Shown here: in pieces, positions 1 to 64,000 of the stretch | How the letters are laid out: each line of letters opens with the position of its first letter | Numbering within the stretch: the first letter of the stretch is position 1 | Notes under the pieces: generated by a model | What the model was told of the DNA's origin: nothing | Database searches by the model: none | What the model saw: only the letters and a program-made list of their open reading frames with translations | NCBI GenBank assembly: GCA_025786725.1 | Contig: JAHLTZ010000003.1 | Location: 1 to 64,000 of the forward strand | DNA from: Syncephalis fuscata | Taxonomy: Eukaryota; Zoopagomycota; Zoopagomycetes; Zoopagales; Piptocephalidaceae | Direction: 5' to 3' | Length of the DNA stretch: 64,000 nt | Translations under genes and position numbers: made by a program

Positions 1-396
1 TGATGGAGGCATAGTTTGGTCCATCTTCTATCACCCAATCACAGCTATTTGGATTACCGTTGTAAGCACTTCGAGGTTGAATACGATTTGAGTCGGTAAA
101 GACGCTATTGTAGTTTGAACACATAGGAAGAGGATAGCAGGATGTTGAGGAAAATGAATTTTTAAAATCACAGCCTTCGGAACAGGATTTTACATCTGAG
201 CCGCAGTTGCCATTAAAGCAGCAGGGAGATGAAGAAGCGCATTTTTTGCCTTCGTTTTTGCAAACAGCATCAACACCATCTAGACAGCTATTGATGAGTA
301 ATGCCGCAACTGCTGGCACAAATATCCACCACTAAATAGCAGTATAATTATTAATGAATACTCAAATTTAATGATGCTATTTACCTGTGAGTGCAT
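1..396 (-). CDS. CRH-type GH16 cell-wall transglycosidase, N-terminal part (cut by window edge)
   Basis: This is the start of a gene that runs off the left edge. A 12-nt first exon (396-385, MHSQ) is followed by a 52-nt intron (384-333, GTAAAT...TTTAG) and then an open exon from about 332 to 1. The spliced N-terminus is a hydrophobic signal peptide (WWIFVPAVAALLINSCL). A Cys-rich chitin-binding-like module follows, with the pattern CKNEGKKC, CCFNGNCG, CSEGC, SCYPLPMC. The last visible residues are in the same order as in the complete paralogue at 881-2210 (DAxCKN, SPCC.NG.C, NPN..DW, YASI). By that paralogue it should encode a Crh/Utr2-like enzyme linking chitin to beta-glucan in the wall. 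The catalytic part is outside the window, so activity cannot be judged. The two genes are head-to-tail, about 480 bp apart, and look like a tandem duplication. Confidence 0.8.
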
Positions 397-880
397 ATCA
401 AATTGAGTATGAGTAGCCGAGAGACTTGCCCGCAAGAGTAAGAAGGTACAAAAGTATTTGATGCTGTGGAGCAGAGGAAAATAGTGAGTAAAGTGAAATA
501 TTCGTATTAAGCTATGTAGTACAGCCTGTTGCTTGTTTAAATGGCCATCGACGCCTAGAAATGTAAAGTCCGCACTAAACTAATGGGTAAATAAATAGCC
601 TTAGTAGACTTTTTATTGTTGCACAATTGCTGCATTAGTCAAAGCTTATTCCAAAAATGGAGTTTGAAATGCATAAATTCGCTTTTAGTAATTATAATTA
701 TAATCAATAACTAATGGAATATAATTTTCCCATGCCATTTAAAACAAAAATAGACGATTGTCGTAAATCAGCGTAGTTTGCCGCTAATAATGACTAATAA
801 GGCTTGCTAAAATATGCATTTTTATTGATGCTTTGATAGAATCGCAGTGTAAAAATACGCGCAATAAGATAAACGGGAAG

Positions 881-2210
881 TTAGAGAACAAGGATAGCAC
901 TGATAACTGCCACCAAACCTGCCACCAAAGTGACTGGAGCGGTAAATGTGGTTGCGTAAGAGCTATTACCAGAACCACCATCATCAGCACTTGGGACATA
1001 TGGACCTTGTGGATTGGCAGTACCCTTAGGCTCTGGACCGTAGCCGGCAGGTGGCCAACTGCCAGTAGCATTAGGATAAAGACATTCGATCTTGATGCTC
1101 TTTACAAACATCGAGTAGATCTTGTTCTTGTCGGACCAGTTGGTTGGCGTGCCAGCCCAATCAGCAGTGCCTTTAAGACCCATGCCGCCGTCCCAGATAG
1201 AGAACTGAACGTTCGACATTTTATTGGGGAACTTGTAGGTGCCATTGTCCATTTTTGCGGTAGAGTCGCGAGTAAGAGTACGAACAGCCTTGCCATCAAT
1301 CCACCAGGTGACGTGGTCTGGCATCCATTCGATCGCATATTCGTGAAATTCTTTGCTAGTATCAACGCCCATTTGGTGGTGACTTCCCTTGGTGTAATCC
1401 AACTCGTTGTTATAGTAATAGTTGGACTGTACCTCGGTCGGGTCCTTACCGACCCATTCAAAGTCAATCTCGTCACCTTCTGGTGATTTCGTAATGAACG
1501 ACGAGACAACACCTGGTGAGGTGGAGGCCGACTTCATGACCACAGTGGCCTTACCATACTCCAGCAAGCTAATAATCAAATATATTAGTATACCAAAGCA
1601 ATATATATATATATATTAAATCCAGTACTTACCGAGTCCAGGTGACCGTGGCACCAAAGCCACCGTAGTTACCAGCATCATTCTTCTTATCGCCCTGGTA
1701 TTTCATATCCAACTGCAATCCGTTGCTATTGATTGATGCATAGTCTGGCTTAAAGTCACTGGTCCAGTCGTAATTATTTGGATTGGCATCATATTCATTT
1801 GCATTGATAAGCTTTTTGGCATTATCAAATTTGGTTTCAAAATTGACACAAGCCGGCTTTGGATAGCAAGACTTGGTCGTGTATGAGTTTTCTGGGTCAC
1901 ACCCAGCGGCACAGAAATTAGGCTTGCTATCACAGTAGCCGTTAAGACAACAAGGAGAGTCCTTGTTACATTTGGCACCAAAATTTTTGCAAATGGCATC
2001 CACTTGAGTCAAAGAAGCGGCGAAAAGTAGCGATGCTACTGCAGCAATCGTCTAAACAGCGGCAATGTCGTTGGTTAGTTCAGCGTACTGGTGTAGCGTG
2101 GCAATTAATAGAATCACACGTTTTAAGGTTTTGAAATAGTCGACAGATGCAGTAAAAGCACACATCATCCTACCAATGCCATTTCTACTTACCGGAGTAA
2201 ATCTTGCCAT
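881..2210 (-). CDS. CRH-type GH16 chitin-glucan transglycosidase, probably GPI-anchored
   Basis: Three exons (2210-2193, 2051-1633, 1568-881) encode about 374 residues. Exon 1 gives only MARFTP, and exon 2 supplies the hydrophobic signal core (TIAAVASLLFAASL). A Cys-rich CBM18-like module (CKNFGAKC, SPCCLNGYC, FCAAGC, SCYPKPAC) precedes the GH16 domain. The catalytic signature is DEIDFEWVG, which fits the family pattern DE(I/L)D.E with the nucleophile and acid/base Glu. Further GH16 landmarks are HEYAIEWMPDHVTWWIDG and QFSIWDGG. The C-terminus is a Ser/Gly-rich stretch plus a hydrophobic tail (TLVAGLVAVISAILVL), typical of a GPI signal. The domain order matches yeast Utr2, whose family crosslinks chitin to beta-1,3/1,6-glucan at the wall. 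The exact orthologue (Crh1, Crr1 or Utr2) is not settled. Confidence 0.9.
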
Positions 2211-3450
2211 ATTATTAGAGCTCTGCTTGTAATAAAGATGGTTAGTTGTATTAGGAAAGCAGAAATAGTAAAAGATAGTGTTTAATAGGAAGAAAAAAAT
2301 AAAAGTGCTTATGTATCTCTTACTCAAACACGTATAGTGTATTAGTAGGAAACGTGAAAAGTCAAGTAGCGAAGAGTGAAGTGGTGGCAGTGGCAACGGT
2401 GTTGAGAAGATGCTGATAAAGCAACGAGCGCACGACCAAAAATGCTGGCTATAAGAAACAAAAAAGAATGGGAATGTCGGGGCAAACGTACAAGCGGAGT
2501 AAACACAACAATGCAACGTGTCGATGAGAACATTTTCGGCGGACAACCAGCCACTTTAAGTAATCCGCGCGAGTCTTTAGAACATGTGGACGTGGTTATT
2601 CTTTCCAGTCTTCCCAAAGGCTTCGTTCTTCCGTGACGCCTATTGAAAGTACGAGTTTGTCATACTAGAAGCGTCTTTTCCACTTGCGGCATATCAAATC
2701 TATTCATTGTGGTAGCACGGCTATCTATTTCTGTCCTTGCAACCACCTGATCTGCTTGTTCTTTTACAAATTTATTCAAGAGCGCCAATTAATGCTATGA
2801 CACTCAATTCCCCATCCTTCATTGCTTTTTAGGAATCTATTGATTTATTGATTACTGCTTGATAAGTCGCTGCCTCAGCAATAGCCGAAACGAGCACGAT
2901 ATAGCCATTAATAGCGACCATTTGTGTTGTAATATATTCGTCCAAACGTGCTACCATAGTGGTGCTAAGTAGCGGATCTATTGCAGCGGTTTGTTATACG
3001 GGCTCAGTCCATACAACAACCAAATTAGGGGCGATATTGCTAAAAGTGTACAAGCCGTGGACAATCAACAACGCAATTGTCTCGAAAACAATGGCCTGGG
3101 TTTACTAGAGCAAAGCTATTTTTGTCCGAACTTCAAGGGCCTGAGTTAATGTGCGACAATAGTGCGCCAATCGACGATGACTAGATTATAGTAGAGATAG
3201 CATTGCATGCTATAGATGACATTAAATATAACAATGTAAATGTGTGCATATTTTGGCAATCTATAAAAAACATTACAATTCTAAACCTTTTTTTTATTTT
3301 ACATTAATACTGGCAATCAAATACCCAGCTTATACGTAATTCTAGTTATATAAATATATAAACATTATATTTTATTAATTAATAAAGTTTAACGTTCTTT
3401 ACATCTACTTTGCGTACATTTTACATTGCTACATACTAACTAAATCCAGA
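2211..3450. other. Intergenic; no gene recognised
   Basis: This is the upstream region of the GH16 gene plus a stretch leading into the Fanzor relic. It holds short ORFs on both strands (for example 2442-2636 plus), but none shows a recognisable domain or a plausible splice extension. From about 3200 the sequence becomes strongly AT-rich. Confidence 0.5.
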
Positions 3451-3460
3451 TTCATTTATT

Positions 3461-4999
3461 ATGTTTTCAAATTCAATTCCGTTGCAGGTTAAGGCTGTAA
3501 AGTCTAGCATAACCGGAATTGGATGGAAGCCTAAGTATCTGAATCCTTTGGAACACTTAGTACTGTCGACACACTAGTCACTCATACATATCTTTTTCAC
3601 GATATATTTTTCTAAAAGAAATTGAGCTTAATAGTACCTTTAATAATGCTCCTTGTATCAACCAAAATGACTTTGCTCAAGCTTTTCTTTCACTTATAGC
3701 TCGTTTTTCCAATACAGGCTGCCTTAACGATAAAACAATAAAATTAAGAATGCTTGGATGAAGCAATAAAAATAGTTTTATTTAAAAATATTACAAAGCC
3801 TGCAGCCCATTTAAAACAACCATTTGCCTCTAAAAACCTAAGTAAAATCAGCTTAGATTAACAACCAATATGCGATATAATCAAGCCAATCTTTGACTTA
3901 TATCCACCGAATTACAAGTTTTTATCAGAATCCATATACTACAATGCTAAAGCTTGTCCTGAAAAAGACATGAATGCATATTATTAAATAGCTAAAATTG
4001 GTGAAGAAAGATATAAAAATAATTTACAATGCTTTCCTTTGCGCACATCTTAAATTCCTGGCTACATGCAGATTGCTACGTTTATTCTGTGTCAATGTAT
4101 TTCAGATGCAAATTCCGATAATTTTCCAGACAATAAAGATGCCTGGAGCCAAGTTGTCGATCTAAAAAAGGCATTTAAATCTAACAACAATCAACGTGGC
4201 TCTCTAAGTTTTCAAGGATTGATTTAAATATATGGTGCTGATGTCTCTATGTTAATGCATAACAAGAACAACAAAGATAGACTCAAACCAGGCAATGTTC
4301 AAAAAGAAGTTTAAAAAAACAGGTATGCTATCAACACATTGGTGGTATTAATAGAAATAATTTAATAGCAACTGCTGACAAGTGTGTATTAATTGATCCT
4401 GGAAAAAGAGACTTAATATATTTTGTGCATGAATTCAGCACCATTTAAGAGCCAACGACCTACAGATATACTTTAAATTAAAGACATTTTGATACTGGGA
4501 GTAAGAAGTATTGCAAAATCAAATTGGAGTTAAAATTAAAGTATCTCGATGTTTAAGAAAATAAAAATTTATTGTCTCAGTGTTGAATCAGATCTGTTGG
4601 TTTATTTAATTTTAAAAAATATCTCGCCGTTCGTGCTATTGCCTGCCAATCTCTAGCAACATAATACACGTTTTAAACAAATATAGGCTTTATCAAATAA
4701 AACTGGCTGTTTAAAAAACTAAAGCTAAATTTGTACACTAGACAACAACAAGCTAACCAAAAGCTTGTCAATAAGCTTAAATCCAAGTTTGATAGTGATG
4801 CTACTTTGATATTTGGTAACTGTTATGCTAGTCATGTAAAGTTTCAAAGACCCATTCGAGATGCTGGCTTGAAGCGTATAGTTCAAAAGAATGATTCTAA
4901 CGTGCTTTTAGTTGATGAGTATAACAGATCTAAAACCTGTCCCACTTGTCAAGCTCAAGGTTTACAATTTTATACGACAATGTCGAATACAATAATATA
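3461..4999 (+). pseudogene. Decayed Fanzor (eukaryotic TnpB-like RNA-guided nuclease) gene
   Basis: Reading the plus strand and ignoring stops gives the landmarks of a Fanzor1/OrfB protein in the expected order. The N-terminus has KAVKSSITGIGWKPKYLNP, then VTHTYLF and RYIFLKEIEL across a frameshift near 3600. About 4015-4070 reads CFPLRTS.IPGYMQI. About 4205-4250 reads SFQGLI, a stop, then YGADVSM. The RuvC-I segment at 4392-4430 reads LIDPGKRDLIYFVHE, with its catalytic Asp at 4395-4397. The zinc-finger/RuvC-III end at about 4912-4955 reads VDEYNRSKTCPTCQ. From 4383 to 4999 one frame is kept but broken by seven stops (six TAA, one TGA). The usual segment after the CPTC pair, with the second zinc-knuckle Cys pair, is missing. 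The intact family uses a guide RNA made from the element's 3' end. This copy is clearly inactive as protein. The family assignment rests on motif order, not on a search. Confidence 0.8.
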
Positions 5000-5084
5000 A
5001 ATAACAGCAATATTAAGTGGTTATATCTATTATGATTTACCATGAATAAATATAATAATATTCTTTTATTAAATTGGTATTTTT

Positions 5085-5885
5085 ATTTATAATTTTACGT
5101 ATAATCAGTAAATTGTCTAACATTTTACCCAAGTATGCACATAGCATATAGGTGACTATTGGCAAAGTATACCGCAATTGTATTAAGGGATAGTGTAATG
5201 GTTGCAATAATACGCTAAAAAATGTGTAAAAATAACAGTTTTTTGTCATTCATAGCTTATATAATTAACATATAGCAAAATAGCTGCCATATTCGAGTTT
5301 TCCATGCTTGGCTGTATCGTTTGGTATGACTTGTAGAACAATGATTTTTGCAAAATAAATTAGCCAAAAATGCAATTTACATGTAAATTAACAAAAAAAT
5401 GATAACTATAATTTTGGAAATTTAATGGTAAAAATGATATTTGGACTAAAATAGATTCAAAACGTTTTACAATACAATAATAATAATAATAGCAAGCTAG
5501 TATGCAAAATATTGATGTACGATGGAATCTATGGCATATACATATATTTATACGTAAAATTTCGTTAGCAAATATTTACGTAAATTGCATTTTGACTAAC
5601 ATTTTTTTGCAAAAATCATTGTTCCATATTTTCTATCAAACGGTACAGCTTAGCATGGAGAACTCGAATTTGGTAATCATTTTGCTGTATTTTGTTCATA
5701 CAAGTCATGAATGGCAAAAAACTGTTATTTTTGCATATTTATTAGCGTATTATTGCAACTATTACACTATCCCTTAATACAATTGCAGTATACTTTGCCA
5801 ATAGTCACCTATATGCTATGTGCATAATTGTACAAAATATCAAGCAATTTGCTTCATTATACGTAAAGTTATAAATAATATTATT
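5085..5885. repeat. Large imperfect palindrome (foldback element)
   Basis: The left arm (about 5085-5400) and right arm (about 5565-5885) are reverse complements of each other around a spacer of about 165 bp. One matched block is GCACATAGCATATAGGTGAC at about 5135-5155, which recurs inverted at about 5804-5824. Another is the pair around GGGATAGTGTAATGG... (about 5188) and its complement at about 5760. Divergence between arms is modest. It starts about 90 bp after the Fanzor relic. Short ORFs inside are products of the repeat and carry no recognisable domain. It resembles a foldback element or two inverted copies of one repeat. Confidence 0.8.
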
Positions 5886-6246
5886 AAAATTTTATTGATT
5901 AAGCTATTTCTGTTTTTATAATCTAAAGCTTATTGCATTCTACCATTTAATTATACTAGAATCGCTTTTTAATACGTCGTATACTGTCATAGCATCAAAG
6001 TAATAATTTCAAACTTGAATTTGCAAACTAACGCTTTATCCGTATTTAATAGTAATATAAATATAAATAATATATTTTTACAGCTAGCATAGCTATTAGA
6101 AATAAAAAATTATAATACATGTTTACGATAGCCTTATTGGTATCATTAAATATTATAGTCGTGTTGTTACTGTTCTATAATTCCGGACAGGGTATTGTGA
6201 AAGTGTGACCAAGAGATATACCATGTGATTGGATCACCAGTTAAAG

Positions 6247-7105
6247 TCGCATGTGATTAATTGCAAGAATAATATACCTATCGAATATTAGTACCATTAC
6301 TAGTAACAAATGCCTATTACGACAATATGACAAGCAGCTACTTGTTAGTTGTAACAATGAGCAGCCACCTGAACTAATATGCTGCGCTAATGATGACATA
6401 TTACAAGGCATTCCAGTTCTATTATTAGTTATGTTTACTATATAATATAGCTTTATTCAATATAATAAAGAAATAATCAAGTTTTAGTCCAATATTATTT
6501 CTACTTAGTGTCGTACAAGTTATTCAGTTTATTATAGTTAAACTGTGGTAATTAATGACCAATAAGGAATAGTTTTATTATAAAAGCAATACAACCAAAC
6601 AACACATTGTATTCTGAGCATTAAGGTGTTGCTTGGTCATCTAAGTTGCAATTTCTAAAACTAGAAGCGTAACAGTGTGGTTATTATAATTTGACTAGAA
6701 ATGCACAATATAATTAGACAAAAATGTAACATTGCATGTGATTAGTTACAAAAATAACACATCTGTCAGATATCAGTACTAAGTGATAATAAACACGCAA
6801 TTGTTATAAGAATATGATTAGTGGATATCTATTAGTTATTAACATATGAACAGCTCAATAAACTGATACCGCTATGTTAATTATAAAATACTACAGATCA
6901 TTCAGTTTCTATCATTAGATCTATTGCTATAAAATAATAATTTTATTTAATATCAATAAACTACATTAGTTTTCATTCCACCTTATCTGTGTTTAATGTC
7001 ATACAGATTATTCAGTTTATACAGTTAGATTGTGGTAATTAATAATCAATAAGCTTATTATTAAAGCAATACAACCGACCAGCACATTGTATTTGTGCAT
7101 TAAAT
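6247..7105 (+). repeat. Diverged direct duplication, period about 485 bp
   Basis: Unit A (about 6247-6625) and unit B (about 6733-7104) share collinear blocks. Both begin with GCATGTGATTA. Both carry a TATCAGTAC/TATTAGTACC block, then TTATTCAGTTTAT, then a TGTGGTAATTAAT.A block, and both end in GCAATACAACC followed by GCACATTGTATT. There is no coding signal. It may be an old tandem duplication of noncoding DNA or of an element fragment. Confidence 0.65.
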
Positions 7106-7623
7106 AAACGTTAATAAATATTGAAACTAGCATTATAAAATAACCCCAGGACAATGTACTACTTGATCATTTAAAACACATCTCTTTAATTAGGAATATA
7201 ACAACATAATAAATGCATCATACTTTTATACAAATATTCATACATTTTTATACTTATTCGTTTTGATTTATACCAGTTTATATTTTAATATCTATAAATT
7301 ATGTTTATGATAAATAAAGACAATTGCTTTTTAATGTGAGCCTGTTATTTCTATACTATCTGCTATACGGCGTAGGCGATTATTAAAAAATACGCACATA
7401 TGTATACACTCATGCTGCATAATTGCTTACTGGCATACTCTACAACTTACTACAAGGCTCGGCTGTATTGTTTTTACTAGATCCTACAGTAGCTACATCA
7501 TTATGTCCACTTACGATTAATGGAAAATAACAATACATAATGCACAGAGCGACTAGAAGTTGGCATACGGTGCACCTGTTATGATACCCAGATGAGTGTT
7601 AAAATTATAATTATTTGGAGCTA

Positions 7624-8184
7624 CTGTACTTTGACTCCCACATTTTTATTCATTCATCTCATTACTATAGCATGTATAATATTGCATCCAACATTAATTA
7701 ATTATGTGTAATTATTAATACAATAATGTAGGCAATTAGTTATCTTTATTGTTGCTTTAATATATATATTGTCCTTCATTTAGTCAGATTGGCTATAGGA
7801 AAAGTGGCTGTTTAATAAACAATATTTATAATACTTATATTAATACTGATCTTACAGCACAGATATACCCATAATGCAATAGTAGAATAATAGAAAATAG
7901 ATGAGACCATTCAGATGCAATAACAACAAATGCAGAATGACATGAAATTACAATCATATGGCTTCTATTAATATTCTATCAATCTTTCTACACATGGCCA
8001 ACAATAACAATAATCAGCCTCAAACGTTTCAAAGAAATAAAATAGTATGTTACATTATTTATTTAAATCATTTATTAACAACGTTTTAATAAAAAGTAAT
8101 ATAGCTATGTTATGTATAATAACGGCATGACTCTGATTGGAATGAATTTTGCTATGAAGACTCAAAAGTGAGAGTCAAAGTAAA
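7624..8184. mobile_element. Short terminal-inverted-repeat element, family R2, near-complete copy
   Basis: The left end reads ACTGTACTTTGACTCCCAC (about 7624-7642). The right end reads GTGAGAGTCAAAGTAAAG (about 8168-8185), its inverted match. No ORF of note lies inside, which fits a nonautonomous element. Parts recur at about 39790-40240 (inverted), 51250-51636, 18275-18420 and 43262-43540. The right end lies only about 75 bp before the NBP35 start codon, so it may sit in that promoter. Confidence 0.65.
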
Positions 8185-8259
8185 GTTTAACTATTTGTCA
8201 TCATTTCCCAGCCTGGCCACTATCGTTGTCTTTCATTCATATTTCTACTTTACACTAGA

Positions 8260-9508
8260 ATGACAGATTTTGTGACGCCAGCAAATGCACCAGAGCACTG
8301 TCCGGTAAGCTAGCGATTATACTGATCAATTAAAATCGCGCCAACCCATTTACCCATTTGCAGGGCACGGCAAGCGAACAAGCTGGTAAAGCCGATGCTT
8401 GTGCCGGCTGTCCTAATCAGCAGCTATGCTCTACGGCTCCAAAAGGACCCGATCCTGGTATGTTGTTTGTAATTGCATGGAAAGCCAATACGATTGATAG
8501 ATTCGTGTAAATTCTAGATATTGCTGTCATTTGTGACCGTTTAGCTACTGTACGCCACAAAGTTTTAGTTCTATCAGGAAAAGGAGGAGTAGGGAAGAGC
8601 ACTTTTACTGGGCAGCTTGCATTCTCGCTGGCTGCTGTTGATGAAAAAGCGCTACAAGTTGGTGTTGTAGATGTGGATGTTTGTGGCCCTTCGATACCCC
8701 GTGTAATGGGAGTGGAAGGAGAACGTGTTCACCAAGCAATGACAGGCTGGCAACCAGTCTATGCAGACGACAATTTAGCTGTGATGTCAGTTGGCTTTCT
8801 TTTGCGCGAATCAGCCGATGCCGTTATATGGCGCGGGCCTAAGAAAAATGGTTTGATTAAGCAATTTCTAAAAGACGTCGAATGGGGAGATTTGGACTAT
8901 TTATTGGTGGACACACCACCAGGCACAAGCGATGAGCATCTATCATTGGTGCAATATCTGCGCGACGCCGGTGTTGACGGCGCTCTTGTAGTGACTACAC
9001 CGCAAGAAGTTGCACTAGCAGACGTACGTAAAGAGCTCAACTTTTGCCGCAAAGTGGGATTACGTGTTCTTGGAGTTGCCGAAAATATGGCTGGTTTCGT
9101 GTGCCCCAACTGTAAAGTGAGTCGAGACTGTACCGTGATGTAGATTAGAATATGTGCTTACTAATAGCATGATTATTAATATGTACCATTTTAGGGCGAG
9201 TCTGAAATATTTCCCTCTAATAGTGGAGGTGCACAGAAAATGGCAGAAGAGTTTGGTGTGCCATTCCTGGGCTCAGTTCCGCTGGATCCACTAATTGGTA
9301 ATTAGATATACGAAATAATATTGCTTTTCTAACCAAAAAAATAGGAAAATCATGCGATCACGGCGTATCATTTGTTGAAACTTATCCGGATTCTCCAGCT
9401 AGTGGTGCATTTCTCAAAGTAGTTAAAGGTATGTAATTTGAATAGCACGCTGTTTATAAGCTAACAGTATATTTTACAGCATTGCGACAACAGCTTGATC
9501 AAGCCTAA
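8260..9508 (+). CDS. NBP35: NBP35/NUBP1, cytosolic Fe-S cluster assembly scaffold ATPase
   Basis: Six exons (8260-8304, 8364-8457, 8518-9116, 9195-9297, 9345-9428, 9480-9508) encode 317 residues. The N-terminal ferredoxin-like Cys cluster is C14-x13-C28-x2-C31-x5-C37, which is the Nbp35 signature and separates it from Cfd1/NUBP2. The deviant Walker [10 protein letters not shown], lies at residues 67-75. DVDVCGPS and [11 protein letters not shown] follow. The CPNC pair (C242, C245) is the bridging-cluster site shared by Nbp35 and Cfd1. Known role: with Cfd1 it forms the cytosolic scaffold that builds [4Fe-4S] clusters for cytosolic and nuclear proteins. The four Cys plus CPxC indicate a functional protein. 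Introns are short and every junction keeps the frame. The upstream R2 element ends about 75 bp before the start. Confidence 0.96.
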
Positions 9509-10742
9509 ATATACATTTATCTGCTTAAAACTGCGTGTTTGTGTAATATGAATAAAAATAGTCAGTTATACACCCATTGTATATTATTCTTTTGTTTAAT
9601 CAATTTTTTGCGAAATAAATAACAATATTGTTGGCGTATCGGCTAATTAATATTACAAAGATGTTTATTTACGATGTTTATACTTTACCTTTATACATCG
9701 ATCTATATTAATAAAACGATAAATACACGATAAATATTATCTTTGCAACTTTACCACATTGTAACCTATTTACATACTAATATATATATAATAAAACGTA
9801 ACACTAAACAAACTAGACAAGCTTAAACTATAATCAATTAATAAATAAGATTAATGATTGCTATTTATTTTGCCCTCTTCCCCTATTTCAGCGTAATAAA
9901 TCTCTTTACGCAATCAATCTTAATGTTATTGTTTATTATTATTTTTATAAAATAAAATTAAATGTAACAGAAAACTGTATCAGTAATAATATTAAACATT
10001 TCAATAAAACTTACATTTTTAGCAATGTTATCAATAATTATTTAGTTGTTCTATTTGATTATCCTAGTGTTGTTGCACCAATACATACATGCTATATATC
10101 ATTTCATTTTTAATTTTAGCACTTGTTAATTGAATTAGATAAATTGCATCATCATATAAAATATTGCATGTTATTTAACATTATTATACAATCTAATTAA
10201 GTTTATTAGTTATTCTAGTATTATTTGTGGTTGCAATGGTTTTTTTTTAATAACACTCAATTTATTGAACATGATAGTGGATGGTGGATGACATTAGCCA
10301 TCAAATTATAATAATTTGAATACTTTACAGCAACAATAACATAAATTAACATTGATATATTTATAATATTTTATTGTAGTGACATGAAAATACTATTTAA
10401 TATCAATTTTGATATTGAAAATAGGATAAACTGGCTTAACTCCACTTGAATTAATTGAAGTTAATATAACACTACTTCAACAAATAACAGCTATTAGTAT
10501 TAAAAATTGATTGACGGTTTGTTATTCAAGTTATAAATCTTTTTGTTTAGTTTAAGGTTAAAGTACTCGAAATAAAATAGCTTATTTGTACATCATTAAC
10601 AATTACAGTTAATATTCTAGGTGCCAAAAATATCCATTTTATTCAATAAAATAGTATTCTAAAGCTAATGCATTGCCATATGCTCGATGTTAAAACAGGA
10701 GTGTTAAGAAGCCCAGCTTCTGTAATCATGCTAAAAGTCGTT
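9509..10742. other. Intergenic, very AT-rich, with one repeat end
   Basis: This lies between NBP35 and the 3' end of the convergent secreted-protein gene. There is no coding signal. It contains one end of the R1 repeat family (see 10158-10310). The rest is low-complexity A/T sequence. Confidence 0.6.
10158..10310 (+). repeat. R1 family, isolated left end
   Basis: The sequence runs through ACATTATTATACAATCTAAT to TTTATTGAACATGATAGTGG and GGTGGATGACATTAGCC. This is the same order of blocks as the left ends at 22790, 34860 and 42655. No matching right end is seen nearby, so it is a truncated copy. Confidence 0.6.
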
Positions 10743-11600
10743 TTAGTAAGCTGGAGCGGGAGTGTAAGGAGTAGATGGAGTAGATGGAGTGTAAGGAGTA
10801 GATGGAGTGTAAGGAGTAGATGGAGTATATGGAGTGTTATCACCGTTATTGTCATTGTTGTTGTCTTTATTGCCACCTTTGTAGTTGCTACCACCGCCGC
10901 TGCCGTGACCGCTGCCGTGACCGCTGCCGTGACCGCCGCCGTGACCGCTGCCTTTGCCTTTATACTTGTCACTATCGTTGTCATCATCATCATTCTCATC
11001 ATATTTGCCATTATCATCATCATTCCCATCATATTTGCCATTATCATCATTGTTGCTATCCTTATAGCTGTTGTTATGACTCTTCTTCTTCTTCTTCTTG
11101 TTCTTCTTAGGCTTTGGTTTACCCTCGGTCTCTTCTTTACATAGGCATGATCCGTCACTTTTTGCTCCATAAACACATGTTGTGGGTGAGGTAGGCTCGT
11201 TACAGCTATTGCTGGTAGAATTCATACCGTATTGGCATGTGTTGGTGTTATTGCCGGTGGTGGCACATTGACCATCGGGCCCCATACCATAGAGGCAAAC
11301 AGGCGGAGCAGATACGCAAGTATTGTCTTGATTTGTACCATAAGGACATTCAGGGCACGAAGGTCCTTTATCCATGCAGCTGCCATCCGTACGCATTCCG
11401 TATGGGCAGTAAGCATCTGTTGTTGGTGCTGGTGCCGGTACTGGCTCTGGTGCTGGTGCTGGTACTGGCTCTGGTGCTGGTGCCGGAGTACTTGTATAAT
11501 CACGACGCATAAAATGAGGTTGAGCATTTGATCCTACGGCAAGCATGGCAACTAGTACGCCAGCACTCATAAGTGTACTTAAACTGTAATGACTACGCAT
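10743..11600 (-). CDS. Secreted Cys-repeat / low-complexity wall-type protein
   Basis: A single exon encodes 285 residues. A signal peptide (about residues 1-26) is followed by MRR (possible dibasic processing site) and PAPEP repeats. Next come five copies of a Cys-bounded unit: CPYGMRTDGSC, CPYGTNQDNTC, CLYGMGPDGQC, CQYGMNSTSNSC and CVYGAKSDGSC. The C-terminal half is a Lys-rich block, Asp/Asn-rich acidic repeats, GSGHG repeats and TPYTPS repeats, ending in PAPAY. No known enzyme domain is seen. The architecture suggests an extracellular or wall structural protein. It shares its ends with the protein at 20902-22128: (M/V)RR.Y then T.APAP after the signal, and an aromatic-terminated Pro-rich tail. 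Internal repeats make the length liable to change between strains. Function is unknown. Confidence 0.85.
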   Translation of the reverse strand: MRSHYSLSTLMSAGVLVAMLAVGSNAQPHFMRRDYTSTPAPAPEPVPAPAPEPVPAPAPTTDAYCPYGMRTDGSCMDKGPSCPECPYGTNQDNTCVSAPPVCLYGMGPDGQCATTGNNTNTCQYGMNSTSNSCNEPTSPTTCVYGAKSDGSCLCKEETEGKPKPKKNKKKKKKSHNNSYKDSNNDDNGKYDGNDDDNGKYDENDDDDNDSDKYKGKGSGHGGGHGSGHGSGHGSGGGSNYKGGNKDNNNDNNGDNTPYTPSTPYTPSTPYTPSTPSTPYTPAPAY

Positions 11601-13242
11601 TGTTAAAATGATCTTGCAAGTTTTAAAGTGATGCTAAGGTGTTTCTGGATCAAACTCTGTTCAAAAGTAGGTAAAGTGCGATGGTTCTAGCTGGCGAATG
11701 CGAAAGTTGTGTTGATTACAGTTGGATATCGTTCAAATGATGGCAAATTTATATCTCTAGCGGGAAGGCAGAATTTGAACTGCGTTTAGAAAAAATCTAT
11801 TATTAGAGAACGCAGTCATGAAAATGCAATAATGTCGGACTAACAGTGTCTCAATACATTAGCTTTCGCTTGAGTTAGATGTCTCAACTGAGTGGTAGTA
11901 CAAATTTCTAAATAAAGTAAAGCCATTGCCTAATGTTGATTGATGTGAAAGCTTAAAAATAGCAATTCCAATAAAAGTGCTTTGAACATCAAACAATGTT
12001 AAAAATACTTTTCTGGATTTAAAAAGCATGAATATTATTCGGCTAATAAAACGGATGTTTTCCCTATCTTCTTTTGGGGATAAAGCGCTAATTGCAACTC
12101 AAAATAGTGAACGATGATTAGTAAATAGCCACTATAGCCTACTATCGTTTATACTTGATTTGGACTTACTAGAAATAACATACGGTTTCTTATCAAGTGT
12201 ATTATATTTAGAAATAGATACTCCCATAGCTTTTTTAGCGCAAACTCAGTTTGGGAATTGGTCGCAGAATATGTTATGGCCTGGCACGGAAAAGCTTGGT
12301 AGTAGCCCAGTTGATAGCACTGAAAACTGCGTAAACTATCTTCAATTTGTTTGAATAAGCAAACAGTTGCATATACAGCCAGATTGTTGTTTTATTTAAT
12401 TTTTAAAGTGTACGTGTATACGCTTTGCGTAATATATATCAAATATTTTATTTTTGTATTTATTGACTTATAGCCGCTTGCTATACTGCCACTAATAACA
12501 AAAAACATTATTTATATAACCACATTATTAATATATTAACTAATTGCCTTGTGTTTTATGTATAAAAATTAAATACAATATAACTAAAGTTAATTAAGTA
12601 ATAGCTATTGTTATAATCATTGCGTGATACAAAAATTCAAGTATTTGACTTGTGCTTATTAGGCATATAACCATTCACAAATTATATATTAACAACAATT
12701 GTACGTTGAAAAATAAGAGAAAGAATTGTATATGTTAGAATATATGGCTAGTGTATAGCAATGTTATTTACAGATGTTGTTCGGTGAATAACGCCATTTT
12801 GCACATAGATCTATAATAAAGCTAATAAATACACATATACTTTAATGTGACTCTTGTACAAAATAATATAATTCAAACGATTAGGCTATATAAGATTGTG
12901 CTGTTTTACAATGTTATTCATAATAATATAGCAAATATATTAATCAATATATTAATCAATATATGTGAACTATCAACACCCAACTGCTTGATAATAAAAT
13001 GTGCAAATTTGTTATAGCTATTAGATTCAAACTATAATACAAATATTTTACAATATTGCAATACTTATTTCATCTTTTTATCTACAATTGCTTTTGAATT
13101 ATCATTGAGTAAAATATTGATTGCAAATATATCTTTATTTAAGGTACTTCATTTTCAAACACAAAATAAACATACCAAATCATTCGCATCGTTTAAATAA
13201 ATTACTAATGCAACAGACATTCAACAGAATAGTCATTTATTA
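11601..13242. other. Intergenic; no gene recognised
   Basis: This holds the promoter side of the secreted-protein gene and the 3' flank of TOM70. A 64-codon ORF at 12160-12354 has no recognisable domain or upstream exon. Beyond about 12360 the sequence is low-complexity A/T. Confidence 0.55.
11747..11753 (-). promoter_or_regulatory. Candidate TATA box of the secreted Cys-repeat protein gene
   Basis: On the minus strand TATAAAT lies about 150 bp upstream of the start codon at 11600. Placement is plausible but the match is short in an AT-rich genome. Confidence 0.3.
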
Positions 13243-15516
13243 TTAGAAACCACCGTGTAGTGCAGTTAGACGAGTAGCAAGTGCCGGATGCTGTTTAGCA
13301 AACATAACTTGTGTCCTTGTAGCCTAAATAAAAACGACACATTAAATTATCCACAGTGTAGCTCGTGTCAAAAGATCTTACCTCACAGTAGCCCACCATC
13401 GTTGAAATCTCTTGTTCAGTACGTGCCAGCGCAACGCCACGTTCGAATAAAATAAGTGCGTTAGCCATTTTACCCTGTTGCAGATAAAGCTGTGCCAAAC
13501 TAATCATAGCCGCCTCGCATTCGTTGTCGACTAAATATTTATAAAAATACTAATACCATGGCTTTTATTTATTTATCCTACCTTCAATGGCTTTTTTAAG
13601 CAATTTCTCGGCTCCAGCTGCATCGGACTTTTGTTGCATGCATAACAAAGCCTGATTGACCCAGGCTAATGCATTGGAGGGATCCAGCTCAGATGCTTCT
13701 TCCAATAGCTTCTTAGCCTCATCAAAGCGTTGCTGATCAATCAGCAGCTCCGAATGGAAGATACGTACATGGGCCGACTTGGGGAATGAACGTCCGGCAC
13801 GGCGGAAAGTAGCCTCTGCCGCTCGTTTCTCGTCTAACCGGTACTGAGTCATGCCAAGTTGAATATATGCCACAGAGCGCGTATCGTCTAGTTCAATGGC
13901 CTTTTTATAGTCGGCCGCTGCCTTGTCAAGCTCCCCTTGAATAAAATATCCTAATCTGATAGTTAAATACCGTTTATAGCACATACAAATAAAGAACACC
14001 CACCTTGTCCACTATAATTACCGTTATATTGTAATGCCAATCATTAGCTGGTTACTCAAATAATAGCTATTCCCTTACCGATTATAATATACATCAGCAT
14101 TGGCATCATCCACGCTTAATGCCTCGTTAAACTGCTCCATACCAGCTGCAGCGTCACCAAGCTGCAGTAAAGTAGCGCCGCGCAATACCATCGTTTCAGC
14201 GTCATTTGGTTTAATCTCTAATGCCTGGGCAAAGTCACGAATTGCCGCCAACATATTGCCACGTAAACCAAAGAATAGAGCACGCAGTGCAACAGCATGA
14301 TGTTGCCGTGTACAACCTGCATCTACTGCCTGAATAATCAGGTTCTCAGCCTCAGCGTATTGCTCCTTCAATAAAGCAGTCAAAGCCATTCGATAGACAT
14401 CATCCCCGGCCAATCCTGAATTCTCTGGTACTGCCGCTAATGTTTCTTCTATTCCAGCCTTTACGCCTAGAAATAAAAACATAAATATTTACCTATCAAG
14501 TAGTTTTTTACTTACAGCCATGGAATCCTTCCAAATATGAAGAAATTACATAACCTGATGGAAATCCAAGATCTTTACTTTTTCGTTCCTATTATAAGCA
14601 TTTCACGTTGATCCATGTGTTGCTAATCATCGATCAATTCTACCTACCTTAAGCACTTCCTTGGTTTTCTCATCAGTGAGTGCCTTTAAAGATCGTTCCA
14701 TAGAAACGGCAAAGTTTTGATTTTTAAATTCATCAATAATACAACAGGCCGTATAATCTAAATAGCAACATTATAATAAACTCGAATCATCTATGATAGC
14801 ATAACTACCATTTACTGCCTCTTCGTACTCCATCAAATTCTCACGTGCAGCCGCTCGTCGATTAAGTGCTTTAACATATGCTTCATCTCGTTTCAATGCT
14901 TCATCGCAATCCCGAATACAATCATGATAACGACCCATGCTAAGATAACATGCCGCGCGATTTGCGTAAAATACTGGATCTTCCGTGTAGAATTTAATAG
15001 CCTGACTATAACCAACAATTGCTGACTCGTATTTTTTTGCAACATAGTCAGCATTTCCTTTGGATTTCATAGTTTGCGCGTGGGCCATTCTTTCCTATGA
15101 GCATGCCAATAAGTCGCTGACCTTACTATATGTCTATATTTAAGGACCCACCTTATCCGAAAGTTGTGCAATTTGCTCATCGGTATAATTTGCCGCTACT
15201 GCATATATGGTTAATACAGCACTTGATATACTCTACTTTACTCACTGCTATCTTCGTCAGTTTCAACGGTAGATTTATTCTTGGAATCGGTAGCATCAAG
15301 ATCCCGAGAAGTTGGTCCACTTTTTTTGGTCTTCTTCTTTTTCTTTAGTCGTCGCTTGTTGCCGCCCTTCCCACCAGCGCCTGATTTATCACTGCTGGCC
15401 AACCACCAAATACCAATACCGGCTAGCGCTAGTGCTGCAGCCCCTGCCAGTAAACGCCAGTCCTTTTTCTCTACCATACTGGCAGCCTTTTCACGAATTG
15501 TAGTAGCGCTGGACAT
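13243..15516 (-). CDS. TOM70: TOM70, mitochondrial outer-membrane import receptor
   Basis: Ten exons encode about 593 residues, close to yeast Tom70 (617). The N-terminus has a membrane anchor (about residues 21-39, LLAGAAALALAGIGIWWLA), then a Lys-rich cytosolic linker. TPR motifs follow. The first set is the chaperone clamp (KSKGNADYVAKKYESAIVGY, ANRAACYLSMGRYHDCIRDC, ALNRRAAARENL). A second, longer TPR array includes GELDKAAADYKKAI and FDEAKKLLEEASELDPSNA. Known role: it docks Hsp70/Hsp90-bound preproteins, especially metabolite carriers, and passes them to TOM40. The seventh exon is only 8 nt (14011-14004) but is needed to keep the frame and gives the RGQG turn. The gene is divergent from TAF9 with 282 bp between the starts. 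Confidence 0.95.
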
Positions 15517-15798
15517 TGTTGAAACGCACTATACTAAGCAACAGGTCAAAGCGTAATCGTCCAGAATCAATAAAAATAATATTAATAACACGAATCGTCA
15601 AGCGGACACAGGAAAAGCAACAAGCTTGTCTACAGACCGTGTTTGCTGTTGTTTTTTCTCGTGCACCTTCAATAAAAGAATCATTTCAGTTTCAACCGAG
15701 AAAAACTGTCAAACTAAAACTGACAACTGCTGCTGTCGTCGTCGTGGCTTAACGTTCATCTACAATTAATCTCTATTTCTTAAAGCTACGTGGCGACT
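15517..15798. promoter_or_regulatory. Shared divergent promoter region of TOM70 and TAF9
   Basis: 282 bp separate the start codons of the two divergent housekeeping genes, so both promoters must lie here or overlap. No clear TATA box is seen. The short plus-strand ORF inside (15516-15752) is not conserved-looking. Confidence 0.6.
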
Positions 15799-16474
15799 AT
15801 GAATTCCATACTGAATCCAGGTGGTGCAGCCAACAAGGCTAATACAGTGCCTAAGGAGGCGCATACTATGGCGCTTATTCTTAGATCCCTCGGCGTGCAG
15901 GACTACGATCCAAAGATTGTACCAATGCTCATGGAATTTGTACATCGTAAGCAATTAGCAAGTAAAATGTAGATGTTCTAAACGCAAATTTATTATTTAG
16001 GCTATATGACAGATGTATTTCAGGATGCGCAGCTTTACGCAGAACATGCAGGAAAACGCGATATTGAACTGGACGATATCCAGCTTTCCATTCAAGGACT
16101 GGTTAATAATACGTTTACAGGACCGCCACCACGAGAAGTAAGCTTGAACAGCATATGTAATGCAGCTTGACTAAACTACTCTGCTCGATGATGTGTATTT
16201 TTATAGTTTCTTATGGAACTCGCCTCAGAAAAGAACGCTATGCCATTACCATTGATTCCTGAACGCTATGGCATTCGATTGCCTCCTGAGCAATACTGTT
16301 TAACAGGTGCCAATTTTCAAATTGTACCCGAGGTATGAGTAGTGATTAGTTTCTATAATATAGCTTTGACTAACACTCGCTGGTCGACATCTAATATTAA
16401 AGCCTTTATCTACGGATGAACCACGCGTAACATCCGGCAGCAATAGCACGAATCCGTGGCCATCCACTCGCTAA
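15799..16474 (+). CDS. TAF9: TAF9, TFIID/SAGA histone-fold subunit
   Basis: Four exons (15799-15946, 16001-16137, 16207-16332, 16403-16474) encode 160 residues. The ATG at 15799 is used. The histone fold occupies about residues 18-95 and reads KEAHTMALILRSLGV, DPKIVPMLMEFVHRYMTDVF, DAQLYAEHAGKRDIELDDIQ, the normal TAF9/TAF31 pattern. After it comes the conserved C-terminal stretch NAMPLPLIPERYGIRLPPEQ, CLTGANFQI. Known role: pairs with TAF6 in the core of TFIID and in SAGA. Length is close to that of compact fungal TAF9. All junctions keep the frame. Confidence 0.95.
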
Positions 16475-16587
16475 TTTTTATTGTACTATTATTGCTACTA
16501 TGTTTGATTGGACTCTCAATAAATTTGATGATTAAAACCAACACTTATTAACAGAATACTATGTTTTATTCATAAATGGCTATTTAG

Positions 16588-17821
16588 TCATTGCTTGTCG
16601 GTTAGACGGACACACTGATCGGTGCCCGGATAGTTGGGCAGATTAAGAGCATAACGACTGGCCATTTCACTGCTGCTTGTTAGTTTCATATACTATAGCG
16701 ATCGAGTACAACGACTTACGAGGGAATAAAGCGCCCTCCCAAGTAGTGAAAACGACCTTGAAATTGCGTGCTCCGAGCTTTGGCGCCGTTAACGATATTA
16801 GCATATCTGGTTGAAATGTATCATTGCCTAGATGGCGACAACCTAACCATATTCAATGTTACTATTGAATTCATCTACGATCCTAACATATACTTGCCTT
16901 GTCAACGTCCCAGCCAGATGGAATATCAACTACATTGATATTGATGTATTTGTAAACATTTGTATAATGATTATTATAGCTAGTATAGCACTCACCTGAT
17001 ACAACCGGCAGTTTTGTTTCGCGGAATAACTGTAAAGTTTGTTACATTAGTAAAAGCGTGTATTTACGGATTGTTACTTACCTGGATTACTTGCGGGAAA
17101 GGTTCACGAACACTCCCACCAAAACTAAATCCTATTTAACGATTAGATGTTTTAATTGAACAAAAAGTCATGACTTACCAAATACCGAATCGACAATCAA
17201 ATCGGCCTCATTAGCTGCTTGCTCGACTGCTTCCTTGCAAATAGGTATTGATAAATTATTGCATTGCTTTATCAATAGCTATCATGGATTATATGAATAT
17301 TAATAAATCAGTACTATTAGTGCAGTACCTGAAATAGTTGATTTCGGCCTTGTTTTGGATAGTAGATTCGTGGCTGATATCCAAAATGCGTTAGATGACG
17401 TGCACAAACAAGTCCTACGCAATAAACCACATAAAAGAATCTCAATACAGTAAATACTTGGTGTTTATGAATACGCACCATCACCACCATTGTTGCCAGG
17501 ACCACAGCAAACAAGCACGCGTGGATACCGCTCAGCAGCGTATTCTTTCGCGATCGATTCCGCAACGCTTAAACCCGCTATAGTGCCAATGTTAAAATAA
17601 AAGCATTGAGCTATTAGTAATGGAGAAATACAAGAGCAATGACGTTCATACCAAGCTCCATTAGCTGCTCAATAGCAAAACCACCAAGTTCAGGATTCAT
17701 TAGCTCAGTGTCAATTTGCTGAGCAAGTTGTTGGGTCAAATACTGCACGCACAACATTACCAATTGTCAGTTGTAACTAATATAGCTTTAACTAAAATAC
17801 AATACATACTCGAAGAGTCAT
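16588..17821 (-). CDS. NAD(P)H-hydrate epimerase (NAXE), with one apparent base missing
   Basis: About ten exons. N-terminal: [18 protein letters not shown] and [20 protein letters not shown]. The nucleotide-binding loop is [19 protein letters not shown]. Then come [45 protein letters not shown] and the C-terminus [19 protein letters not shown]. These are the hallmarks of the YjeF_N epimerase (yeast YNL200C, human NAXE), which repairs S/R-NAD(P)HX for the dehydratase. In exon 9 (16827-16720) the frame breaks: after LTAPKLGAR the conserved [14 protein letters not shown] is in the next frame, which needs one extra base near 16764-16770. The last intron then ends at an acceptor near 16676 to rejoin the C-terminus. 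Either the assembly lost one C, or the gene is freshly damaged. A degraded copy of its exon 2 and intron lies at 22405-22524. Confidence 0.88.
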
Positions 17822-18104
17822 TATATTTAAATTGATTACGAAGTAACGAAAACAAGAACAAAGTGCAAGTAACGTTAGAAATATTCGAATAATAAACCGT
17901 CAATTAGTTTTTAATACTAAAAAGTGTTATTTATTGAAGCAGTGCCACATCAACTTCAATTAAATCAATCAGTGTCTTAATTAATCAGCACTATTTTTAA
18001 TATATGATATTAGTGTTAATAAATATTATAGTATTCCATATTACTTACAATAAAATATAATAAACAGATAAATGTTAATCCATATTATTGTTACTGTAAA
18101 GTAT

Positions 18105-18200
18105 TCAAAGCATTATAATTTGATATTTAATGCCCCTCACCATCCAGTTCCATGTTTAGTAGAATAACAAATGTGTGGTTCAATTAAGTAAAAAATGTCA
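18105..18200 (-). repeat. R1 family, isolated end
   Basis: On the minus strand it reads through CTAAACATGGAACTGG and GGTGAGGGGCATTAAA. It is closest to the end at 34970-35010 (AAACATGGAACTGGGTAGTG). Truncated copy. Confidence 0.55.
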
Positions 18201-18274
18201 GCTTTGATTTTTTGACGCTGAATCACATGAGTCTACTAATAAATTAATATATAAAAGCTATTCTACTTTGACCC

Positions 18275-18420
18275 CTATGTTCTTTATTTACTCATTTCAC
18301 CGCCTTTTTTTAACACATTTAGACGCAATTAAACGCTCACCCATCACTATTTCATGTGCATTGTAACATGTATAAGATTACATTTTTATTTAAATCTTTA
18401 AAATAGCAGCTACTGATGCA
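18275..18420 (+). repeat. R2 family, partial copy
   Basis: It starts with the terminal motif CTACTTTGACCCCTATG, then TTTACTCATTTC, AATTAAACGCTCA and CATGTATAAGATTACAT. These blocks recur inverted at 40140-40215. Confidence 0.55.
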
Positions 18421-18639
18421 ATGTTTTTTTACATCCAATCATTTATATTAATATTTATCATGAATAATCATTTAAACACAAAGCAACTATTCAAATCATT
18501 ACAACGGATTGTGTAAAATGATTTACTACTCAGGGGATTAAAGTAGATGCTCAACCTAAATTAATGATATCCATTTGCAAATATAGCACATTATAATTAG
18601 TTAACTGTTTTATTTCTGTTGAGGCCACTATGCCAATGT

Positions 18640-18830
18640 AGAATGTTTATCATCAATTTAATGTGACTTAATGGTCAAATGACTGCAATTAATAGTATTC
18701 GCGCAATTGAACTACACATTCTTTTTATTGAACATGACGGGTGGCGAGTGACATCAATGATCAAAATACTTATCATTATAGATTCATTATCCAGTATGTA
18801 TATATCTAGTACTCATATACTTTCTATTCA
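18640..18830 (+). repeat. R1 family, isolated left end
   Basis: Contains GGTCAAATGACTGCAATTA, TTGAACATGACGGGTGGCG, GAGTGACATCAATGATC and ATTCATTATCCAGTATG, collinear with the left end at 22800-22960. The rest of an element is not seen downstream. Confidence 0.6.
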
Positions 18831-20776
18831 GCTAAATTACCTTTATTTCTAGCACCTTTCTTCATTTTATATTGATTTCTTCTTTTTTAAACTTGTACTA
18901 ATATGGATATTTATTATTTGATTTAAATACCATTAAACTATAGCTAGTTGGCATTGGCCAGTCCATCAGCTGTTAGCTATAAACAGTCAACACAATACAC
19001 ACTTTTAAGAAACTATATGTGTAGAAAGATTATGAATAGACTAATCATTACAACTAAAATACATGCAAATTGTTCTGTGGCAATACTACTTTTTACAACA
19101 CTTACAATCTCATCCAATAAACAAGTTTTAAACCGCAACACAATATAGCGCTGAATCAACAGTTGTTTAAAATGCTGTCTTTTTTTGTAGTCGATATAAT
19201 CCGTAGCCGCAATGTAGATTAAAAGTAGAAATACCCAGCAGCATTACGCCTGTTGGATCAAATCGCAATACATATTGCACACAAACATATAAAATTAGTA
19301 TAGCGTGTCCTTGCAATGTAGTAATTATTAAAAAATAGTATTATTATATGAGGCCGTAGCATAATGATAAAATTCATGAAATTTAAAGACATGGAATTGC
19401 CCCAATGCAAATAATAGCACACTTGCTTCCGTTGATGATTGCCGTAATACATCTACGTAGACGCTATTACAAACCTATTAATAGATGATGATGGGAAAAC
19501 ATAAAACGGAATGTATAAAAGACCGTTCGAATTATCGCTGATTGAACATTTCGGCATTACGGGCTACAAATTTTTTATCCGAAACGTCAAGCTAAGTTAG
19601 CCGATATCAAATTTACTGATAACTAGAAACGCGCTTGTAAAATTGTTAACTGATGTATCCACGTTTTGTAATTACATCAACGGTACTTCATTTAGAAAGA
19701 TCAGCAGGATCAAACATGCGACATGCATATAAAACAGCAGCACAGGCGAGACTGGTTCTACACAAGAAAGTTCGTGTGCTACGGATTACAGCAGCGCTCA
19801 GCTTGCGTCAAACTACAGAATATTACCACCGCTTTATTGGGAGAACAAGGCAAGGCTAGAGTAACGTCAGCCAATCGGTTTTGAATCCATGTTGAAGACA
19901 TGGGCAAGAAAGCAGGGGCGTTTCGAAATGGCGATTGCAGACGGAGTGGTTCGTGATTTCTGATTTCTTACATATAAAGATTCAAACAAGTCGCATTGTT
20001 TTACTGCATGAGAAGTTGTGCTATCGATTTGGCGCAGAATGAGCAACAAAATACGTGCTTCTTGTACGATTCAGCGTAGTAGATGTTGTAATTGCTGTAG
20101 ACGAATATAACTAGTTCGGAGCACGGGTACAAGCGCCCCGTTTTACTCAAAACGGCAGTTACATTTATATTGCCTATTGCCTATTAAATGCATTTCGTCC
20201 TACCCTCATGGCAACCAATACTATGGCCAAAGTAGTACCCAGTAGTAGCGGATCCTATTGCAGTAGTACTAAGAGCGCGCCATGCTTGGTTGCCACTCCG
20301 TAGCGTATTTTGTTATCGAAGCCAAGCTGATGTGATGGAATAAATTAATTATTTCATTTGTTATCACTGCTTTCAATCTCAGCTCCTGCTTCCTTTTCTA
20401 CCAATTCGCTATCTTATTGTAGACGGCGCTGCATTTGCCGGCCAATTGTTTCCTTTATTGCTATTACTTTGTATAGATATTTATCACTCATTTAAGCTGA
20501 GGCAATAATTCTAGCCAACCATTGGCAAGGCAGTTATGGAAGATGTGCCTGCCTTTAACTAAGGAAATTGCTATATTTGGTAATTGTACATTGCCGGGAG
20601 AAATTTACATCCTATACGTCTACATACGTTACATTTACGTCTCCGAACTCCCACGAACGTGCTGTTTTCTTGTATAAAGCCAAGCTTTTTGATAGCCATG
20701 TGCCGTTTTTAAGCCGTACTATTTACTCGCTTTACTTATTATTCTACGGCCTTCTTGTTATCGACGCTTGCTCGTC

Positions 20777-20783
20777 TATATAG
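20777..20783 (+). promoter_or_regulatory. Candidate TATA box of the PTPAP-repeat gene
   Basis: TATATAG lies about 120 bp upstream of the ATG at 20902. A pyrimidine-rich stretch (TCACTCTCTCCCTGG) follows it at about 20819. Short motif; placement is its only support. Confidence 0.3.
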
Positions 20784-20901
20784 TGCTTTATACTCTATTA
20801 AATATCTATCAACTTTATCACTCTCTCCCTGGCAGAGATATACGCAACTTAAAACTTGTTCCTAATTCTAATTTTGATATAATCACCCAACCAATTAAAA
20901 C

Positions 20902-22128
20902 ATGAAGTTCATTCAAGCTGCTGTTCTTTTGGCCTTCGCTGCCACTGTTACTGCTACGCCAACATTTGTGCGTCGCTCATACAGCACTGCTCCTGCTCCA
21001 GGTGGTGAGTCCCCAGCTACTCCTGCTCCAAGCTACACTCCCGCCCCAACTCCAGGTGGTGAGTCCCCAGCTACTCCCGCCCCAAGCTACACTCCCGCCC
21101 CAGTTCCAGGCGGTGAGTCTCCAGCCACTCCTGCCCCAGGCTACATTCCCGCCCCAGTTCCAGGCGGTGAGTCTCCAGCCACTCCTGCTCCAGGCTACGG
21201 TGAAGCTCCTGCTCCAGCTGGTAACCAGACTTACACTCCAACTCCTGCTCCAGCTGGCAACCAGACTTACACTCCAACTCCTGCTCCAACTGGCAACCAG
21301 ACTTACACGCCAACTCCTGCTCCAGCTGGCAATCAGACTTACACGCCAACTCCTGCTCCAGGTGGTGAATCTCCATTCACTCCTGCTCCATACACTCCAA
21401 CTCCTGCTCCATACACTCCGACTCCGGCTCCATACACTCCAACGCCTGCCCCGTCTGGCAATGAAGACTATAACAATCAAACTCCAGCCACACCAGCACC
21501 TAAGAAATGCCACAAGAAGAAATACCCAGTAAAGCCCAAGAAATGCCACAAGAAGCCAGCTACTTACACTCCAACTCCAGCTCCATCTGGTAGCGAGAAC
21601 TATGGTGGCGAGACTCCAGCTACCTACACTCCAACTCCAGCTCCATCTGGTAGCGAGAACTATGGTGGCGAGACTCCAGCTACCTACACTCCAACTCCAG
21701 CTCCATCCGGTAGCGAGAACTATGGTGGCGAGACTCCAGCTACCTACACTCCAACTCCAGCTCCAGCTGGTAACGATACCTATGGCGGTGAGTCCCCAGC
21801 TACCTACACTCCAACTCCAGCTCCAGCTGGTAACCAGACCTATGGTGGCGAGTCCCCAGCTACTCCAGTTCCATGCAACAAGACCACTGGTGGTGAACTC
21901 CCAGCCACCCCAGCTCCATACACTCCAGCCCCAGTTCCAGCTGGTAACCAGACCTATGGTGGTGAGTCCCCAGCTACTTACACTCCAACTCCAGCTCCAG
22001 CTGGTAACCAGACCTATGGTGGCGAGTCCCCAGCTACTCCAGTTCCATGCAACAAGACCACTGGTGGTGAATTGCCAGCCACTCCAGCTCCTTACACTCC
22101 AGTCCCAGCTCCATACACTGCCTACTAA
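20902..22128 (+). CDS. Secreted PTPAP-repeat protein, wall-type
   Basis: A single exon encodes 408 residues. The signal peptide (about residues 1-19) is followed by FVRRSYSTAPAP. The mature protein is almost all Pro/Thr/Ala/Gly repeats: GGESPATPAP, AGNQTYTPTPAP, then three near-identical SGSENYGGETPATYTPTPAP units, then mixed units with PVPCNKTTGGELPATPAP. A basic Cys/Lys/His block (KKCHKKK...KPKKCHKKP, about residues 202-220) splits the chain. Many NxT sequons (NQT, NKT, NDT) and the Thr/Pro density predict heavy glycosylation. It ends VPAPYTAY. There are only four cysteines in two types of context (KKCHK, VPCNK). No enzyme domain is seen. Codon use is narrow (CCA, ACT, GCT), as in a highly expressed gene. 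It is likely an extracellular or cell-wall structural protein. Function is unknown. Confidence 0.88.
   Translation: MKFIQAAVLLAFAATVTATPTFVRRSYSTAPAPGGESPATPAPSYTPAPTPGGESPATPAPSYTPAPVPGGESPATPAPGYIPAPVPGGESPATPAPGYGEAPAPAGNQTYTPTPAPAGNQTYTPTPAPTGNQTYTPTPAPAGNQTYTPTPAPGGESPFTPAPYTPTPAPYTPTPAPYTPTPAPSGNEDYNNQTPATPAPKKCHKKKYPVKPKKCHKKPATYTPTPAPSGSENYGGETPATYTPTPAPSGSENYGGETPATYTPTPAPSGSENYGGETPATYTPTPAPAGNDTYGGESPATYTPTPAPAGNQTYGGESPATPVPCNKTTGGELPATPAPYTPAPVPAGNQTYGGESPATYTPTPAPAGNQTYGGESPATPVPCNKTTGGELPATPAPYTPVPAPYTAY
21560..21770 (+). repeat. 60-bp coding tandem repeat
   Basis: Three almost identical 60-bp copies (start of each marked by TACACTCCAACTCCAGCTCC) encode the SGSENYGGETPATYTPTPAP unit. 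The near-identity, including synonymous sites, points to recent expansion or gene conversion. Confidence 0.85.
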
Positions 22129-22404
22129 GCGTATCGTAGTTTAGCTTGTCTATATAGCTGTACTTGTTATGGTGCCATAATAATAACCAAATTTAATATA
22201 AAACTATTGGATCATTTTTAATTGATTCCTGTTACATGTGTTAAATGTAGGATTTCTAATATTAATTATACTTTATTTTTTATTATTAATTTTTAATCAA
22301 TTTGAGCATAATGACTTTAAATATGTCTTGTACTTTAGTTACATGTATGTGTATATATTGGCTACAACTAACAATTAGCAATATTGTTTGTGTAGTATTT
22401 AATC

Positions 22405-22524
22405 CAGCACATTGCTTGGTAAATTGACATCGAGCTAATGGAACTTGGTATGAATGTCATTACTTTTGTATTTCTACATTACTAATAGCTCAATGCTTTT
22501 ATTCTAACATTAGTACTGCTACAG
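22405..22524 (+). pseudogene. Relic of NAXE exon 2 and following intron
   Basis: The sequence AAATTGACATCGAGCTAATG is followed by GAACTTGGTATGAATGTCAT and TTACTAATAGCTCAATGCTT. These match, base for base apart from scattered changes, the sense strand of the NAXE exon 2 end and its intron (about 17735-17580, minus strand). About 40 nt of the exon are deleted between two GAGCTAATG/CAGCTAATG copies. The flanking exon 3 is absent. It is a DNA-level duplication, since intron sequence is included. Confidence 0.8.
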
Positions 22525-22789
22525 TAACTAAATAGTAATGCATATAAATCAATGTATCTTGTAATTAGATAATTTGTTTATCATATAATATATAATTTAA
22601 TTAATGCAAACTATTGACCTTCTATTTTTATTTCTATTATACAATATCGCCTGATAGGCGGGTAAGCGCCTGTCTATTTACTTAATATGAATTGATGCTT
22701 ATAATTAAATAATAAAAACACGTTTTATTAATTAATATTCTAACATTTATTGTATTTATCCTATTATTTAAATTGCTTTCTATATTTTG

Positions 22790-23660
22790 AGCAACTAAGG
22801 CATAACAGTGCGATTAAAGTCAATAATTGTATTTAACAATACTCACGCAATTTAATAACATTCAATCTATTGAATATGATGATAGGTGGTGAGTGATGTC
22901 AGGGTCCAAAATGCTCATCATCATAGATTCGTTATCCAATATGCAATATCCATCATTTATTTATATCATTCCCATTCTGTCCCACACTACTATGTATCAT
23001 TCTACGATACACTAGACACATTTTATTGTTTATATGTTCCATCAAACTTTACTCATTCCACTCATTACACTATATACACTGTAACTTTGCCACCACTTTT
23101 ATGATTTCTTACCGTACATTTATCATTTTATATATGATTCTATACTCGCCCAGTCTTACTTTATCCAAAACTATTTTTATTTTTGTTCTAGCACCATTAT
23201 TAACAAATATTGACTAGTTCCGCTCATTGATCATGCATACATGCTCATTAACTTTAACATAGCTAATCGCCATTTCACACCATAGATTCTTTATATTGTA
23301 TACCATTTTATTATCTAATAAATACGCGTTATCATTACATTTGTTTTTGGTTTTTTTGGTTTTAGCGCTATCACTAATGATCTCAACTCATTCACTTCAT
23401 GCATTTAGCAAGCTATATTTAATTGAGCATCTAACAATATGATATATTTTGTATAACATGGAATGATATATAGTAGTGTAAAATAGAATGGTAATGATAT
23501 AAATAAATGGTGGATATATGCATACTGAATAATGAATCTATGACGATGAGTATTTGATGATTAACGTCACTCACCACCCATCATCATGTTTAATAGAACA
23601 AATTGTACTTCAATTGCAGTCATTCGACCACCAAATCACAATCTATGTAATAGTTTGATT
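22790..23660. mobile_element. R1 element, complete copy with long terminal inverted repeats
   Basis: The left arm (about 22830-22990) reads through CTATTGAATATGATGATAGG, GGTGGTGAGTGATGTCAGGG, CATAGATTCGTTATCCAATA. The right arm (about 23470-23640) is its inverted match (CACTCACCACCCATCATCAT, AATGAATCTATGACGATGAG). The interior has no substantial ORF. Related copies lie at 10158, 18105, 18640, 34860-35480 and 42655-43255. It looks like a nonautonomous, MITE-like element. Confidence 0.7.
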
Positions 23661-25199
23661 ATTAAATGATAAATGGATAACACCAATCATCACATTTATC
23701 AGATTGTGGATTATTAATCTGTCCTTCATTATAGACAGCTTTTCTTTGAATCAATCAGTATTACACCAACACAGGTCATACACAATAACAATTAATACAC
23801 ACATATATAACTAATGTAAATCATTTTAAACACTGTCATTGATCAAGCAAACACAAAAAGTGGTCTACAATATTTGGATATCTATGATCGTGCATTAAAT
23901 CTAAAGAAAGGTATGCATAAATCAAGTGAATAGCATGCAATTCACTAAAGATAATAAGCAAAAAAAAACAAAAAAGATGCATTGAGATACAACCACAACT
24001 AAATAAAATAATGTTGGTAAATCTACAAAAAGAGTAGATTATCGAGTAGACTATTAGAAAGAGCGCGTGGGCTCACACACCTGTCCACTCGCTCACCACA
24101 TACGGAACTAGAAAAAGCACATTGAGAAAAGGAAACGGAAATAAAATAATGAAACTGGAAATTAGAAGGAATATGATATACAAAGTCATCGGGACCACAA
24201 GGCCATAGGCGAGCATAATGTATATATAGAATAGCCACGCCGCCGATATTACTCTAGACGATGTAGAGAATGAGAATGAGAGTGAGAAAGGAAAGAGGAG
24301 AGGAAAGTAAAGGAAACGGCTTGCATTGTAAGAGCAAGTAGAAAGCCTGTGCTCAAAGGCGCATGAGATGCGCAATATGGACCGGTGCGCCCGCGCATTC
24401 TAATCAAATAGTAATAATACTTATAATAATGATAATAATGATAATGATAATTATAGTTGTAATCCCAGTAATCTAACAAAGTAGACACCGATGAAGGTTA
24501 TATGACAGCCAATGATCGACGGAATGCCTGGAGTCCGGACTAGATTGGCTGTAGTGAACGAGAGTACGGCGCTGTACACCATAGAGTTGTCGTAGAAATA
24601 AACCGACGTATCCACACGGTAAAGGAGACTTGGCTGTCTAATCCAAATGGCCAGAAAAAAGACAGTAGTACCAAGGCTGGCCGGCCATTTACTATTCCAA
24701 GGTGATGGAAAATAGACAGCTCTAGACGTGGTAGCGGAGAATAGAAACCAGACAGGTCTACGCCACAAAAGGGACGCAACAATGGCACACGCACAAACAA
24801 CTGGGAATGCGCGGTGAAGCGAGAAAAAAGCAGCCTAATAAACCGTAAAGCTACTACTACTGCTACAACGCTGCCCTGTTCCTAACATGAGGAGAAAAGG
24901 GACGTGTGCCACTAGGATGATGTGCAGTACAGGCACACTACAGTGCAGCGCAGAGCAATTTCACGCGGCATAGAACAGGCCACGTAGAAAGCTTACCACC
25001 ATCATGAATGACGACCTGTCTATCATGTAATCACGCGGTAAGCTGCAAAACTTAAGCGGAAACTGGGAAAGGCACTGAGAAAATACGGAATAGGTGAAAG
25101 GAAACAGAAGTAGATTTTTTAACACTGAAAAGTAGAAGGAAAAGAGAAATGAATAAACACAGTCGTAGTGTGACTATGTTTTTGATCACAAAGGCGCGC
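23661..25199. other. Intergenic and probable 3' flank of the zinc-finger gene
   Basis: From about 24000 the minus strand is pyrimidine-rich with many overlapping ORFs of 70-118 codons in several frames. None has a recognisable domain. The region may be a long 3' UTR of the Mig1/CreA-like gene. Confidence 0.45.
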
Positions 25200-26585
25200 T
25201 TAGAAAGGGCCCAAGGCAAATGGACAATCGCGCGTAGTTGCCTCGCCAAGACGTGGCAATGGCAAACGAAGTGGCCTTCCAGCCGATATGATCGACGGCA
25301 TCGGCGGCATGATTGATGGCAGAGCCGTACGAGGACGGTGGCACTCCATCGGGGCCGGTGGTGGTGGCAAGGAAAAGGCAAGCGGCATATGCTGGTCCAG
25401 CCGAGCATTTACGCTTGCCACTATCGGTGTATTAAGAGTCGACAGCGACGATGGGGGTGGCAGTTGCTTCGACCATGGCGATAGCGATGCTGAATACGCA
25501 GCATGGTAGGATGTATGCTGCAATGTATGCGGTGACGAATGTTGATGCGGATGCTGATAGTGGGCCATTGTCACATCCGTAGGTAGTGACTGGACAAAGG
25601 ATGGCTGATCAGTAAACGTCTCTGTAAATAGACGAGGTGACGGCAACGGTGTGCAGTCAGGTGATGAGCTTTTGCTTTGAGGCCGACTACCTGATGATGG
25701 TGAATCTAAAGGCGACTGTAGCGATGGAGGACTACTGGCCGAGCAGGTAGGCGAATGATGGCCGGCCATCGTTGTATGTGGGCCATAGACAGGCGATGAC
25801 GATGACGACGACGACGATGGCCAGTGAGTCAGCGTATCAGGCAAATGCCGACCAGAAAGCGACAAAATCGCTGCAGCACCATTACGCGTTTCTTCAGTTA
25901 CTAGTATATCAGACTCAAACTGGTTAGTAAGCGTGTATCCGTTCATCGAGGTGGCAGGCTGTCTGTATTCTCTAACAGATCCATGCGATACATTTGGCAC
26001 TTTGGTTGATGTTGGTGTCGATGGCATTGACATGGTAGACGCAACAGCTGGCATACTGGTAAGCATGCGGGATCGACGTGGCTTACGTGTTCTAGGTTCA
26101 GTATGAATACGCGTATGGCGACGTAGCTCATCTTGGCGAGAGAATCGCTTTCCACATCCTGGATGCATACACTGATGCGGCTTTTCACCGGTATGTGTAC
26201 GCAAGTGACGTGTTAAATGTTCAAGACGTCGAAAGGCTCGCAAACATAGCACGCACTGATAAGCACGAGGCTTGGCATCCGTCGATGCATCGGTGGTCGC
26301 TGCCGAGGCCGTATTGGCAACAATAGGTGCCGCCTCATCTCGACGCGTATAAAATCTATCCGATGGTAATGAGCCGGTCGCTGATGCAATAGAAATAGAT
26401 GGCAATTGTACAGTGCTATTAGTGCTAGCACTGTTGTTGTTGTTGTTGTTGTTGTTGTTGCTATTACTATCTTCCATATAGACTCGTCTTGGTGATGTAT
26501 TCATCATCACTCGTTCAGAGTACATACCGCGTGACTGCGCCATTGAATCCATATCCGTTAAAATTGAGTCAATTGTTGGCATCAA
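25200..26585 (-). CDS. Mig1/CreA-like C2H2 zinc-finger transcription factor
   Basis: A single exon encodes 461 residues. Two C2H2 fingers lie at about residues 109-161: C111/C114/H127/H131 and C139/C144/H157/H161. The first reads [19 protein letters not shown] and the second [20 protein letters not shown], joined by RTHTGEKPH. This RLEH.TRH...PGC.KRFSR.DEL.RH pattern is the Mig1/CreA class, which binds GC-boxes. The rest is low-complexity: poly-Asn at 41-51, Ser/Pro-rich stretches, His/Gln-rich segment. A basic patch (RTRKPRRSR, about 165-173) after finger 2 may act in nuclear import. Known role of the class: carbon catabolite repression or related stress regulation. Paralogues with the same fingers exist in fungi, so the target set here is open. 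Confidence 0.88.
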
Positions 26586-26742
26586 ATTACGAATAAACTG
26601 ATTTAAATGAAATCAACTCAGATCAGTAATATGAATTAATGATTTCCTCTTAAACGACAAAGTGTGCGTATATATGTGAGATTCTACAATAAGGAAATTT
26701 CTCACAATTAGCATAGAATAAAATTGGCTATAATAATATGTT

Positions 26743-26771
26743 ATGATGGTGATGGTGATGATGATGATGAT
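26743..26771 (+). repeat. GAT/GGT trinucleotide microsatellite
   Basis: A run of GATGGTGATGGTGATGATGA type about 160 bp upstream of the zinc-finger start codon. Confidence 0.8.
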
Positions 26772-27959
26772 AAACAGTGATATTTTTGACCAAAAAATCT
26801 ATATCCTATACGCAAATACAATAGAAATATTTCAAATACGCGTTGATTTGATTTCAATGCAACGACAAACGTCCAATGATAGCCCAGTGCGCTTTAGCGT
26901 GTTAGAAAACCAAATGGAGTAGGAATCTAGTAAAGTTACAATTGAAATTCACAACCGCAGTGCAATGGCAGTCAATGAACAAATGCCAGTGGACCAGCAG
27001 CACAAAGTCAAAAAAATAAGAGAGAACGAGTAGTAGACGAGGATAGATGGCGGATAGCAAGCAGTTAAAGGTAGAGAGATGGTAAAAAGCGCGCGGCGTC
27101 AAAAAGTAAAATATGAATACACGCGCCTACCAGTAAAGGTGGATGAATAAAGCGCAAATCGACAAAGGTAAGGGCGATAGTAATTTTTTGCTGTGTGGTA
27201 TAGCAGAAAATGTTGGTAAAGTAAATGGGCGATATAGATGAAGTACGATAGAGAAAGGTAAGGTAAGGCCAGCGAGTGAATCGCAAAAGTGCGAACAAAA
27301 ACGCAAAAAAAAAAACGCAAATAAAAGACGATGTTGGATCTTCAAGTAACGAAAAAAAAACGAAATGATTAAGGCAAACGCTATCGACAAGGAGAGCGGG
27401 GTAGTGCATTAACCAAGTATCATCATCATTTGCATGTGATAGCCTTAAGGCCGCGAGATAACCTTGGGCTCATTGAGAGACGAAAGAGTGAGTGGGGTCA
27501 CCAAGAAAGGCAAGCACAAAAGAGCCATGCTCCAATGGCGCACTTACATGGCAGTGGCGTGTTAATGTGCCAGATTAACTCGCGGAGAATATACGCCTTA
27601 GAAGGAATAGGAAAGGTGGGACTAACGAGGCATAACTGCGATAACAGCACCACAACAAGGCACGATCACCTCATTTGCCATGTTTTTCGTTGTCTGTTCG
27701 CCTATCTTACGCGATAACGCGTAAGGGGAAGGTGAACTGGGCATACCAGTCCATATCTAATATAAACATGAAACAAGAGTACAAACGGCAGTCTCCACGT
27801 GGCTAGACATGCAGCCTCGAGATTATTATCCAAATACGAAGCCAAGGAAAGGAAACAAGCCGGAGAATAATGATCCCCCTCAGATAAACAAGGAGATAAA
27901 TCGGGCTTTGGAATTATTTGTAGCTTATCGACCGATGGCAGCGATAATCACGAGTTATT

Positions 27960-27990
27960 TTGTGTGTGTGTGTGTGTGTGTGTATGTGTG
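27960..27990 (+). repeat. TG dinucleotide microsatellite
   Basis: About eleven TG units in a row, then TATGTGTG. A second, shorter TG run lies at about 28584. Confidence 0.9.
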
Positions 27991-30900
27991 CGTAATAAGT
28001 TCAGGGCGTAAAAGGCGAATCATAATAAAAATTCTCCGTATCTTTCCGGTATCACATTATTCATAGAACATGTGTCGGAAAAAACTTTGCCCCCTCACTT
28101 AACATCCATCCAATCGCTTCAACTCAGCACATTAACCTCCCCTCCCATTACCGCCATTTCCATTAAAACCGTATCGGACTGCAAGCATACAAGTCGACAG
28201 GCGTGGACGACTCGGTATGCCATGCATTTTTCAGGGGGAGATAAAAAGAAAAAATGTTGTCATAAATAGCAAGACATGCCCGTGAGCGGGGTATTATTGA
28301 TTAAGCATTACCACGTGAAAACAAATGCATTCCAAAAAATCGCCGATAGTTATAGAGCACCATGCAAGTAGAGAATAGCACCATTTAAATGCAACTTACA
28401 TGCATTTGCATATTAATAAACCATTATTATTATTATATGTTATTAATTGTTATCATTATCATTAGCATCACCATTGTTATCATTATTATTATTGTTATCA
28501 TTATTATCAATGTAATAAATGCTCTAAAATAGATGCAATTAAATAAATAGCATTATTATACTTACCAGAAATGGCCTCAATAAGTGTGTGTGTGTGTGTT
28601 GAAACAGTAGCTATGCAGAAAGACAACAATGGTAAGTATCGTGTCTACACTAATGCAATAAGTATTATAGGCTGTAATAGAAGCACGAGTAAATCGGACC
28701 AATCGGAATAATACAGTGAACCACGGCAAGTTTGAATGGCGAAGCAATCAGTAGCCGTGTGTATGACAAATCGGAGTGACCGTCAAGGCAATAGCTAGTC
28801 CACGGATTAAGTAATTGCCGTGTCTACAGTCGAGGGGCTAGAATAACGCAATGCAGAATGACGATGACCGAATTCCGTGGCGCTTGAGGGGCACAGCGTG
28901 TATCAAAGACTGAATACTTAATTCACAAACGTGTAGGGATGATACAATAATGGTCAATCTAGGGTGACACAAAGTTGTAGTGATTAGCGTTGATACGCTT
29001 TGTTGGGATAAAACAGTAATGTAAACAAAATTGGAAATCTGTCTAGAAATCAAAGGCTATGGCAATAGACTATTGCAATATAACCGAAGAGCAAAATGAC
29101 TAGGTATTCTAGGCCTAGAAAATAAACAAGTATACTTATACAATAATAAGCCAATACAAAAAGTAGGTAGAGAATAGCACACCAAGGAAGTGGGGACAAG
29201 TACACACGCGGGGAAACGCACGGCCATCACGAATATTTTATACAGCCGCCACTACGTATTATAAGGATGATGCGGATGGAGATATCGTTGCGTTGGCGCA
29301 AAAGGGGAATGGCAAAGAATGCTGGCAACGAAAAAAGACTACGCACGCAACTGGGTTGATAGGAGTGGGAGTGAGATAGTGGTTACGCAAGCGCAGGAGA
29401 TGCACGGGCGCACGTTCCAGTCAAGTGCGGCCAGTAGAAAGGGGGCGCCGGCTATCAAAGGGGTAGAAGAGCAGCGGCAGTTACATCGAAACCAAACAAT
29501 TACTATCGCTTTTCATACGAAAACAAAAGTACATCATCCAAGGCGTAACACATGCACATAATGTGATCGATGACAATAGCCAGGGGACAAGTCTACTGGC
29601 GTGCAATAGGATGTAGCTAGAACGTGTATGTGTGCGTATTAAAGCAAAACATTCGATACTAGTGATGTATTGAATATTGGTATAAACTACGCATTAATGT
29701 AATAATAAATAAGTCATAATGTATGATTAAAAAGTCTATTATCACAAATGACTTTAGTATTAAACTATTGACGAATTGTAGTAGTAAGTGTTTACTATCC
29801 AGATCTCATGTGCTTAATAATAATTGACATACAGCGCAAAATAGCTGAAATTTGCGCAAGGGGTCTGTAAGTATTTTACATTCGCCAACCATTAACGTCG
29901 CGTCATCCCGCAAAGTAGAGTGAACTCCTCCTCATGAAGTTAAACATATCCATGCACATGCATGGAGAATGGTGGTGCAATGGTAATATGAGTGAAATAA
30001 TGGCAATTGATGTAGCAATAATAGCAGGCATAGTGATAGTAATGCCAATTATAATCATAGTAATAGTAATTGCAATTGCAATCTTATAATATCAATTACA
30101 AGTACAGTAATGGTGCTAATAGCAATTATAACGATAGTGATGAGAAGGGGGCTAACAAATGCGTAGATAGACCAGGGGATATGCAATTCTACTCCATTTA
30201 TCAAGTCGTCTAAGCATATGGCAACTGTAATCGATAGTGTATACATTTGAAAGGGGAAGGGGAGTAATCAGGCAGAAATATAGCTTTTAACAACAGCTAG
30301 ACTTTGAAAAGTCAATGTTGCAAATCAATATAGTCTAGCGTAGCAGTTGCAACGGCAAAGGTAGCGGCAAAGGCTTAAGGCAGCATGGTGACAACAGCCT
30401 TTGACATTACTCTCGTACAAGATACAACTTAGAGAAGATGTAAAAAGGAGATAATCTTACGCAGCATACTAATAGCCGCTGCACCGATAGATAAATGACG
30501 CACGGGGCTTACAAAGGATTTTTGTAATTTGTCCATAGTATAGTTTAAAGATAATGTGCGCGTGAAAGTGCAGGACCGGGGAAGTGGCATCATAGCTGTT
30601 GTAGATAGCACATCAAACGAAGCAAGACCGAAGAAAGTGCATAAGACTGCAGAACAAAACAACAATGGCTGTATTACAGCATGAAAGTGCAGGTAGAAAA
30701 ATCTATAGATAAGTGTGGATGTCCATCGATATGACGCTATGATGTCTTATTATTTGGGATGGCAACACTACATCCATGCACTTTCTCCTTGTAAAAAAAG
30801 ACTGGATAATGCAGCAATGCATAAGTAGCGCGTGCACATGCATACTGATTCAAAAATTGTTTGAGAAATTTTAAATAAAAATCAAAGATAGAGATACCAT

Positions 30901-32696
30901 ATGGTGCAATCATTGTAATGCGACATTAATTCTACTTACCGTATACCAATTGTATATTCGCTATACAATTTAATAGACTTGGGCGATTTGGTAGGACTGC
31001 TATGGAAGTAAGCTAGTATGGCGACGTTGATTTTTCAGGTTGAGCAAGCACTGCCAATATTAAAGATAGCAAAGCTAAGAGACAAATTTAAAAGTAAATA
31101 TGTGTATATACATACAGTCTTTACACAAATCCAAGCTACGAAATACCAGCCAATTAATAGCAGGGTATAAAAGAATTGATAGTAAAAATAAATGAATCGG
31201 TGGTTGATGAATCAATCGATACCGGGAGCAAAGTTGCACCAACAACGGTAACAATGTCAAATTAATTAAGTAGTTAGGTTTAAAAAGGAAACGCAAATAA
31301 TACAAACGCAATAAAACGAAATGCTTAGTATTTGCAAATACGCAACAATAAAAGGTAGAGACGAGAGCTAGTATTGCCAATTAGACTGGCTGACTGACAA
31401 TGCGAGCAATGATGTCGATAGAGTATGGCTATAATAACAGTTGACGCGATACTAAGTTGGTGGTATTAATGTGGGATTGGGCAAAGTTAGAGAAGGCAAT
31501 GATGGCAATGATAACGAAGCTAAAAACGCGCGGAAGTAAAAAGACGGGAACGCAATATAAGTGTAATGCCGGCTAAGATTTAATAGATTCTAATTATATA
31601 TACACACATTCACAATGAGGAAAAAAATATCAGAGTTATGAGACGAATCAATGATAGGATCCCAGTAAAGCCATGTGGAAATGAAAACTTTTTACACGCA
31701 GCTGCATCGTTGCAGCCAATGTGTAAAGCTCAGGTGCGCATAAGGGTCAGGGAGCAGAACAAAAAAGTAACAAGCGTTTTCAAGCAGTATTCCTGTTTAA
31801 AAGGAGTATGCGCCAAAAAAAGCAACAACCCTGTGCTGCCTCGACGAAGGAACCAATACGGCTGGCGCATGGACCAGCATACGAAACCGCACCAGCGAAT
31901 AGTTGGCCGCATAGAGAAAACAGGAGGAGTACAATGGGCGTAGAGAATGAAAGCGAAGAGCAATACTTCTTTGAACCGGAGTTTAGCACCAGTAATAATT
32001 GACCGAAGGAAGATAATCTGCTGTCACACCATCATAAATGTTCCGCTTTAGCAGAATTAATGCTAACTGCAGGCAAAGGTGATGATTTTTGCCTATTAAA
32101 AAAAACTAATCAGGGAATAGCAAAGGCGCGGATAAAGCATGGTCGAGACTATGTTGCGCGTCTGACGTGGCCCACGCTGGCCGTTGTTATTTGTGTAGGA
32201 GTGCAGCTTATTATGGCGCACATGTAGCTTGGTGCGGATGGGAGCGGTAATTTTGTTTCAAATAGCTGCACCTACCTGCTATATAGCTGCAATAAACGTC
32301 TGCTACTATCGTCACTATTATCACTTGCGTATTCGCGGCTTGGCGACAAAGCAATTTTGTCCTGTGTCGAAATTATTGAATAAATACGTTTTATCCAAAC
32401 TCCGAGTAGCTAAGAATTGGCGAAGGTTACCAGTAGACTTGATTAATAGTAAGATTGTTGAAAAAAAGTAGTCGTTAACAAGAAATCTGTTTGAATATTG
32501 CAATATTAAAAGGTATAAATATGAAAACTACAAGTTAGTTTTGGATGTAAATCACGCTATTAGTTGTATCGATTTAAATCTACAAGAATAGTAGATTTGA
32601 CTAGATACAATGCAGGAGATTGCGCAAGAAATTAGAAGAGAAATTTTTGGATACAATTCAATAAGTTGATGAGTGTGTGTGCGTGTTTGTGCGCGT

Positions 32697-32719
32697 GTTT
32701 GTTTGTTTGTTTGTTTGCT
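32697..32719 (+). repeat. GTTT tetranucleotide microsatellite
   Basis: Five to six GTTT units after a TG-rich stretch. Confidence 0.85.
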
Positions 32720-34859
32720 TGCATGTATACGAGTGTTTCAAAATTGAATATTGGATAAAGAGGTCGCCGATCAAGAATAAATGAATGTCAAATAAACAGC
32801 TAACAAAAAGGAGAATTAAAGAATTGATCACTTATAAGACCAGGTAAAACGTTGAAATTAATCGGAAAATTAATTTGTCCTAAAAACAGCGACCTTAACC
32901 ATATCAACACTGAATTGCTATGGATCGGACTATACGTACAAAAATAGGCGGAATTACTGAATGCACGTGAAGTTGATAAGGCATTGCGACAAGGCAACCA
33001 GCCAAGCTACTCGGATCATAATATCCTGCATTACCCTATCTTCATATTCGTCCACTCCTCGGTAAACAAAAATTCCGCCCATTACACTAAATCAATCAAA
33101 ATCGCCACGCCACGCTACACTAACGAGTCATTCGATACTTGATACCAATCGCATAACTCAGCCCCCGTCTTTCTATTTGTGGAGCCAGATACTATCTGTG
33201 TGGTTCCCATGTAAACAATATATATGGTGTAGAGAACCCGTTCAACACAACACCTCCGAACGTTCAATGACAATAGTACATTGGGTGGGCATTAATACGA
33301 AATGCGACCCCACCGACTTGGTTTGATAGTTGCACATCAATAAGAGGATGAGAACGAAGGATTAGTAATAGAAATGCCTTCATACAAATTAAAACTGATA
33401 CGGGCTGATGTAGCCGTAGCTTCAGCTTCGCGTCAAACTATACCATTCTTACTTCTAGGCTATTCACATGCGTAGCCCGGATACATTGACATTAAAAAAA
33501 GGAATAGTTTTACAAACATTCTTAACCATTCAAGATCCACAGGCGATACGTATCGACCGCTTGTTACCATAACGTCCTACAGTTGCTTACTTTAATATCC
33601 GTAAAATAGTAGAAATAGTGTGATTTTTCAAGAAATATTGCAAGCGTGGCTATAAAGCTGGTGGTCTTTTCATAAACACAAGCAATAGCAAGATGGTGGT
33701 TGGTGGTGTGAAGCGGATGAAAACGAAAAGATTGCGGAAAAGTAGAGGACGCGGAGTTGAGCTAATGAAACAATAAAACTCGAAGCTATAACTAAAACGG
33801 CTGCCTAGCCTGGACGACATGCAGTGGGCAAAGGAGATAGCTTCCTATCTTGCATCTTTTTTGATGTATCTATTCCAAATAGTTCTTATTAATACGCAAG
33901 ATAAAGCAGTGTGTTCATCAATGGATTAAAATGATACAATCTATTTTTACTTTCTTCACTGCATCCAGTGCTGATATGGCTACCATTGGAGCTATTAGAA
34001 TCCAATGCAGTCAGGCCGAATTTCTAAAAGCTAGTGCAACTTTGAACATTGATAAAAACGGAACTGAAGCCTTCCTTGGACAATGTACGCGTATCGATAA
34101 GGAGGCGCGGATACACGAATCGCATGGTTATCTATCACGTGTCAATTAATTCCCTATTGATATCGCAATCGCTAGCACGTGAGTTATTTTAAAGCAGTGC
34201 TGTACACAAATTTTTGTTACAATAAGACATCTATATGACGTGATAACACTATAACGATTGTGCTCGTACTTTGTGTATCGGTGTGTATTCAATTAGTCTA
34301 TATATCCGCAATAACCATGTGCTACGCTACACGTGAATGGTTAAGAAATGAAGTGATGATTAGTAAACGTTGAGTAGTTGCTAACGCAACTATTAAAGCC
34401 TTAGTGGCGTATTAGAACATAGTATCACAATAGTCATACTATAATAATATATTTATTATTTAAAATAATAAACATTAGCATGGTTAACGTAAACACGCTT
34501 TGTTTTAAATCCTATTCATTTCAACCAACTATTGAACAAATCCTGGTGTAGCAATGTATATTATTATTTGTATCATCCGCTAATACCAGCTGTTGATTTC
34601 AGCATTTGAGAAAGCAAATAAAATCCAGCCATTTACGCAGTAGTACAATAACAATATCGATGATTGATTATACTCTATTGTGTAGCTACGTTTTCTATTA
34701 GTACAGAAAAATAATAAATTCAATTGAATAATATTAGTGATCGGTGCTATACTTATGATTACAATAATTATACTGTTTGTCCATTATTATACTACAATTA
34801 ATTGTTTAAAGACACAGCACAATAACTAGTACAGCGTTAGTCATAAAGTATGTTGTGTG

Positions 34860-35480
34860 TCATTTAACATTATTATATAATTACTTTTATAAACAATTTA
34901 TTAAAATTTAGTATGATTTGGGGGTCAAATGACTACATTTAATAATGTTCGTGCAACTGAACTAACATTCGCTCTAATAAACATGGAACTGGGTAGTGAA
35001 TGACGTCAATCATCAAATACTCATCATCATAGATTTATTATCCAGCATGCATATACTCAGTACACATATGTACTTTATTCACATATATGTTTTAATTGCA
35101 TCTCTACACCACCATATATCATTCTATGATATACTAGACACATCCTATTGTTTACATACCGCAATATACTTTCTTTACTCCATCCACTACGCTATATACA
35201 CTATAACCTAAACGCCGATTATCATACACTTTTCATTGTCTATTCATCATTTTATTTATCATTCTATACTCTCCTAGCCTTCCTCTATTCAAAACTGTTT
35301 TTATTTTTGTTCTAGCTTTATTATTTATAAATCTCGACTCATTTCGACTCATCTGCTCATGCATATATGCTCAATAATCAACACAACCGATCGTATACTT
35401 TTCCGCCTATCCATTCGGCTATTTATCGTTTCGTTATTATATAACAGCTACTCACTATCTAGTTTTACTAAAGCCAGTGC
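34860..35480 (+). mobile_element. R1 element, left end plus interior
   Basis: The left end (TTAATAATGTTCGTGCAACT, CATGGAACTGGGTAGTGAAT, ATAGATTTATTATCCAGCAT) is followed by the same interior blocks as the copy at 22790 (TATCATTCTATGATATACTAGACACAT at about 35120, then TTTTTATTTTTGTTCTAGC at about 35295). No right inverted repeat is found, so it is 3'-truncated or diverged. The region from 35480 to 36287 is A/T-rich with no gene. Confidence 0.6.
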
Positions 35481-36287
35481 GATTATAGCGATGACAGTTG
35501 CACTCATCTTCATATAGCACAGACTATATGCGCTACACTTATTCATATTCTATTACTTTCCATTATTTTACCCCACAACTGTTTCTTTCTATTTCTTGAT
35601 CACTTACAATCTGCATTCTTTATTCATTATATTCTACATACACTTATGACGGTAAGTAGATCCCACTATATGCGCGTCACACTTGAACCAGTCTTTTCCA
35701 TCATTCGTATAGTCATGCTTGTTTGCTTGTTTTGTTGTTATTATCTATATGGATACTATCTTATTGTTTACAGTATACAGCTTGCTTGTATGCTAGTCAT
35801 CTACACTCTATGCCTTTTTAATGCTGCTTACACATAGCGTCTACTGGGCTGCGTTATTCTACCACTCACTACAGTCATTGAATAACAGTCTGTATATATG
35901 CACAGTATATGCATATACTCTTATTAATATTGAATAGTATTTGTATTCGTATTGTATATATATAGTACTACACTATTCGTTATTGTTTTTGTTGTTGTCT
36001 ATTGCTGCCTCATTGCTATGGATCTTTTATTGCATTGTGTTGATATTGGTAGTAACTATAATAGCAACAACTATACTAGTAGATTACATCTATACAGTAT
36101 TATATTCCTTTCCACCTATCTGTTTATATGTACATTATCTATGCTCGTTGTTATTGTTATGTGTATGCATTTTATTTGGTGTGTGGTGGGATATTTGGGA
36201 CGTATATGTGGCCAAACGGCAACATTTGTAGTATATTCTACGTAAATTAAAATTACGAATGACCTGCAAACAACTGCTTCCACTCTA

Positions 36288-36404
36288 ACTACGTTCATTG
36301 CGCCTAGAAAGCACCGGATCCCGTCCGATCTCCGAAGTTAAGTTAGGCCGCGCTTCTGTAGTACTGCGGTGGGGGACCACGCGGGAATGAGAAGTAATGT
36401 AGTT
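36288..36404 (+). rRNA. 5S ribosomal RNA
   Basis: About 117 nt. The internal control region and loop sequences are clear: AAAGCACCGGATCCCGTCCG, ATCTCCGAAGTTAAG, AGTACTGCGGTGGGGGACCA and GCGGGAAT. The ends pair to form helix I (AACTACGTT with AATGTAGTT, one G-U). It is a single dispersed copy rather than part of an rDNA array. It is on the same strand as the tRNA that starts 7 nt later. Confidence 0.93.
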
Positions 36405-36411
36405 TCAGTAT

Positions 36412-36482
36412 GCGTAGTTGGTTTAGTGGTATAATTACCGCCTGCCACGCGGTAGACCGGGGTTCGATTCCCCGACTACGCA
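36412..36482 (+). tRNA. tRNA-Gly (anticodon GCC)
   Basis: 71 nt, no intron. The acceptor stem is GCGTAGT paired with ACTACGC, discriminator A. A box reads TTTAGTGGTATAA, B box GGTTCGATTCC. The anticodon loop is CTGCCAC with GCC. CCA is not encoded, as usual in eukaryotes. It begins 7 nt after the 5S rRNA end. Confidence 0.95.
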
Positions 36483-36486
36483 ATCC

Positions 36487-36496
36487 TTTTGCTTTT
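36487..36496 (+). terminator. RNA polymerase III terminator of the 5S-tRNA pair
   Basis: Two TTTT runs (36487-36490 and 36493-36496) follow the tRNA by 4 nt. No run of four T lies between the 5S gene and the tRNA. Confidence 0.75.
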
Positions 36497-37447
36497 GCTG
36501 CGTCTGGAAGGTCACGTGACCTAGTTAGTAAAACTACAAACGTAATAGCAGAGTTTAAGATTTGTCTGGACAGTATTTCCATTGCATATTCAACCAAAAC
36601 GGCAAAAATTAATTGTCTAGTACGTTTATTTGATAAAAGTCAATAGTAACAAACTTTATAGTTTTATACAATAAAATAAATTTAAGCAAATACAGTGTTA
36701 TTAATTAAGTGTTTTTAAGTCTTTATTTGTCAATTAATTAGCAACAGCTACTGTGTAATGTTTAAATAATAAATATAAGCATTAATATATTTAGTATAGC
36801 TATAAAGCTTATAGATTATATACCATTTGGATATAAATATAAATAAATCAAATATGAATGTAAATTTTAATATTTATAAAGTTTAGTCCAGCAATGTAGT
36901 GAGTAATGGTGTAAGAAGTGCGTATAGTTATTTTAATAAGCAAATAAAAAAATTAAAAGCAAAAGCAAGTTGGTACATTTGTATTTCGCTATTAGTTTTA
37001 TTTAATTATATTCTTTTTACACATAAAATAATAAATTATTACGGTTGTAAAAGTAGAAAATGAATTAAAAAGTGTAACTGATTGTAGAAATAGCTTGTGT
37101 TTCAAGTAGTTACAGTAACATTGCAATTGTCACAACAATGTCGGAGTGCGTAATTATTACGATAACAGTCGTCATAGAATAGTAATATTGTTTTTATTGG
37201 GTAAAAGGTGTAACCGGAGTGACACAGTTGTTTCAGCGACACCGATATTTTATGGAACGCATCAATGTAGATGATTGTCTGAGACGTGTTTTACTTGCTA
37301 TTACGCAAACATGAATCATATGTTTTGCAAAGCGGAACCGGTTTGATAGTACGTTTGCATAGTGCTTATAATATAATTTTTATTTAATAACTAAGACTAT
37401 TGCGATCGTGTTTTTACTGCATTTCTAAAACTACCACTCGTAACAAC
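36497..37447. other. Intergenic, A/T-rich; no gene recognised
   Basis: Upstream region of the LEA-like gene. No coding signal and no recognised repeat. The short ORF 36410-36646 is the tRNA read through. Confidence 0.6.
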
Positions 37448-39713
37448 ATGCTGTCGATCGTATTGAATAAACACGGGGCACGACAAATGGTCAGCACGGT
37501 GCTAAGATGTCGTGCCTATCCAACAAGACCACCAATCAATTGTTTGATGCCATATCGTGTGGGCGCGGCTGGTTTACACCACGTCTCTTGTCGCCGTACT
37601 GGCATGAGTGTTGATGAAGCGCGAAAGGATCTTCGCCATCACCGCGAGGAAGCGTACGCCAAAGCAGAAACATTTTCTGATAAGGCACACGCTCTGCGCA
37701 ACTCTATGCAACAAAAACTACCCATGGCATCACCAGCCAACAAGCACTTGGCAAGCAATTTGATTGATAACTACATTCGATCCATACTTGCTCTGCAAGA
37801 CCGAGTTGAACAACATGCCCGCCATGTAGACGAGGAAATCACAATGGTGGATGCACAGATCAGTGATGATATTGTACAGGAGCTTGATGACGTCCGTTCG
37901 GCTGATCGTCGTCTTAATGACGTGCTAGTAGAGGCCAATCGTATGCTTGATGACCTTACACATCAACTACAACACCGGCTGCAAAAGACGACTTCCGGGT
38001 CAGGATTACTTGTGGATGACGTCGAGCTTGGACGACAGGACTGGCATTTACACAATTTGAAAACAAGTGCCAATTCGAGTAAAAATGGCTCTATGGCGAC
38101 TGGCCAGCATCAGCAAAGTGCTACTAATACACAGTAGGTGATTGTTTGCGTATAAGTATAAATTTATTAATTAAACAACGCGCAGTGGTCATATGAATAA
38201 TACAGCGCAGGAAATCGTGCGCCAAGTAGGCGATCGTTCCCGTCGAGAGGTGGCAGACAACTTTAGTCATCCAAATCGCCAATATGCGCGTGGTATGTAC
38301 GACGACGTAGCTGATGCTATGGAAAATATAAACCACAAAGCAAGCCGCGCAACATTTGCAGTGAACGATGCCGTTCAAAATGCAGGTGAAATGGCATCAA
38401 AGACTGGCCGTCAAGCTGCGAATTCAATAAAAAGTCAAGCAGGTGATATGGCCAATCGTATGAAGGAAGGTCAAGAAGATATGATGCAGCATGTCAAAGA
38501 CCAGGCACGCAAGCAAGCGGATAAAGCAGCATCAGCCATTGATTCAATGAGTGGTGATAAAATGAAGCAAACATTACAAGATGCAGGCTCGACTATAAAG
38601 CAAAAAGCGCACGATGCATATGATACTATCACCAAAGAAATGCCAGCCAATTCGAAAAAGGTATTCGAAGAAAAGATGGGCATAGCATATGATACGCTAA
38701 AAGATGGCATGGATATGACTGGACTGGCTCAGGCACAATCAAAGATTACTGATCAGGCCCATCAAATCAAGGATCAAATAAAAGAGCAGGCGGATAAAGC
38801 TGCGTCGACACTTAGTGGAATGAGTGGTAATAAAATGAAGCAAACATTGCAAGATGCAGGCTCAACTATAAAGCAAAAGGCACACGATGCATATGACGCT
38901 GCTGCCAAAGAAATGCCAGCCAATTCGAAAAAGGTATTTGAAGAAAAGATGGGCATAGCATATGATACGCTAAAAGATGGCATGGATATGACTGGGCTGG
39001 CCCAAGCACAATCAAAAATTGCTGATCAAGCCCACCAAGCCAAGGACCAGGTAAAAAAGAAGGTGAAGCAGGCCGCATCAACACTTGATTCAATGAGCGG
39101 TGACAAAGCCAAGCAAACGTTACAAGATGCAGGCTCGACTATAAAGCAAAAGGCGCACGATGTGTATGATGCTGTTGCCAAGGAAATGCCATCCGATTCA
39201 GCAAAAATATTTGAGGAAAAAATGGGTACAGCATATGATACACTAAAGGATGGCATGGATATGACTGGACTGGCTCAGGCACAATCAAAAATAGTCAATA
39301 AAGTTAAAGATACTATGGCCACAGCTTCATCAAATAAACCGCTCCACGGAGTTGCTGCCTATGATATGATCGAGCACATGGAAGAAGTAGAAGATCATCC
39401 AGCTGAGCTGGACCAGCTGCGCGAAGCTGAGATCAAAATGTACGGGAATGATCGTAAATTGCGCGAGGCTGTGTTCACTTGGTCGGAGGATGCAGCGATG
39501 CAGGCTATGGATGATCGGGCTGTACCAAAATATCATGATATTCGTACAGCGGTCGGGTCCACTCAACCAAAACCATCATCGATGGGCTCAAAAAAAGAAC
39601 GAATTGATGATGACACGCTTAATGCGCTGCTTGATGAGGCGGAGGACTTTGGCGCAGTTATACGCGAAGATCCGCGTGACATGTTACGCCGTAGATCCAA
39701 TTTACGCTCTTAA
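37448..39713 (+). CDS. LEA-like amphipathic repeat protein with a probable mitochondrial presequence
   Basis: I join two adjacent ORFs (37448-38133 and 38186-39713) across a 52-bp intron (GTAGGT at 38134, CGCAG ending 38185). The join is in frame and gives about 737 residues. The N-terminus (about residues 1-50) is Arg-rich, nearly free of acidic residues and fits a mitochondrial targeting peptide. The first part is helical and charged (DEARKDLRHHREEAYAKAE). The second part has three tandem 91-residue units containing QTLQDAGSTIKQKAHDAYD, KEMPANSKKVFEEKMGIAYD and TLKDGMDMTGLAQAQSKI, of the Ala/Lys/Asp/Glu-rich type seen in group 3 LEA and YtxH-like proteins. Such proteins protect membranes and enzymes during drying or freezing. 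That role is inferred from composition only. If the intron is not used, these are two genes 55 bp apart. Confidence 0.75.
38514..39332 (+). repeat. Three 273-bp coding tandem repeats
   Basis: Each unit encodes 91 residues of the LEA-like protein. Long identical stretches between units 1 and 2 (for example AATGAAGCAAACATT.CAAGATGCAGGCTC) show recent duplication or conversion. Unit 3 is more diverged. Confidence 0.85.
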
Positions 39714-39789
39714 TTAACAGCCAATTGATTCAGCTATTAAACTGTACATAAATCATTCCTTTTTAGCGATTTAATAAATATTAAATTGA

Positions 39790-40240
39790 TCAAATATTAA
39801 TAGAAATCATATGATTGCAATTTCATGTCATTCCGCGTTCGTTATTATTGTACCTATGTACAGCATAGATTATTGCATCTAAATGGTCTTTTCTATTTTC
39901 TACTATTCTAGTATTGCATTATGGGCATATCTGTGATGTAAAATTAAAATTAATATAATTATTATAAGTGTTGTTTATTAAACAGCCACTTCTTCTATAG
40001 CCAATCTGACTAAATAAATGACATTTTGAACAATTAATATAATAATGACAATATACATATTAAAGCAATAATAAAGATAACTAATTAATTACATTATTGT
40101 ATCAATAATTACACATAAATTAATTAATTTTGGATGCAATCTTATACATGGAATAGTGATAAATGAGTGTTTAATTGTATTTAAAAAAGAAAAAGGAGCT
40201 GAAATGAGTAAATAGAAAATGTAGGGGTGCATAGTAAATA
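39790..40240 (-). mobile_element. R2 family element, inverted copy
   Basis: Reverse-complement match to about 7620-7985. Shared blocks are TATTGCATC.AATGGTCT, TTGCATTATGGGCATATCTG, AACAGCCACTTCTTCTATAG and CATTATTGTATCAATAATTA. It fills the space between the LEA-like gene and LYS9, which converge here. No ORF. Confidence 0.65.
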
Positions 40241-40414
40241 TTAATCAAAGTATTTATAAATCACACCAAAATCCATATATAATAAAAACATTATTGCAGA
40301 ATTCATAGCTATTCTCAAAGTTTATTGTGTTCAGCATTTAGAATGAAGGCAAACAACTTGTTTTTAATAGCCTTGCTCATTAATAAATTTCATGTTTGCA
40401 ACTGCCATGATGGC

Positions 40415-42388
40415 TTATAGAATGGCTTCTACCATGCCAATACCTTCTTTTTCCAATAGCTCAATGATCGGATCATTGATCTTGGAGGACATGGGCGCCA
40501 AAATACCGGTTTCCTTGAGCACGCCTATATATCAGCTTAGCAATGCTATTTCGGTATACTTGCACATTTACTAACCATCGAGAATAAGCTGGGTTGCAAT
40601 GCCGCATGGAACACCAACTGTTTTGGCCATGCTAGTATCGCCGTTAGGCTCACCATAAGCCAACAGCGTGGAGGTACGTGTTTGCTATTATTGATTCCGT
40701 TTAATAACACTGATTATACACTGTCTTTATTTACCTTAGTGCCATCGGCTAATTCAATGCCAAAGCGATGCTGCAACATCACCATGTCACGCTCGCCTTC
40801 TTCGTACATCATCTTTTCCTCAAGTGTAGCACATAGAGTATCCAGATTATTGCCACGACGATGAACTTTAGTAGATGAAAATAGACCAAGCCTTAATGAT
40901 GTATAAACTTTAGTAGTCGCACTTTGTATAGCTATTTACTTACCATTTCATACCATCCAGAATACGTTCAGTTTCGTCGGGTGAATCGTTAATCTTCTCT
41001 TTTACTGCCTGGATTACAATACTAATAATATAAATTCTTTTATATTAGTACAGTTTATCTGAATCCACATTGCTTGGATACCTTTCTTCACTTGATGCAC
41101 AGCCAAGCATTTGAGCCAATACATCGCGCTATAAACGGGGTTAGTTGGCAATTCATATTTGATCGTAAATATTGCTTACCCAAGCAACATCAGCGGCATC
41201 TTGTGCCAAGTGTGCTTGTGGCGTATCATCCAAAAAGCCAATATCGACCAAGGCTTTAACGAATTTAGGAAATCCCTGAATTATTAAATGGTTTATTTCA
41301 ATGATTTATAAACAGCAAATGTACTGCTCCTTACCTGATACCGGAGTGTGCCACGTAAAATGGTTCGAGCCTCAGGAATGTGGTAACGCTCTTTGTAAGG
41401 CGTTGAGTCACGATTTGGATAGCCAACAAAGGCAAATGCCGGGTAAATATAGATAGGCTTGGCCGAGTTCATCAGATCGGTACCGCTATATTCTACAATC
41501 TATATACACATATATATATATGCTTGTTAGAAAGAGAATATACGTCATTGTTTTTGATATGTTATCGTACCTTGCCGTCTTCATAATAACGGGCCGTATT
41601 ACGGAGAGCGAGTAAAACACCGCGTGATGACCAACTAAACTTGTAGCCTAATGGATTATTGGATGCTTCTGGAGCAGGAAGACCACCGCAATACGAGAGA
41701 AAAGACAAAATCTATGGTAACAATATTAGCTATTAAGCCAATATATCAATATCTGACTAATGGCCACTTACTTTACCGCCCTGTGCGTGAACTTCTTCGA
41801 TCGTTTTGACAGCATACAAGTGGTCAATGCCTGGATCCAAACCAATCTCGTTCATTACTGTAATGCCAGCCTTTTTGGCCTCTTCGTCGTAGGCCATCAT
41901 GGATTCGGACACGTAACTGGTTGTCACAACGTTACGCTTACTTTTGATGGCCGATTTGATCACACGTGCGTGTTGTGTGTATGGAATCAAACTATTACAT
42001 ATTCATTACATATAGTATTAGGCAACTAATAAGCGCTAAAACAGTACACTTGCCTAATAATCAAGTCATGCTCGGCTACTGCCGCATCAAGTGCTGCTTC
42101 GTCGGCAACATCAAGACTAAGTGGAGTAGCACGCTCAAACTGCGAAGCCAATGCAGCGGCCGTTTCAATACGACGACAGGCTATATAGCTTTTAGTTCTA
42201 TATGGCTATGTGCGGATAGACCACCTACCGACCGTCACTCGATTTTCCGGTCGACGAAGAATATATTCAAGACAGGGACGGGCTACGAAGCCAGAACCGA
42301 GTAAAAGTACTTTTCTATCAAACCATGTTGTTACTATGGCCGTATTTGCTAGCACGCAGCTGTCAATAACTTACTTTTCTGTAGACAT
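40415..42388 (-). CDS. LYS9: Saccharopine reductase (saccharopine dehydrogenase, glutamate-forming)
   Basis: About twelve exons encode about 448 residues. The N-terminal Rossmann motif is [13 protein letters not shown]. Next come [80 protein letters not shown] and [15 protein letters not shown]. The C-terminal part has [20 protein letters not shown] and [18 protein letters not shown]. These follow fungal Lys9 closely. Reaction: alpha-aminoadipate semialdehyde plus glutamate and NADPH to saccharopine, the step before Lys1 in the fungal lysine pathway. One intron (42053-41992) has a GC donor (GCAAGT). The donor of the intron after the segment CASSEE is uncertain; a GTGGAT site at about 41055 keeps the frame. 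It converges with the LEA-like gene. Confidence 0.95.
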
Positions 42389-42654
42389 AGTGAGCAGTTG
42401 CTGTTGGTAATGGTAAAACAATAAGACAACAGGATGACCAAGAGATAAAAATGTACGTGGACGTGAACACTGTCTTATCGAGATCTATAGATGCTGAGAC
42501 ATGATTGGCTGGTGCATTTTGTTAACACTGTGTCTGGTTTGATGGTAAAACTGTAGCAAGATGACCATCTTACGGTTACCTTGCTACATCTATGCGACCA
42601 ATAGATACGGCTATGCCGCCATAGCTACTTGAGCGCGTAAAGTAAAATAAAATA

Positions 42655-43255
42655 AAGAAAAATATTGTGTATTATTTAACATTATTATACGATCTAATTG
42701 AATTTATTAGCCATTTAGTATGATTTGTAGTTAAAATAGCTATTTTAATAACATTTAATCTATTAAACATAACATATCATTCTACGATATACTAGGCACA
42801 TTCTATTGTTTATATGTTCTATTAAACCTCACTCATTTCATTTATTGCATTATATACAATATAACTTTAACACTGTTTTATATGCATTCTTACTGTATAT
42901 TTATCACTTTTTATATTATTATATATTCGCATAGTCTTTCTGTATCAATAATTACTTTTATTTTTGTCCTAGCACCATTATTAACAAATGTCGACTAATT
43001 CCGCTCATTGATCATGTATGCATGCTCAATATTGTATATGCATTATAATGTTTATTATTTTATTAGTTATGATTTGAATGTTAATCAAGCAAAGTAATGG
43101 GTATACATAGTAAGTACACATACGGTGATTATATATGCATATTGGATAATGAATCTCCAATGCTAAGTATTTAATAACTGATATCATTCACCACCCATCA
43201 TCATGTTCAATAGTAAGAATGTTACTAAGTGTTAGTCATTTAACCACCAAACAAA
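42655..43255. mobile_element. R1 element with a shortened left arm
   Basis: The left end (ACATTATTATACGATCTAAT, ATTTAATCTATTAAACAT) passes directly into interior sequence (CATATCATTCTACGATATAC), so part of the left arm is deleted. The right arm at about 43130-43250 (ATTCACCACCCATCATCATG, GTCATTTAACCACCAAAC) is intact. It lies between the divergent LYS9 and NMD3 genes. Confidence 0.65.
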
Positions 43256-43261
43256 CAATAA

Positions 43262-43540
43262 ATGGTTAATAAATTGTTTAATATTAGTGTATTGAAAATA
43301 GTATAAATAAATTGCTGATGTTATTGTTAAAATGAGCAATGTCAGTGCAGTTGTATTAAATGTGACTAATTGCAACATGTTAATATCTGTAAAAAGACAT
43401 TATTCTATTTAATTAATAACGAAAGAATAAATAGGGTGACATATTGTTGCTGTTCTACTTGGAGAGTTGAAGTAAAATTTGAGCTCCACATCTTTTATTT
43501 CCAAAAAAGTAGGGGCTCAAAGTAAAATAGTTTCCTTAGT
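43262..43540 (+). repeat. R2 family, partial copy
   Basis: Blocks TGTTATTGTTAAAATGAGCA and TAATTGCAACATGTTAATAT match about 51360-51430. It ends GGGGCTCAAAGTAAAATAG, the R2 right-end motif. It directly abuts the R1 element. Confidence 0.5.
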
Positions 43541-43671
43541 ATTTTATTTTATTTTTTTTATATTTGGCTGACTCAGCCTTACCACTTAAAAGATATATCT
43601 TTTACTTTCTACCGTTCCTCTACCGTATACCGTATTGTTTGTAGCGGCGTCTAGTTTGATCTTATTGCAAT

Positions 43672-45863
43672 ATGGAGTACAATCCGGTAGTTGTCGAGCA
43701 GATGATGTAAGTGTTCAAACACCAAAGACAGTCAAGTGTCTAGAACCAAAAGCTAATTATATATATCCACTTGCAGTCTGTGCTGCTCTTGCGGCACGTC
43801 GATCCCGCCCAATCCTGCGAATATGTGCGTTGACTGTATTCGCAATGAAGTCGACATTACTGAGGGCATTCCAAAACAAGTGACTATACAGTTCTGCCGT
43901 GATTGTGAACGCTACTTGCAACCACCAACCCACTGGATTAAAGCCGAGCTAGAGTCGCGTGAACTGTTAACACTATGTTTGAAAAAACTACGTGGTCTTA
44001 GCAAAGTACGCTTAATCGATGCTAGTTTCATTTGGACTGAACCTCACTCAAAACGTGTCAAGGTTAAACTGACCGTCCAGAAAGAAGTAAGTCATTTTTA
44101 CAGCACATTGGTTTTATTATTTATAATATACAATTAATATTATTACTATTACTGTTATCGGTATGGTGATTAGGTGTTTGCAGCAGCCATTCTTCAGCAG
44201 ATATTTGAAGTTGAATACATTGTCAGTTATCAACAGTGTGAAGATTGTACCAAAGTTGCTGCACAAAATACTTGGAAAGCAACAGTTCAAGTGCGTCAAA
44301 AGGTAAGTGCTATGTAATAAATATTAATTGATTATTGATTAATCAAATATAATGTTAATAGGTGCCCCACAAACGTACTTTCCTTTATCTGGAACAATTG
44401 ATTCTAAAGCACAGTGCTCATCGGGATACGGTTAATATTAAAGAGGCGAAAGATGGGCTTGATTTCTTTTATGCCCAACGAGGACACGCCATTAAGATGT
44501 GCGAGTTTCTAGGAGCCGTTGTACCAACTCGGTCAAAATCGAGCGAACAGCTTATCTCCACTGATATACACACAAGTACATCCAATTTCAAGTTCACCTA
44601 CTCTGTGGAAATTGCTCCTATTTGTAAGGATGATCTTATATGCTTACCGCTTAAGTTGGCTCGTTCATTGGGCAATATTAGGTAGGTGATACCATTCAAT
44701 GCATGTGTGGCTTGATAGAGTAAATTAATGCTGTGGTGCATTTAGCCAACTTGTATTATGTACCCGTGTAGGTACAGCACTTCAGCTTATTGATGCCAAT
44801 TCATTGCAAAGTCAGTATAATAATGAGGTATAGGTTTATTACACTAATGCTAATACAATTAATAGGCACTGAAGTAACAGGCCAAGTATTTTGGCGTACA
44901 CCATTCACAGCGTTGGCATCAGCCGGCGAAATGTGTGAATATTACGTTCATGATGTGGAATTACTTGGACCAACTCGTGGCAAGGTAACTATTATAATGG
45001 CCAAGCTTTTATTTATTTATTTATTGTTTATATGTTTATTTGTCTATTTATAGTATGCACTGGCAGATGTACAAGTGGCACGTACTAGCGATTTTGGTCG
45101 CAATGATACAGTATTTTTTGCTCGTTCTCATCTAGGCAATATTTTGAATCCAGGAGATCATGTACTTGGGTAGGTGTCTAATCAATAAAGTGTAGAAATA
45201 TAGTATTAATAAATAAAATATAGCTTCGACTTGACCCGCTCTAATTTCAATAATAGCGACTTTGACAGCCTAAATCGTAATAACTTGCCAGATGTCGTAA
45301 GTTAATCTAACGATAGATAGTAATGCTACTTTGCATTAACCGTCTACACTAACTGCTTTATAGATTCTTGTGAAGAAGACTTATCCTGCACGTCGTAAGA
45401 AGAACAAGTCACGTGGCTGGAAACTTAAAACTTTGTCTAAAGAAGAGGGTGAAATGCTTCCTCGTAAACAAGAACAAGATAAGATTGAGTAAGCTGTTAA
45501 TTAATGTGCTATTGCTCTATTATTCATTCATTTATGTAATTATAGGCAAGATTATGAGTTGTTCTTGCGTGATCTGGAGGAAGATCCAGAGATGCGTGCT
45601 ACCGTTAATCTGTATAAAGGTAAGTGCTTTATTATAGTGAGGATTCAAATAGTAACAAATCATTTCTATTCCCAGCACATGCCAAACGAACAAAGCAAAT
45701 CTACGCAGGCGAAGGAGCAATGGCGGATGATGAAGATGAAGAGCCAGAGCCAGACTTCCCTGAAATTGAACTACACGAACTACTTGAGGATCTTAACATC
45801 TCGGACGGTGAAGCTCTTGATAAAGCTGACCATGACAGTGACACCGATATGGCCATGGACTAG
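43672..45863 (+). CDS. NMD3: NMD3, nuclear export adaptor of the 60S ribosomal subunit
   Basis: Eleven exons encode about 517 residues. The zinc-binding N-terminus reads CCSCGTSIPPNPANMCVDCI, EVDITEGIPKQVTIQFCRDC and ERYLQPPTHWIKAELESREL, the Nmd3 CxxC pattern. A further CxxC (YQQCEDCTK) lies in exon 3. Conserved middle: FLYLEQLILKH, LDFFYAQRGHAIKMCEFLGA, SVEIAPICKDDLICLP. The C-terminus is acidic (DDEDEEPEPDFPEIELHELL) with an EIELHELLEDLNI stretch that fits the Crm1-type nuclear export signal. Known role: binds late 60S particles and recruits Crm1 for export. Every intron keeps the frame, though the donor of one (GTCAGT, about 44811) is unusual. Confidence 0.96.
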
Positions 45864-46380
45864 ATAGGATTTTTACTGTATTTCGATTAATAGATCGTTC
45901 TTGAAATTAGTTTATTTGTGCATTGTTGTGTTTAAAGTAACGTTAAACGTTCATAGAAGCCAGTTTTAATTTTTTTTGAAAGTCATCTAATTAACAACGA
46001 CTTATAAAGCTAAATGATATTGCAATAGTATTAATTGAATAGCATAATTGTTTACAAATATAAAGCATTATATAGTTTCCCTATTTTTTATTATTCTAGT
46101 TGTATCAACTAATAATGCAGCTAATTATAAACATAAATATTTATTAAACTGGTGCCATTAATTGTATTCTAATATAGGTGACCATGTTATAGTAGCGTGT
46201 GTAAGTGCAGCAAGACATTTGTTTCGCTGGAGTCAGCTTAGATTGAAATTAAAAATTGTTGTATTTGCTGCGATCTTTCTAGCAAACAATCATTGATCCT
46301 TTTCTCTCAAACACTTGCTGATTATAGTGCAAGGCTCTTACATTTATTCTATCTTTTTTCTTTGACTTTAGTTTTAGTCG
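45864..46380. other. Intergenic between NMD3 and NDUFS7
   Basis: A/T-rich 3' flank of NMD3, then the NDUFS7 promoter. A pyrimidine-rich stretch (about 46345-46380) precedes the start codon. No other signal is seen. Confidence 0.6.
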
Positions 46381-47189
46381 ATGATGAATTTACAATCGCG
46401 TCGAATTTCAACGGGTAAGTACTGATCTACACGATAGATGTCTAATTGATTCCATTCGACAATACTAATCTATTTAACCGTGACCATCTATTGTAGCGCT
46501 GTATCCAGCCGTTGCACGCGGTTTATATGGCGCACACGCTGCACCAGCTATGCTAGCCAATCAATCGATGCAAAACAGACGTCGTTCTATGGCGACAGAT
46601 ACGTCAAGCAGCTCGGTGATGCGACACTCTGGATCTACTCAAGTACTGGACCCAAGTAAAAACGATAATGCTGCCGGTAAGCTAGAAGAAACACAATGGA
46701 TAGTTAGAATACTTATTTTTATTAAATAGAGTACGCGTTAACCAGTGTGGACAAATTGCTTAACTGGGCCCGTACGGCTCTTTCTGGCCCATGACGTTTG
46801 GATTGGCTTGCTGTGCCGTCGAAATGATGCATATGGCCGCATCTCGCTATGACCAGGATCGCATCGGTATTGTATTCCGTGCATCGCCTCGCCAGTCCGA
46901 TTGTATGATTGTAGCCGGTACACTAACTAACAAGATGGCTCCCTCGCTACGTAAAGTGTACGATCAAATGCCCGAGCCACGCTGGGTCATATCGATGGGC
47001 TCATGTGCCAATGGTGGCGGTTACTACCACTACTCCTATGCTGTAGTGCGTGGCTGTGACCGTATCGTGCCAGTTGATGTTTACGTGCCCGGCTGTCCAC
47101 CCACAACTGAAGCACTTATGTACGGCGTATTGCAACTGCAGCGAAAGATGTTCCGCAGTCGCAATGTTAAGATGTGGTACCGCAAGTAA
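46381..47189 (+). CDS. NDUFS7 (20-kDa/PSST) subunit of mitochondrial complex I, with one apparent base missing
   Basis: Three exons (46381-46414, 46497-46676, 46730-47189) encode about 219 residues. The N-terminus is a mitochondrial presequence ([10 protein letters not shown]..., then NRRRSMATD). The core reads [15 protein letters not shown], then [60 protein letters not shown] and [20 protein letters not shown]. The Cys-Cys, Cys and CP ligands of cluster N2 are all present. Known role: carries the terminal Fe-S cluster that passes electrons to ubiquinone. Between NWART and SFWPMTFG one base is missing: ACGGCTC at about 46775-46779 should be ACGGGCTC. Read literally, the frame stops at a TGA at about 46791. 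The intact conservation on both sides suggests an assembly error or a very recent mutation. Confidence 0.93.
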
Positions 47190-47325
47190 TAGTAGTAATA
47201 GTTAATTACCGAAAGAATAGGCGAATAAAGAGATTGAATGCGTTTTTATCATTAATAATGCTTAGTTGTCTGAAATGGAGTAAACTACATGTATTTATTT
47301 ATATAGAAAGCAATTGCCATATTAA

Positions 47326-50300
47326 TTAATCACTCTGTGCTACAGCATCATAATCGGCCGTTACCGTATATTCGGTTACATAATTGATTGGAAATTGGCC
47401 AGTCTGTCCATCTAACGTGCCTATAATAATAATAATAATAGTAATAAAATTATTACGCTTTATGATTATATTATTTGTAATTACTTACCTTCCCACCAGC
47501 CTTCGGCACAATTACGATTGGTAACCTCAATGACGGCACCGGCATACATGGACAATTCGACATCGGTACGTGCTTGGTAATCATAGAGAGCTTGTACTAA
47601 ATAATAGCCAGTTAGATGATTACATTAATGCTATTAGAGTCTAGAAGGTTACCATATTCTGGTTGCAACACGGCATCTGGATCCAATTGAACATAAGATG
47701 CCGGTACTATTCCTTCTTGTCCATTAAGCTCGACCTATTAACATTTAGTTGTAGAAATAAACAATTTGCTATCAATATAGCTTACTCGAACCCATCCAGT
47801 TCCCACTAATGTTATATAATGTATCCAATTATGAGTATTATGATTAGTGTTATTGCTAATGACTTACTATCTGGTTCGATGACTGTAACAATACCACCGG
47901 CGTTAACACTCAGTTCTTGTTCTGTATTGGCATCATAGTCATAGAGTACAGTAGCAATTGCTGGATAATTATGTATTGCTTGTAGATAATGGATTTACAG
48001 CAGCATCATTAGCCGTGAATCTATATTAAGGTCAATGATGAATAAAGTAGCTACTAGCTAATATCAATATTTACCAATGGTCGGTTTAGCAAGTCGTTCT
48101 AAATGACCACCAGGCCTTTTGGTACAATCAGGATAGACTTTCATTTCACACTTAGTATGACAGTTATAGCCACAATCTAGTTTTATTTTAGATTTGGTGT
48201 TAGTAATTATTAATACGTATTAATATATCGGTACCTTTACAACTGTAGCCTTGTTTGGATATACCCCAAATGGTAGCAGCACAATAATCGCATGCAGTTG
48301 GTATTGTAAATGATGCTGGTTTAAATTCATGAGCTACCAAATCATCGGGCAAAGCTATGTATTAAATAGTAAGTGATCATATATGTATTTATATGGCAAG
48401 CTTTAATATTACTTACCACCACCAATGGCATGAAGAATAACACATCGCTCACAGTCTACGATGGATCGAGATGTTTTTAATAAAGTAATCAGTCTCACAG
48501 CATCCAGCATTGTCTAATATTGATTAGATTAATACAATATATGATCGTGTTACCTACTTCATTAACTTCATCAGCAAGTTCAGGATGACCAGAGGATTCA
48601 CGGTGAAGTTCATCGAGCTGTCCTTGTAGTACCGTAACATCCTGTTCTTTGCTTTTAATTTCCGCATTTAATGTATCCAATTTCTTTTGTATTTTGATAC
48701 AATGGTTAATCAAAAATGTCTTGCCGATTTGATCCTTGATAAGCTCTCCCTAATAATAGCACGTTAGATTTACATCTGTTTCTTTTATTTCTTTTATCTA
48801 CCGTATCATTGGGATCATTTGCTTCAAATGGAAAGTCTTCTGGTTCTACAGTGCTATGCTCATCCTTGTTTGGAGATTGTGTATGATTGGTATGCCGTGA
48901 TACATCAAGTTGCGGATCCATATCATCTACAGCTTGTAAGGCTGCAGTAACATGGGCTGTTGCGCTGACTAGTGTTGCATCTTCCAATGAGAGACATATA
49001 CGCCATAGATCGTGCAGTCCAGTAGATCGGCTGACATATAATGCTTGCATAGCCTATCCAATAGTATATCTATGTTAAATTTACAAGTTTAATAAGTAAT
49101 ATTACCAACCGTAAGTAATGCCGGTAAATCCTCGGTATAATACTTTGTTTTGTGGTCATTGGCCACATGAATACTTAAGATATATAAATTCTACTCATCA
49201 ATAATAACAATAATACTAATATTAATAGACAAAATTAAACAAATATAATTACTTGCTCTTAAATTATTGGCATCAGCGAGATCTTGCTCATATTGACGTT
49301 GTGCCTAATTACATTAATTAATATCGATTTAATTACTTGTTCTAAAAGCTATTTACCCGTTCACGTGTCTTTTCATCCACTGTACGTTCCAATTTTTGTT
49401 TGGCTGCCTCAACTTCTGCTACACGTTCCATATAGCGTGCTTTTGCCTAAATAACAATAAATAAATAAATAGAAATAAGGGTCAACTTACCTTTTCTCTT
49501 TCGCTATAAATTCGATCACGTTCCAATTCTAATTTCTGAGCAAATTGCATATGCTAAATACAGCTATATAAATATATATTAATCTAGCCATAAAATCAGC
49601 TCACCCGTGCTCTCGCCTCGTCTTTACGTAGTGCTAACGATCGCAATGACTCCGCAACATTCGTAACAAGTGTGTCGGAAAAGTCATATCGTGTACGTGC
49701 CGCTACTTCTATTCCATCAAGCATGCTATTGAATGCATGATAAAGTGTGCTAATCATCATGTTATCAATGTTATTAATATTGTTATGTACTATTAACCTA
49801 ATCTGTTACTCACTTTCCCTTTGTCGTTGATACAAAATCATTACTTTTACTCGACATTTCCCCTGACGATGGATCGGTGAGGTCATTGTGATTTTTTGTA
49901 TCGCCGTCTATTACATCGTCTGTTGTAATATGTAGACCCCACACTGTTGGATCGATCTTTTTCTCCATCCGCGACCGGTATTTTGTGGCCAAGGTCTCCA
50001 TCTTGTGGGCATAGTCCCGTTCAATCTGCGCCCGCTCCTTGATCATATCTCGCGTTTCATTGAAGAAAACATTGCCGTTAAGCAGTAATTGGTTAACATT
50101 GGTCAATTGGCCCTGTACACGAATAGCATCCAATATATCAGTGGTATGTTGTTGTTTTTGCTGCTGCTGTGGTGTAGTAATGGGCATGGAGGACGACAGT
50201 TGCTGGGCCGCGGTCAACACCAGGTCAGAAAAGTCGCTGAATGCAGCCACAGTAGGCCCTAAGAGTGGAGAAAGAAGCGGGGATTGGAATGGAGAGAGAT

Positions 50301-50547
50301 AGGGAGATGCAGGCTGCTGCGGCGACGGCAATGACGACAATGACAATGGCGGTGGCTTTACTTTTGCTTCGGCTATCATTGCATCTTTTTGTTTATCTGA
50401 AAAAGCCACTTCATAGCCGTTGTTGTTACCATTGTCGTCGTTATCACTGCACGCTATAGCGTCAACTTCTGCTATAGGTGGAACCAACGCTGTTTCGGTT
50501 GTTTGTCCACTTGGCCAAAGATTGGCAAGCTGCGTCAAAAATGCCAT
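47326..50547 (-). CDS. Bzz1-type F-BAR / C1 / double SH3 protein
   Basis: A multi-exon gene encoding roughly 800 residues. The domain order is an F-BAR region (NETRDMIKERAQIERDYAHK, then coiled-coil EREKAKARYMERVAEVEAA and NDHKTKYYTEDLPALL), then a second coiled coil (KKLDTLNAEIKSKEQDV). A C1-type zinc finger follows (HEFKPASFTIPTACDYC, WGISKQGYSC, CGYNCHTKC). Two SH3 domains end the protein: ATVLYDYDANTEQELSV with GIVPASYVQL, and VQALYDYQARTDVELSM with GQFPINYVTEY. This is the layout of fungal Bzz1, which binds Las17/WASP and promotes actin assembly at endocytic sites. Unusual is a 130-150 residue low-complexity insertion (Ser/Pro/Gln-rich) between MAFLTQLANLW and the F-BAR start. One intron (49256-49191) has a GC donor. 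Some exon edges are not fixed. Confidence 0.9.
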
Positions 50548-51742
50548 AGCAGCCTTTACGGCACAACAACAGAAATAATAACAATAGTGTTCTGTGCCAG
50601 CGCACTAGGGAAAGTAATAACAAGCAGTGTAGTTGCGTACCTTGAGCTCTTGACTTGGGATGGCACTAACCGTCATTCAGCAGTTAAGATAATACTAAAC
50701 AAGTAAACGAAAAAAAAGTATTTGTAATTGCACAGTATCAAGCCAAATAGAATGTAAATAAGTGTAGGAAAGTTGTAATTCCGCTTGTCCAACGATGAAC
50801 AACAACTTTGTACATGTGATCACATGACCGACTATTGAAGTCATGTCTAGATATTCAGTGTACAAATTGTGTTAATTATATCAGTTGCATATGAAATGAA
50901 TGTCTGTTATTGTGCTTTATAGAAAAGACGTAGTTCAGAGTAGATGTGTTCACAAGTATTTTATTTAGCATTCAATAAACACTGTTGCTTATACACCGAA
51001 TCTAATGCATAGCGATTTAATTGTCAATTATAATATCATGTTCTATGATAATGACATTTGTTTATGCCTTGATATCCATTCATTGTTTTACTGATGACAT
51101 TGTTTTATAATTATATTTGCTTTTATGCAATTAATCTTTATTCTTTCTTTTATTCCACCATTTGAACAGTTCGCTCGTTTGTATTTCAATTTGTTCATAG
51201 TCTTTTTATGTACAATGCCCTTTGATTTATGGCTTGTATTGTCGTATTGTGTATATCATCTTATTTATTAATTAAACAATAGTACATAGTATACACATAT
51301 ATATTAGTGCAACAACACTAGTACAATCAAATAGAACAATTAAATAAATAATTATTGGTATTATTGCTAAAATAGCTAACGTGATTGTAATTGTGGTGAA
51401 TGTAATTCATTGTAATATGTTAATATTTGATTAATATTTTTATACATGGTTAACAACAACAATGATCAGCCTCAAATGTTTCAATGAAATCAAATAGCAT
51501 GTTACATTATTTATTTAAATCAATTTATTAACAACACTTAATAGGAAACAATATAATTATGTTGTGCATAACGACGGCATAATTTCAATTGGAACGAATT
51601 TTGCTTTGGGGACTTAAAATAAGAGCGCAAAGTAATCATTAATCAATGATGCAACGAAATACAGCATATTATAATATTATTAAAGCAAATATAAATGTTT
51701 AAAGCAATTTATTATTTCTATCGTGAACAATAAATTTTTGGC
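50548..51742. other. Intergenic with an R2 repeat
   Basis: Promoter side of the Bzz1-type gene and 3' flank of the subtilase-like gene. The part 51250-51636 belongs to the R2 family. No coding signal. Confidence 0.55.
51250..51636 (+). mobile_element. R2 family element, partial copy
   Basis: Matches 7985-8188 closely: CAGCCTCAAATGTTTCAATG, CATGTTACATTATTTATTTA, ATTTATTAACAACACTTAAT, AATTGGAACGAATTTTGCTT. It ends in AGAGCGCAAAGTAATC, the R2 terminal motif. The left part matches 43262-43400. Confidence 0.65.
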
Positions 51743-53386
51743 TTAGTGTTGCATCGAGTGTAGTTGTTTATTGATAGACTCTGAGATTCGTTGATCAATA
51801 CCAGCCAGGCCCATATAAGGAATACGCAAGATAGGATGTGAAGGCATATTTGGTCCTGAAACTGGAGTGAAGACAATATAGCCAGAATAAAATGAATCCA
51901 AGTGTGTATCAAGTCCGGATGGCTCAGCAATAGACACTTGCACAATAGCATTTCCATGTTTTTTAATAGTGATCGTGCTGGGTCTTATGTTTACTAGAGA
52001 ATATTTAGGGATATATCTAGCAGGGGAATATGGAGTTCCACCAATATCATATTGCTTAATTGACATTGAAGTCTCGAAAGTAATATGAAATTGCATATCA
52101 AAATTGCCATTGTTTAAAATATTAACTGCTTTTGCTTGTGGACTTCCCGGGCTGGGCTTTCTAGCTTGGTTATCTCCCAAAAAGATTGCCGTAGTGTCTA
52201 AAGTACATTTGTTATGGATTGCATTGTATAGGTTGGCAAATCCAGCACCCTGAAAAACAACGGATTCCTTAGCCTGGCTGTAATTGATCAGCGTGGCAGT
52301 TGAGGTGAAAATTGATTTTAAATATTCTACTGACGAACGATGGGCCTGTTTAGCTTTAATCAACTGTGCCATCATACCGGCAAAATAAGCAGCGGCTATA
52401 GACGGATCTGAGGATTTTACATAAAGATTTCCTGAGTTGATTTTAGGTACCGGTACATTAATGCCTGGTGCAACGATATCGGCACTTTGTCCCACCCATT
52501 GTCTATAAGGTCTGCGGAGTATCTTTTCAGCTGAAATGGCACCATTTGATAGAACTTCGGCAGAGCCTACAGTAATAATAGGTATATCGATAGGTAGCTT
52601 GTAGTCTGATCTTAAAGTTGTAACAAACGATTTATCCATTCTGGGCCAAATAGCATCCCAAATGTCCATGATACTTGACTGGCCTACAGGTGAAATAAGC
52701 GTTATACCAGATGAAGCAAGGCGAACAAGATTAATAAGAAGCTTTCCATTGAATTCTGGTTGAGGCTGAATATCTAAAGGCAGCACAACTATATCAACAC
52801 CGTCATTATACGCTCTGTCTAAAGCATTTGCAACAACGCTGGCAGTTGTATGTCCACGACATCCTTTTACGCGGTAAGACATAATCCTTGCATGGGGAGC
52901 AACGCCTTTAAATAGAGCTGCGTCGCTAGCAATGAGACCTGCTAACATTGTGCCTCGGCCATGGCAGTCACCAGTAGTGGAACCGGGGGTTGGCGTATTG
53001 GTTCCGTCAAAGTTATCTCCAACCAAGTCGACTTGAACAGCCTTAATTCTTGATGATGCTAATGCTTCATGTTGTATATCAACACCGCTATCAAGGATAG
53101 CTATACGATAGCTTTGAGTGCTTATTTTTTCGCCATGTGCATAGGCTACACCAGTAATTTCATGAATTTTATTAATTCCAGGTTGGAATGATAAGTGGCC
53201 ATTGTCACGTCTTTCTCGGTGGACAGTTTGAGCCTCTAATTGCTCTTTTTTATAATTGTAAAATGATGAAATTGTGTCATTTGAAAACAAGGCTGTTTGC
53301 TCCAAAGATTGAGCGCTAATGCTTTTTGCTGCTGTATAATGCGCAAGCAATAGGACAATAGCTACCGTGACTCTAGAAAATGCCAT
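51743..53386 (-). CDS. Secreted subtilase-like protein lacking the catalytic His (pseudoprotease)
   Basis: A single exon encodes 547 residues. A signal peptide (about 1-20) and a short pro-region end at a dibasic site (RERR, 57-60). The S8 fold follows: the Asp motif IAILDSGVDIQHEAL (D99), VGDNFDGTNTPTPG, then the His motif as DCHGRGTMLAG, where the catalytic His is Arg144. FKGVAPHARIMSYRVKGC follows. The oxyanion-hole region reads SPVGQSS, so Gln236 stands for Asn. The Ser motif is SSDPSIAAAYFAG: Ser329 is kept but the GTS and the Pro are not. The C-terminal half resembles the Fn3-like domain of Vpr/C5a-peptidase-type subtilases. The whole ORF is open, so it is a retained protein rather than a decayed gene. 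It is probably a binding or inhibitor-like protein, or has unusual chemistry. Confidence 0.88.
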   Translation of the reverse strand: MAFSRVTVAIVLLLAHYTAAKSISAQSLEQTALFSNDTISSFYNYKKEQLEAQTVHRERRDNGHLSFQPGINKIHEITGVAYAHGEKISTQSYRIAILDSGVDIQHEALASSRIKAVQVDLVGDNFDGTNTPTPGSTTGDCHGRGTMLAGLIASDAALFKGVAPHARIMSYRVKGCRGHTTASVVANALDRAYNDGVDIVVLPLDIQPQPEFNGKLLINLVRLASSGITLISPVGQSSIMDIWDAIWPRMDKSFVTTLRSDYKLPIDIPIITVGSAEVLSNGAISAEKILRRPYRQWVGQSADIVAPGINVPVPKINSGNLYVKSSDPSIAAAYFAGMMAQLIKAKQAHRSSVEYLKSIFTSTATLINYSQAKESVVFQGAGFANLYNAIHNKCTLDTTAIFLGDNQARKPSPGSPQAKAVNILNNGNFDMQFHITFETSMSIKQYDIGGTPYSPARYIPKYSLVNIRPSTITIKKHGNAIVQVSIAEPSGLDTHLDSFYSGYIVFTPVSGPNMPSHPILRIPYMGLAGIDQRISESINKQLHSMQH

Positions 53387-55294
53387 AGCTGCGATAGATT
53401 CGTAAAAAGCTATAAAAATGTATCGTTAAGAGTGTGGTGTTATAAGTGTATTTGCTAGAAGGAGGCAACTGAATACAGTATCAATATAGCTGTCTTTTTA
53501 TTCAAAAAATGATGACAGTAGCTTTGAAGGTTTACCCCGCTCGAATTGACTAACGTAAATTTTTCTTCTACGGCTGACTTATGAAAGTAAGTCCGAAAAA
53601 ACCTAAAAATGACTTGTTTTGATATTCTAAAAATGTTTTTATTTATTGATAAACCGGAATTGTAATGAGTGGTTTTGTTGCTTATTTATTTGTATTGTGT
53701 TGTTATACTGATAATAAACATGCTTTAGCGATTAAAGTAAAAAAGTCTGTATTTAATGTATATATCAGTAAATAAAATATCGTGTAATGGAATTAAAGCA
53801 AAAGTCGTGATAATAGTTTAGTTTGGACCATTAGTGGCATTTGCATCGTGATAGCAAAACTATAACTATTATTTGATTCGGAGCTATTAAGAATTGTATC
53901 GCACATGGAATACTACCAGATTTAGCTATTATCTTTTCTATAGAATTAGGATTGCCAAAGTGGATGATCGATTGTGCAAAAACACTGATAGTCGGAGAAT
54001 AAATAAATTTATACATAGCAGTGCAACCATTCCTATTGACCAATTTGGTAGTTTAAACAAATTGCACTCGTGTGACTTTTTTGATTGCCGAGTAAATATT
54101 TGCAAAGAGGGACAATTACGGGTTCGGCTAAACTGAAATATGAGCCAGGAAATGCCGATCTATCTACTATTGAATCTAGAGTATTTGATGGGCGACTCTA
54201 CATAGCTAGATATTTAAACAATGTACTGGGTGATAAATAACACTACAGGGTATGTTTATCTAATTAATAAGGTTGCCAAAACAATGTGATCAGCAGTATA
54301 AATCATTAATGCATATTGTAATGTTTTCTTTTAAACGCTGAATAGTTGCATCATACGATAGTGCAATTACTAATAGAAAAGTTTTATTTGATAATCGCAC
54401 TGAGCTATAATAATAGTGTGAGCTATTATATTGTAAATAATACTATCGCAATTACCAAGTCACTTTTCTTTTATTTCTTTCCTTTCATGCCATACACATG
54501 TTTTATTTCTTATTTATAATGAATAATTGCCTATAAATAGTAATACAAGCGCATTTCTTTTTAATAATAATAATACATAGCTGGTCAATAAATAATAACG
54601 TACCACAAAAACACTACAAGCAAACAAATAAAGTGCGTGGATACCTTTTACAAAGTTATAGTGTGCATAATAACAATATGAGTGGAACAAAGTGCTGTTT
54701 ATAGTAAATACAGCTAGTAATAACAATAGCTTTTATTAATGATATGTAATCAATAAACAATATACTGGCATGGAATATACGATAGAATGGCATCATTGTG
54801 GCAAATAGAATAGATGGTATGAATACAATGCTTATATAGCATCGTTTAATGGCTATACTGTTAGTGTTTACTAAGCTTAGCTTCTTTGTAAACAGCTGTA
54901 TTATTTGAATTAAAGTATAGTAATATGAATATAAACAACAATGTTAACATCTTGCCTTTCAATCTATATTACATGACAGGCATAAAATAGTAGTTAATCA
55001 AAAGCAAATAAATTGAAACAAAAAAGCAAAAGTTTATTATATGAAAATTCTAGTCACATAAAGCAAGAGGTTAACATTGGTTGTCAGTGCTATTAACAAG
55101 TAATTGATCAAAAAAATACTAATTTATTTAATAATGAGTGTAAAAAAGATAAATAAAAAATAAAAGTAAATCCGCCCCGAAAATAAGCCACTATTTATTC
55201 CTGTTCCAACGACCAATTCGTCGTATTTCTTGACGTATAGGTTTGATTACAACGCCAAACAGCTAGAATCAACACGATTATTACTGCTGTCAGT
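53387..55294. other. Intergenic; no gene recognised
   Basis: 1.9 kb of A/T-rich sequence between the divergent subtilase-like gene and MTR3. A plus-strand ORF at 53894-54136 has no recognisable domain. No repeat family was recognised here. Confidence 0.55.
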
Positions 55295-56485
55295 ATGGAT
55301 CGTCGACGTGTTCAAGGACCAGAAACAAGCGTAGTACCACTACCGACTCAAGAAGTGCTTGAGAGCCGTGCAGCATTACTACCTCCTGTACAGTCGGGTA
55401 AACGTGCCGACGGACGTGGTCCCGAGGATATACGTCCCGTATGTAAGTAGCTATTGGCAGCACACATTGAATAGGCGTACTGATTACATGATTGTGCAGT
55501 TTTACGTACAGGACTGATTAGTCAAGCATCCGGTTCGGCCTACATTGAATTAGGACGCACGAAAGTTGCCTGTGCCGTGTAAGTATCCATCAGTAATACA
55601 CGTAATTAAAGTGTTGATAAAGCACAATTAATTAACAAATTACATTCACTTCTAGTTATGGACCACGGCAATTAAAAAAGCAACAAGGGTTCAGTGAGCA
55701 CGGTCGTCTTTATTGTGAATTTAAGTTTGCAACATTTGCTTGCAAAAAACGACGCCATCATTTACGTGTAAGTGAATTATGTATTATCATTGACGCACTT
55801 TATTAATTAATGCTACTAATAATGCAGGATCCACAAGAAAAAGAATTTTCGCAAATTATTGTACAGGCACTGACACCATCAGTTCGATTGGATCGCTTGC
55901 CCAAATCAGTGGTGGATTTATACATTACAGTTATTGAGAATGATGGTACGGCCTCGTGTTTAGCCGCGGCTATTACCGCTGCCTCTGTAGCATTGGCAGA
56001 TGCCGGTGTTGAAATGCTCGATCTTGTAGCGGCAACATCACTGGTAAGTCATTATATTGCAAAACATATTGCATTTATTTTATTTATTATATTTAATAAA
56101 TTAAATAATGGATATATAGGGATATGTCAACCAACAATTGTTGGTTGATTGCAGTGCTGATGAAGAAGCTTACCAGCAACAATCGGGTTGGACAGGCACT
56201 GAAGAGGATATTGGTACGGCTGATCTAGTGCTTGCTTATATGCCTTCTTTAGGACAAGTGACACACTTGCTACATCGTGGTCCAGTTGACTGGTCACCTA
56301 TGGCTGCGGTATGTATTTTATATTTTACAATAACAATAATAGATACCAATAGATACTAATCATTGTTATGTTATGCTATACACGTATAGGCGGTAGAACA
56401 GTGTATTGATATATCTACCAAGGTACATGCTGTAATGGTTCATTGCTTACAAGAACGTTCGCAACAACAACAACAACAGCAATAG
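55295..56485 (+). CDS. MTR3: MTR3/EXOSC6-type subunit of the RNA exosome ring
   Basis: Six exons (55295-55442, 55500-55578, 55656-55767, 55828-56043, 56120-56308, 56390-56485) encode 279 residues. The RNase PH fold is visible as KRADGRGPEDIRPVFLRTGL, then SQASGSAYIELGRTKVACAV and YGPRQLKKQQGFSEHGRLYC. The C-terminal lobe has VENDGTASCLAAAITAAS-like sequence (IENDGTASCLAAAITAASVA). Known role: non-catalytic ring protein of the exosome, paired with Rrp42. The family has six RNase PH-like members; the sequence SQA.GSAY.ELG.TKV fits Mtr3 best, but Rrp41 or Rrp46 cannot be fully excluded. The tail is poly-Gln (six to seven). Confidence 0.87.
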
Positions 56486-56609
56486 TAATAACAGCAATAA
56501 TCATATTAATCTATTCTTGAGCGTTATATAATTAAAAACAATTTATTGACAGATCCTTATGATTATCGGATAAACAATGAAATTTGAAATAGACATAGCA
56601 CATAGGCGC

Positions 56610-58547
56610 TCAACCATAGAGCCAGTCATCAATGAAATCCCCTACGTGAAGTGTGGCCGCTAATATTTCTTCTCCACTAGGTATAATATATTCGGGAGGT
56701 AGCATGAATCCATGCATACCAGTATCTCTTAATTCGACCCAGTAGCTATAATACGCTTGTGCTCTACGATGTACCCTGTATTAAATAGCATGACCATACA
56801 TTAGATGTAAGTATTAGATAATGAATTAGTATATATCTATATATATATATGGGTACTTGCCAGTCTAGAGCTGTGCCAGATTGTCGGTATAGTATTTCAC
56901 ATGCACTGCCTACTTCAAATCGAGTGCCATTGACACGATGTATCGATTCCGATGCACCAAGAGCCAATTCAAGCATATTCTCCTTATTATCTGGAATCTA
57001 AAAAGTAATACATTGCTATTACTATTTACTATTATTAAATGTGATCATTACTACTTACTCGACGGCATCGAGCAGCATAAGGCAACATCCATAGCTGGCT
57101 ATAGGAATGCAAATCGATAAAAGCAATGGCCCGATTACGTTGTTTTAAATAAGCAGCTAGATGGCGTGTTTCTGGGGCAGAAAAGGCCTTTTGACCCGCA
57201 TAATCTATATCATCATCAATACTGTGTTAATAACTATTAATCGTTGTTTAATAATATTTACTTTCACTGCAAGGATCTTCAGCTGATCCGTCCTGTCCCC
57301 AATCGAAATCCTTAATCAACGTGTTAATCATCTATTACTATTCATTAAATAGCTATTATTAATTAGTTACCCAATTATGGTTAAATCCTATTAATAATTT
57401 GTTAGCACAATAAAGATCATTACCAATTGATATAGCTAATCAGTGTACTTACCGTGCCCATACACTCAGATTCAGAAGTGGGTTGACGATTCTTACGCCA
57501 CTATAAATACCATATAATTAATCGATGTATTAACTATAAACGCCAGCAACTTACTAATCGATCCGTGGTGCGCGAGTATTCATAACCATCAGCATTAATC
57601 AGCGGAATAATAGTAAACTCAAACTCATCGACTAATGAAGTAATACGTGGATTGATTCCGTAATTTGAGGCCAATGTATAGGCAAGATAGGAAGCAACAG
57701 CTGTGGATATCCATTCTCGGCCATGTAATCCAGCAACAATAACAATTTCCCGCCTTTTCGTCTTTTTATGTTTCTTTTTATGTTTCTTTTTGAGCTGTGA
57801 CGATGATTCAACAGACCAATCATCACTGTCATCTTCGCCGTCATCTTCAGCGTCATAGATGTTTGTTTTCTCGGTCTTTTTAGACTTTGAATAAGGATTA
57901 TGAATACGGATACCAAATATTTCACGCTTTTCATGCGTTAAGCCCAAGCGAAAATGATGAGTCCATCCTTTAAACTGATCACCTAATTCTGCAAATAATG
58001 CAGCCAGTTCTTCAAAGCTTTGATATGACTTGAAAAACTCTTGAGTAATACGTGTTTCATTCACATGGTTGTGTTTAGTATCTTTTGTCGATACTGCAGA
58101 CTTCATTGAACGATCCATTAATGCTTGTACATCTGAAATGAGTACTGAATATGGCGCATGAATGATTTGATCGATTTGCTTATACGCTTCAGGATGAACT
58201 TGAATATCCACTTGGCCTATACGCCATGGTGACCATACATTAAAGTTGTATAGTTTGGCCAGTGTTTTTAACCGAGCCAACTCGGCCGCATCACGCACCG
58301 TGATACGTAGCACTCGGTGGCCGTCATAGCGTACCGGCATACCTTCTCTATTGTCATGCGTTTTCAATGGTAGCCTGATATTCGTATCAAAGCCTAATGA
58401 GCCACCTTGCTCAAGGTCATTGTTGGAATGACCGAGTAGATAAAGAGAAAGGCCAAGTAAAACAGCTAAAGCTATGGTCGTCAAGAGACGTAATGGCGGG
58501 CGTGACCCACGTCGTTCATACAATGTCATCGTGTATGGTGTATTCAA
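56610..58547 (-). CDS. M14 metallocarboxypeptidase (carboxypeptidase A type), membrane-anchored
   Basis: Seven exons. A type II signal anchor (about residues 20-40, [19 protein letters not shown]) is followed by an M14 propeptide ([20 protein letters not shown], then [16 protein letters not shown]). The catalytic domain has HGREWIS (zinc His and Glu), [20 protein letters not shown] (Arg127 equivalent), [14 protein letters not shown] (third zinc ligand and Tyr198), SGTALDW with Tyr248, and VELRDTG (Glu270 equivalent). These residues predict an active enzyme. The tiny exon 57387-57371 should give DLNxNW but is 17 nt, one short, and would carry His in place of the substrate-binding Arg145. The insertion before HGRE is unusual: acidic ([13 protein letters not shown]) then Lys-rich ([10 protein letters not shown]). 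One intron (56860-56776) has a GC donor. Confidence 0.88.
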
Positions 58548-58911
58548 AAGACAAGCGTAGAAAGAGTAAACACAATAATATAGTGGTTATGGTCGTCGTA
58601 GACTAAATAATAGACACAGATAATACGGCAAGCACTATGGTCAAGGAACCGGGGTAAACGGCGAGAGAGAGAAAATAAAAGGTGCAGTTAAGGCTTTATT
58701 TAATTACTCGCCTATTGTCTGATTCATTTGTTTAACCTGTGTGGTCTACGACAGACAGTGTGTCACTTTACATTCAGCTAGGATAAATAGACGATAGATC
58801 CATCAATAACAATAATGCAGCACTTTATACGGCCTAATTAAAGGCGAATACTGGTTAAACAGCTATATGCAATATTCTGTGTTCATAGAATAAAATAGAA
58901 GTTCTTTCTAT
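58548..58911. other. Intergenic between carboxypeptidase and RPN9
   Basis: 364 bp, upstream of the carboxypeptidase start and downstream of the RPN9 stop. No coding signal and no repeat seen. Confidence 0.6.
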
Positions 58912-60381
58912 TTAACTACTGCGCACAAATAGTTCAGGTGCCGTTCCTTCGACCATAGCGGCTGTATGTTCTACCGTACGTTGCCAGTCCTCCAATTGCT
59001 CACGCATCGCCGTAATTTGATGTTTTTCCAAATAGCGTGGTTGTACCCAGTCAATTTCTACCATGCCGGCTACTTGGTCAATACGGCCACGGATCAGTGA
59101 CAATGATAAAGCCTTCATTGTAAGGTGTTCAACCTCCTCGGTAGGTAGACGTGTCTCGGCAGCCACATCGTTAAAGTGGAGCCGACGTGCATGAGGTGGG
59201 CGCTTAAATACTGCCTCAATCAATGCCATTAAGCAGATCTTTTGACGTAAAATGGCATATTTGCTTGTAGTAATGGCTATAAAGCTGCTGTTTAGTTTGG
59301 ATTCATCTATAATTGATGCTGGATAGCTTACTTGTTTAGTAAAGTTGGCTGTTAGCGTTTCAAACTTGCCAATATCACCAGAGTTGAAGGCAAATAGTAG
59401 ATCGCGTAACCAAGCATGCGGCGTATCAGTGAGAGAATCCAAAATAGGATGACTTAACTATTAATTAAGTTATTAGTAGCTATATTTTAAATAAAATAAT
59501 ATTAAATAATATTACTAAATACTAACCAAATCACCAAAATTATAGATTGTATCGCCAAGTAAAGCAGAAATGGCTAGGTCGTGTGCTCGTTCTTGTCGCA
59601 CTGCCAACGATAGATCTTTTAGATCAAAACAGGCTAGGAATAGAAGAGCATGCTTGTAGAAGCGAGGATAATCTGCTTTGGCCTATTGATTACCAGTAAA
59701 TGAGCTGTCTGTACTAAATACTATATTACTGTACTGACCTTATAGTAATCGGAGCAGACGCGATAGAAGCTAGCATTGACGGCAGTTTGCACGCCATAAC
59801 CTTCAAGTACCGTCTCACAAGCATCCATGGCTTTCTTGCACTCATCGAGATCGCCTAGGCCCAAACGATAGTGAGCAGCCTCCATAACTGCTTGGACGTG
59901 TGCTTGACGCGCCTCATCGCGGTCTACCTTTGATGCAATATCCATAAGGAACTGAATCGCGTCATTGCGATCTAGATTAAATAAGTATTGGGCATATAAG
60001 ACGCACCAGCAACTACTTACTTTGATATTGATCGGCCACCACAACTGCTACTGCTACTAGCTTAAGCGGGTCCATTTGCTTCTCCCAATCTGCAACAAAG
60101 CGTTCAAACAGTGGAATCAATAATGGACCGGCATGTGGCTCATGAAGGAAACGCTCCAGCTCGATCGTCAACTGATGCCATAGTCTAATTCAACAACGTG
60201 TATGAAGATGAGTTTATGTTCGAGCTAGCCATGCTTGCTTTTAAGCGCCATGTTATTTGCTACAAGCTACTTACTTGCGTTCATGGAGATCTTCAAACCG
60301 AATAAAATATGGTTGAAGGTTTTCTGGCGCATTAGTACGCTGTTCGGCCAAATAGCCAGGTACATCAAGATCAACGTCCAT
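58912..60381 (-). CDS. RPN9: RPN9/PSMD13, 26S proteasome lid subunit
   Basis: Five exons (60381-60275, 60184-60021, 59971-59739, 59682-59527, 59457-58912) encode 401 residues, close to Rpn9 size. The N-terminus reads MDVDLDVPGYLAEQRT. TPR-like repeats lead to YPRFYKHALLFLACFDLKDL and GDTIYNFGDLLSHPILDSL. A PCI domain ends the protein: HAWLRDLLFAFNSGDIGKFE, RQKICLMALIEAVFKRPPHA, EEVEHLTMKALSLSLIRGRI and VEIDWVQPRYLEKHQITAM. This matches PSMD13. Known role: lid assembly and stability, upstream of Rpn10 incorporation. All junctions keep the frame. Confidence 0.95.
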
Positions 60382-60668
60382 TGTCTAATAACAACCGACA
60401 AAGATAGACTTGCTAGTTGGTTTATTAGAGTAACAAGTAAGATGAAAACAAGATGAAGTTAGTGTAAATGTGCGTGTGTATGATTGTGTGTGGTTGATGA
60501 CGCATCTCATCCAATTTATAAATATCATTTAACTATTGAAGTGTAAACAACATTTGTGTTACTATAATTGTGTAAGTTAGTTCTTTTATACATTTAAAAA
60601 GTATCCAATATAAAGATGCAACATAGTTGTTAAACCAAAAGGTTTTACTAAGCTAAATAATGTAGCTA

Positions 60669-61723
60669 TTAGTAGGTTAATTTTCTACGGATTAATTGTC
60701 GGCCTAGTTGAACTCGGAGGGGCACTTCAACGAAATAGTCACCACGACCAGGTGTAATTTCAATTTGATATTCTTCAGGCTTTTTATCCATTGGTATTGC
60801 AGGGTCATTGGCTGCCATACTGTCACTATCACTAGCAGTATCGGTATAACTATCTGTAGTAGTAGTAGTAGTAGTAGTACTAGTTGTTGTTGTTGTTGCA
60901 TACATTGCTTGTGCCTTCTCCCAGGCCAGTTCAATATCGATATCATCATCGGGTGTGGTCAATGCATCAGATGTCCAGAATGCTGAGAGCGATGGCATGT
61001 CATGCCAAATAGTATTTTGGTAGTCATCTTCATCATCCTCTTCATTATCGGCATCGTCCCCATCTGATAAAATGAACCGACCTTTAATAATTGACCAGTC
61101 TTTTCTTTAACCGCTGATTTAGCAGGCGGTGTTAATAGCACAGCCGTGGTAGCAGTGGGCAACACAGGCTTGTTATAGGTCAATTTTGTTAATAGCAATT
61201 CATTCTTGTCCGATGTATCCTCATATAAACCAGTAGGCTCTTCGCAATAAATTATTTGTTTTGACTGTTTTTCCATCTCTTTATCGTCGAGGGTATTGTC
61301 GAGTGTTGTCAAGTGTCTAGACCAGGTACTGGGGAGTTGGATAGATGGAGATGATGTATCAATAAGCGCAGTGTTAGTAGAATCAATACTGAATTCAGGT
61401 GATGATGCTGTTGAGGCTGTGGGGGTTGAATTGAGAGACGCTAGGTCGGGTAATGCCAATGCATCCAATAATAAAGGTAATTCGTCGCTCTTTTCGTCCT
61501 CATTTTCCTCATTATCATTATTGTCGCGGAGGTTTCCTAACATTGTGTCAGATTCATAACTCTGACTATGTTTGGTATTCAAATAGAACAGTCTTTCTTC
61601 ATGACTATTCTGATAGTTTGAAACATAGTCATATACATCATCGATAAAAGTACCGTTGGTTAGTGCTACTTGAGCTACATCAGCCAATATTGCATCGATG
61701 GTGTTTATTTGTTCGTGGTCCAT
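60669..61723 (-). CDS. Acidic low-complexity protein of unknown function, one apparent base missing
   Basis: Not recognised. The N-terminal part (MDHEQINTIDAILADVAQVA, 61723 to about 61085) is rich in Ser, Thr, Asp and Glu. The C-terminal part (about 61084-60669) reads RFILSDGDDADNEEDDEDDY, then LTTPDDDIDIELAWEKAQAM, a Thr run, and ends with EYQIEITPGRGDYFVEVPLR and VQLGRQLIRRKLTY. The two parts are in different frames. They would join as one protein of about 350 residues if one A were added at 61083-61086 (AAAGG read as AAAAGG). No intron of normal form explains the shift. Most of the chain should be disordered. The last 40 residues look more ordered. It lies next to RPN9, same strand, 287 bp upstream. 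Confidence 0.6.
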
Positions 61724-62844
61724 CTCGCTACAATTGAGTATAAGTGTTTATGCTATATAATTAATATAGCGAGTGGTATTGGTTGGCGGTGTAGTTCACA
61801 GAGATGTAGTGGCGGATATCCTTCACAGTAAGTAGTTGTTTGTGTTATATAGCATCCAATATATTGGACTGTCGTTCAAGCTGTGTATACAATTGATATA
61901 GGTGTCTAGTACGAAATAAAATGTAAAGTGATTAATGTCGTCAAATAGAACATGTTTAGCAATAAATGAATAGATCCCTATGCAAGTGCATGTCGTGTAC
62001 ACATGGTGAACGCGCGACCATCCACGCGTGCACCAATCCACACACACTTTTCAACACGTGTGTTTTTTACTGCATGTCTAACCTGCAGAGCCTTCGTTCG
62101 AATAGGCTATAGAAATGAAGTCAATATATATAAGTACATAAACAATAGTTATTGGTCTTTGCTATCGAAGTGTTATTTAGTTGGTTAGTACAGGTGAAGT
62201 ACGCACTGTTTACCATTTATGCACAGTTGATATGTATAACAATCATGCCGAGCCTCTAGGGATGAATATATTGCTACATACCACAACATAATTATTTTTA
62301 TTTAGCAAAGATAATGGACTATTGCTTCATACGGAGTACATCAGTGTTGTTTTATCAATGGTGTGTCCTATGATTACATTTTGGTGTATTTAACTTTTAT
62401 TTACTTATTTACTTACTACACTCCTTACTTTCTTTCAGTAACCATTTAAGTTATAGTCCATTCTATCTTAGCATTATTCAATAGACGGTATCATAGAACG
62501 TAGTATTAGTAAAATAGCGAGTAAAAGAAGAAGATTAACGCAATAGAATATAGTTTAGCGTATGACAAATATGTGTGGTCATAAAACATACTATCTGTAA
62601 AGTAGCAAAACAATACCAAAATGTTATGAAAATAAAGCAATGTACTATTAATTTAAATAAATACGCGACTACATAACTGTGCTATATTTATAAAGCGATA
62701 GGTTTATCTTTACCGACTTGGTGTCATGTTGTACATAAAGTGAATGTAAATTTGTAAAATATTACTTTTATTTTGTATATACATATGAAATTTATACAAA
62801 TGTAAACAAATATAAAACAGTATGTTTTATAGATGTTACATGTT
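61724..62844. other. Intergenic; no gene recognised
   Basis: A/T-rich sequence. Short ORFs at 61823-62047 and 62003-62188 show no domain. No repeat family recognised. Confidence 0.55.
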
Positions 62845-63662
62845 TTATATAAAGGTATTTATAATTCGTTTTACATTGTAACAAAATGACCAGATATTAA
62901 AAATCGTATTAATTGGTTGATTTGAATGTTTCAACGCCTGACAATTCAACCTTGCGCCTGTGACTGTTCCGACAACAACAGGTTTGCTGCAGTCATATTT
63001 AGCTTTTATTGCTGATTGTGGTCGGTCTAGTAAATTCTCAGCTATTGCTGTAAAGATGGCGTCGGCTGGATAGGTAGTATTATCTATTATTATTTCAAAA
63101 AATGGACATCCCCATAGCGTTGCCAGTGCGATTCCGTCTTCTGTGGGAATAGTACGCTCGTTTACACTCTTTACCGTGCTGGTGCCAACCAATACAATAG
63201 GAATCTATATTGATGAGGTGTTAGTGATTGATCAAAGGCCATCTGCGTGTATAGAAAAACTTGCCTGCTGAAAGATATCCAGCTTATCAATTGCTTCTTT
63301 AAAAATGGACACCATTTCAAATGACTTTATATCTGTCGTTGAATACACGAGTATTGCCGCATCTCCCAAGGTAATGGGCAAGTAGGATAAAGCCGCATCC
63401 TGTTCGTTAAACGAAGCATCAACGACGTTGATGGCGCATTTGTAGTCCTTGATGATCAAGCGGCAATCATCTATTGTATTCAGATCGGACTCCAATGGAT
63501 CACTCAATGTTTGTCGTTGAAATTGACGACACTATAGAATGAGGCAGGTTAGAAGTGAATCTAATAGCCTACATACTAGACATGTATACTAACCAAACTT
63601 GTTTTGCCCGTATAGCGAGCGCCATAGATCGAAATACTAAATGATACACTTGGAAATAGCAT
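62845..63662 (-). CDS. Degenerate Ras-like small GTPase
   Basis: Three exons (63662-63594, 63531-63265, 63204-62845) encode 231 residues. The P-loop is intact: SISIYGARYTGKTSL (GxxxxGKT). The rest keeps the Ras fold order but loses the nucleotide-sensing motifs. The switch II motif reads NVVDASFNEQD instead of DTAGQE. The usual NKxD reads VLVGTSTVK. ILVYSTTDIKSFEMVSIFKE is the normal beta4/alpha3 pattern (LVYSxTD..SFE). No C-terminal CAAX box is seen in this frame; the tail (FCYNVKRIINTFI) might be intron read-through. Intron 2 (63264-63205) uses a GC donor. It is probably a fast-evolving Ras/Rheb-like relative with altered nucleotide handling. Partner and pathway cannot be told. Confidence 0.72.
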
Positions 63663-64000
63663 GGTACAATGATAACTACAGTAACGGTGACAAAAACAAA
63701 ACGTCGAAAAATCGGGCTAGCCTACACGCCATTTTGTTTAAATTCCAGTTTGAGCCGCAGCACGGCCAGTAAGCCGGTTTTTTGTCTGTGTTGTTACAAC
63801 AAGTATGCTTCCAGCACATGTGTAGGCCTTGACAGGTTATCAATAGATGTTTATGCCTGTATACGCAAATACTACGTGCGTACCATGTGCATGTCATGCT
63901 GGGCTTTTACTTTCATCCCGATGGTTCGTGTGGATTAGCTGAAAAGTGTGCCATCATTTAACTGCTTATTAGCACAATGGCTTAATCAATCACATGTACT

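Follow-up and report, generated by a model that had tools for sequence, protein, structure and literature searches.

The window, that is, the whole 64,000-nucleotide stretch of Syncephalis fuscata DNA analysed here, carries on its plus strand a sequence that is almost certainly the relic of a Fanzor1 gene, a dead gene as judged from its sequence. Our reading of the whole, which we hold with good though not full confidence, is that this dead copy is truncated at both ends and that elsewhere in the genome outward-pointing 3′ fragments of Fanzor lie beside many subtilase-like genes, at a few loci on both sides, and may act as long inverted repeats. The relic itself is ordinary, and the company of subtilase-like genes is the new part. 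The following features of the element family were located in the window:

3185 to 3417, plus strand: 5′ leader of the Fanzor element; 3185 to 3305 is common with the C201 copy (85%)
3461 to 4967, plus strand: Fanzor1 pseudogene, whose reading contains 12 in-frame stops and 4 frame changes; beyond 4967 there is no family homology
4395 to 4397, plus strand: codon of the first RuvC Asp (in IDPGKRDL), kept; aligned to SpuFz1 D383, by hand count from the alignment
4917 to 4919, plus strand: codon of the RuvC Glu (in DEYNRS), kept; aligned to SpuFz1 E541, by hand count from the alignment
4938 to 4949, plus strand: initial half of the zinc ribbon (CPTC); the window copy lacks the other half and the third RuvC Asp
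42545 to 42669, minus strand: lone right end of the relic's element family with a terminal hairpin; profile E 9.5e-19, outer end towards lower coordinates

Five Fanzor landmarks had been named in the original prediction, and all of them were found in the window sequence where it had placed them, on the plus strand and in the right order, though in different frames: VTHTYLF at 3577–3597, RYIFLKE at 3600–3620, CFPLRTS at 4030–4050, IDPGKRDL at 4392–4415 and the C-terminal box DEYNRSKTCPTC at 4914–4949. The fungal host that it had supposed is S. fuscata, a member of the Zoopagales (Zoopagomycota). When the translated region was searched against the PDB with its stops masked as X, the middle piece (piece 2) matched Parasitella parasitica Fanzor1 (PpFz1) with E 1.8e-18 and SpuFz1 with E 1.2e-4, the C-terminal piece (piece 3, 219 aa) matched the same two proteins with E 5.5e-21 and 6.5e-15, and these separate searches returned solely Fanzor1. 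The pieces joined into a read-through of 503 residues matched six proteins at E ≤0.001, with P. parasitica Fanzor1 at the top (E 3.3e-60). The identification as a Fanzor1 relic rests on these matches to solved structures and on that of the read-through, so the proposed relic of an RNA-guided nuclease held up, and neither a lack of match nor a match to another family was seen. Because the matches are to Fanzor1, a Fanzor2 or IS607-type element with a serine recombinase is unlikely. A bacterial-type TnpB or another transposase could have a similar motif order, which is common to TnpB and Fanzor (PMC3627910), but with PDB matches of both pieces to Fanzor1 alone and the Parasitella Fanzor1 as best protein match, the chance of this is close to nil. 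A Pfam scan of the three pieces gave no match for pieces 1 and 2, and the zinc-ribbon model scored the relic at E 0.099, below the cut-off, because half of the ribbon is missing; this hint was given no weight as evidence for Fanzor identity.

In an alignment with the proteins P0025 (PpFz1, PDB 9cf0), P0026 (a metagenomic protein), P0027 and P0029, the relic was seen to retain its N-terminal region, FPLRTS, the first CxxC and, of the RuvC residues, the first Asp and the Glu; the catalytic residues of SpuFz1 are D383, E541 and D606 (PMC11423790). The VTHTY and YIFLKE region, FPLRTS, IDPG-RD and the E-S zinc-ribbon box follow one another in PpFz1 just as in the relic, at about a third identity, but the relic is dead and lacks the RuvC-internal insertion that P0025 and P0027 have. 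P0026 and P0029 are also without it, and P0026 is about as close to the relic as PpFz1. We take the insertion of P0025, by its position, to be the FRI domain, which binds cyclophilin in PpFz1 (PMC11423790).

The window copy has no intact open frame: as read here, it is interrupted by 12 stops and 4 frame changes, which make it a relic. Other copies are homologous to it between about 3418 and 4967, and the leader starts at 3185, so the earlier extent of 3461–4999 had to be corrected, as 4968–4999 is not Fanzor. Both the remaining half of the C4 zinc ribbon and the third RuvC Asp would lie beyond the break at 4967. Other copies go on past this point, through the second ribbon half and for some 500 bp more up to a terminal structure in those that keep it, so the loss of the two is a lesion of the window copy. 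The left end of this copy was also lost, because its likeness to the C201 copy stops left of 3185. No Fanzor-family sequence was found at the relic left of 3185 or right of 4967, and the copy is truncated at both ends and has no function as a protein now. To the right of 4967 come about 115 bp without a match and then a long imperfect palindrome (5083–5878, 76% to its own reverse complement), which has relatives at no fewer than 26 other places by hand count (40 of 264 candidates scored) and may be a terminal-repeat element derived from a Mutator-like element (MULE). On C264 one of its relatives has a MULE transposase domain at a distance of about 1 kb. Two other open reading frames of the window, 20902–22128 (plus strand; no Pfam match) and 10743–11600 (minus strand), have a hydrophobic start followed by Pro/Thr/Ala-rich repeats.

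A DNA search of the genome gave at least 26 Fanzor-family places. The three longest (window, C201 and C68) stand alone, 22 shorter ones are 3′ fragments that adjoin a subtilase-like gene or a piece of one, and the remaining one (C245:497214) is a 3′ fragment without such a gene. A protein search with P. parasitica Fanzor1 gave 40 matches. The original prediction had reasoned that active copies exist or existed, and for copies active today it found no support in this family: neither the 26 DNA places nor the 40 protein matches included an intact copy spanning the gene in one open frame, and no intact copy elsewhere in the genome was seen in the places examined. A second Fanzor lineage at C24 and C244, whose longest stop-free frames on the gene's strand were 144 aa, is by our own reading of the sequence also broken; for C24 this is at odds with the search table, which gives an open frame of 434 aa. 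A search for the zinc-ribbon family gave 40 places, none of which coincided with the 26 Fanzor places and which presumably belong to other Fanzor or TnpB-like lineages; ten of the 40 were inspected, for frames only. One locus of such another lineage (L010, 1486–1779 on C230) has both ribbon halves and a QRDVN box, and within the locus no upstream frame of 70 aa or more was present on the ribbon's strand.

The 3′ fragments are mostly about 0.5–1.2 kb and often extend to the right end of the element. The right ends of 11 copies gave the profile that detected the lone end in the window, 38 kb from the relic, so the supposition that a 3′ end may survive nearby was borne out in this detached form, while none was found beside the relic. 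A 22-base right-end pattern with up to three mismatches matched nowhere in the window, the lone end departing from it at a larger number of sites, and a DNA search with the lone end matched only itself and C68. An AT-rich dispersed repeat occurs at 42659–43283, 10158–10272, 22995–23250, 23514–23664 and 35116–35376 and at many of the fetched loci. The outer flank of L027 resembles the 3′ flanks of the subtilase-like genes, but a shared gene flank was rejected, as a related AT-rich repeat recurs in the window. The left end was defined less well by the same comparison: the profile found a single inverted copy, on the left side of the C201 element (E 0.0012), besides weaker end-like sequences (E 0.0017 to 0.3) that lie upstream of the L021, L022, L023 and L032 fragments. 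We aligned the C201 left end directly to five end sequences with 200 shuffles, and only the C112 end-like sequence exceeded the shuffles (score 55 against at most 36); scores with four true right ends were not above them.

The last hairpin of the right end had 91.7% of cells paired over six ends, with four of its eight pairs changed on both sides, and 14–33 of 500 shuffles reached the observed measures. This is suggestive, on few sequences, and would fit a hairpin in DNA or RNA. When five right ends were folded as single DNA strands, the window end alone was clearly below its shuffles (z −3.7; the others −0.3 to −1.3). An Rfam scan of the whole window found just a 5S rRNA and a tRNA, which are a 5S rRNA gene and the tRNA gene directly after it, at 36287–36482. 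At two loci (L025 at about 2960 and L028 at about 580), right ends without the last hairpin are followed by 42–52 bp that resemble the start of the subtilase 3′ flank.

The association with subtilase-like genes is directional. All 23 fragment rows beside a gene point away from it, near-identical loci and one 54-bp piece included. A Fanzor fragment was found at 18 of the 29 loci of this subtilase-like (PF00082) gene family, and at four loci (C109, C13, C112:757 and C242, the last with the 54-bp piece) fragments lie on both sides of the gene. The 29 loci are a lower bound, merged by hand from places of 46% identity or more (of 153 candidates, 82 were scored). The other 11 have no fragment, so part of the family's growth took place without Fanzor; three of these (C231, C124:89387 and C135:341297) were counted as fragment-free since the DNA search found none there, their sequences being outside those read.

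Eight members have long ORFs of 500–616 residues, five of them 613–616, and the ORFs at L046, L047 and L050 were shortened at the 3′ end by a frame change, so that the open part alone was used. All eight have, by eye, an N-terminal hydrophobic stretch like a signal peptide. Pfam found Peptidase_S8 in one member (E 1.1e-11), and the nearest PDB match of another was an S8 family serine peptidase (E 3.1e-12). The differences at codon positions 1, 2 and 3 were 24, 17 and 30%, dN/dS (NG86) was 0.35–0.57 in the 28 pairs, and these ORFs are under purifying selection. In an alignment to Savinase, which was typed in as a yardstick, the catalytic His was Arg in all eight while Asp and Ser were kept, so none has the full Asp-His-Ser triad of an active peptidase S8, and the oxyanion Asn was kept in seven, with Asp in L046. 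Loss of the catalytic Ser was ruled out by the same alignment. P0011 of S. fuscata and P0012 of S. pseudoplumigaleata keep the catalytic His. The genes are thus probably inactive or altered proteases retained by selection. Four of the eight ORFs (L041, L044, L045 and L047) adjoin a Fanzor fragment. The window has a distant relative of the Fanzor-flanked family at 51743–53386 on the minus strand (PF00082, E 6.9e-19), in which the alignment puts Arg in the place of the catalytic His and Gln in that of the oxyanion Asn. Subtilases of Zoopagomycota mycoparasites are mostly single-domain PF00082 proteins and are expanded in Syncephalis pseudoplumigaleata and its relatives (PMC6784888); the parts of that paper available to us make no tie to transposons, and the S. 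fuscata family differs from them in its His-to-Arg change.

The fragments show fixed 5′ breaks. The break at window position 4434 is common to eight fragment rows and that at 4645–4647 to another eight (two of which are one place), each with shared upstream sequence. The constraint test covered 23 fragment rows, of which one was unaligned (the locus was cut, and it is the same place as another row), and the distances rest on the 17 left after removal of the window row and five near-identical ones; the fragments at C227, C112:866674 and C226 were outside this set. Differences at codon positions 1, 2 and 3 among the 17 copies were 17.4, 13.9 and 13.5%, with a median K of 0.19. The fragments are without coding constraint, and the lack of a third-position excess means that they spread after the Fanzor gene had died.

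Two kinds of rearrangement were seen among the gene loci as assembled. At C109 and C13, which are 99.5% identical with matching flanks, the gene between the Fanzor-derived arms is inverted:

L028, 670 to 4917, and L029, 2994 to 7239: near-identical loci (C109 and C13) with the gene inverted between Fanzor-derived arms

The 703-bp arms show two differing sites at one locus (C109) and one at the other, and the inversion could be what is expected from recombination between arms or an assembly artefact. The genes at L043 (1177–3024) and L045 (1177–3024), about 7 kb apart on C112, are identical over the first 1050 bp or so and then about 70%, so they are mosaics made by recombination or conversion. 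Over ten loci the fragments had an identity of 0.81–0.86 against 0.70–0.80 for the adjoining genes, and gene and fragment distances were uncorrelated (Mantel r 0.10 and 0.13, p 0.31 and 0.25), which together argue against simple joint transposition. In the same ten loci, distances of the gene's 3′ flank correlated with those of the fragment (r 0.49, p 0.0014) and of the gene (r 0.36–0.37, p 0.01). One reading is repeated exchange between loci, in which the Fanzor ends act as shared arms that correct each other.

Originally the Fanzor1 gene was probably the only gene of a small S. fuscata transposon bounded by terminal repeats, and the intact protein would, by analogy with its relatives, have been a nuclease guided by RNA from the element's own right end. 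As long inverted repeats, the 3′ fragments would allow recombination and inversion of the genes they enclose, and a cassette of this kind may formerly have been able to transpose with a transposase in trans. That the ends play such an active part, and are not passengers, is in our judgement just short of an even call. The more specific proposal that a dead Fanzor right end was recruited as a recombination handle, by which secreted protease-like genes flip, exchange segments and spread, is rather improbable; at first, exchange may even have been driven by the nuclease cutting at such ends.

The strongest alternative is that the fragments are passengers, a Fanzor having landed by a subtilase-like gene whose family then grew by duplication and gene conversion. 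We consider this a real possibility, though one we lean against. The 11 fragment-free gene loci, the same fixed junctions at many loci, the inter-locus exchange seen in the gene mosaics and the tracking of the fragment by the gene's 3′ flank all agree with it. However, a fragment older than the divergence of the genes should have a K near their synonymous divergence, which was about 0.55 in most of the 28 pairs (only four of those eight genes have a fragment), and the observed median was far lower, which argues against passengers. The two-sided fragments would also call for several landings or else for a mobile unit.

Another alternative is a Mutator-like element with long terminal repeats and a captured gene, mobilized by a transposase in trans, as Pack-MULEs have long terminal repeats that carry a captured gene. 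The genome has 14 matches to MULE transposase domains, of which four are nearly full-length (98 of 99 positions) and without a stop, and the Fanzor1 genes of Rhizopus, Phycomyces and Mucor lie inside MuDR-like elements with 9-bp duplications (PMC3627910). But among the copies read (the ends at C229, C190:394258 and C124:111514 are not among these) none had two complete ends in which a target duplication could be seen, and no transposase carrying Fanzor-family ends was found; we regard this origin as unlikely. Still less probable is one-ended rolling-circle spread as by Helitron2 transposons, which would leave 5′-truncated copies sharing a hairpin 3′ end. Such spread was reported for Fanzor1 in Chlamydomonas, where CRe-1 to -3 have the same pattern (PMC3627910), and it would fit the over-represented 3′ parts, the truncated 5′ parts and the hairpin at the right end. 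The inverted right-end copy at the left of C201 speaks against it, as do the 703-bp arms, which are unlike Helitron ends, and the Helitron N-terminal family PF14214 had no match in the genome, a weak point since 14 controls were equally silent.

Fanzor1 elements, 5′-truncated copies and ghost ends were already known (PMC10432273, PMC3627910, PMC10711439), and the S. fuscata family, with its fragments read as outward-pointing repeats around genes, can be set beside two of them. Spu-1 of Spizellomyces punctatus, which encodes SpuFz1, is a small element with the Fanzor1 gene alone between inverted repeats, and 134 "ghost" loci keep its ends without the gene (PMC10432273). In S. fuscata, in contrast, many end-keeping loci carry a subtilase-like gene, and no intact Fanzor was seen. 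Copies of MCi-2 in Mucor circinelloides have a common 3′ part and, as here, vary in the 5′ part, but they are 99% identical and encode Fanzor (PMC3627910), whereas the S. fuscata copies are old (median K 0.19) and mostly consist of the 3′ part. A full-text search, of which supplements and closed papers were not part, found no paper on Fanzor together with Zoopagomycota, and in the literature searched, supplements excluded, we found no description of Fanzor ends around a host gene family.

These results place Fanzor1 in the Zoopagomycota and link the ends of its element to subtilase-like genes, in a phylum whose mycoparasites have expanded subtilases (PMC6784888). Syncephalis species are mycoparasites, as is the host of PpFz1 (PMC11423790, PMC6784888), and Fanzor was suggested to aid gene transfer in mycoparasites, so S. 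fuscata offers a second mycoparasite, from another phylum, for testing this suggestion (PMC11423790). If the ends do drive recombination, the DNA of a Fanzor element would have found a use after the death of its nuclease. If, further, they serve as recombination handles, the ends of an RNA-guided nuclease element would be a generator of diversity for the secreted proteins of the parasite.
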